Notes under the pieces: generated by a model
Told to the model about the DNA's origin: nothing
Database searches by the model: none
The model's input: only the letters and a program-made list of their open reading frames with translations
Shown here: one piece after another, positions 1 to 32,510 of the stretch
Position numbering within the stretch: position 1 is the stretch's first letter
How the letters are laid out: every line of letters begins with the position of its first letter
NCBI GenBank assembly: GCA_011526015.1
Contig: WYBG01000503.1
Coordinates: forward strand, 1-32,510
From: Deltaproteobacteria bacterium
Lineage (GTDB): Bacteria; Calditrichota; Calditrichia; RBG-13-44-9; J075
Length of the DNA stretch: 32,510 nucleotides
Direction of reading: 5' to 3'
Program-made: the position numbers and the translations under genes

Positions 1-67
1 GCATCAATCCGATCAGCAAGGGTATGTCATCTACCCGTTCGTGGATCAAAGAAAGTGTCTCGGCCAT
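1..67 (-). CDS. N-terminus of IS1634-like transposase (partial)
   Basis: Reading leftwards from an ATG at 67-65 gives 22 codons that run off the left edge. They contain HERVDDIPLLIGLM, which resembles the conserved start of IS1634-type (DUF4277) transposases, where 'ERVDDIPLL' is typical. Just upstream lies a small inverted repeat (CGCGCA..TGCGCG near 101-116) of the sort found at IS ends, but no terminal repeat can be proven because the other end is outside the window. The call rests on a short peptide match from memory. Alternatively this is a shadow of the overlapping ORF 27-407. Confidence 0.55.
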   Translation of the reverse strand, partial: MAETLSLIHERVDDIPLLIGLM

Positions 68-407
68 AGCGCCGAAAATATACGCAAATTAAATTTACCC
101 CGCGCAGTTTTGCGCGAAAGATGAGTTTGTGAACAGAAGTAGAATTTAGTTTTTCGTATTCAAGAACCCTTTCTTCTATATCTCTCAACAATTGGGTTAA
201 ATAAATTTCAAAACCAAAACCAGAACCCAATGAAATTGCAATAAGCGTATTAAAATCTTTAAATAAAAAATCATCAGATGAGCTTCTACTTACTACTCCA
301 CGTTGATTTAATTCTGATTTAAGATTCGTTAAGAGTTTTCGTCTTATTTCGAATAATGCTTTATGTGCAACTGAGAGCGATAAACCCTGGTGGAATTTAT
401 CTGTCAT
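27..407 (-). CDS. Hypothetical protein, probably truncated by IS insertion
   Basis: An open frame of 126 codons with no family recognised. It has no signal peptide or membrane segment. The first ~95 residues are Lys/Leu/Glu-rich and look helical, with a hydrophobic patch (LIAISLGSGFGFEIYL). The last ~30 residues overlap, in another frame, the apparent 5' end of the IS1634-like transposase, so the present C-terminus is probably IS-derived and the original gene disrupted. The stretch is clearly more AT-rich than the genes to its right, which fits acquired DNA. No strong ribosome binding site precedes the ATG. Confidence 0.4.
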   Translation of the reverse strand: MTDKFHQGLSLSVAHKALFEIRRKLLTNLKSELNQRGVVSRSSSDDFLFKDFNTLIAISLGSGFGFEIYLTQLLRDIEERVLEYEKLNSTSVHKLIFRAKLRGVNLICVYFRRYGRDTFFDPRTGR

Positions 408-435
408 ATCAATACTCTACTATTTTTGTTGCCAC

Positions 436-819
436 CTAACTCTCATTCATCAACGGATCAATCATCACCTCGCCCCCCTCTACCACATCTACAATCAGTC
501 GATTTCCATAAAGCAAGGACATACCTGCCAGCGGGCCTCCCTCTGTTTGCAGCACCAGAACCTCTCTTTCCCGGCCATGCCACAGCATCTTCGCAAGGTA
601 CACATCCAGGAGCACGACATTCCCATCCCCAAGAGTTGCCAGACGATTACCAGCCAATTGCAATTTCAGGCGAGTGATCAGGTTGCCTGGCAAGGTCAAA
701 TAACCGTTAAAGCCGGTATCTATCACAGCGGAGACTTTGCGGGTTCGCTTTGTTCGGGTGAGAATCTCCAATTCGATGACCGCTTCTCGATGTTCCGAAA
801 CATTGCCGATGATCATCAC
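436..819 (-). CDS. Clan AA (retropepsin-like) aspartic protease family protein
   Basis: About 127 residues. VIDTGFNGYLTLP matches the D-T-G-F-N-G-x-L-x-L-P active-site loop of the small single-domain clan AA aspartic proteases found in many bacteria. The later GMSLLYG matches the second conserved block (hydrophobic-G-x-x-L-L). These proteins are expected to act as dimers in the cytoplasm; their substrates are unknown. The frame can start at GTG 819 or at ATG 816. The GTG follows the TGA (822-820) of the upstream gene with no gap, so the two genes are almost certainly translationally coupled. The pairing of this protease with the small protein upstream recurs in other genomes as I recall it, suggesting a two-component functional unit. 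Confidence 0.7.
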   Translation of the reverse strand: MMIIGNVSEHREAVIELEILTRTKRTRKVSAVIDTGFNGYLTLPGNLITRLKLQLAGNRLATLGDGNVVLLDVYLAKMLWHGREREVLVLQTEGGPLAGMSLLYGNRLIVDVVEGGEVMIDPLMNES

Positions 820-1083
820 TCATCCATATAGAAGGTGTTTGCCAATATGATAAGCAGTTGGAAAACCGATCCGCAGCCCGTATAGAACGGCATTGGGATG
901 CCGGGCCAGCAAACGTTTCGTAGCGATCAAATCGTCGAGATCGATTTCGTATTCACCGGTTACGATGTCAATAACTACAAACTTTCCCTTATGAACGGTT
1001 TCAACCTGGTCTCGAATCTGTTGCGCATAAATCGCTTCACCTCGCGATAATACTTCCTGGGGGGTGTAATTTGCATAAGGCAT
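820..1083 (-). CDS. Small conserved partner protein of clan AA protease
   Basis: An 87-residue acidic protein of unknown function. Recognisable blocks are GKFVVIDIVTGEYEIDLDD and ATKRLLARHPNAVLYGLRIG, a pattern I recall in small proteins encoded directly before clan AA aspartic protease genes. AGGAG at about 1093-1097, roughly 9 nt before the ATG at 1083, supports the start. Its TGA touches the next gene. The GEYEID strand and LYGLRIG motif look like a compact alpha/beta fold; no catalytic motif is evident. It may be a regulator, substrate or antitoxin-like partner of the protease, but this is only inference from the arrangement. Confidence 0.65.
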   Translation of the reverse strand: MPYANYTPQEVLSRGEAIYAQQIRDQVETVHKGKFVVIDIVTGEYEIDLDDLIATKRLLARHPNAVLYGLRIGFPTAYHIGKHLLYG

Positions 1084-1278
1084 GGCGATATTCTCCTTTT
1101 TTCCAAAATGCCCCTGGCGGCCACGTTGTTTTCTTCATTTTCCTGCTATCGATAAAATTAACCACCCGGCAATTGATTCGCAAAGGGGAATTTTTCTGCT
1201 CGCAAAAAATCTCAGCGTTAAAAAGTTTGGGAATGACGGCAAATTATTCGCTGCGTTTAGCTGCTCGAATTCGTCTCC

Positions 1279-3447
1279 TCAGCGATTCAGGTAATAGAGG
1301 CGCAGCACGTGCAGCTCCTCGTAGGACACCTGCCCGCCCAGGGCCTCGAAAACCGGGCGGAGGCGCTGGGTTCCCAATTTATCGAATACGTAAAACACCT
1401 TTTGCTGCGCCTCCGCCGGGAGCGCGGAAAGCGCCTGTAACTCCTCCGCCCGCAGCTTGTACCCCTCCTGGTAAAATTTATACAAATGCTCCAGGATAGT
1501 CGGCAATTTGACCTCATAGGCCGCCATCAACTCCCGGATCGATTTTCCGCTGTTATAAGCCTCCCCCACCTCCACGTGGCGGGGCTTCGGCGGGGCTTCC
1601 GGTTTGGGGCGGGAGACCGGCAGGGGGCGTTCTTTAGTACGTTCTTTGATCTGGTGCTCCATGCAATAGCGGCGAATGGCATTCAGAAACAGGGCCCCGT
1701 ATTTGGCGAACTTGGCCTCCCCCACCCCGTGCATGCGCATGAAGCTCTGCACCGATTGGGGATAAAAGGAGGCCATCTCCACCAGGGATTTGTCAGAAAA
1801 TATAACGTAGGGCGGCACGTTGGCGCGATCCGCCTGCTCCTTGCGCTGTTGGCGCAGGATTTCGAACAGGGTTTTATCATACGCTTCGGATACCTCTTTG
1901 CCGCGTCCGTATTCCAGCGCTTCTTCCTGGAGGGCCCCAGTCACTTTCTCCCTGCTGCCCAAGACTTCGTATGCTTTGGGAGTGAGCTTCAAGCTGCCGT
2001 AGGCGGGGTCCTTGGTCAAATAGCCCTGGCGGATGAACTGCCGCGCCAGGTGTCCCCACTGTTTTGCGGAATATTCCCGGCCAACCCCGTGGGTGGGCAG
2101 ATTGTTGTGCCCGTGCCGGATGATCTTTTGCGACTCCGACCCGCGCAGCACTTCGATAATGTGGGCGCTGCCGAAAAGCTGCCCGGTGCGGTAAATGCAG
2201 GAGAAGAACTTCTGGGCCGGGATGGTGATATCCTCTAACTCCTTCTGGCCGGAGGAGGTGCAATTATCGCACATCCCGCAGTTCTCCTCGTCGTAAGCCT
2301 CGCCGAAATAGCGGATCAACGGCTTGCGGCGGCATTCGCTGCTCTCTGCGAAATCTACCAGGCTGTCCAGGTGAAACCTGGCCACCTGCTGCTGCAACGG
2401 GTCTTCTTTCTGGTCGATGAAATAGCGGATTTTCTGGGTATCGCCGATCCCGAACAGCAACAGGCAGTCGGCGCGCAGACCGTCGCGCCCCGCCCGCCCG
2501 ATTTCCTGGTAGTAGGATTCGATGCTCTTGGGAAGGTCGTAATGGATGACAAAGCGCACGTTGGATTTGTTGATGCCCATCCCGAAGGCGATGGTAGCAA
2601 CGATAATTTGCACGTTGTCGCGGATGAACAGCTCCTGGTTCTCTTTGCGCTCCTCATCGGACATGCCGGCGTGGTAAGGCCGCACCGAATACCCCTGGGC
2701 GTGCAGGCTCTCGGCCAGGGACTCCACCTGCTTGCGGGAAAAACAGTAGATAATTCCGGACTGGCCGGAAAATTTTTTCAGAAAATCCAACGTCTGCCCC
2801 AGGGCATTGGATTTGGGAGCCACCTGGATGAACAAATTCTCCCGGTTAAAGCTGGCGATAAACTTTTGATGCTGCTGAAACTGGAGATTCTCGCAGATAT
2901 CTTCCCGAACCCGCGGGGTGGCGGTGGCGGTGAGGGCCATGCACACCGCGCCGGGGAAGCGATTCCGCACCCCGGCGATCTGGCGGTATTCGGGGCGGAA
3001 ATCGTGCCCCCATTCGGAGATGCAGTGCGCTTCGTCGATGGTCAGGCAGTCCACCGGTATGGAGGTCAGGAGGGAGAGAATATCGGGTTTTAGCAGGGTT
3101 TCCGGGGCCACGTAGAGCAGTTTGGCCTCGCGGTTTTTGATCCGGTTACGGTTCCGGGAATACTCTTCCTGAGTCAGCGAACTGTTCAACAGCACCGCGC
3201 TGACTCCCAGCTCCACCAATTGCTCCACCTGGTCTTTCATGAGCGAGATCAACGGGGAAACCACCACGGTTAACCCCTCGAATATCAGCGCCGGAATTTG
3301 ATAGCAGAGCGATTTGCCACCGCCGGTGGGCATAATCACCAGGACGTCAACCTTTTGGAGCGCCGTCTGGATGATCTCTTCCTGCAAGGGCCGGAAGTCA
3401 TCGTAGCCAAAGACGGTCTTTAAAATGGTTAGGGCTTTCGTCGGCAT
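1279..3447 (-). CDS. recQ: ATP-dependent DNA helicase RecQ
   Basis: A 722-residue superfamily 2 3'-5' DNA helicase for recombination and replication-fork repair. Visible in order are the motif-0 region (FGYDDFRPLQEEII), Walker A MPTGGGKS with K45, motif II IDEAHCISEWGHDFRPEY, motif III ALTATAT, and motifs IV-VI including YYQEIGRAGRDG. Next come the zinc-binding block (C-x-x-x...CGMCDNC), a winged-helix RQC region (HIIEVLRGSESQKI), an HRDC domain (MHGVGEAKFAKYG) and a C-terminal helix-turn-helix extension (GKSIRELMAAYEVKLPTILEHL). That extension makes it ~110 residues longer than E. coli RecQ. ATG 3447 is chosen because the open frame upstream begins with TTG inside repeat-like DNA. No obvious ribosome binding site is seen. 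Confidence 0.95.
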   Translation of the reverse strand: MPTKALTILKTVFGYDDFRPLQEEIIQTALQKVDVLVIMPTGGGKSLCYQIPALIFEGLTVVVSPLISLMKDQVEQLVELGVSAVLLNSSLTQEEYSRNRNRIKNREAKLLYVAPETLLKPDILSLLTSIPVDCLTIDEAHCISEWGHDFRPEYRQIAGVRNRFPGAVCMALTATATPRVREDICENLQFQQHQKFIASFNRENLFIQVAPKSNALGQTLDFLKKFSGQSGIIYCFSRKQVESLAESLHAQGYSVRPYHAGMSDEERKENQELFIRDNVQIIVATIAFGMGINKSNVRFVIHYDLPKSIESYYQEIGRAGRDGLRADCLLLFGIGDTQKIRYFIDQKEDPLQQQVARFHLDSLVDFAESSECRRKPLIRYFGEAYDEENCGMCDNCTSSGQKELEDITIPAQKFFSCIYRTGQLFGSAHIIEVLRGSESQKIIRHGHNNLPTHGVGREYSAKQWGHLARQFIRQGYLTKDPAYGSLKLTPKAYEVLGSREKVTGALQEEALEYGRGKEVSEAYDKTLFEILRQQRKEQADRANVPPYVIFSDKSLVEMASFYPQSVQSFMRMHGVGEAKFAKYGALFLNAIRRYCMEHQIKERTKERPLPVSRPKPEAPPKPRHVEVGEAYNSGKSIRELMAAYEVKLPTILEHLYKFYQEGYKLRAEELQALSALPAEAQQKVFYVFDKLGTQRLRPVFEALGGQVSYEELHVLRLYYLNR

Positions 3448-3457
3448 GGAATCGCTT

Positions 3458-3540
3458 CGTAACTCGTGATGCGTAACTCGTAACAAAAACGGAATACGGA
3501 ATACGAAAAATGTATGCGTATTGCGTAACTCGTAAATCGC
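3458..3540. repeat. Short interspersed degenerate repeats
   Basis: The 10-11 bp word GCGTAACTCGT occurs at 3458-3467 (first base missing), 3471-3481 and 3523-3533, with a GGAATAC doublet at 3491-3504 between them. They lie between recQ and the lipoprotein gene. No coding potential or function is evident. Confidence 0.5.
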
Positions 3541-3615
3541 TAATCTTACCTCTGTTGTCTCCGTTTGCTCCTGTTAAAAAATTACCGGAACACCTGAACA
3601 CAGCGACTGAACCGT

Positions 3616-4428
3616 TCACTCTCCGCGCTTTTCGGCCAGCGGGCCATTGGGATCGATAAGCTCCTTCAAATCCCGGTAGGAAATCCCTAACTCCGTGGGG
3701 CCCATGGCGTAAGGCGCGACCTCATAGTTGTTGTAATAGAACACGACGCCGGTATCGCCGACCGCGAAATTGTCGGTCAGCTTGAACTGCTCATTTTCGA
3801 ACCAGAAACCGGCGTCCGCGTAGGTCTGGTTTGGCGCAATGGCTTTCAACTCCCGAAAGCGTTTCTCCGCGACAATATTCAGACGCTCCTGAAACCCTTC
3901 CGTAAACAGATCCTTCAAGGTTAGCCGTTTTCCGCTTTGCAGGTCGAAGTTGACATAATAAACCCCGGAATTCGGGTGCGCCCCGCCGGTAAAAGAAAAT
4001 TCATAAAAACTCAAGCTTGCCAGGCCGGCGTTCTGGTAATAGACCTTGATTTCCCTTTCAATCGACCAGCTGGTTGGGTAATCCGGGAAATCGACCTTGA
4101 ATTTTTTATACTCTTCGATAAACTGGCTCAAGGCCGCTTCCACGTCTTCCGCGGGCTTTTCGCCCAGCATGGGCCTCAGGAGGGCTTTGCGGACGTATTC
4201 ATTGATGCTGTCCTTCGCCTGGGGAGTGGGCGCGGCCAATATAGCCGGGTATTCGATGGTGATAGAGGCGCAACTGGTATCCGGTTCGTCGCACACACCG
4301 TAGGTTTTGTCCAGGTCGATGGTTTCATAGGCGAGGGCGGCGGTTTGGGCCGCATCGGCGCCCTCCTTTTTGGCGCAAGCGGCCAGCAAAATTAAGGAAA
4401 CGCTCAAAAGAAGGATACTGAAACGCAT
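3616..4428 (-). CDS. DUF3298/DUF4163-type lipoprotein
   Basis: A 270-residue lipoprotein. The signal peptide ends in the lipobox LLAAC with the lipidated Cys at 18. The body has two parts typical of the DUF4163-DUF3298 architecture seen in PdaC and RsiV-like proteins: an N-terminal part with a conserved TGGAHPNSGVYYVNFDLQSG block, and a C-terminal part (LKDLFTEGF, FWFENEQFKLTDNFAVGDTGVVFYYNNYEVAPYA) matching the 'NFxLxxxGLxFxYxxYEIAPYA' signature of DUF3298. It should sit at the cell envelope; its ligand is unknown. The start at 4428 is set by AAGGAGAG just upstream. The longer open frame reaching 4575 is rejected because its N-terminus translates a non-coding repeat. Confidence 0.85.
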   Translation of the reverse strand: MRFSILLLSVSLILLAACAKKEGADAAQTAALAYETIDLDKTYGVCDEPDTSCASITIEYPAILAAPTPQAKDSINEYVRKALLRPMLGEKPAEDVEAALSQFIEEYKKFKVDFPDYPTSWSIEREIKVYYQNAGLASLSFYEFSFTGGAHPNSGVYYVNFDLQSGKRLTLKDLFTEGFQERLNIVAEKRFRELKAIAPNQTYADAGFWFENEQFKLTDNFAVGDTGVVFYYNNYEVAPYAMGPTELGISYRDLKELIDPNGPLAEKRGE

Positions 4429-4478
4429 GTCTCTCTCCTTGAAATAAACAATAGAGTTGCTGCGAAATGAAAAAAAGG

Positions 4479-4560
4479 CCACGAATTTCCACAAATTTTC
4501 ACGAATGGTTTTTTTAGAAGGTACTTGTTTTTCTTCGTGTTCATTCGTGTTTATTCGCGG
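4479..4560. repeat. Intergenic CACGAA-type inverted repeat
   Basis: CCACGAATTTCCACAAATTT-type sequence at 4479-4508 is followed, in opposite orientation, by TTCGTGTTCATTCGTGTTTA at 4535-4554. Similar 'cacgaat...attcgtg' sequences are common intergenic repeats in many bacterial genomes and often create spurious ORFs. One such ORF extends the lipoprotein frame here. Confidence 0.5.
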
Positions 4561-4612
4561 CTGGCTTTTGAGCAAACCGGCTCAAATGAAACGCAAACGG
4601 CGATAAACCGCG

Positions 4613-5332
4613 TCAGTTCTGCGCCCGGTACACTTCGATTGTTTTGATGACCACCGGTTGCACCGGGTGGGTTTGCAGGCGCAGATCGCTGTTTCCGTAG
4701 GTGCGCACGTTGGCGATTTCGTTCACCACGTCCATTCCGCCGGTCACTTCGCCGAAGGCGCTGTACTGGTTGTTCAGGTGCGCGGCGCTGCCGTGCATGA
4801 TGAAAAACTGGCAGCCCGCGCCGGCCCGGGGATCGGACACCCGGGCCATGGAAAGAACCCCGGGGCGGTGGTCGCTGTCGTTGAACTCGTTGGGAATGTT
4901 CACCAGCGGGCCGCCCTGGCCGTCGTTGTAGGGATCGCCGTCTTTAGAATTGGGGTCCCCGCCCTGGATCATAAACCCGGGGATGACCCGGTGGAACTGG
5001 GTGTTGTCGTAAAACCCGCACTCCGCCCGGGTGATGAAATTGAAACAGGTAAGGGGGGCTTTATCGGGATAAAATTTCACTTCAATTTCGCCGTAATTGG
5101 TGACGATCCGCGCCCGCAGGTTTTGCATCTGCGCGGCCAGAAACTGCATGTGGCTGAAACTGTCTTGCAGTTTTTGAAAATCGTCTTTCAACTGCGTGTT
5201 TTCCTGCTTGATTTCTTCCACCTGGCGGGAAAGATCCGCATTTTGCCGGGCCAGGCGCTCGATTTTCCCCTTATCCCCGCAGGAGAAGATCAAGAACGAA
5301 ATAGCCAGCAGGCTGACAATCAAATTCTTCAT
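4613..5332 (-). CDS. Cyclophilin-type peptidyl-prolyl cis-trans isomerase lipoprotein
   Basis: A 239-residue protein. A lipoprotein signal peptide (lipobox IFSC, Cys18) is followed by a heptad-rich coiled coil (about residues 24-65, IERLARQNADLSRQVEEIKQ) and then a cyclophilin domain. The domain shows FHRVIPGFMIQGGDP with the catalytic Arg, QFFIMHG, and AFGEVTGGMDVV. It should catalyse proline isomerisation of exported proteins while anchored to a membrane, with the coiled coil acting as a spacer or oligomerisation stalk. ATG 5332 has AGGAAGGG upstream; the frame continuing to 5419 lacks such a site. It lies 184 bp upstream of the DUF3298 lipoprotein on the same strand, so co-transcription is possible but not shown. 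Confidence 0.92.
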   Translation of the reverse strand: MKNLIVSLLAISFLIFSCGDKGKIERLARQNADLSRQVEEIKQENTQLKDDFQKLQDSFSHMQFLAAQMQNLRARIVTNYGEIEVKFYPDKAPLTCFNFITRAECGFYDNTQFHRVIPGFMIQGGDPNSKDGDPYNDGQGGPLVNIPNEFNDSDHRPGVLSMARVSDPRAGAGCQFFIMHGSAAHLNNQYSAFGEVTGGMDVVNEIANVRTYGNSDLRLQTHPVQPVVIKTIEVYRAQN

Positions 5333-5730
5333 TTTTCCCTTCCTCGCGATGTTGAATCGTAATTGAGTAGTGGTTTTATATTTTGACTGATAACATTTGT
5401 TTTCATGCCACGAAGCCACAAAGGCGCTAAGTTTTCACCAAACATTTAATACCTCTGTGACGCTTCGTACCTTAGCGCCTTTGTGGCAATTACTCTTTCA
5501 TCAGTCAAAACTTAACCACTACCCGTAATTGAATCTCCCGGGGATTCGAAATCCCCGGCAAGTTGAGAGCCGAAAAGCCATAGAGGATATAAGATTCGGA
5601 GAGTAAATTCAAGAAAAAAATATAAATCCGGCGTAACAATTCGGCCACCACAGGGATCCCATGAAGCGGCTCCTTCGGAGAAAACGGCCTCACGACTCAG
5701 GCAAAGCGTTGCGCCCCGCAACTCCTCACT
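5333..5730. other. Gap without a convincing gene
   Basis: Between the cyclophilin start and the end of the copper ATPase. It holds two inverted repeats: 5415-5431/5471-5487, and 5538-5558 (CCGGGGATT, CGA loop, AATCCCCGG). The second could act as a terminator for the ATPase but lacks a T-tract. The short open frames here have no ribosome binding site and no family resemblance. Confidence 0.5.
5415..5487. repeat. 17-bp perfect inverted repeat
   Basis: GCCACAAAGGCGCTAAG at 5415-5431 is matched exactly in reverse complement at 5471-5487, with a 39-bp spacer. The pair could form a cruciform or an RNA hairpin. CACAAAGGCGCTAAG-like words are frequent intergenic repeats in other genomes. Confidence 0.75.
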
Positions 5731-8223
5731 CTATATTTTTGCCTTGCGCAGCAAATTGGCGTTGCCGACCACGGAGACGGAGCTGACCGCCATGGCCAGC
5801 TCCGCGATGACCGGATGGAGCAACCCCGCCACGGCCAGGGGAATGGCCAGCACGTTGTAGAAAAAAGCCCAGAAGAGGTTCTGCTTGATCTTGCGGAAGG
5901 TGGCCCGCGAGAGGGCAATCGCGCTGACCAATCCGTTGAGATCCCCGCGCACTAAAGTCACGTCCGCGGCTTCGATGGCGATGTCCGTGCCGCTGCCGAT
6001 GGCGATGCCCACGTCCGCGCGCACCAGCGCCAGGGCGTCGTTGATGCCGTCGCCCACCATGGCCACCGCCCCGAACTGCTTGCGCAGCCGCTTCACTTCC
6101 TGCACTTTTTGCTCCGGCAGAACCTCCGCGGCCACGTGGTCGATGCCGGCTTCCCGGGCAATCGCGTGCGCGGTGCGACCGTTATCCCCGGTAATCATGG
6201 CGGTTTGGATACCCATCCGGCGCAGTTTCTCCAGCGCGGAAACCGCCTCCGGCTTCAGACGGTCGGCAATCCCCAGGAGGCCCAACGCCCGGCCGCCCCG
6301 GGCAACCACAACGACCGTCTTTGCCGAGTCCTCCAACTCCTGAATCGTTGGCTCCAGGGAGGCCAGATCAATTCCTTCCCGGCGCAGGAACGCCGCGGAG
6401 CCTGAAAAAACCGCTTCCCCGTCCAATTGCCCGCGAACGCCCATTCCCGGAACGGCGCTGAAATTCGCCACTGCTTCCGGGCGGATATTCTCCGCGCTGA
6501 TCTTCCGGCGCACCGCCTCCGCCAGGGGATGCTCGGAAACCGCCTCCAGCGCCCCGGCGACCGTCAGCAATTCCTCCGCAAGTATTTCGCTTACGGGAAT
6601 CACATCAACCACCTCCGGCTTGCCGACGGTGAGGGTTCCGGTTTTATCGAAGGCGATCAGGCGCACGTCCTTCAAAGCCTGGATCGCTTCGCCTTTGCGA
6701 TAGAGAATTCCCCGCTGTGCGCCCATCCCGCTGCCCACCATCAAGGCGGTGGGAGTGGCCAGGCCCAGGGCGCAGGGGCAGGCGATGACCAACACCGCAA
6801 TGGCCGCGAAAATCGCCAGGGTAACGTTGCTGCCGGTTTTGGGCAGCCAGGGAATAATTCCCTGCGCCGAAAACAAAATCTGGCGCATCGTATCGGGAAA
6901 CAGCAGCCAGGCGGCAAAAGTGAGGATTGACAGGGCCACGATAATGGGCACGAAAATCGCGGTCACTTTGTCGGCAAAAGCCTGGATGGGCACTTTGGTG
7001 CCCTGTAACTCCTCCACCATTTTGATCATCTGCGCCAGGAAGGTATCGCGCCCGATTTTGGTCGCGCGTACTTGCAGGGCCCCGTGCTGGTTCACAGTCG
7101 CGCCGATGACCGCGTCGCCGGCGCTTTTGCGCAGGGGCATGGATTCGCCGGTGGCCATGGACTCATCCACCGCGCTCTCGCCGGAAACCACTTCCCCGTC
7201 GGTGGGGATTTTTTCCCCGGGGCGCACTACCATCACCTCCGCTACCCGGATCTCTTCTACCGGAATTTCGATCTCCTCGCCGTTGCGCAGCACCCGGGCG
7301 GTCTTCGCGCCCAATTCCAACAGTTTGCGGATGGCTTGCGAGGCGCGGCCGCGGGCGCGGGATTCCACGTAGCGCCCGGTAAGGTGAATCGCCATGATCA
7401 TGCTCCCCACCGCCGCGAAATTGGCAATCGGGATAAAAAAGCCCAGTACCCCGGTGGAAACGCTCGCCAGGGTACCCAGGGCGATCAACACGTCCATGTT
7501 GGCGCTGCCGTGCGAGACGCTGCGCCAGGCGGATTTCAGGGTTTCCCAACCCGGCCAGAACAGCACCGGGAGGGCTAACAAGACCATGCCGGTATTCATA
7601 ATGGCGTGGGTAGGCCACATGATCCCCCAGAGCATTTCCGGGATCATCCACATCATGGTGGGCGCGGCCAGCGCCCAGGCGATAAGCATCCGCCGCCGGG
7701 CGATCTGCCATTTCTGCGCCGCTTCATCCTCCGGCGCGGGGGGCTTTTCTTCGCTTTCCAACGCCGCCTCGTAACCGGCGTCGCGCACCGCCTGAATGAG
7801 TTCCGGCGCCCCGGTTACTTCCGGCAAATAGGTTATGTAGGCTTTTTCGGTGGCAAGATTCACGGTAGCCAGGGAAACCCCGTTCACCTTGCGGAGAGCG
7901 CGTTCCACGTTGTTCACGCAGCCGGCGCAGTGCATCCCGGAGATCTTCAGGATCGCTTTTTCGCGGGCGCGATCCACCCCGTAGCCGCTCTCTTCCACGG
8001 CTTTTTCCAGCGCTTCCAGGGAAACAAAGTTGGGATCGAAAGTCACCAGCGCCTTCTCCGTGGCCAGGTTTACCCCTGCGTCCGAGACGCCGGGTACCTT
8101 CTTCAGCGCCCGCTCCACGTTGGCGACGCAGCCGGCGCAGTGCATGCCGGTAATTTTAAGCTGTATTTTCTCTCCGCTTTTCTCCGAAGGAGCTTCTTTT
8201 TCAATGGTTGGAACAGTATTCAT
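5731..8223 (-). CDS. copA: Copper-translocating P-type (P1B) ATPase
   Basis: An 830-residue inner-membrane Cu(I) exporter by family. It has two N-terminal heavy-metal-binding domains (GMHCAGC, Cys pairs 29/32 and 99/102), then transmembrane segments, the actuator loop ATGES, the CPC metal site at 482-484, phosphorylation motif DKTGT with Asp526, and SEHPLAEA for nucleotide binding. The C-terminal membrane pair has YN...P and MAVSS, the P1B-1 copper signature. The hinge motif reads [10 protein letters not shown]: the usual Pro of GDGxNDAPAL is Leu731. The frame opens with TTG then ATG; ATG 8223 is used. No metal-responsive regulator or chaperone lies next to it. Silver is an alternative substrate. 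Confidence 0.95.
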
Positions 8224-8567
8224 CAAGCTTCACACTTCATCTCATGGTTTCCCGCCGGGGTGCAGGGCTGTTGCATTCTATGCAAAACTTTTTACGCTGA
8301 AGGCGTTTTACACCACAGCCCAGGGTTCTCCCGGTTTTCCGGGAGAACCCTGGGACAGACAAAGAGAGACCAATCCATAAAAACCCTGAAGGGGTTTGAC
8401 AAGGCGGGTTTTGTAAAACCCTTTCAGGGTTTTGGTAGATTTACCAACTTCCGACCCAGGGTTCTCCCGGAAAGACGTGAGAACCCTGGGCTGAAATGTA
8501 TAACGCCTTCGGCGTAATAGAAGGCAATAACCCAGGCTGGCAGGCAAGAGCAAATCGCAATTCGCCC
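8224..8567. other. Intergenic region filled by palindromic repeats
   Basis: About 344 bp between copA and the large secreted protein, on the same strand. It holds the nested palindrome 8292-8517 and the half REP-like sequence at 8548-8570. No supported gene is present. The copA promoter must lie in or next to this repeat DNA if copA is transcribed separately. Confidence 0.6.
8292..8517. repeat. 226-bp nested palindromic element
   Basis: Outer arms 8292-8330 and 8479-8517 (39 bp) are inverted copies with only a few mismatches. Inside are a perfect 16-bp hairpin with a TTTT loop (8319-8334/8339-8354, CCCAGGGTTCTCCCGG), an 18-bp inverted pair with one mismatch (8380-8397/8416-8433), and a 12-bp hairpin (8455-8466/8479-8490). 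The overlapping arms allow alternative folds. It is likely a non-autonomous mobile or dispersed repeat that may also terminate or insulate transcription. Confidence 0.8.
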
Positions 8568-8570
8568 CTA
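8548..8570 (-). repeat. Half REP-like sequence at a stop codon
   Basis: On the minus strand the sequence from 8570 reads, after one G (8571), TAGGGGCGAATTGCGATTTG. It shares GTAGGGGCGAA with the left arm of the REP units at 13632, 14383 and 18688. The TAG is the stop codon of the large secreted protein. Only one arm is visible, so relation to the REP family is tentative. Confidence 0.35.
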
Positions 8571-11500
8571 CTTTAATAATAACATCCGGCGCGACTGGCT
8601 GAAATCTCCCGCTTCGATTTTGTAGATATAAATTCCGCTGGAGACCGGGGCGCCGCGCTCATTTCTCCCGTCCCAACGAACGGAATAATACCCCGCCGGC
8701 TGTTGCTGGCTCACCAGGGTGCGCACCTTCTGCCCCAGGAGGTTATAAACGGTCAACTCTACGTCGCTGAAAGCCGGTAGCTGATAGCTGATCGCGGTGA
8801 CAGGGTTGAAGGGGTTGGGATAGTTCTGGTGCAGGGCGAATACCGCCGGCGCACCCGACTCCGGCAGGTCATTTATCCCGGTAACGCTGCTGAGAGAGAT
8901 GAGCAATCCCCATTCGGTAAAAGTGCCGAGGTGCCCCGCTTTGGCGTCCGCCACGTTGATCTGCCAATCCCCGGTATGATCCTGCCCCAGGAAAGCGCTG
9001 AGCAAGCCGGGGTCCGGGCGGAAAACGCCGATGACCTGCTCCCCGGCGGCAAAGGCTACGTTCTCGATGCTCTCCGCCGCTTCATCATCCAGAACGATGT
9101 CGGGATTGACGCCCGGGCTTCCCAGGGGCAGCGCCGGGTGGCCGGGGCGATCCAGCAGGGTAATTTCGGTTCCCGCGGGAGAGGTGAGTTTGACCACCAG
9201 GTCCCCGAAATTGGGATGGGCGGCTTTGAAGACCACCTCCACGTCGATGATCTGCAAACCGGCGTGGCCGGATACGGTTAGCACGTCGTTGACCCCGGCG
9301 GGATTGTTATTGGGAATGGCGATGTTCGGCGCGCGGGAAAGCGCCAGCACCCGGCGGATGTCAAACTCATGGGGCCCGCTGATGGCTTGATTCATATTGG
9401 CGGAGACATCTTGCGCAATCACCCGGTAACTGACTACGTCTCCTAAGGAAACCGCGCTGCTGTCGAACCCGAAAAATCCCTGGTAATTTCCCCCGCTGCC
9501 GCTCAACCCGAAGGGCGGCCGGGGAACCTGGTTGATGGCGTATTCCACCCATACCGAATCGACGCCGATATTGTCGCTGGCGCTGGCGGAGACCGCCAGG
9601 GGCAATTCGCTAATATCTGCGTAGGGGATGGGCGTGTGCGCCAGCGCCGGCGGAACGATATCGGGGCCAGCGTAGAAACTATAATATTCCGCGGGCGCGT
9701 TCAGGGGATCGCTTACCCGCAGGCCGCCCTCATCAGACACGGAAATATAATAATTGATATGAACGTTGCTCCCCTGGCCGGGAATGGCGGCGAGGTATTG
9801 ATTTGCACCCAGCGGCAACAGGGGAACGGCGTTGCTGAAAGATTGGTCGGTGCTGTAATAGACTAACAGAGAATCGGCCAGCAGCGCATTGCTGCCAGGG
9901 GTAATTTCCGCGCTCACCTCATAGGGGCCGGCAGTGTTTTCGGTATCGCCCAGGGGAATATGGGCAATGGACGCCGCCACCGCACCTAACGGCGATTCCC
10001 AGATGCCCCGCCCGTAAGTGGCGGCGCGCAGCTTACCGGAAGCGTAATGGATTTCCAATTCCTGCACGATGACGTTGGGCATGCCGGTGTTGAACGGTTC
10101 CCAATCCGGCATGAAACGGTTACGGTAATACACCCCTATATCCGTGCCTAAGTAGAGCGCGTCTCCGCTGTTCTTCTGCTGCACCACGCAATTGGCAGGG
10201 AGATTGGGCAGGGAGCCGGAATAGTTCATCCAGGAACTCCCCGCGTTCGCAGAGGCAAAAATTTTGTTCCCCGCGGAGTAACCGGAGAGGGTGACCCAGA
10301 GCTTTTGTGGATCTTCATGGGAAACGGCGATGTAGGTTAACGCCCCTGATAGATTAATCCCGGCGGTGATGTTGGCCCAATTCTGGCCCCCGTCGCTGGT
10401 GCGGAAAATGGCGTTCTGGCTGGCGGCATAGATATACTGAGCATCAGAGGGAGCGAGCGCCAGGGATTGCAGCGTTCCCCCTCCCAGGGAAGAGATCTTC
10501 ACCCAGGATGCGCCGCCGTTGAAAGTTTTCCAGACGTCCCCGTACCCCGCATAGAGGGTTTGCGGATTCTGCGGGTCCATGACGTAGGGGGTAACCCAGG
10601 CCCCGTTGCCGGTGATATTATTGGTAATAGAGTTGAAAGAGAGCCCCCCATTCAGGGACTTATTCAACCCCCCGTTTTGAATGCAGGCATAGAGAATATT
10701 GGGATTGCTGTAGTCGATAAGCGCCTCCATGCCGTCCGCGCCCAGGACGTGGGTCCACACCGCGCCGTTCATCAAATTGGTGCCGTTATCCTGGGTGCCG
10801 CCGATGAGCAGGTTTTCGTTGTAAGGATAGCCTCCGAAGCGGTAAAACTGGGTATTCGCCAGCCCCGCGCTGATATCCGTCCACACTTCCCCGCCGTCAG
10901 TGGTTTTAAAAATCCCCCCGTCCGATCCGGCGTATAAGACGTTTCCGTGAAAATCCAGCGCGTGAATATCCGCGTGCACGTAGGGATAAGCCTGCTCCGG
11001 GTAGAACCAGTATGCGTTCAAATCCCAGCTGACCCCACCGTCGCCGGATTTCCAGATGTTGATTCCCCCGACGTAAATTTCTTCCGCGTTCGCCGGGGAA
11101 GCGGCAATCGCCAGGTCGTACCAGCTTTGCCCCCCAACGCTGGAGCCGTTCGGAGCATAACCGAGGATATTGGGACTATTGGAGCGGAGGGAGAATGAGA
11201 CCCCGCTGTTGGTGGAACGGTACAATCCGTAAAAATCCGAGTTGTTGGAACTGCCCCCTACCAGGTACACGTAATCCGGGTTGGCGGGGGTAACGGCAAC
11301 GGCCAGGCGATTCACCGCCGCGGAAGAGGGAACCCCGGAGCCGACCTGGGTAAAGGAGCTTCCGGTATCCGTGGAGCGGTGAAAGGTGGTTCCGCACAGG
11401 TACACCACCGAGGGATCAAAGGGTTTGAACTCCATATCCTTGAAATCCCCGGCAAGCGAGAGGCTCCAGTTTGCCCCGGCGTCGGTGGATTTATACACCC

Positions 11501-12245
11501 CGCTATTGGTCGCCGCCAGCAAGACGTTGGTTTGAGTGGGATGAATCAGAATTTTGCTGATCCGGCGGGCCTGGTAAATGGTCCAATTCAGCCCGGTGGG
11601 ATTCCAGGTAAGGCCGCCGTCCATAGATTTCAGCACCCCGATGCTGTATGTATCCCCGGCGTCGCCGTCGCCGCTGCCGAGGTAGATAATATCCGGATCC
11701 AGGGGATCGATGGCGATGCTGGTTACACCTAACACGGTCAAATCATCGGTAGTGGTGTTCCAGGAATTGCCGCCGTCGTAAGAAACCCACAGCCCCCCGG
11801 AGGGCGCGCCGACGTAAATAATATCGCTGTTATTGAGATGCACCGCCGTGCCGTTGATGCGCCCGATGCCGGGATTGTAGCTGGTCGTTACCCAGGAGGT
11901 GGGTCCTAAGGGGGTCCAATCGGACACTACGGAACTTCCCACTGCGCCCCGGGGGGATTTCAGGTATTCCGCGTAGGCGTTGGCGGCCTGGTCGGGCGCG
12001 GGAATTCTTCCGGAAGGATACACCCGCGGTTCCATAAAGTATTCCCAGCGTTTGAACTGTTTCCAACCGCTGCCGCGTTCGATTTTTTTGCCTTCCCAGT
12101 ATTCGTTGAAACTGCGTTGAATATCATAGAAATTGGCATTGGGGTCTTGCATCAGCCGCACCCACTCCTGCTGGGCGTGCAAAGATTGGACTGCCCATAA
12201 CCCGCAAACCAGCATCCCGATCAACACTTTGCTTTTCAAATTCAT
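8568..12245 (-). CDS. Secreted beta-propeller/P-domain protein with T9SS-type sorting domain
   Basis: A 1225-residue exported protein. A signal peptide (to about LHAQ, residue 25) is followed by some eleven BNR/Asp-box repeats such as SYDGGNSWN, SMDGGLTWN, STDAGANWS, SGDGGVSWD, TSDGGQNWA, forming sialidase/sortilin-like beta-propellers (about residues 100-760). Next come Ig-like stretches, then a proprotein-convertase-type P domain (VNDVLTVSGHAG ... GDLVVKLTSPAGTEITLLDR ... GDWQINVADAKAG). The C-terminus has HQNYPNPFNPVTAISY and GRNERGAPVSSGIYIYKIEA, the FlgD-like/type IX sorting domain, so the product is probably exported to the surface or medium. AAGGTG precedes ATG 12245. No sialidase catalytic set is recognised; an adhesive or binding role is as likely as hydrolysis. 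The stop codon lies in a REP-like sequence. Confidence 0.88.
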   Translation of the reverse strand: MNLKSKVLIGMLVCGLWAVQSLHAQQEWVRLMQDPNANFYDIQRSFNEYWEGKKIERGSGWKQFKRWEYFMEPRVYPSGRIPAPDQAANAYAEYLKSPRGAVGSSVVSDWTPLGPTSWVTTSYNPGIGRINGTAVHLNNSDIIYVGAPSGGLWVSYDGGNSWNTTTDDLTVLGVTSIAIDPLDPDIIYLGSGDGDAGDTYSIGVLKSMDGGLTWNPTGLNWTIYQARRISKILIHPTQTNVLLAATNSGVYKSTDAGANWSLSLAGDFKDMEFKPFDPSVVYLCGTTFHRSTDTGSSFTQVGSGVPSSAAVNRLAVAVTPANPDYVYLVGGSSNNSDFYGLYRSTNSGVSFSLRSNSPNILGYAPNGSSVGGQSWYDLAIAASPANAEEIYVGGINIWKSGDGGVSWDLNAYWFYPEQAYPYVHADIHALDFHGNVLYAGSDGGIFKTTDGGEVWTDISAGLANTQFYRFGGYPYNENLLIGGTQDNGTNLMNGAVWTHVLGADGMEALIDYSNPNILYACIQNGGLNKSLNGGLSFNSITNNITGNGAWVTPYVMDPQNPQTLYAGYGDVWKTFNGGASWVKISSLGGGTLQSLALAPSDAQYIYAASQNAIFRTSDGGQNWANITAGINLSGALTYIAVSHEDPQKLWVTLSGYSAGNKIFASANAGSSWMNYSGSLPNLPANCVVQQKNSGDALYLGTDIGVYYRNRFMPDWEPFNTGMPNVIVQELEIHYASGKLRAATYGRGIWESPLGAVAASIAHIPLGDTENTAGPYEVSAEITPGSNALLADSLLVYYSTDQSFSNAVPLLPLGANQYLAAIPGQGSNVHINYYISVSDEGGLRVSDPLNAPAEYYSFYAGPDIVPPALAHTPIPYADISELPLAVSASASDNIGVDSVWVEYAINQVPRPPFGLSGSGGNYQGFFGFDSSAVSLGDVVSYRVIAQDVSANMNQAISGPHEFDIRRVLALSRAPNIAIPNNNPAGVNDVLTVSGHAGLQIIDVEVVFKAAHPNFGDLVVKLTSPAGTEITLLDRPGHPALPLGSPGVNPDIVLDDEAAESIENVAFAAGEQVIGVFRPDPGLLSAFLGQDHTGDWQINVADAKAGHLGTFTEWGLLISLSSVTGINDLPESGAPAVFALHQNYPNPFNPVTAISYQLPAFSDVELTVYNLLGQKVRTLVSQQQPAGYYSVRWDGRNERGAPVSSGIYIYKIEAGDFSQSRRMLLLK

Positions 12246-12482
12246 AGCGCACCTTGTGGTTAAACGTATCATAATCCTTCACCTGACAATTTTCGCTGAA
12301 TATGTAAAGCGGCGGAGAGTGAGGCAAGAGAATTTCTCCATAAGGAGTGTCAAGCTTCACCTTGAGCGGGGCGCAAAATGGAGCGCCGGGCTTCAGCCAC
12401 TCTTCCTGCCCCTGCATACTGCCCTCCCGACAATTCGTTCGCATCCCTGCTTACTTGCCGGGATTAAACCTTCCAGGTTCAA

Positions 12483-12516
12483 CTGCCCCTGCTCCTGCCC
12501 CTGCCACCTGCCCCTG
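12483..12516. repeat. CTGCCCCTG short tandem repeat
   Basis: Degenerate 6-9 bp units (CTGCCCCTG, CTCCTGCCCCTG, CCACCTGCCCCTG) follow the stop of the haem lipoprotein gene on the minus strand. The surrounding 12246-12520 has no convincing gene. Confidence 0.5.
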
Positions 12517-12520
12517 TTTT

Positions 12521-13132
12521 TTACTCCTCCAGCGCCACGCTCACCCGGATCAGTCCCCGGAAATCGCCTTCCTTGTAACCGGTGGCTTTGTCATCCGGGT
12601 AGAGGGTCGCCAACTGTGCGGAGACTTCTTCCGAGAGCAAATTTTTATCCCCGTGGCAGTTGAGGCATAATCCGGCGGCGAGCAACGGCTGGTAATAGCG
12701 GAAGGTGGTCTCACCTTCGCGCTTGATTTTCTGGATATAAGAGGGCGGGAGCGTTTCTCCCTTTTGCGCGGCGGTTTCGTAAACCCGCAAGGCTTGCGCG
12801 TCCCAATCATCCGGGGCATTTTGGGGGTTGCGGTATTTGAAGGTGGTGCGCTTCACTTCCAGCACGTTTTCGGAGCTGTCAACGATGCTTTCGGTGAGCT
12901 GCAGCGCCTTTTTGCTGCACACTTCGATAGCCGCGCCGGTTCCTCCGCTCTGCATAGCGGCGGTCAACTCCGCAACCAGGGTCTGCTTCAGCTTACCGGC
13001 TGCGGCTTCCCCGATGGCGGCGACTTTCTGCGCTTCCGCGGGGGTGGGCCGGCTTTCTGCGGATTCCTGTTTCTGGCAGCCGAGGAACACCAGCAACGCT
13101 GTTAGAGCGCCTAAGTAAAAGGATTTTTTCAT
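12521..13132 (-). CDS. DUF3365 (Tll0287-like) c-type haem lipoprotein
   Basis: A 203-residue envelope protein. The signal peptide ends in lipobox FLGC (Cys about 19). The remainder matches the Tll0287-like/DUF3365 family: CSKKALQLTESI, YRNPQNAPDDWDAQAL, then a single haem-attachment site CLNCHGD, and YPDDKATGYKEGDFRGLIRVSV, the conserved C-terminal 'G.GDFRG.isV' block. The family binds one haem covalently and is thought to serve in redox or gas/redox sensing; often it is the sensory module of larger proteins, while here it stands alone. GGGAGAAA upstream supports ATG 13132; the longer frame to 13225 is not used. It does not overlap neighbours. Confidence 0.85.
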   Translation of the reverse strand: MKKSFYLGALTALLVFLGCQKQESAESRPTPAEAQKVAAIGEAAAGKLKQTLVAELTAAMQSGGTGAAIEVCSKKALQLTESIVDSSENVLEVKRTTFKYRNPQNAPDDWDAQALRVYETAAQKGETLPPSYIQKIKREGETTFRYYQPLLAAGLCLNCHGDKNLLSEEVSAQLATLYPDDKATGYKEGDFRGLIRVSVALEE

Positions 13133-13631
13133 GATCGGTTTCTCCCGGGTTTGGTATGTGGCATCGAATAATTGTTTTGTAATCGTTAAGGGTTTTAATA
13201 TATAGCAGATTGCCTGTTTTTGCAACTAATTGGAATGCCCTCAAATTTCTTTTTGGAAATTCGTTATGGTTTTGATAATTTCTCTCGTTTGGAATGACCG
13301 TACGATAAAATTATCAAAAAACTCGATTAAGGCGGCAGCGATGCGTTATGATCCCGAGAAACATCATCGCCGTTCCATCCGGTTGCGCGGATATGATTAT
13401 TCTCGCCCCGGCGCCTATTTTGTAACGATTTGCGTAAAAAACCGGGAATGCCTTTTGGGAGAAATTCGAGGCGGAAAAATGATATTGAACGATTTTGGCA
13501 AAATCATTGATTATCATTGGCGAGAAATTCCCACCCATTTTCAGAATGTGAAATTGGATGAATTCGTCGTCATGCCCAATCATTTTCATGCGGTTTTGTG
13601 GTTGGTGGGCGGCGTCGGCGACGGTGACGGC

Positions 13632-13704
13632 GTAGGGGCGAAGCATTCCGGGCAACCCCTTTCTTCGGAACACGACGTCGTCGCCGGGAATGCTTCGCCC
13701 CTAC
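13632..13704 (+). repeat. REP unit A (73 bp), inside RAYT1
   Basis: It begins GTAG and ends CTAC. Arms GTAGGGGCGAAGCATTCC and GGAATGCTTCGCCCCTAC pair perfectly over 18 bp around a spacer containing CACGACGTCGTCGCC. A GTAG tetranucleotide at the hairpin foot is the known recognition feature of RAYT-associated REPs. In RAYT1 it is read as VGAKHSGQ...AGNASPL. Confidence 0.9.
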
Positions 13705-13774
13705 ACCGCCACAACCGCCACAACCACCGCCACAACCACCACAACCACCGCCACCACCACCCCAACCGCCCTGC
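13705..13774 (+). repeat. CCGCCACAACC low-complexity tract in RAYT1
   Basis: Degenerate repeats of CCGCCACAACC/CCACAACC encode a His/Asn/Arg-rich stretch (HRHNRHNHRHNHHNHRHHH). Comparable C/A-rich tracts follow REP units in RAYT2 (18361-18410) and in the intergenic module (18761-18846), always ending at GGCACCAAACCGGGATCATT. Confidence 0.75.
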
Positions 13775-14004
13775 TGGCACCAAACCGGGATCATTGTCCG
13801 CCATTATTCAAAATTTCACGTCAATAACGTCGCGCAAAATGAACCGAATCCGCAAAACGCCCGGCAAAAATTATGGCAGCGAAATTTTCATGACCACATC
13901 ATCCGCAACGACCGGGAATTATTCAATATCCGGCAATACATCATTAACAATCCCGCAAAATGGGAATTGGATAAAAACAACCCGATTGATTGGGAAGCAG
14001 AAAA

Positions 14005-16650
14005 ATGATCGGTAAATCTATACTTCACTATAAAATTGTAGAAAAGCTTGGCGAGGGCGGCATGGGCGTGGTGTATCTTGCGGAAGATACCAAACTGGAA
14101 CGCAAGGTTGCCATCAAATTCCTGCCGCGCCATATCGCCGCCAATGCCCGGGAGCGCCAGCGGTTTAAGATCGAAGCAAAAGCCGCCGCAGCGTTGAACC
14201 ACCCCAACATTGCCACGATTCATGCCATTGAAGAAACCGAAGGCGACATTTTCATCGTGATGGAATACATCGAAGGCCGGGAATTGGGGGACATTATCGC
14301 AGGGGCGCATCGCGATGCGCCCCAACATTTCGGGCAACCAATTGGAACCGAACACGACGACGTTGCCGGGAATGTAACCGTTGTAGGGGCGAAGCATTCC
14401 GGGCAAGCAATTCCTTCCAAACAAAACGACATCGTCGGGAATGCTTCGCCCCTACAATTACCGGTGGATCAAATCATCCCCATCGCCGCCCAAATCGCCG
14501 AAGGATTACAGGACGCCCACGAAAAAGGCATCGTGCACCGCGACATCAAATCCTCCAATATTATGATTGACGGGAGAGGGCGGGTCAAAATCATGGATTT
14601 TGGCCTGGCGAAGGTGCGCGGCGGGGCGCAACTCACCAAAGAACATACCACGCTCGGCACTGCCGCTTATATGTCGCCGGAACAGGCGCGGGGGAAAGCG
14701 GTGGATCAGCGCACCGACATCTGGTCGTTCGGGGTAGTGTTTTACGAAATGCTCACCGGGGAGCTGCCTTTCAAAAGCGAATTTGAACAGGCGCTGATTT
14801 ATTTAATCTTAAATGAAGAACCGCAGCCGGTGACCGGTTTACGGCCGGAAATTCCCTTCGAGATCGAACAGATCATCCGCAAAACCCTGCAAAAGGAAGC
14901 GCACCACCGCTATGGCTCCATGAGAGAGTTGCTCGAGGACCTGGAAAACTTTCGCCGGGGGATTCGCGCGGTTCCGGCGCACATAACCACACCGGAACCG
15001 GCGGCAGCAGAAAATTCCGTTGCGGTGATCGATTTTGCGAATATCAGCGGCGACGCGGCGTTTGACTGGCTGTGCGGCGGAATCGCCGAGACGGTCACCG
15101 TTGACCTCAAGAAAATTTCGGCGCTCAAAGTGGCGAGCCGGGAAAGGGTTGCGAATGCGCTGGCGCTTTTCGCGGGAAAGAAAATTAGCGAAGAACACAC
15201 TCTCATTATTGGTAAGACGCTGGGCGTACAATGGATAGTCTGGGGCGGATTCCAAAAAATTGGCCAGGCGCTCAGGATCACCGCTCACTTCACCGAAGTC
15301 TCTACCGGCGAGTGGGTGGGCTCGACCCGGGCGGACGGGATGATGGAGGATATTTTCCAGCTTCAGGATCAAATCATCGCCGCCCTGATGGATACCTTGA
15401 ACCTGGCGCTGATGCCCTCGGAAATCACAAAGATCGAAACGCCGGAAACCGTGGATATCGAGGCGTACGAATATTGCGCCAGGGCCAGGCAGTTGTTCTA
15501 CCGGTTTGGCAAATCCAGTTTCGAACAAGCCCGGCAGTTGTTTGAGCAAGCGATTGCGATTGATCCCCAATACGCGCTGGCTTATTCCGGCCTGGGGAGC
15601 GTGCACATTTACCGGTTTATCGGCCAGGCCGACGTGCGCGACCTTGACGTGGGCATCTCCTATTTGCAAAAGGCCATCGAATACGAACCGGACCTGGCCG
15701 AGCCATACCTCAGGCTGACCTACGCCTATACCCGCAGACAAAGATTACAGGAGGCGGTGCAAACCGGGGAGAAGGCAGCGGCGCTGGATCCGGAGAATTT
15801 TCACGCCCATTACTTTTTAGCAGTGGCCTGCTGGTTCAAGGCGTTGCAGGAATATGAGTTGACCCTGGCGGCTGACGCGGTGGCGCATCTGAAAAAGACC
15901 ATCGCCTTGCAGCCGCAATACGAACCGGCGCGCCAGGTGATTGCCTGGATTTATATGCAAAACGGCCGCTACTCCGAAGCCAAAGAACACTGGGAGCAGG
16001 CGGTTGTAATTGAAGAATCCGGGAAATTTGAAGGCGAGAGATTTGTGGGCGCTTTCACTCACCTGGGAAACTGGTACGCTCGCAATCAGCAATTAGATGC
16101 GGCGCTGGAGTGCTACCAACGCTCCCTGAAATTACTGGAAAAATCCGACCATCTCTATAGCAATACCGTCCGTGTTCTTACTTATTATCATTGGGGAGCG
16201 CTTCATTATCATTTTGGCCAGTACGATGAAGCCCTTAAACTTTACAAGACCGCGCGCGAGCTCATTGCCAAAAATCCCAAAGCGCTGGGAACCGGGTATC
16301 TTCTGGTTAAAATCCAGATCTGGCAGGCCCGCAGCTTTTATAAACTGGGGATGCAGCGGGAAGCAAAACAGAGTTTAGAAGCGGCCCTTGCTTTGTTTGA
16401 ATCCAGAACGGGGTACGATTTCAACATTTATATGGAGGGAAACGACGCTAACAGCTATTACGAATTCGCCGGTTATTATGCACTGGGAAATCAACCGCAA
16501 AAAGCCCTCCAATATTTACGCAGGGCTGTTGCCTGCGGCTGGGCGGATCTCCCCTCTCTCGAAGCGGATGGAGGCTTTGCCCGGCTCCGGGAGGATGCGG
16601 AGTATCAAAAAATTGTGCAGGAGATAAAGGTGCGGATGCAGTTGTTGTGA
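14005..16650 (+). CDS. Ser/Thr protein kinase with TolB-like and TPR domains, REP insertion in kinase domain
   Basis: An 881-residue protein. The kinase domain has glycine loop GEGGMGVVY (16-24), VAIK Lys38, HRDIKSSN (Asp180), DFG (198-200), GTAAYMSPEQARG and DIWSFGVVFYEMLTGELPF. Then a TolB/FlgO-like domain (SVAVIDFANISGD ... LGVQWIVWGGFQKIG, about 345-475) and TPR repeats to the C-terminus. No transmembrane helix is obvious between kinase and TolB parts. ATG 14005 is chosen because MIGKSILHYKIVEKLGEGG is the family's usual start. Residues ~99-151, between the hinge/alphaD and LPVDQIIPIAAQIAEGL, are encoded by a REP array and have no counterpart in usual members. All catalytic residues remain, so activity is plausible. 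Its start overlaps the RAYT1 stop. Confidence 0.93.
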   Translation: MIGKSILHYKIVEKLGEGGMGVVYLAEDTKLERKVAIKFLPRHIAANARERQRFKIEAKAAAALNHPNIATIHAIEETEGDIFIVMEYIEGRELGDIIAGAHRDAPQHFGQPIGTEHDDVAGNVTVVGAKHSGQAIPSKQNDIVGNASPLQLPVDQIIPIAAQIAEGLQDAHEKGIVHRDIKSSNIMIDGRGRVKIMDFGLAKVRGGAQLTKEHTTLGTAAYMSPEQARGKAVDQRTDIWSFGVVFYEMLTGELPFKSEFEQALIYLILNEEPQPVTGLRPEIPFEIEQIIRKTLQKEAHHRYGSMRELLEDLENFRRGIRAVPAHITTPEPAAAENSVAVIDFANISGDAAFDWLCGGIAETVTVDLKKISALKVASRERVANALALFAGKKISEEHTLIIGKTLGVQWIVWGGFQKIGQALRITAHFTEVSTGEWVGSTRADGMMEDIFQLQDQIIAALMDTLNLALMPSEITKIETPETVDIEAYEYCARARQLFYRFGKSSFEQARQLFEQAIAIDPQYALAYSGLGSVHIYRFIGQADVRDLDVGISYLQKAIEYEPDLAEPYLRLTYAYTRRQRLQEAVQTGEKAAALDPENFHAHYFLAVACWFKALQEYELTLAADAVAHLKKTIALQPQYEPARQVIAWIYMQNGRYSEAKEHWEQAVVIEESGKFEGERFVGAFTHLGNWYARNQQLDAALECYQRSLKLLEKSDHLYSNTVRVLTYYHWGALHYHFGQYDEALKLYKTARELIAKNPKALGTGYLLVKIQIWQARSFYKLGMQREAKQSLEAALALFESRTGYDFNIYMEGNDANSYYEFAGYYALGNQPQKALQYLRRAVACGWADLPSLEADGGFARLREDAEYQKIVQEIKVRMQLL
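14299..14455 (+). repeat. REP array (1.5 units) inside kinase gene
   Basis: A diverged first unit starts GCAG and holds a perfect 22-bp palindrome at 14302-14323 (GGGGCGCATCG and its complement), then CGGGCAACCAATTGGAACCG and a GCCGGGAA end. The complete 73-bp unit B follows at 14383-14455 with the same 18-bp arms as unit A. Read in the kinase frame it encodes VGAKHSGQAIPS...VGNASPL without a stop. Confidence 0.9.
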
Positions 16651-16672
16651 AGGGGCGCGACAAATTGCATTC

Positions 16673-16896
16673 TCTGACGGGAGGCAGAGCCTCACCAGAT
16701 GCGTCACACAGCAGAGCTGTGCGACGAGCATGAGTTAATGACGGTAATAGTGACATTCACTATTCTCAATTCACCGTTCACCATTCACTATTGCTGTTAT
16801 TTTTCAATTTAGTGCAGCGGGTCAAGAATTGTGAATGGAGAACAGTGAATTGTGAATGCTTAACTTAATGGCAATGAGGCTCTGCCTCCCGTCAGA
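16673..16896. repeat. 224-bp palindromic element with 22-bp perfect inverted ends
   Basis: The ends 16673-16694 (TCTGACGGGAGGCAGAGCCT...) and 16875-16896 are exact reverse complements. Inside are a hairpin GTCACACAGC/GCTGTGCGAC near 16703-16725, and inverted ATTCAC-rich tracts (16755-16793 against 16826-16859, ATTCACTATT / GAATTGTGAAT). It fills the gap between the kinase and the NmrA-type gene; no gene is present. It could end kinase transcription. Confidence 0.8.
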
Positions 16897-16932
16897 AAGG
16901 AAAGTCATTGAAAATTTAAGGAGGAGCATATC

Positions 16933-17820
16933 ATGATTTTGATTGTCGGCGCTACCAGCAAGCTCGGCAGAGCCCTCATACCGCTGCTGCTGGCGGAAGG
17001 CGTGGCGGTGCGCGCCATGACGCGCACGCCGGAAAAGGCAGGGGACCTGCGGAATGCCGGTGTGGAAGTCGTCGCCGGAGATTTACGCGATCCCGCCTCC
17101 CTGGCGAAAGCCTGCGCAGGAGCGGAAAAAGTGCTGGCTGCCGCCCATGCCTTCCTGGGCCGGGGCAATAATACCCCTGAAAAGGTGGATGGCGCCGGCA
17201 ATCGCCATTTGATCGAGGCCGCCAAAGTCGCCGGAGCTAAACATTTTGTGTTTACCTCCGCGCTGGGGGCCGGCGCGGATCAACCGGTTGATTTCTTCCG
17301 CATCAAATACCAGGCCGAAGAATATCTCCGCAACAGCGGCCTCAGTTACACCATTTTGCGCCCGGCGCCTTTTATGGAAATGTGGGCGGAACTGATCGGC
17401 AAGCCGGTTGTTACGCAGGGAAAGGCAACGATCTTTGGGCGGGGCAAAACGCCGGTCAATTTCATTTCCGTGGAAGACGTGGCGCGTTTTGCCAAAATCG
17501 CGTCTGAAGATGCAAGCGCAAAAAACCAGGTTATCTCCATCGGCGGTCCGGAGAACCTGACCGTGGAGCAAGTGGTAGAAATCTTTGAGCGCGTCTGCGG
17601 TCGCCCGGCGAAAAAGAGCCACGTACCCCTGCCGCTCATGCGCGCTATGAGATTGCTGACCCGCCCTCTCAACCCGGCGCTAAGCCGCCAGATTGCCATG
17701 GGAATCTTCATGGACACCGCCGACCAGGCCTTTGACATGAGCAATACACTGAAGCGCTACCCCATGGAATTGACGCGGTTGGAGGAGGTGGTGCGGAGGC
17801 GGTATGGAAGTTGGGTATGA
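16933..17820 (+). CDS. NmrA-type/atypical SDR NAD(P)-binding protein
   Basis: A 295-residue cytoplasmic protein. An N-terminal Rossmann motif MILIVGATSKLGRALIP (G-A-T-S-x-L-G), MTRTPEKA, VVAGDLRDPASLAKAC and HFVFTSALGAGAD, plus the YTILRPAPFMEMWAE block, are typical of NmrA/NAD(P)H-binding atypical SDRs (quinone-oxidoreductase or NmrA-like). The catalytic Tyr-x-x-x-Lys of classical SDRs appears as a modified IKYQAEEYL, so redox activity is not certain; a redox-sensing or epimerase-like role is possible. AAGGAGGAG precedes ATG 16933 at a good distance. The gene directly follows the palindromic element and precedes RAYT2 on the same strand, without overlap once RAYT2 is started at 17912. Confidence 0.85.
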   Translation: MILIVGATSKLGRALIPLLLAEGVAVRAMTRTPEKAGDLRNAGVEVVAGDLRDPASLAKACAGAEKVLAAAHAFLGRGNNTPEKVDGAGNRHLIEAAKVAGAKHFVFTSALGAGADQPVDFFRIKYQAEEYLRNSGLSYTILRPAPFMEMWAELIGKPVVTQGKATIFGRGKTPVNFISVEDVARFAKIASEDASAKNQVISIGGPENLTVEQVVEIFERVCGRPAKKSHVPLPLMRAMRLLTRPLNPALSRQIAMGIFMDTADQAFDMSNTLKRYPMELTRLEEVVRRRYGSWV

Positions 17821-17911
17821 GGATTATTCCCGGAAAAACTATCATGGTCAAGTTCAAAATGATTGGCAGAAAGAGTCTTTATATTTAGCAAGTCGGGCAG
17901 GGCGGGATGCT

Positions 17912-18631
17912 ATGAAATACGATCCGGATAAACATCACCGCAAAACGATCCGGTTAAAGGGATATGATTATTCCAACGCCGGCGCCTATTTTGTAACGAT
18001 TTGCGTACAAAACCGGGAATGCCTCTTTGGCGAAATCCAAAACGGGAAAATGATATTGAACGATTTTGGTAAAATAATTGATCATCATTGGAGAAATATT
18101 CCCTCTCATTTTCAGAATGTGGCATTGGATGAATATATCGTTATGCCGAATCATTTTCATGGGGTTTTATGGTTGGTGGGTGATGGGAATACGGCAACCC
18201 CCGAAAACGCCGTAACCGGGATAACCGTAGGGGCGAAGCATTCCGGGCAAATAATTGTAAACGAACACGACGATGTCGCCGGGAACGTAGGGGCGATGCA
18301 TTCCCAAACACTAATTTATTCCAAACAAGACGATGTTGCCAGGAATGCATCGCCCCTACACGTGGATCACCACCCCAACCGCCGCCCCAACCATCCCGAT
18401 CACCCCAACGGCACCAAACCGGGATCATTGTCCGCCATTATTCAAAATTTCACGTCAATAACGTCCCGCAAAATCAATCGAATTCGCAAAACGCCCGGCA
18501 AAAAATTATGGCAGCGAAATTTTCATGATCGCATCATCCGCAACGATAAAGAATTATTCAATATTCGCCAATACATTATTGATAATCCCCTGAAATGGGA
18601 AGTTGATAATGAAAATCCCAATGCGGTTTGA
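17912..18631 (+). CDS. REP-associated tyrosine transposase RAYT2
   Basis: A 239-residue Y1 HUH transposase, apparently intact. MKYDPDKHHRKTIRLKGYDY, GAYFVTICVQNRECLFGEI, the HUH motif MPNHFHGVLW, GTKPGSLSAIIQNFTSITSR, KLWQRNFHDRIIRNDKELFN and IRQYIIDNPLKW with the presumed nucleophilic Tyr are all present. By family it nicks and joins single-stranded REP hairpins bearing a GTAG foot, and such hairpins lie inside this gene (codons ~106-150) and from 5 nt after its stop. The REP plus CCCCAACC-rich tract replaces the variable loop between HUH strand and GTKPGS. ATG 17912 matches the RAYT1 start; the open frame from 17804 overlaps the NmrA gene. The ribosome binding site is weak, as is usual for transposases. 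Confidence 0.92.
   Translation: MKYDPDKHHRKTIRLKGYDYSNAGAYFVTICVQNRECLFGEIQNGKMILNDFGKIIDHHWRNIPSHFQNVALDEYIVMPNHFHGVLWLVGDGNTATPENAVTGITVGAKHSGQIIVNEHDDVAGNVGAMHSQTLIYSKQDDVARNASPLHVDHHPNRRPNHPDHPNGTKPGSLSAIIQNFTSITSRKINRIRKTPGKKLWQRNFHDRIIRNDKELFNIRQYIIDNPLKWEVDNENPNAV
18227..18359 (+). repeat. REP array (1.5 units) inside RAYT2
   Basis: A partial unit starts GTAGGGGCGAAGCATTCCGG at 18227. The complete 73-bp unit C follows at 18287-18359. In unit C the arms read GTAGGGGCGATGCATTCC and GGAATGCATCGCCCCTAC: one A-to-T change relative to the other units is matched on the opposite arm, so pairing is kept. It is translated as VGAMHSQT...ARNASPL in the RAYT2 frame. Confidence 0.9.
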
Positions 18632-18635
18632 AATT

Positions 18636-18866
18636 GCAGGGGCGTTGCGGGCAACCAATTGCAACCGAACAGGACGTTGCCGGGAACGTAGGGGCGAAGC
18701 ATTCCGGGCAACCCATTGCAACCCAACACGACGACGTCGCCGGGAATGCTTCGCCCCTACAACACCCCAACCAACCCAACCAACCCAACCTACCCAACCT
18801 ACCCAACCACCCCAACCATCCCCATCACCGCCCGATCACCCCCACCGGCACCAAACCGGGATCATT
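18636..18866 (+). repeat. Intergenic REP module with CCCAACC tract and RAYT-derived end
   Basis: It starts 5 nt after the RAYT2 stop with a partial unit beginning GCAGGGGCG. The complete 73-bp unit D is at 18688-18760. A CCCAACCAACC/CCTACCCAACC tract follows (18761-18846), then GGCACCAAACCGGGATCATT at 18847-18866. That last block is identical to the RAYT1 and RAYT2 sequence encoding GTKPGS, after which similarity ends. The module thus repeats the inner section of the RAYT genes outside a RAYT gene and covers the last codons of the GNAT gene. Confidence 0.88.
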
Positions 18867-19265
18867 CTGTAACCAATTTCCGATCACCTTTTCCATCCCA
18901 AATGGCCGTTCGACAAAACCGAGTTTCCGGTAGAAATCGGCGGCATGATCGGTGAACAGGTAAACATGCTGCCCTTGAAGTTCTGGCAGGAGAAGCTCCA
19001 TCATTGTGCGGGCAATCCCGCGCCGCCGGTAGGCGCTCAATGTCCAGACGTCCACGATATAGGCGTTGCAGACCCCGTCGGATAAGACCCGCGCGGTGCC
19101 GACTATCTGAGTTCCGTCGTGGGCAATGCAGGTCGAAAAGCTATTGGCAAACGATGCTTCCAGTTGCGCCGGGGTTCGCCCATTATCGAACGCATCCCGG
19201 CTCAGGATGCTCTTCATCGCTTCCCAATCCACGCCTGCAAGATCACGTTGATAAACGATGGACAT
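18825..19265 (-). CDS. GNAT family N-acetyltransferase with repeat-derived C-terminus
   Basis: A 146-residue cytoplasmic acetyltransferase; substrate unknown. GTARVLSDGVCNAYIVDVWT and the acetyl-CoA loop YRRRGIARTMMELLLP (R-x-x-G-x-A) are typical, followed by YLFTDHAADFYRKLGF and a family-like end ERPFGMEKVIGNWL. The remaining 13 residues or so, NDPGLVPVGVIGR, are the reverse-strand translation of the REP module end (18825-18866), including the block shared with both RAYT genes. AGGAG about 6 nt before ATG 19265 sets the start. The extension is short and follows the complete fold, so the enzyme is probably functional. Confidence 0.9.
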   Translation of the reverse strand: MSIVYQRDLAGVDWEAMKSILSRDAFDNGRTPAQLEASFANSFSTCIAHDGTQIVGTARVLSDGVCNAYIVDVWTLSAYRRRGIARTMMELLLPELQGQHVYLFTDHAADFYRKLGFVERPFGMEKVIGNWLQNDPGLVPVGVIGR

Positions 19266-19358
19266 GCCTTCTCCTGCTTATGTTACGTTCGGCAGCGCCG
19301 CGCCGGTGTTTGTTTATCGAGATGTTTCGCGTTGCACCTTAAAACGGGTATTTAATTC

Positions 19359-19871
19359 CTATCCTTTTCTATACACCGTCACCTGGCCGTCCGGCCGGTG
19401 GCGAACCATGAAAACTCCCAACACATCGGTTCCGAGCTGAAATAGAAACGCTTCCGGTTCAAGGCTGTCCGGCTCCTCATAGTTGTTCTGAGGATTGCAG
19501 CTATCGGTTCTCTTGAAATCGGAGACCTGGGGATAGAGCGTGATCGTGTTGCCTGCCACGGTCATCGTACCGCTTTTGTAGGTGAAGAAAGTCTTGTCGC
19601 ATCCATACAAAGATACTTCAAACCAACTGGCAAATTCGAAATTGCCGTCCGCAGTGAAACTGAGAGAACTTGAGCCCCCGGATTCACCATGCTCCCACCG
19701 GCCGACCAATACTTCCGGCACTTGCGTGCGCGGCGTATTGCCTGCGTTCTCAATGCCCCGGTCCCGGGAACCTGCGGAACCATCTTTGCACGCCGCTAAC
19801 ATCAGTGCGGCGATCATAATTGCAATAACGAGACGGATTTTTCTGGCGTCTGTTTGTTTGTGTGAATACAT
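19359..19871 (-). CDS. Small lipoprotein, lipocalin-like beta-rich
   Basis: A 170-residue protein with no firm family. The signal peptide has a basic n-region (MYSHKQTDARKIR), a hydrophobic core and lipobox LAAC (Cys about 28). The mature part starts disordered, then has VGRWEHGESGGSSSLSFTAD GNFEFASWFEV-type alternating strands and an AGNTITLYPQ strand, a pattern common in lipocalin-like 'how much does it weigh' domains (G-x-W near the start of the fold). Two or three cysteines (YGCDKT, DSCNPQ) could form a disulphide. GGAGGAGG upstream of ATG 19871 is strong. It is first of three unrelated-looking but similarly built lipoprotein genes on this strand. Confidence 0.7.
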   Translation of the reverse strand: MYSHKQTDARKIRLVIAIMIAALMLAACKDGSAGSRDRGIENAGNTPRTQVPEVLVGRWEHGESGGSSSLSFTADGNFEFASWFEVSLYGCDKTFFTYKSGTMTVAGNTITLYPQVSDFKRTDSCNPQNNYEEPDSLEPEAFLFQLGTDVLGVFMVRHRPDGQVTVYRKG

Positions 19872-20010
19872 ATTGTAACCTCCTCCGGTTTTGAATAAAG
19901 ATGATACTTAGTGTTTATAACTTGCTTTAAGACCTAAGAGACCGGTACGATGAAAAAATTCTCACAAAAACTCCGCCTATCATGTAGGCTTTAAGGTGAA
20001 ACCGGTATTT

Positions 20011-20043
20011 AACCTCCCGGAGATTCTAAACCTCCGGGAGGTT
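20011..20043 (-). terminator. Inverted repeat, possible terminator
   Basis: AACCTCCCGGAG at 20011-20022 pairs exactly with CTCCGGGAGGTT at 20032-20043 around a 9-nt loop, about 50 bp after the stop of the lipoprotein gene at 20096. There is no clear T-tract, so it may be a dispersed repeat; a related hairpin lies at 30314-30330. Confidence 0.5.
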
Positions 20044-20095
20044 GATCAATTCCGCATCCCTGCCATGCCTGTTTTGCTGGTTGCGATGCTCCATC

Positions 20096-20695
20096 CTAAT
20101 TCAAATGCAGCGTGCTGATTCCCACTAATTGAGTTTCACCGGTTGCGACATTCAATATGCCGCGCGCAATACCCTGACCGGTTGCGCCTTCAAATCTCCC
20201 CGTGCCGCCAGAGAACGTGGTGTTGCCCAGGATTTTGAATAGAGTCGGGTCAGGCGTGGGAGCCAGGACACCCCAGTATGGAATGAACAGTTGATCGCCG
20301 GTTCTTATCGAAGTAAAAGTTGCAAAGCCCTCGGTAAATTCCAGCGTGGCAGGGTTAAGACAATGAGACTGTTCATCAGTGAAGCGGCCAAGATGCGTAG
20401 CAACCCCGGAGCCGGTTACATTCACGGTCAGAAGCGGAGCACATCGGCCCTGGGGATCCGGAGGGGCGCCCAGGGCCTCCACAAACCAAATGAAAAGCCG
20501 GCCGGCGCGAACTTCTGTCAGTTCGTTTTCCGGAAACTCCTTCAAAAGCGTTTCCGGAATTTCAGCAAGAATTTGTTTGTTCTGTGCTGCCTGCATTTCA
20601 ACTGAAGAGGGTGCCGTGGGTTCCTCGTCCTTTGAACAACTGGCAAACAACCAGGCGACCGCGATGATCAGTGCAATAAAAATTCTGTGCTTCAT
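20096..20695 (-). CDS. Lipoprotein of unknown function
   Basis: A 199-residue lipoprotein with lipobox LFASC (Cys20). The mature part has a helical linker (VEMQAAQNKQILAEIPETLLKEF) and a beta-rich domain with TGSGVATHLGRFTDEQSHCL, GFATFTSIRTGDQLFIPYWG and GGTGRFEGATGQG. The last motif and the GxGxATHLG strand are typical of allene-oxide-cyclase/dirigent-like barrels and of a family of bacterial extracellular proteins with no known role. AAAGGAGG upstream supports ATG 20695; the frame extends to 20770 without a better site. The downstream neighbour at 20864 shares the GGTGxFxGAxGxG motif, so the two may be distant paralogues or partners. Confidence 0.75.
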   Translation of the reverse strand: MKHRIFIALIIAVAWLFASCSKDEEPTAPSSVEMQAAQNKQILAEIPETLLKEFPENELTEVRAGRLFIWFVEALGAPPDPQGRCAPLLTVNVTGSGVATHLGRFTDEQSHCLNPATLEFTEGFATFTSIRTGDQLFIPYWGVLAPTPDPTLFKILGNTTFSGGTGRFEGATGQGIARGILNVATGETQLVGISTLHLN

Positions 20696-20863
20696 AATGA
20701 CCTCCTTTTGGAGTTTGGTAATATGGATTGATTTATTGAGCAGATATTTCATTCTGCCATGAGTTATCAACTATCTACCTCCGGGTTCAATTACATGAAG
20801 CAGGGTTTGCAGCTTAAATGGGAGGAACAAACAGTCCCCCCATTACCCCCGCTTTCAAAGAAA

Positions 20864-21433
20864 TTACGGTAATGTGACCGTACCCGTAAATGTTAATTGC
20901 CCCGTTCCTATGCCTATATTGGCGCTGCCGGAATATGTGCCGCTCCCGCTGGCCCCGTTAAAGCTGCCCGTGCCCCCGGTGATGGTATAGTTGCCGGAAA
21001 AAGTGACATTACCGTTGGCATCGGGAGGAGTGGCCTCCCCCTCAAATGAACCGGTGGCCTTATCTCCATTCGCCCCGGTTAATTCCATCGATCCGATCTG
21101 AATATTGGGAACCACCGTGCCATTAACGGTTGAGAGAGAATTAAAAACAGTTGTACCCAGGAGGGTAGCAGTGCCATTGCCGGTTATTTGAAGCTCAATC
21201 ATGGGCGGGGGCGCTAAAAATGTGAAGGCGGTTTGAAAGTTTGCCTCAAAAGAAACCGGCTTATTCTCTTCATCCGAAGATGCGGGATCATCCTTGCAGC
21301 CGGCAGCGATAACGGCAATCGCCATGATCAGGGTAATCAGCCTCCGGTACTTCCGAATGCTCCCGGATTGTTCCCGGCAACGGCTGACAGGCAACGCCGG
21401 CCATACCAGGGGCATTGATATTGTGCGCTTCAT
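20864..21433 (-). CDS. Lipoprotein with GGTGSFNGASG motif
   Basis: A 189-residue protein. AAGGAGG directly before ATG 21433 supports an unusually long n-region (about 30 residues, including RKYRR) before the hydrophobic core and lipobox VIAAGC. The mature part is Gly/Thr-rich and beta-stranded: ITGNGTATLLGTTVFNS, GDKATGSFEGEATPPDANGN, ITGGTGSFNGASGSGTYSG, GTGQLTFTGTVTLP. The pattern is like that of the product at 20096 and of bacterial dirigent/allene-oxide-cyclase-like barrels. Function unknown. An internal start closer to the hydrophobic core is possible, but the ribosome binding site favours the first ATG. Confidence 0.75.
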   Translation of the reverse strand: MKRTISMPLVWPALPVSRCREQSGSIRKYRRLITLIMAIAVIAAGCKDDPASSDEENKPVSFEANFQTAFTFLAPPPMIELQITGNGTATLLGTTVFNSLSTVNGTVVPNIQIGSMELTGANGDKATGSFEGEATPPDANGNVTFSGNYTITGGTGSFNGASGSGTYSGSANIGIGTGQLTFTGTVTLP

Positions 21434-21748
21434 AATACACCTCCTTATAAATTTGTTGAATTTGGGTTTATTTAGTTTACTTCAAGGAGGAGAAAGTCAA
21501 ACCGAATGCCAAAAACCCAGACAAGCGAATAACAGCATGTTTATTAATAGCTTGGGGGGTAATTGAAAAAATTAACGGAGGGTGGCAAGCAACCTAAAAT
21601 TCGCCAGATTTAGCGAACAAAATAAGGTCGGCTTGTTTTTTAAGGAGTTAAGGGCGCTAAATGTGGAGGGGGGGGAGTGTTCGGGTGTTCGGGTGTTCAA
21701 GTGCTCATGTGTTCGAGTAATTTAAATCCCGTAACATTCAAAAATTGA
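21434..21748. other. Gap with 8-bp tandem repeat
   Basis: About 315 bp between the lipoprotein start and the toxin gene end. No gene is supported. It includes the tandem repeat 21677-21716 and a G-run just before it. The lipoprotein promoter should lie at the left part. Confidence 0.5.
21677..21716. repeat. Five tandem copies of an 8-bp unit
   Basis: GTGTTCGG, GTGTTCGG, GTGTTCAA, GTGCTCAT, GTGTTCGA occur head to tail directly after a nine-G run (21667-21675). Unit copy number could vary by slippage. It is intergenic, and no reading frame appears to depend on it. Confidence 0.75.
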
Positions 21749-22186
21749 TTATACTGTCTGAGAAACATAATCCTGGGGATCGATTCGAGTCAAAAAACCA
21801 AAATTGTCGAAATCTTTATCAGCGCTTATTATTTTGGTAATACCATTGTTCTTCATTATTGCGACGTGAATACTATCGCGAGGTTTTACACCTTTATTCC
21901 GATGCTGATCGAACAAGTCTATGGCAAGACGCATATCGGCCTCCATTACCGGCAGAATCTTCAACGGATACCTTAAAATATCATTACAAAGTTGTATCCC
22001 TTTGTCGGCCAGGCCGATGTGGGTATATCGATAAAGCAATTCCTGTAGAATTTCCGTATCAACCGCTGCAGCCAATGCCCGGGTTTCAACATCTTTTAAA
22101 ATATGAAGACACGGATTTTTATATGAATGAGATTTTCCTGCCGCATACATAAAAATATTCGCATCCAGAAATAATAAAGGCTCCAT
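21749..22186 (-). CDS. vapC: PIN-domain toxin (VapC family)
   Basis: A 145-residue ribonuclease-type toxin by family. MEPLLFLDANIFMYAAG carries the first PIN aspartate, followed by a Glu in VDTEILQELLYRY, the third acidic site in KPRDSIHVAIM and the fourth in IISADKDFDNF, the usual four acidic residues for Mg2+-dependent RNA cleavage. ATG 22186-22184 overlaps the antitoxin stop by one base (TAATG), so translation is coupled; the open frame that continues upstream to 22231 lies inside the antitoxin gene and is not used. It is expected to be neutralised by the AbrB-type protein next to it. The RNA target cannot be told from sequence. Confidence 0.9.
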   Translation of the reverse strand: MEPLLFLDANIFMYAAGKSHSYKNPCLHILKDVETRALAAAVDTEILQELLYRYTHIGLADKGIQLCNDILRYPLKILPVMEADMRLAIDLFDQHRNKGVKPRDSIHVAIMKNNGITKIISADKDFDNFGFLTRIDPQDYVSQTV

Positions 22187-22425
22187 TACTTCAAGTATCC
22201 TTTTTCGATCTCTTCTTCCATCTGGCTCCAATCAGATACCGGTAATTCCATGCCGGCGATCCTTTTAGTAATCGGCGTCATCTCAAGCTTTGGTTTGATA
22301 AAGATCCCATTCTCTCTTAACTCGATGACAACATCTGTTTCCGGTAAAAAACCGAAGGCTTCGCGCATATTCTTAGGAAGTTTAATGCGGCCGCTTTTAT
22401 CAATTTTAACGACTTGAGTTGCCAT
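22186..22425 (-). CDS. vapB: AbrB/MazE-type (SpoVT-AbrB) antitoxin
   Basis: A 79-residue DNA-binding antitoxin. The N-terminus VVKIDKSGRIKLPKNMREAF is the swapped-hairpin SpoVT-AbrB fold; the C-terminal half (SDWSQMEEEIEKGYLK) is an acidic helix likely to bind and block the PIN toxin. AGAGG lies shortly before ATG 22425. Toxin and antitoxin overlap by one base and most likely form an autoregulated operon. Confidence 0.88.
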   Translation of the reverse strand: MATQVVKIDKSGRIKLPKNMREAFGFLPETDVVIELRENGIFIKPKLEMTPITKRIAGMELPVSDWSQMEEEIEKGYLK

Positions 22426-22545
22426 TTTTACCTCTTATTGTCAAATTATGAATAACTTTTACGAAACAAACTTCTGGCTTTCAATTTAGCAATTGCTTAT
22501 GGTTGAATCAAATAGAATATCATCCGTGAGGACATTCATGCCCGA

Positions 22546-24060
22546 TCAAGCCGGCTTGGTAATGTTCAGCTTCGCCATCCGAAAGCGCATATTGGATTCG
22601 GAAATTTTGAGCAGTTTGGCGGCGCGGGAGCGATTCCAGTTGCACTCCTCCAGCGCCTTGCGGATCACCTGTTCTTCATAAACCTGTAATTTTTCTGCCA
22701 GGGAATGTTCCCACTCCGGGGAAGCGTTTGTGGAGGTGAATTCCTTGAAGTCCGAGGCGAGGTCGGCAGGGATGAGTTTCCCGCTAATTTCCGCAGCCGT
22801 GGGAGCGGCCATGGTGACCATCCGCTCCACAAAGTTTTCCAGTTCCCGCACGTTGCCGGGCCAGGGGCGGTTCTTCATATAACGCAGAATAGATTCATGA
22901 AAAGTCTCCGCTTTCTTCTGCTGCTCCGCGGCAAATTTTTTCAGGAAGAAATTGGCGATTAGAGCGATATCATCGCGCCGCTCGGCTAAAGAGGGGATGA
23001 AAATCGGGTAGACGTGCAGGCGGTAAAACAAGTCTTCCCGGAATTCGCCCTGCCGCACCAACTCGTTTAGAGCGCTGCTGGTGGCGGAAATGATCCGCAC
23101 GTTAACCTTGCGGGAAACGTTGCTGCCGATGGGGCGGATTTCCCCTTCCTGCAGCACCCGCATTAACTTCGACTGCATGTTCATGGGAAGATTGCCGATT
23201 TCATCCATAAACAAGGTGCCGCCGTCGGCCTCCTCGAACAATCCCTTCCGCTCCCGGCTGGCCCCGGTAAACGCGCCTTTGGTATGGCCGAACAGCTCGC
23301 TCTCGATCAGGTTTTCCGGAATGGCCCCGCAGTCAATCGCTACAAATTTTTGCCGGCTGCGATGGCTGAACCGGTGAATGGCCCGGGCGATCAATTCCTT
23401 GCCGGTACCGGTTTCCCCTTTCAGGTAGATGCGCACCTCGCAGCGCGCCGCCGCTTCGATGCTTTGCAGCAATTCGATAAATTTCCGGCTCTTCCCCAGC
23501 AAGCCCAGCGCCCGGTATTTCGCCAGCAGCGCCTCTTCCGGCACCGGGGTTTCAAAATATTCCTGCAATTTTTGAACGTTGCGGATATAGGGCGATACTA
23601 CTGCGTTGAATCTTTGAAGCAAAATCAGGTCCTCCTCCCCAAATGCCTCCCCCGCTCTGTGATTGATGAGCAACAGGTAACCGACCACAACCCCCTCTAT
23701 TTTCAGGGGCGCCGCCAAAACCGACTTTACCGGAACCCCGCTAAAGAGGTTGGCGGTAAAGCGCCCATCTTTCTGTAAATCTTCACTCAAAAAAGGCTGC
23801 CGGTAGTGCAGCACCCAGCCGCCGACATTGGCGCATACCGGATGATAATGCTCTTCGATCCATTCCCCGCCTTCCTTAAAAATGGTTTTGACGGTCTGGC
23901 CGGTGCGGGGATTGGCGAGCATCAAGAAGGCGCTTTCTGCTTCGAACAGCTCGGTCGCCTTCTGGCAGACAATCCGCAACACTTCTGCAAAATTGTTCTG
24001 CTCCGACAGGATCATCGCCAGATCGGTAATGCCCTGCAATTTGAAATTTTCGTTGAGCAC
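22546..24060 (-). CDS. Sigma-54 dependent transcriptional activator with GAF domain
   Basis: A 504-residue NtrC/NorR-like enhancer-binding protein. An N-terminal GAF sensor (about 20-170; LRIVCQKATELFEAESAFLML, SVLAAPLKIEGVVVGYLLLIN) is followed by an AAA+ domain with Walker A GETGTGKE, the sigma-54 contact loop GAFTGA, Walker B GGTLFMDEIGN and the arginine region REDLFYRLHVYPI, then a Fis-type helix-turn-helix (ALEECNWNRSRAAKLLKISE). There is no receiver domain, so the GAF ligand probably controls it. GTG 24060 is preceded by AAGAGGA; the open frame reaches ATG 24171, but that stretch lacks a ribosome binding site and looks non-coding. It is divergent from the molybdenum hydroxylase genes and may regulate them. 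No clear -24/-12 promoter was found between them. Confidence 0.9.
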   Translation of the reverse strand: MLNENFKLQGITDLAMILSEQNNFAEVLRIVCQKATELFEAESAFLMLANPRTGQTVKTIFKEGGEWIEEHYHPVCANVGGWVLHYRQPFLSEDLQKDGRFTANLFSGVPVKSVLAAPLKIEGVVVGYLLLINHRAGEAFGEEDLILLQRFNAVVSPYIRNVQKLQEYFETPVPEEALLAKYRALGLLGKSRKFIELLQSIEAAARCEVRIYLKGETGTGKELIARAIHRFSHRSRQKFVAIDCGAIPENLIESELFGHTKGAFTGASRERKGLFEEADGGTLFMDEIGNLPMNMQSKLMRVLQEGEIRPIGSNVSRKVNVRIISATSSALNELVRQGEFREDLFYRLHVYPIFIPSLAERRDDIALIANFFLKKFAAEQQKKAETFHESILRYMKNRPWPGNVRELENFVERMVTMAAPTAAEISGKLIPADLASDFKEFTSTNASPEWEHSLAEKLQVYEEQVIRKALEECNWNRSRAAKLLKISESNMRFRMAKLNITKPA

Positions 24061-24348
24061 GGATCCTCTTGCCTGATTTTCCGGGTTAGTTCTATAATTT
24101 TGGACTTTTAATGCAACGTGGGGAATAAAAAAATTGTATCGCAACAGAACAGTTGCTAAATTGGCCTGCATTTTCTAATGGGAATCCATCCCTACGGGAA
24201 AAGCCGACGATTCTGCCATGACATGTTAAAATTAACGATTCCTTGTACAAAAGCAATAGTGAATTTGGTCCTGGTATGAAATAGTAAACTCCTCAACACC
24301 GGGGCCAGAAAAAATTTATTGACCAACGAACCCCCAAAGGAGGCATCC

Positions 24349-24828
24349 ATGGAAACCACCATTCAATTCACCCTGAATGGCAAGCCCATGCAGTTGCAGG
24401 TTGATGACAACCGCACGCTGCTGTGGGTGCTGCGCGTAGAGCTGGGCCTCACCGGCGCCAAATACGGCTGCGGGGAAGGCCTGTGCGGCGCCTGCACGGT
24501 GATTGTGGACAGAGAAGCGGAACGTTCCTGTCTGTTGAACATGCGCGACGTGGCTGGAAAAGAGGTTCTAACCATTGAAGGCCTGGCGCAAAACGGCAAG
24601 CTCCATCCCCTGCAGCAGGCCTTTATGGAGCACGACGCCCTGCAATGCGGCTATTGCACCCCGGGAATGATTCTCAACGCCTATGCCCTGCTGTTGAAGA
24701 ATCCCCGCCCCGCTACAGCGGAAATCATCAGCGGGATGGAGGACAATCTGTGCCGCTGCGGAGCGCATCCCCGCATCGTTCAGGCGATCCAAAGCGCAGC
24801 GCAGGTAACGAAAGGAGGATCAAAATGA
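24349..24828 (+). CDS. (2Fe-2S) subunit of xanthine-oxidase-family molybdenum hydroxylase
   Basis: A 159-residue iron-sulphur subunit of the CoxS/IorA type. The plant-ferredoxin-type cluster ligands are C41, C46, C49 and C61 (CGEGLCGAC...C). The second cluster is bound by LQCGYCTPGM and NLCRCGAHPR. It passes electrons from the molybdopterin subunit encoded next. ATG 24349 is supported by AAAGGAGG; the longer frame from 24319 is not used. The stop overlaps the next gene by four bases (ATGA), showing coupled translation and a stoichiometric complex. There is no signal peptide, so it is probably co-exported with the Tat-bearing large subunit. Confidence 0.93.
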   Translation: METTIQFTLNGKPMQLQVDDNRTLLWVLRVELGLTGAKYGCGEGLCGACTVIVDREAERSCLLNMRDVAGKEVLTIEGLAQNGKLHPLQQAFMEHDALQCGYCTPGMILNAYALLLKNPRPATAEIISGMEDNLCRCGAHPRIVQAIQSAAQVTKGGSK

Positions 24829-26996
24829 TGAAAGATGATCAATATTTCGATTCCGGTTTTGAAGAAATCGCCGCCCAATATCCCCTCAGCCGGCGTGATT
24901 TTCTGAAGCGGTTGGGCGGGGGCGTCATCGTTCTATGGCTCGCGCCCACCGGGCTGGTCTCTTCGCTGGAGGCGCAGGAACAGCGAACGATGGGATACCC
25001 CGCGGATTTCAATGCCTACCTGCGCATCGGGGAGGACGGGCGGGTCTCCTGCTTCACCGGCAAGATCGAGATGGGGCAGGGCATCGTGACCTCCCTGGCC
25101 CAGGAGCTTGCCGAAGAGTTAGATGTTCCGCTGGAGGCCATCGATATGGTGATGGGCGACACCGACCTCTGTCCCTGGGATCGCGGAACCTGGGGCTCCC
25201 TCACCACCCGCTTCTTCGGGCCGGCGCTGCGGGCCGCGGGCGCAGAGGCCAAGGCGGTGCTACTGGAACTGGCCGCGGAGCATCTCAGCCTTCCCAAAGA
25301 CCGCCTAACTGCTAAAGATGGAGTGGTGTTTGAGGAAGGGAAGCCCGGCAACCGGGTTACCTACGCGCAGCTTGCCAAAGGGCAGAAAATCGCCCGGCAG
25401 TTAAAGGAAGAGGCGATTGTCAAAAAAGCGGCGGATTTCAAAGTGATCGGCAGGCCGGTAACCCGGCGGGACGCGCTGGAGAAGGTGACCGGCAAGGCGA
25501 AGTATGCCGGAGATATCCAGTTCCCCGGTTTGCTGTATGCGCGCATCCTGCGCCCGCCGGCGCACGGCGCCAAACTGCTCCGGGTGGACACGGCCGCGGC
25601 GCAAGCAATCGAGGGCGTGCAGATCGTTCGCGAAGGCGAGCTTGTGGCGGCGCTGCACCGGGATCCGGAGGCGGCGGAAAATGCCCTGCAGAAAATCAAA
25701 GCGGAATTCGACGTCCCCGCCGCGAACGTCGATGATAAAACCATTTTCGACCATTTGCTGAAGGTCGCGCCGGAAGGCCAGGTTGCGGCGGAGGGCGGCG
25801 ATTTAGCCGCCGGGCAAAAAAGCGCTGCGGAAACCTTCGAATGCACTTACCTGAACAGTTACGTGGCGCACGCGCCGCTGGAACCGCACACCGCCACCGC
25901 GAAAATGGAAGGGGATAAACTCACGGTGTGGGCTTCCACCCAGTCGCCCTTTGGTGCTAAAGACGAGATTGCCCGGGAGTTGGGAATGCCGGCGGAAAAA
26001 GTGCGGGTCATTACCCCCTGGGTCGGCGGCGGCTTCGGCGGAAAGTCGCGCAACCAGCAGGCTATCGAAGCGGCGCGCCTGGCCAAACTCTCCGGCAAGC
26101 CGGTGCAGGTGGCCTGGACCCGGGCGGAAGAGTTTTTCTACGATACCTTCCGGCCCGCCGCCATCGTGAAAATCAGGTCGGGGATTTCCCCCGAAGGGGC
26201 AGGCGGCTCCGGCGGCATCGCTTTTTGGGATTACCGGGTTTATTTCGCCGGCGACCGCGGGGCGCCGCAGTTCTACGACGTCCCCCACCACCGCACCGCG
26301 GTGCACGGATCGAACTGGCGGGGCGCTCCCGGCTCCCATCCCTTTGCCACCGGCCCCTGGCGCGCCCCGGCGAACAACACCAACACCTTTGCGCGGGAGT
26401 CGCAGATCGACATTATGGCTGCAAAGGCGGGGATGGACCCGCTGGAGTTCCGGCTGAAAAACCTGAAGAACGAGCGGGTGCAGGGCGTTCTCAAGGCGGC
26501 CGCGGAGAAATTCGGCTGGCAAGCCGGCAAAGCGCCGGGCGGGCACGGCGCCGGCATTGCCTGCGGCATTGACGCGGGAGCTTATGTCGCGGTCATCGCG
26601 GAGGTGGAGGTCAACAAAAGCAGCGGCGAGGTGCAGGTGAAGCGGGTGGTCGCGGCGCAGGATATGGGGCTGGTGATCAATCCCCAGGGCGCTATAATCC
26701 AGGTGGAAGGCTGCGTGATGATGGGATTAGGCTACGCCCTCAGCGAGGAGATTCGCTTCAAAGGCGGCGAGATTTTGGATTTGAATTTCGATAGCTATGA
26801 AATCCCGCGCTTTTCCTGGCTGCCCAAAATCGAGGTGGTGCTGGTGGACTCGAAAGATCCCGATCCGCAGGGCGGCGGGGAGCCGGCGATCATTTGCATG
26901 GGCGGGGCCATCGCCAACGCTATTTTCGACGCCACCGGGGCGCGGCTGTTCCAACTGCCGATGACGCCGGAGCGGGTCAAAAAGGCAATGATGTAA
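24825..26996 (+). CDS. Molybdopterin-binding subunit of aldehyde/isoquinoline-type oxidoreductase (Tat-exported)
   Basis: A 723-residue large subunit of the IorB/AldOx type. A twin-arginine signal SRRDFLKRLGGGVIVLWLAP (Arg23-Arg24) implies folded export to the periplasm. Molybdenum-cofactor motifs are KIEMGQGIVTSLAQELAEEL, the central WVGGGFGGKSRNQQAIEAA, MGLVINPQGAIIQVEG and the C-terminal GGGEPAI with the expected catalytic Glu. ALEKVTGKAKYAGDI marks the start of the hammerhead-type domain seen in all family members. AGGAGG precedes ATG 24825, inside the preceding gene. Substrate (aldehyde, N-heterocycle or other) cannot be told. No FAD subunit, cytochrome c subunit or cofactor-maturation gene is in the window. 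Confidence 0.93.
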   Translation: MMKDDQYFDSGFEEIAAQYPLSRRDFLKRLGGGVIVLWLAPTGLVSSLEAQEQRTMGYPADFNAYLRIGEDGRVSCFTGKIEMGQGIVTSLAQELAEELDVPLEAIDMVMGDTDLCPWDRGTWGSLTTRFFGPALRAAGAEAKAVLLELAAEHLSLPKDRLTAKDGVVFEEGKPGNRVTYAQLAKGQKIARQLKEEAIVKKAADFKVIGRPVTRRDALEKVTGKAKYAGDIQFPGLLYARILRPPAHGAKLLRVDTAAAQAIEGVQIVREGELVAALHRDPEAAENALQKIKAEFDVPAANVDDKTIFDHLLKVAPEGQVAAEGGDLAAGQKSAAETFECTYLNSYVAHAPLEPHTATAKMEGDKLTVWASTQSPFGAKDEIARELGMPAEKVRVITPWVGGGFGGKSRNQQAIEAARLAKLSGKPVQVAWTRAEEFFYDTFRPAAIVKIRSGISPEGAGGSGGIAFWDYRVYFAGDRGAPQFYDVPHHRTAVHGSNWRGAPGSHPFATGPWRAPANNTNTFARESQIDIMAAKAGMDPLEFRLKNLKNERVQGVLKAAAEKFGWQAGKAPGGHGAGIACGIDAGAYVAVIAEVEVNKSSGEVQVKRVVAAQDMGLVINPQGAIIQVEGCVMMGLGYALSEEIRFKGGEILDLNFDSYEIPRFSWLPKIEVVLVDSKDPDPQGGGEPAIICMGGAIANAIFDATGARLFQLPMTPERVKKAMM

Positions 26997-27301
26997 CCGA
27001 TTGATAAGCCATCTCTGAATCATTGATTTTTTCATACCGGATAGCGGAAACAGGCTGATGGAATTTTCGCTAATCTCACACGGAAGCGGATTAGATATCC
27101 CAATATAATTGCAATCCCGAATGCTTCGGGAATTGGGCTAAAGGCGTGATTCGTATCTATTGAGAATGCCACATTATCACCCATTACCAGAAAGGAGTTC
27201 GCGAGGAACACTAATTTTCATACCCGATAATGCCGGTTATCTTTAGCATACTGGCAGTGTATGTACCCAATCAACAGATTCATCAAAAAAGGAGAATCAT
27301 C
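26997..27301. other. Gap with one hairpin
   Basis: About 305 bp, AT-rich, between the hydroxylase and the next secreted protein. A hairpin at 27116-27130 (CCCGAA, TGC, TTCGGG), extended by flanking CAAT/ATTG with one bulge, is the only clear structure; it lacks a T-tract. The promoter of the following gene is expected here. Confidence 0.5.
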
Positions 27302-28864
27302 ATGCGTAAAGTTTTAATATTGATTCTCGTTATTGGTAGTTTGAGTCTTTCTTTTTCGCAGGTTTTAACTTCCACTGAAGCCGATTCCAGCAAATTATTC
27401 TGGTTATTGCAACCGGAGGATAGTACTGCCATCAAACATGAATATTTAACTTTTACATGGTCGATGCCTGAATATAATGTCGGGCGGCTCTTGAGCTATG
27501 AATTCCGTTGGGGAAAAGTGGGAGTCTGCACCGTGTATGCCCACGTGGGTTTTGATACTATGGCCTATTACCATCCCTACCTGTGTGGGGACGGCCTCTA
27601 CTATTGGAACGTTTATTTCCACGAAGGAGGAAGCATCATTATCAATAACCCTACTGCGGTTCCCAGCAGAAACGGGCCTTTCATTGTTATTGTTGACAGC
27701 AAGCCTGCGGATGTTACCTTCAGCCCGGTAGAAACTGTTAGCCTGGATCGCAGCGGCATTCTCTCGCTGGGATTCATCTCTGATGAAGAGCTTAACACCT
27801 CCATCACCAAAGGAATTGCGGTCATAAATGATATGAATTACCCGCTGACCGCATCCCAAACATATCCGCCATTGACCTATTATACCCTTTCTTTGAACCT
27901 GAATGAGGTTCAACTCCCCGGGGCTGCAATAGCTTCCCTGGAAGTCATGCCCTTTGATCTGGTAGAAAACGCTTCCGATACCCTGAACGCCCGGTTCACC
28001 ATCGCCGCGGTTCAGGCAAATACACCACTCTCGATTCAATCCCCCGATTCTTTATGCAGGTTGGATTTGAAGCCAGAGCAAAATGATATCATTGTACTCT
28101 GGCCGGAGCTAACCGGGTTTCCGGTTACGGAAAAAATTTCGACTTTTTTTAATCCGGCGCCAGAATCGCATTTCTCCAAACCCGGGCAAACTATTTTAGA
28201 ACAGGGGGAGGTCGTTACCCAGGCCAACTCTTCCCTTGGCATGGCAAACTTAAATTTTCTCGAATTTGCGAAAGAGAACCTCCCGCTTTTCTCGTTTCAG
28301 GTAAACAGTCCCATTACCTTACTGACGAAGAAAAATTCGGAACTTAAAAACAGCGCTCTTCGCTGGAAGTATGAAGCAGCAACTGTCAAAGCTCGGTTCG
28401 ATTCAATACTTGGGGGCGGAAACTCCGCGTTTGATGAGCGAAAGATCGGCCTCTACCGCTTTGATCCTCAACACAAGCGCTGGCAGTATCTTGGCGGCGA
28501 AGGAGCCGGAGGTATGTTGGAGACCGGGTCCATGTCACTCGGTACATTGGCGCTGCTTTATAATAACCAGCATGAGATATTGCCCGAAACATACGCCTTA
28601 GCTCAAAACTATCCCAATCCGTTCAACAATGAGACTCATATCGCTTTCGAATTACCGCAGGACAGCCGGGTAAGATTGGAAATTTATAATACATTGGGGC
28701 AGAAGGTTGCCACCATCGTGAATGAACTTAAATCAAAAGGAAGATACAGGGTTACCTGGAACGGTAAGGATGAGAACGGGCGGCCGGTATCCAGCGGATC
28801 ATACTTTTACAGAATTAAAATGGATAATTTTGTGCAAACCCGGCGAATGCTTTTGATCAAGTAG
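27302..28864 (+). CDS. Secreted protein with T9SS-type/FlgD-like C-terminal sorting domain
   Basis: A 520-residue exported protein of unknown function. The signal peptide (MRKVLILILVIGSLSLSFSQ) is followed by an Ig-like stretch (KHEYLTFTWSMPEYNVG ... YYWNVYFHEGG), a central region without a recognised family, a segment resembling a ZU5/autoproteolytic 'FSF-like' beta fold (NITVLWPELTG-type alternation; low certainty), and the C-terminal module ALAQNYPNPFNNETHIAFEL ... NTLGQKVATIVNE ... GRPVSSGSYFYRIKM...RRMLLIK. That module matches the end of the protein at 8568, so both should use the same outer-membrane export route. AAAGGAGAATCATC precedes ATG 27302. Confidence 0.8.
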   Translation: MRKVLILILVIGSLSLSFSQVLTSTEADSSKLFWLLQPEDSTAIKHEYLTFTWSMPEYNVGRLLSYEFRWGKVGVCTVYAHVGFDTMAYYHPYLCGDGLYYWNVYFHEGGSIIINNPTAVPSRNGPFIVIVDSKPADVTFSPVETVSLDRSGILSLGFISDEELNTSITKGIAVINDMNYPLTASQTYPPLTYYTLSLNLNEVQLPGAAIASLEVMPFDLVENASDTLNARFTIAAVQANTPLSIQSPDSLCRLDLKPEQNDIIVLWPELTGFPVTEKISTFFNPAPESHFSKPGQTILEQGEVVTQANSSLGMANLNFLEFAKENLPLFSFQVNSPITLLTKKNSELKNSALRWKYEAATVKARFDSILGGGNSAFDERKIGLYRFDPQHKRWQYLGGEGAGGMLETGSMSLGTLALLYNNQHEILPETYALAQNYPNPFNNETHIAFELPQDSRVRLEIYNTLGQKVATIVNELKSKGRYRVTWNGKDENGRPVSSGSYFYRIKMDNFVQTRRMLLIK

Positions 28865-28971
28865 GGCTTGCTCCGTCAATTTTGAGTTTCTTCGACAGTT
28901 GACCGGCTATCCGTTATATGGACTCAAAAATCACCGAGGTGAACGGGAGCGAATGAGTTCAACAACCGGAA

Positions 28972-29604
28972 TCAGTACTCCCGCCCGAATAAATTATAAA
29001 ACGCCTGCGCAGCTTCCCGGCCCACGTAGCGCCAGTGGTTGGGTTCTCCCACCCCTAACTCCGGCCGGCGGTAGTAAGTCAAAATATAGCCGAAACGGTG
29101 GGCGTTGCCGGCCAGCCAGCGGTATTCCCGGTTATTCCAGTGAACGTTTACCAGGTCCACCGTGGTGCCCAGGTGATGCTCGGAATAGCCGGGGTCGATA
29201 GCCTTGCCGGGGTAGCGCCGCTTGATCCGTTTCTGGTCGTGATAATCCCGGTAGGCGCTGCAAATCGAGAGCTGCGCGCCGGCCTTGCGGGCTTCGTTTT
29301 GCATCATCTCGAAATATTGCAGCGCTTCTCGGTGCAAATAGAGGGTAACCCGCCCGGCGTTGCGGTCGGAACAGGAAGAAAAGCCCACCAGGGGCGTTAA
29401 ATCCGGATCGAAACCTTCTACTACAAAACCGCTTTCCGTCACCAACGGGTAAATGCCGCCCACCGGGAAGCCGAATTTGTCATACAGCAGCGGCTCATCC
29501 CGCTCTCCCCCCCAGCCCCCCTCTCGCGAAGCGCCGGGGTAGGAGGCGCATGAGCTGCAGAAAAGAAACGCTATGGCAATGGAGAGCACGATTTTTTTGA
29601 TCAT
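28972..29604 (-). CDS. VanY-type D-alanyl-D-alanine carboxypeptidase (M15B), lipoprotein
   Basis: A 210-residue zinc peptidase expected to trim peptidoglycan stems. Family motifs are clear: SICSAYRDYHDQKRIKRRY, SEHHLGTTVDL (S-x-H-x-x-G-x-x-x-D zinc site) and EPNHWRYVG (catalytic Glu and third zinc His). The N-terminus is hydrophobic and ends in FCSSC, a probable lipobox, so the enzyme would be membrane-anchored. Start choice is uncertain: ATG 29604 begins exactly at the signal peptide (MIKKIVLSIAIAF); ATG 29628 is 24 nt upstream in the same frame. It is divergent from the Uma2-family gene and convergent with the secreted-protein gene. Confidence 0.9.
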   Translation of the reverse strand: MIKKIVLSIAIAFLFCSSCASYPGASREGGWGGERDEPLLYDKFGFPVGGIYPLVTESGFVVEGFDPDLTPLVGFSSCSDRNAGRVTLYLHREALQYFEMMQNEARKAGAQLSICSAYRDYHDQKRIKRRYPGKAIDPGYSEHHLGTTVDLVNVHWNNREYRWLAGNAHRFGYILTYYRRPELGVGEPNHWRYVGREAAQAFYNLFGREY

Positions 29605-29659
29605 CACCTGATTCTGACCCGGGCGCATGTCAGATTGCACGGCATTCAGAGTGTTGAAG

Positions 29660-29683
29660 TGCACCCCGGAACGCCGGGGTGCA
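29660..29683. repeat. 10-bp perfect hairpin in a divergent intergenic region
   Basis: TGCACCCCGG (29660-29669) and CCGGGGTGCA (29674-29683) pair around AACG, and the stem continues with AAGT/ACTT after a bulge. It lies between the VanY-type and Uma2-type genes. It may be an operator or a dispersed repeat. A second small hairpin, TGCCC-CTC-GGGCA followed by GTTTTT, is at about 29709-29726. Confidence 0.6.
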
Positions 29684-29811
29684 ACTTGACATACGCCCTT
29701 CTGAACTTGCCCCTCGGGCAGTTTTTCCTATTTGCGAACCTGCGGCCAATTTGTTATTTTGCCGCCGGGTTATCGAGAAAAGGCGACCGGCATAGCAGAA
29801 GGTATAAAAAA

Positions 29812-30309
29812 ATGGATTCTAAATTTTTGCACGCGGATGAATTAGGCATCCGCTTAGAAATGGTCGGGGGACTGCCCATTTGGGAACCGCACCCGGTTTA
29901 TAAACATCAAAAGGCGGTTGATCGAATTCGCGCCACTATCGAAAAAGCCAAACCCGCTAAAGGGGCCGGGAAAGACAGGTGCGCCTGCATCCATGTTTCC
30001 GACGTGTACATCAGCTTTCCCGACGGCTCCATAAAGCGGCCGGATATTGCAATATTTTGCCAGGAACCGGCGGAGGAAGAAGAAGCGATCACCCTGGTTC
30101 CGGAAGCGGTCATCGAAGTAATCAGCAAGGGCTACGAAGCCAAAGACCTGGAGATCGGGCCGCATTTTTACCTCTCCCAGGGGGTAAAGGACGTGGTGGT
30201 GTTCGATCCCTACACCCTGTTAGTATTGCACGTGCGCCGGGATGGCGTTACCCGCCAGGCGTCGCCGGTGGATATCGTGCTGGAGTGCGGGTGCAAGTGC
30301 GTGGTATGA
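29812..30309 (+). CDS. Uma2 family (DUF820) restriction-endonuclease-fold protein
   Basis: A 165-residue protein of the Uma2/DUF820 family, which has a PD-(D/E)xK nuclease fold and unknown biological role. VYISFPDGSIKRPDIAIF carries the central Asp, and EAVIEVISKGYEAKDLEIG carries the E-x-x-x-K region, followed by HFYLSQGVKDVVVFDP (usual GVxxxxVVDP strand). ATG 29812 is preceded by AAGGTATAAAAAA, a modest ribosome binding site; the frame upstream to 29635 crosses the hairpin region and is not used. Such genes are often mobile and multi-copy in cyanobacteria and related soil or sediment bacteria. It ends convergently with the E1 gene. Confidence 0.85.
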   Translation: MDSKFLHADELGIRLEMVGGLPIWEPHPVYKHQKAVDRIRATIEKAKPAKGAGKDRCACIHVSDVYISFPDGSIKRPDIAIFCQEPAEEEEAITLVPEAVIEVISKGYEAKDLEIGPHFYLSQGVKDVVVFDPYTLLVLHVRRDGVTRQASPVDIVLECGCKCVV

Positions 30310-30313
30310 ATTT

Positions 30314-30330
30314 AACCCTCCGGGAGGGTT
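30314..30330. terminator. Short palindrome between convergent genes
   Basis: AACCCTCC, one G, GGAGGGTT: a 17-bp palindrome 5 bp after the Uma2 stop and 15 bp from the E1 stop. Its position between convergent genes suits a bidirectional terminator, though a T-tract is missing. Confidence 0.5.
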
Positions 30331-30344
30331 ACCCGGCAATCACT

Positions 30345-32510
30345 TCATCTATAAAACAGCGGATACTTTCCCGGGTTTACCTCGTGCATCAAATCATACA
30401 CCGTCTCGAAAATGGATTCCGCGTTGGGATTGGAGAAGTAATCCCCGTCGGAGCCGTAGGGCGGGCGGTGGGCTTCCCCGGTGAGGGTGCGCGGTTCGGA
30501 ATCCAGCCAGCGGTAGCCGCCCTGCTTCTCGATCACTTCTTGCAGCATGTAGGCGGTTGCGCCCCCGGGCACGTCTTCATCCACGAACACGATGCGGTTG
30601 GTCTTTTGCAAAGATTTGCCGATCACCCCGGGAAGATCGAAGGGCAGCAAGGTCTGCACGTCGATCACCTCCGCCTCGATGCCCACCTGGCGGAGCAGCT
30701 CCGCCGCTTCCAACACAATCCGGCAGCAGGAACCGTAGGTCGCCACGGTCACGTCGCCGCCGGGGCGGAGGATTTCCGGCGCGCCCAGGGGCAGGGTGAT
30801 TTCCCCGATGTTATCCGGCAGCCGCTCCTTAAGGCGGTAGCCGTTCAGCACCTCTACGATAATGGCCGGCTCATCGGATTGCAGCATGGTGTTGTAGAAA
30901 GCGGCGGCGCGGGTCATATCCCGGGGCACCAGCAGGTACACTCCCCGCACCGAGTTGATGATGCCGGCCATCAGCGAGCCGGCGTGCCAAATGCCCTCCA
31001 AACGATGCCCGCGGGTGCGCACGATCAGGGGCGCTTTTTGCCCGCCTTTGGTGCGCCACAACAGGGTGGCGAGGTCGTCGGCGATGATTTGCAGGGCGTA
31101 GAGCAGGTAATCGAGGTACTGGATTTCCGCAATCGGGCGCAGCCCGCGCATGGCCATGCCAATGGCCTGCCCCACGATGGTACACTCCCGGATGCCGGTG
31201 TCCGAGACCCGCAATTCCCCGTATTTCTCCTGCAACCCTTTGAAGCCCTGGTTCACGTCGCCCAATTTGCCCACGTCTTCCCCAAAGGCGATCACCCGGG
31301 GATCCCGCGCCAGGATGGCGTCGAAACAGGCGTTCAGAATGTTGAACCCATATACTAAGGGGGAATTTTCCGAATAGACCGGTTTCACCTCCTTGACGTG
31401 GAGGGTGGATTCCACGCTGCGGCTGTGCATGTGGGAGTTATGGCGGTCGTAATTCACCCCTGCCTGCTCCTTGCGCCATTGGATCAGTTTACGCCGCGCC
31501 GGGGTATCTTCGTTTCTAACGGTTAGCAGGGCCCGTTGGATGGCAACCATAATGTCCCGCCGGATGGGGTGGTGAACATGCTGCAACCGTTGGATAATCT
31601 GCTGCAATCTCTCGGCCTGCGGGGAGTTGGCGGCCATCTCCGCAATCATTCCCGCGACCGCTCCCCGCTCCTGCCGGATCGGTTCCTGGAAAGCCTCCCA
31701 GGACTGGTCGCGAATGCGTTCCACAGCGTGCAATTCTTCCTCTTCCATTTGATCCAGCTCCGGCGCGGTAACAATCTTCTCCGCAATCATCCATTCGCGC
31801 ATTTTGCGGATGCAGTCGTGCTCGTGCTCCCATTGCAACCGCTCCGGCGATTTGTAACGCTCGTGGCTGCCGGAAGTGGAATGCCCCTGGGGCTGGGTAA
31901 TCTCGGTGACGTGAATGATGGCGGGGATATGCTCCCGGCGGGCAATTTCCGCAGCGTGTTGGAAAGTATCCACCAATGCGGGATAATCCCATCCTTTGAC
32001 GATGTAAATATCAAATCCTTCCTTCGATCCCCGCTCGCGCTGGAATCCTTTCAGCACTTCGGAGAGATTTCCCCGGGTAATCTGGTATTCGTTGGGCACG
32101 GAGATGCCGTAATCGTCGTCCCAAATAGCCAGCACCGCCGGCGCCCGGAGCACCCCGATAGCGTTCACCGCCTCCCAGAACATCCCCTCGGCGCAACTGG
32201 CGTTGCCGATGGTTCCGAAAGCGACCTCGTGGCCGTTGCGGGAGAATTGGGTGAAATGTTTCAACCCCTCTAACTCCCGGTATAATTTGGAGGCGTAAGC
32301 CAGCCCGACCAACCGGGGCATTTGCGAGCCGGTGGGGGAAATATCTGCGGAGGAGTTATAGGTTTCCGTCAGGTTTTTCCAGGAGCCGTCGGGGTTGAGG
32401 CTGCGGGTGGCGAAGTGGCAGTTCATGGCCCGCCCGCCGGTCGCCGGCTCCGCTTCCACGTCTGCGTGGGCGTAAAGCTGGGCGAAAAATTCCGGGAGGG
32501 TATGCACGCC
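30345..32510 (-). CDS. Fused alpha/beta E1 component of 2-oxoacid dehydrogenase (5' end outside window)
   Basis: At least 720 residues; the true start lies beyond the right edge. The alpha part has the thiamine-diphosphate region TIGNASCAEGMFWEAVNAIG followed by WDDDYGISVPN, and QPQGHSTSGSHERYKSPE, typical of branched-chain or pyruvate dehydrogenase E1-alpha. The beta part starts near LVYGFNILNACFDAILARDP, with VIAFGEDVGKLGDVNQGFKG, ECTIVGQAIGMAMRGLRPIAEIQYLDY and VDEDVPGGATAYMLQEVIEK. Alpha and beta in one chain is the arrangement common in Bacteroidetes. It would decarboxylate a 2-oxoacid and acylate the lipoyl E2; no E2 or E3 gene is visible. The first Met at 32507 is probably internal. 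Confidence 0.93.
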   Translation of the reverse strand, partial: GVHTLPEFFAQLYAHADVEAEPATGGRAMNCHFATRSLNPDGSWKNLTETYNSSADISPTGSQMPRLVGLAYASKLYRELEGLKHFTQFSRNGHEVAFGTIGNASCAEGMFWEAVNAIGVLRAPAVLAIWDDDYGISVPNEYQITRGNLSEVLKGFQRERGSKEGFDIYIVKGWDYPALVDTFQHAAEIARREHIPAIIHVTEITQPQGHSTSGSHERYKSPERLQWEHEHDCIRKMREWMIAEKIVTAPELDQMEEEELHAVERIRDQSWEAFQEPIRQERGAVAGMIAEMAANSPQAERLQQIIQRLQHVHHPIRRDIMVAIQRALLTVRNEDTPARRKLIQWRKEQAGVNYDRHNSHMHSRSVESTLHVKEVKPVYSENSPLVYGFNILNACFDAILARDPRVIAFGEDVGKLGDVNQGFKGLQEKYGELRVSDTGIRECTIVGQAIGMAMRGLRPIAEIQYLDYLLYALQIIADDLATLLWRTKGGQKAPLIVRTRGHRLEGIWHAGSLMAGIINSVRGVYLLVPRDMTRAAAFYNTMLQSDEPAIIVEVLNGYRLKERLPDNIGEITLPLGAPEILRPGGDVTVATYGSCCRIVLEAAELLRQVGIEAEVIDVQTLLPFDLPGVIGKSLQKTNRIVFVDEDVPGGATAYMLQEVIEKQGGYRWLDSEPRTLTGEAHRPPYGSDGDYFSNPNAESIFETVYDLMHEVNPGKYPLFYR

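Follow-up and report, generated by a model that had tools for sequence, protein, structure and literature searches.

Double-foot REP hairpins carried in frame by subclass 2.4 RAYT genes, and a putative residue-level code for their arms

Four 73-bp palindromic units clustered around two RAYT transposase genes are, with high probability, the cognate hairpins of the subclass 2.4 RAYT encoded at the same place, which would read them through helix alphaC and the end of helix alphaB and whose copies would move. Beyond this locus, a GTAG-footed palindrome was found in the same in-frame loop in 152 of 198 parsed RAYT genes from many phyla, and its arm letters covary with residues of the protein that carries it, which suggests a recognition code, from residue face to arm letter, that can be read from sequence alone. 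The other 46 genes contain no foot-tagged internal palindrome under the criterion used (a GT[AG]G-footed inverted repeat, arm of at least 8 and spacer of at most 75). The window, which is the whole stretch of 32,510 nucleotides analysed here, represents one contig of an incomplete genome (5.04 Mb in 624 contigs, 88% complete).

Units A (13632-13704), B (14383-14455), C (18287-18359) and D (18688-18760), all on the forward strand, are each 73 bp long, begin with GTAG, end with CTAC and are paired at 18 of 18 arm positions, as described in the initial annotation. The A-to-T change in one arm of unit C is located at position 11 and is matched by the complementary change at position 63. Partial units, recognised by repeat-family match, are present 5' of B (approximately 14313-14382), C (18227-18286, 60 bp or 20 codons) and D (approximately 18638-18687), and none is present 5' of A. 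This 1.5-unit form probably arises by local half-unit repetition. Among 147 RAYT loops from the wider collection, 23 hold at least three copies of the arm, and the loops of L073 and L139 contain six to eight copies of the 5' arm, representing large in-frame expansions of the half-unit.

As single strands the four units fold with z-scores of -6.2 to -8.1, and none of 200 shuffled sequences folds as well. REPINs, as Bertels and Rainey reportedly described them in 2011, consist of a pair of GTAG arms, inverted and separated by a spacer, an arrangement that the units share. In a REPIN each of the two inverted REPs has its own hairpin, whereas the single arms of our units fold at 0 kcal/mol, a value from parameters which may miss small hairpins with special loops. 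Since the single arms lack a hairpin of their own in the DNA fold, each unit forms a single long hairpin rather than a pair of REPs, and the REPIN assignment was rejected. The foot is itself paired (GTAG with CTAC), which makes the unit a double-foot REP of TnpA_REP subclass 2.4; the earlier description of a GTAG-footed REP tied to RAYT therefore stands, but not in the canonical form with an unpaired foot. A PHROGs search gave one weak match to an unknown family, and a literature text search with the letters of the repeat returned unrelated papers only.

The units had been described as lying next to two RAYT genes. The association is correct, but three of the units are in-frame parts of genes, A and C of the RAYT genes and B of a kinase gene, while D starts 57 bp past the stop of the second RAYT. 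RAYT1 (13341-14015, forward strand) is a likely pseudogene of subclass 2.4. Its N part, loop and alphaC share one frame and its C part stops at KTPGKN; the frame is lost near 13863, ahead of the catalytic tyrosine, so that the WQRN and tyrosine parts remain unread. Scraps of RAYT1 are all that is left in the sister genome G001. RAYT2 (17912-18631, forward strand) is the only intact one of the two RAYTs in the window. The HUH motif NHFH (18149-18160 in RAYT2) is present in both genes and agrees with the subclass 2.4 pattern NH[IFV]H; the WQ motif reads WQRN in RAYT2 and is out of frame in RAYT1. The catalytic tyrosine of RAYT2, Tyr221 (codon 18572-18574), is invariant across 77 aligned sequences and is located in YIIDNP, which has the Y and NP of the subclass 2.4 motif YIxNNP and differs from it at one position. 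RAYT2 has Y---NP and not the Y---Q motif of IS200/IS605. Units A and C are placed between the HUH half and the tyrosine half of RAYT1 and RAYT2, respectively, and thus occupy the insertion with an in-frame REP that marks subclass 2.4.

The AlphaFold model of RAYT2 aligns best, among the chains aligned, with the TnpA_REP-REP complex 4er8 (Z 12.8, rmsd 2.9 over 126 residues); many ferredoxin-like folds also align at Z below 8 and are read as indicating a common fold only (VIA-align). The loop has a pLDDT below 50 and is predicted to be disordered. The C part of RAYT2 scores 41 bits against NCBIfam NF047646, below the curated cut-off of 80 bits; the family is matched by all ten members of set A2, of which L054 scores 61.5, and the inserted loop splits the match. 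Compared with G001, omega of RAYT2 is 0.31 in the N part, 0.505 in the loop and 0.087 in the C part. The same genome also contains two RAYT-family genes of a different type (C187:7634-8032 and C101:3382-3825), both above the NCBIfam cut-off. Downstream of unit D, a RAYT scrap consisting of the linker and a GTKPGS segment (18797-18866, forward strand) is 79% identical to 13726-13795 and reaches into the 3' end of a minus-strand GNAT gene (18797-19265). As this gene ends within the scrap, its last residues seem to be derived from transposase DNA.

Unit B resides in a gene for a Ser/Thr protein kinase with TPR repeats (14005-16650, forward strand; Pfam Pkinase, 7.5e-51). The locus is syntenic in G001, a sister species of the same genus, and comparison of orthologues delimits an in-frame insert of 53 codons (14299-14457, forward strand) made of a partial unit and unit B. 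The G001 orthologue carries one unit, so that the half-unit is extra in the genome of the window, and no unit is present in the G005 and G006 orthologues. Between the window's genome and G001, dN/dS of the kinase is 0.14 before the insert, 0.16 just after it and 0.21 in the remainder, as compared to 1.0 over the 26 aligned codons of the insert; the neighbouring NmrA-like gene gives 0.145. These values show that purifying selection has been retained around an insert which drifts neutrally. A perfect 22-nt inverted repeat (TCTGACGGGAGGCAGAGCCTCA) enclosing 180 bp is located between the kinase and the NmrA-like gene (16673-16896).

The expectation of further copies elsewhere in the genome was borne out, as 13 more two-armed elements of 71-73 bp were identified on 11 other contigs. 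They have GAAGCATT arms and interiors unrelated to one another. This count leaves out half-units, among them those on C178 and C594, as well as C376, apparently a contig-end duplicate of C178. The arms covary as anticipated: over the 17 elements 94.4% of the cells are paired, and ten double-sided changes are present as compared to 3.4 in shuffled alignments, none of 500 of which reached as high. The innermost arm pair occurs in four forms (GC, CG, UA and AU), foot pairs 1 to 4 are kept in 14, 12, 16 and 10 of the 17 copies, and the double-foot pattern GT[AG]G...C[TC]AC is present in all four window units.

Eight dispersed copies could be aligned to their G001 counterparts, with identities of 281/288 in the arms, 232/289 in the interiors and 754/960 in the flanks; in these eight copies the arms are held while the interior drifts. 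All eight are shared at the same places in the sister species, which makes them old, and nothing in the comparison points to recent movement beyond the RAYT/kinase locus. The earlier wording of the units as mobilised by RAYT is accordingly retained as inference only. Of the 13 dispersed copies, 11 have at least one flank that matches an element locus of G001, and the copies on C311 and C378 have no flank match among the 30 G001 element loci compared. The other-type RAYT-family genes on C187 and C101 could be the movers of the dispersed copies.

Several arrays and repeats of related appearance were also observed. At the contig end of C178 (L014, 37-336) a unit precedes three decayed ones spaced 76 bp apart. 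In G001, single-arm GTAGGGGCGAAGCATCCC arrays with a spacing of about 60 bp, that is tandem half-units, are present at C120:101328-101580 and C25:31605-31734. In the window, nested inverted repeats near a copper-ATPase-like gene (8292-8517; 68-nt arms that are 85% complementary, with 31-nt arms inside) look like another palindromic element.

To survey RAYT genes more widely, 181 loci were parsed, of which 141 gave a gene whose two halves share a frame. The loop, with a mean length of 106 nt, contains the palindrome in 108 of these 141 genes, as compared to 1.5 expected in shuffles; this first sample includes the best 80 named-record loci, which were ranked by a query that has such a loop, with search patterns lying outside the loop. 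The same palindrome is present in the N part of two and in the C part of one of the 141 genes, and within 600 bp upstream of 50 and downstream of 53. In a second, hold-out sample drawn by profile the loop carries it in 44 of 57 genes, and the N and C parts in none. Arm analysis took in 66 of the 78 parsed genes of the best-80 named-record sample and 40 of the 63 others. Named records of that sample with an internal REP include Nitrosomonas, Nitrospira, Nitrospinota, Gemmatimonadetes, Planctomycetes, Cyanobacteria, Chloroflexi, Bacteroidales, Zixibacteria, WOR-3, Atribacteria, Poribacteria, Latescibacterota and SAR324, while L166 and L167, which are of another type with DHLH motifs, have no internal palindrome. 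In aligned RAYTs of relatives this loop holds GTAGGGGC...GCCCCTAC palindromes that differ from one another. The loop protein of L060 (G028, a relative from the same class) and L057 (G014, from the same order) is that of the Calditrichaeota records L113 and L114, so that the host probably belongs to that group.

Palindromes are present both in the loop and in the flanks of 87 genes, and in 64 of these the internal arm agrees with the best arm of the flanks at 6 or more of 8 letters, as compared to 5.6% for the flanks of other genes, which indicates that the internal REP is the cognate REP of its gene. A search for exact two-foot palindromes, a method that misses long-spacer and degenerate elements, located all of them inside RAYT genes in five of ten genomes (seven palindromes in all) and none in G023 and G036. 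G017 has them at three places, one within the gene and one on each side, G048 has more, and the two in G001 are of other arm types.

The arm letters were then compared with the protein that carries them. Arm extraction mis-registers some loops; seven were repaired and three of 150 were excluded before the analysis of 137 genes, and the hold-out scores given below are unrepaired. For arm letters 9-16, mutual information computed over 98 nonredundant genes peaks at alphaC positions 4, 7, 8, 11 and 12 (z 14 to 16) and also at residues 63, 66 and 67 at the end of alphaB (z 11 to 14). In the 137 genes, letter 14 tracks residues 63, 66 and 67 (z 20 to 24), alphaC 7 is linked with letters 16 and 12, alphaC 8 with letter 12 and alphaC 4 with letters 9-11, as against a maximum of 5.7 among 664 background pairs. 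In RAYT2 the two putative recognition faces, both assigned by covariation, map to residues 59-69 at the end of alphaB (18086-18118; positions 59, 62, 63, 66, 67 and 69) and to residues 175-187 of alphaC (18434-18472; positions 175, 176, 178, 179, 182, 183, 184 and 187), the latter falling in a predicted helix at 173-192. The alphaC class of RAYT2, AIQN, pairs with GAAGCATT or GATGCATT, also in records from other phyla; other arm classes include, for example, GACGCATG, GGTTCGCG and GTATTGCA.

With a core that leaves out residues 58-70, the correlation of arm similarity is 0.062 for the core and 0.444 for the 14 code positions. The corresponding partial correlations are 0.442 for arm and code given the core and 0.033 for arm and core given the code. 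Simple Mantel tests separate alphaC from the N part weakly (0.259 and 0.221), since the N part contains the alphaB face, and this is resolved by the removal of residues 58-70. Prediction out of sample was carried out on the hold-out sample, whose 57 new genes were obtained from 77 loci in genomes of the phyla of G048 and G059 (single genomes of both were already in the training set), with eight arm letters predicted from the nearest of 106 training genes. Accuracy is 0.576 from the 14 code positions as compared to 0.300 at random, and 0.571 from the 8 alphaC positions as compared to 0.356 from 8 non-code alphaC positions; the N part gives 0.365 and the C-terminal part 0.325. At an N identity of at most 0.5 the code positions give 0.563 as against 0.349. 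The six alphaB positions give 0.381 and are thus weak alone, and with 30% of the arms predicted at 6 or more of 8 letters the code is partial. As internal arms track the helix faces of the same protein and can be predicted out of sample, the gene appears to label its own DNA specificity. In G048, the RAYT paralogues L196 and L197 have cores which are 84% identical and differ in their REP arms and code residues; judged from their sequences, they may represent a natural specificity swap.

The covariation could also reflect shared ancestry or the exchange of one cassette comprising the loop and the adjoining alphaC, without recognition. alphaC is encoded directly 3' of the loop, so that joint exchange could add to the signal, and L196 and L197, sharing most of their core and differing in arms and code, are what a cassette swap would give. 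However, the signal skips variable columns beside those that carry it (residues 61, 65 and 68 and alphaC 19, 22 and 26, all with z below 3 in the 98 genes) and has about the period of a helix, with a best angle of 94 degrees and a power at 100 degrees that is matched by 3 of 500 shuffled profiles. Part of it comes from alphaB, encoded well ahead of the loop, and hardly any from the remainder of the N part or from the C-terminal part, where 0 of 15 variable columns exceed z 6. When arm swaps are restricted to core neighbours the signal persists (0/100 at each leading column), with a maximum z of 3.2 in the C-terminal part and 5.0 in the rest of the N part. We therefore consider the cassette explanation unlikely. 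A role of the hairpin as an mRNA structure that controls expression of the RAYT or the kinase, with DNA recognition being incidental, is very unlikely in our judgement: the arms give very stable hairpins, as inverted repeats within transcripts can, but such a structure needs pairing and not particular arm letters that track protein helices, and no Rfam family matches across 13000-19300. That the units are Rickettsia-type palindromic elements (RPEs), or similar in-frame inserts unconnected with RAYT, is suggested by their in-frame insertion into protein genes, which resembles RPEs (mentioned in PMC3733652); the GTAG foot, the position within RAYT genes and the covariation of arms with protein make this extremely improbable.

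A further explanation concerns the internal copies, which may be tolerated scars of random REP scattering, where harmless insertions in a disordered loop survive. The predicted disorder of the loop agrees with this, as do the neutral drift of the kinase insert within a conserved gene and the use of both open frames, in which GTAGGGGC is read 80 and 40 times as against 0 in the frame reading TAG. Random scattering does not, however, predict five of ten genomes with all exact palindromes inside RAYT genes, and persistence in three quarters of the genes across phyla would be unexpected. In addition, identical 28-mers recur in 6, 5, 5, 3 and 3 genes, and the genes sharing them (the sets of 6, 5 and 5) are on average just 36-44% identical at third codon positions, which suggests that the DNA letters are held or refreshed. 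Likewise, gene pairs with an N identity of at most 0.6 and a code share of at least 0.8 have an arm identity of 0.84 as compared to 0.41 at third codon positions. We regard the scar explanation as doubtful, though a real possibility. Our own broader proposal, that group 4 RAYTs are self-labelled, that the code of the alphaB end and alphaC switches nearly independently of the core, and that selection keeps the internal copy as a cis element, as opposed to a scar, is put forward tentatively, at somewhat less than an even chance.

Parts of this picture are already known, namely the in-gene REPs and the coevolution of RAYT and REP. In-frame REPs in the gene and double-foot REPs have been described for subclass 2.4 TnpA_REP, one of whose marks is an 8-aa insertion at the end of alphaB, in the part consulted of Quentin et al. 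2018 (PMC6006769). The NH[IFV]H, WQ and Y..NP motifs and the variable insertion between the halves given there for subclass 2.4 (Bertels group 4) are the same here, whereas our units have a long variable interior within their 71-73 bp, form 1.5-unit arrays and include one in a kinase gene. The GTAG REP superfamily and its REPtrons, as presented in part of Di Nocera et al. 2013 (PMC3733652), share the GTAG foot, the association with RAYT and in-frame intragenic copies in unrelated genes, but their foot is unpaired and their REPs are 20-40 bp long and flank the RAYT genes rather than residing inside them. According to the portion consulted of Corneloup et al. 2021 (PMC8266576), the E. coli TnpA_REP makes contact with its REP through helix alpha3; equating alpha3 with our alphaC is our own reading by analogy. 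The fold is shared with the E. coli and group 3 TnpA_REP-REP pairs, as indicated by the alignment of the RAYT2 model to 4er8, whereas for groups 2 and 3 the same portion describes bulged or short REPs and a different reading of the stem, and no in-gene REP. For Stenotrophomonas, Nunvar et al. 2010 (PMC2817692) found that the tree of the RAYTs agrees with that of the REPs, a coevolution seen at the level of trees, in gammaproteobacteria and for flanking REPs; here it is seen at the level of residues, in many phyla, and with an arm type nearly independent of the protein core. No residue-level RAYT-REP code was found in the open-licence literature, within which such a code is the addition made here. 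The literature compared yielded no biochemistry of subclass 2.4 and no study of REP recognition by RAYTs beyond the E. coli type and group 3.

In the mechanism we propose, RAYT2 would bind the folded single strand, a GTAGGGGCGAAGCATTCC hairpin, through its GTAG foot and stem, and the letters of the stem would be read by alphaC and the end of alphaB, as the statistics suggest. By comparison with the family, the tyrosine would cleave beside the hairpin and rejoin nearby, so that copies spread, and copies landing in frame in protein loops, as in the kinase, would survive where frame and fold tolerate them. The internal copy may persist as the enzyme's own substrate, either because it acts in cis or because it stays linked to the gene when this is transferred horizontally. 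The parts of this reading that we infer are cleavage, mobility and any advantage of carrying the internal copy.

If the broader proposal is true, the internal copy would be a portable substrate after horizontal transfer, or a means of self-control, and in several genomes an element called repetitive would not be repetitive at all. As the target is carried in the gene itself, enzyme and substrate come as a pair in one sequence, and hundreds of such natural pairs could be collected from genomes. With a hairpin that may be predicted from about 14 residues, the question of specificity becomes directly testable, and selection on the internal target would bear on the persistence of domesticated transposases.

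Follow-up and report, generated by a model that had tools for sequence, protein, structure and literature searches.

An in-frame, REP-derived insert in the catalytic domain of a Hanks-type Ser/Thr kinase shared by two Calditrichaceae species

The kinase gene, its insert and the neighbouring transposase genes

The stretch of DNA analysed here (32,510 nucleotides; "the window") carries a Hanks-type Ser/Thr kinase gene with a REP-associated tyrosine transposase gene (RAYT) on either side, RAYT-A being adjacent to the kinase and RAYT-B lying downstream (Table 1). The kinase frame is open from its ATG at 14005 to the stop codon at 16648–16650. Its product matches the kinase domain family PF00069 (E = 7e-51) as well as TPR families, and it possesses the residues diagnostic of Hanks-type kinases: G16 and G18 of the Gly loop, the VAIK lysine (K38), HRD (H178–D180), DFG (D198–G200) and SPE (P225–E226). 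The original prediction had placed a REP array in frame in the catalytic domain of this kinase, with VAIK, HRD, DFG and SPE kept and 730 residues following residue 151. We confirmed each of these points; codon 99 begins at 14299, and the inserted codons are 100–151.

Table 1. Features of the kinase locus and their positions in the window
Feature	Position	Strand	Evidence
RAYT-A, frameshifted REP-associated tyrosine transposase	13341..14008	+	1-nt deletion in poly-A run relative to RAYT-B; weak NF047646 match, N-terminal half
REP pair in frame within RAYT-A	13632..13704	+	
Hanks-type Ser/Thr kinase with C-terminal TPR region, 881 aa	14005..16650	+	Pfam; sister orthologue
REP-derived in-frame insert, codons 100–151, between alphaD and alphaE	14302..14457	+	Homologue alignment; PDB alignment to 4eqm/9ymt; AlphaFold2
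Degenerate REP unit, 27 codons, missing in sister	14302..14382	+	DNA alignment with G001; unit comparison
Complete double-foot REP pair GTAGGGGCGAAGCATTCC ... GGAATGCTTCGCCCCTAC, translated VGAKHS...NASPL	14383..14455	+	Inverted repeat; genome copies; RNA hairpin
RAYT-B, intact REP-associated tyrosine transposase; NHFH, WQ, YIIDNP	17912..18631	+	NF047646, E = 1e-18; Y1_Tnp, E = 6e-4
REP array in frame within RAYT-B	18227..18359	+	
REP pair 3' of RAYT-B	18688..18760	+	

As had been proposed for the usual members of the family, 11 of 13 aligned homologous kinases have a short loop of a few residues at the position of the insert; in S. aureus PknB it measures 4 residues, as compared with 52 here (residue 99 aligns to residue 103, and 152 to 108). 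The two homologues with a long loop are the orthologue in a sister species and L016. The latter was considered as a possible equivalent loop of non-REP origin, and it too proved to carry a palindromic element, of a different sequence. In an AlphaFold2 model, for which the input alignment comprised the window, sister and viral-contig kinases, the insert lies between alphaD (residues 94–103) and alphaE (154–173). Confidence is mostly above 90 in the core and falls below 50 (pLDDT) at residues 104–147, and the best PDB match of the model is S. aureus Stk1, with a TM-score of 0.89 by target length. Thus, the structure prediction called for in the original proposal yields an intact kinase fold with a loop that is predicted to be disordered.

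The insert consists of a degenerate REP unit, which opens with a perfect 22-bp palindrome (GGGGCGCATCGCGATGCGCCCC), followed by a complete pair. The arms of the pair (14381–14400 and 14438–14457) are 20 bp long, 100% complementary and 37 nt apart, and the palindrome GTAGGGGCGAAGCATTCC...GGAATGCTTCGCCCCTAC is bounded by a GT[AG]G foot on the 5' side and a C[TC]AC foot on the 3' side. The insert (157 bp) matches six other loci in its own genome (best E = 1e-26). A pattern search for the core motif GTAGGGGCGAWGCATTC, allowing ≤1 mismatch, found 37 hits in this genome, 34 in the sister and none in the reversed control. These matches and motif counts argue that the insert is not a chance palindrome, and they reveal the multiple dispersed copies expected of a REP family. 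Classical REPs typically number more than 100 copies; the copy number here is lower. The nucleotide identity to other REPs also led us to reject a native variable loop as the origin of the insert. A search across the order with the 26-aa REP peptide, a query blind to other REP families, returned no match beyond the genus.

Neither transposase reaches the curated cut-off of 80 bits for NF047646 (REP_Tyr_transpos): RAYT-B scores 67.2, in two stretches divided by its REP linker, and RAYT-A scores 24.2. Our use of the RAYT label is therefore founded on motifs, together with the REP embedded in each gene. RAYT-B possesses NHFH, WQ and YIIDNP, the last being one letter off the subclass 2.4 consensus (NH[IFV]H, WQ, YIxNNP), and the other-frame tail of RAYT-A has WQ and YIINNP; by these motifs, both would fit TnpA-REP subclass 2.4. 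The cognate REP is found both inside the RAYT-B ORF, leaving the frame unbroken, and beside it. In the kinase, RAYT-A and RAYT-B, the REP is read in one common frame, VGAKHS...NASPL, with small changes.

Age of the insert and selection on the kinase

An orthologue of the kinase, 86–87% identical and in conserved synteny, is present in Calditrichaceae bacterium MAG_33 (JABWBP01; G001), a member of the same genus that we call the sister. We looked there for a broken ORF, as the original prediction had advised, and found the frame unbroken. The orthologue carries a single REP pair, in frame and at exactly the same site, which adds 27 codons rather than 52. Because site and frame are shared, the insertion is older than the split of the two Calditrichaceae species; the unequal number of added codons indicates that the insert has since been altered in length by whole codons. 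The kinase gene was found in these two species only, both of them metagenome assemblies, and the genomes compared in this work are mostly draft or metagenome.

Between the window and the sister, dN/dS was 0.132 for codons 1–99 and 0.127 for codons 152–320, with dS at ~0.36. It was 0.19 over everything except the insert, and 0.13–0.31 across all segments outside it. Inside the insert, in contrast, dN/dS was 1.53, a value that stems from 11 changes (9 nonsynonymous and 2 synonymous) in 25 comparable codons and that REP exchange rather than point substitution could explain. The ratio of nonsynonymous to synonymous changes differed between the insert and the rest (Fisher p = 0.026). Flanks that are constrained around an insert that is apparently not constitute our main evidence, drawn from sequence comparison, that the REP is probably translated and tolerated. 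Since dN/dS is 0.13 on both sides and ~1.5 within, the kinase appears to have stayed functional, and the insert to have been tolerated rather than optimised.

Of the 74 positions compared in the REP of the sister kinase, 70 are identical in the second REP within RAYT-B of the same genome, as against 63 of 74 in the REP of the orthologous kinase. Because of these identities, we suggest that the REP was swapped between kinase and transposase copies, by conversion or by re-insertion. The original prediction had named the adjacent RAYT as the likely mobiliser. The connection to a RAYT stands, but RAYT-A carries a frameshift in the window, and in the sister most of it has been lost, leaving a remnant with several deletions. 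The intact RAYT-B is for that reason the better candidate, and it may have moved the REP.

REPs within RAYT genes and other kinases

We surveyed 61 RAYT ORFs, drawn from genomes both inside and outside the same class. The linker 3' of the HuH motif contained a significant inverted repeat in 48 of them and GTAGGGG or its complement in 40. In fixed 60-codon windows, the inverted repeat was significant in 42 of 58 cases after the HuH motif versus 2 of 58 before it (p = 1e-15). The single-contig genome G017 has just three copies of the cognate REP (C1:2254068–2254866), all in a stretch of 0.8 kb around and inside the RAYT and one of them within its ORF; in G033, the sole cognate copy lies within the RAYT ORF (C298:10183–10210). 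RAYT ORFs with an in-frame GTAG palindrome 3' of the HuH motif come from many genomes (ORFs at L122–L151, L203–L242 and window positions 17912–18631). CCCCTAC is read in two frames in RAYT ORFs, 22 times in each, and never in the third, though that frame is open. We had entertained REPs inside RAYTs as a discovery in its own right, and dropped the claim on finding them already described (PMC6006769).

Hybrid histidine kinases of the sister, and of a further genus in the family (G006), have the same REP in frame as well; there it occupies the linker that joins the HATPase domain to the receiver domain. The domain sets of these proteins are otherwise complete, and they have paralogues that lack the REP. 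Every non-transposase protein found here to carry the REP with domain support is a signalling kinase; long ORFs over REP clusters (L075, L080, L090, L092, L096, L097 and, at 333 aa, L091) match no Pfam family and were set aside as spurious. The histidine kinases with the REP lie at L087:2142–5999, L094:2229–5696, L102 and L103; L094 contains a fourfold repeat of a 20-aa unit. Another in-frame segment, of the PPSKGG...PFEGG type, is common to L087, L094 and L170, where it sits inside the HATPase domain and may be a further case of a palindromic element within a catalytic domain.

In three genomes, the pitch of the REP arms was 56 nt in 10 of 10 intragenic pairs as compared with 9 of 32 other pairs (p = 6e-5, which is optimistic because related copies, from the same RAYT subfamily and from paralogous histidine kinases, were counted). 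We counted as intergenic the REPs that lie in upstream extensions of gmk, of a CYTH gene and of a DUF6448 gene. The 56-nt pitch puts VGAKHS and NASPL into one frame.

The alphaD–alphaE loop also holds palindromic sequence, unlike that of the REP, in a kinase from another family of the class (G016); the loop is a recurrent, permissive insertion site. The loci concerned are L016:1813–1890 and L185:1–60; a neighbouring paralogue is without 24 nt of the palindromic sequence, a clean difference of 8 codons.

Origin of the insert and its precedents

We consider it very probable that a double-foot GTAG-REP, belonging to a subclass 2.4 TnpA-REP/RAYT system, entered the alphaD–alphaE loop of the kinase in an ancestor and was tolerated there. 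A RAYT would have mobilised a REP pair whose arm pitch keeps the frame, and the pair would have landed in a permissive surface loop before the two species split. Because the frame stayed open and the loop was exposed to solvent, the kinase would have kept working and remained under purifying selection. Unit-wise changes in multiples of three, together with exchange with a RAYT-embedded REP, would then have given rise to the present inserts, and the added peptide would be mostly a neutral, disordered loop. The site and frame common to both species, the selection on both sides, the REP identity and the predicted intact fold all speak for this history, as do the homologues that lack the insert, the closeness of the sister kinase REP to a RAYT-B REP, the reading frame shared with the RAYTs, the 56-nt pitch, the recurrence in hybrid histidine kinases and the earlier reports discussed below. 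Against it are the restriction of the gene to two species and the broken state, in both of them, of the RAYT that adjoins the kinase.

The original prediction went further, suggesting that the loop could alter regulation. A loop co-opted after insertion for kinase regulation or partner binding would agree with its being in frame in both species, with its position after alphaD near the hinge, and with the finding that, transposases aside, the REP-carrying proteins with domain support are without exception signalling kinases. However, the insert is evolving more quickly than other parts of the protein, with a higher ratio of nonsynonymous to synonymous changes, differs twofold in length between the species and is predicted to be disordered, and similar REP-coded sequence in unrelated proteins argues against a kinase-specific function. 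We therefore regard a functional loop as improbable. The same small likelihood attaches to a role at the RNA level, in which a hairpin in the mRNA would slow ribosomes or protect or process the transcript, the peptide being a by-product. The predicted hairpin is indeed strong (−43.6 kcal/mol, z = −8.6 here; −36.7 kcal/mol, z = −5.0 in the sister), but such a hairpin is expected of any REP pair, the hairpin in the kinase gene bears no sign of selection, and the second unit is missing in the sister.

The decay of the adjoining RAYT-A might suggest that the kinase gene, too, is a pseudogene in decay, the REP having by luck not yet brought a stop codon. This is contradicted by an ORF that is intact in both species, by catalytic residues that have been kept and by the low dN/dS outside the insert at a dS of ~0.36, and we give it very little credence. 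Less credible still is an assembly or binning artefact that joined a REP array to the kinase gene: the draft genome is fragmented (624 contigs), and repeats are prone to misassembly, but the sister has its REP at the identical site on a 90-kb contig with conserved synteny, which largely contradicts such an origin.

The ancestral REP insertion has precedents for both of its parts, and the element is of a known kind. In-frame GTAG-REPs have been described from numerous protein-coding genes; they usually contribute 20–30 aa, with clusters of up to 82 aa, and have been suggested to occupy flexible loops or linkers (Di Nocera 2013, PMC3733652). They share with the kinase element GTAG-tagged palindromic pairs within the ORFs of functional proteins. 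Double-foot REPs have been reported in the ORFs of subclass 2.4 tnpA-REP genes (Quentin 2018, PMC6006769), and the transposases here likewise have GTAG...CTAC palindromes in frame between the HuH and Y motifs, together with NH[IFV]H, WQ and YIxNNP. Thus, the REP inside a protein that the original prediction presented as unusual is real here, but the phenomenon had been described in both settings. Unlike the case in PMC6006769, whose text does not include Calditrichota, the REP is additionally present in a Ser/Thr kinase and in hybrid histidine kinases. The targets named in the main text of PMC3733652 belong to DNA repair, to replication and to RNA-related functions, with no kinase among them; relative to that text, a selection test and a cross-species comparison are also added here.

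The likeness to Rickettsia palindromic elements (RPEs) drawn in the original prediction is apt, in that both are palindromic and lie in frame in many protein genes. However, the R. conorii RPEs classified in PMC3733652 (RPE-4/RPE-6) end in CGTC, and CGTC repeats are without a known dedicated transposase, whereas the kinase element has a different sequence, GTAG feet and a link to a RAYT. QMITEs of Coxiella burnetii (PMC5896051) are similarly small inverted repeats that sometimes extend or enter ORFs in frame; unlike the element here, they are MITE families, and RAYTs are absent from the text of that paper. New here are the site in a kinase catalytic domain, the selection evidence from two species, the apparent exchange of REPs between kinase and transposase, the recurrence in histidine kinases and the frame-preserving intragenic pitch. 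The locus provides a clean natural case, in two comparable species, of a mobile palindrome in the catalytic domain of an enzyme that selection has kept.

We speculate that the RAYT-embedded REP is a ready-made coding cassette which enters host genes in frame, repeatedly donates disordered linkers to signalling proteins and is later exchanged between transposase and host copies. The REP would be free of stops and have a frame-preserving pitch because selection acts on the transposase ORF that holds it. We think this rather unlikely; if true, it would offer a testable route from relatives of transposons to linkers and loops in bacterial signalling proteins.

Both ends of the kinase gene show further features. 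At the 5' end, the TGA (14006–14008) that closes the other-frame tail of RAYT-A overlaps the kinase ATG at 14005 as ATGA (window 13995–14010), a junction retained in the sister despite the loss of most of RAYT-A; the kinase may in the past have been translationally coupled to a transposase. At the 3' end, inverted arms of 20 nt (CTGACGGGAGGCAGAGCCTC ... GAGGCTCTGCCTCCCGTCAG) enclose ~220 nt at 16674–16895, in a MITE-like arrangement.
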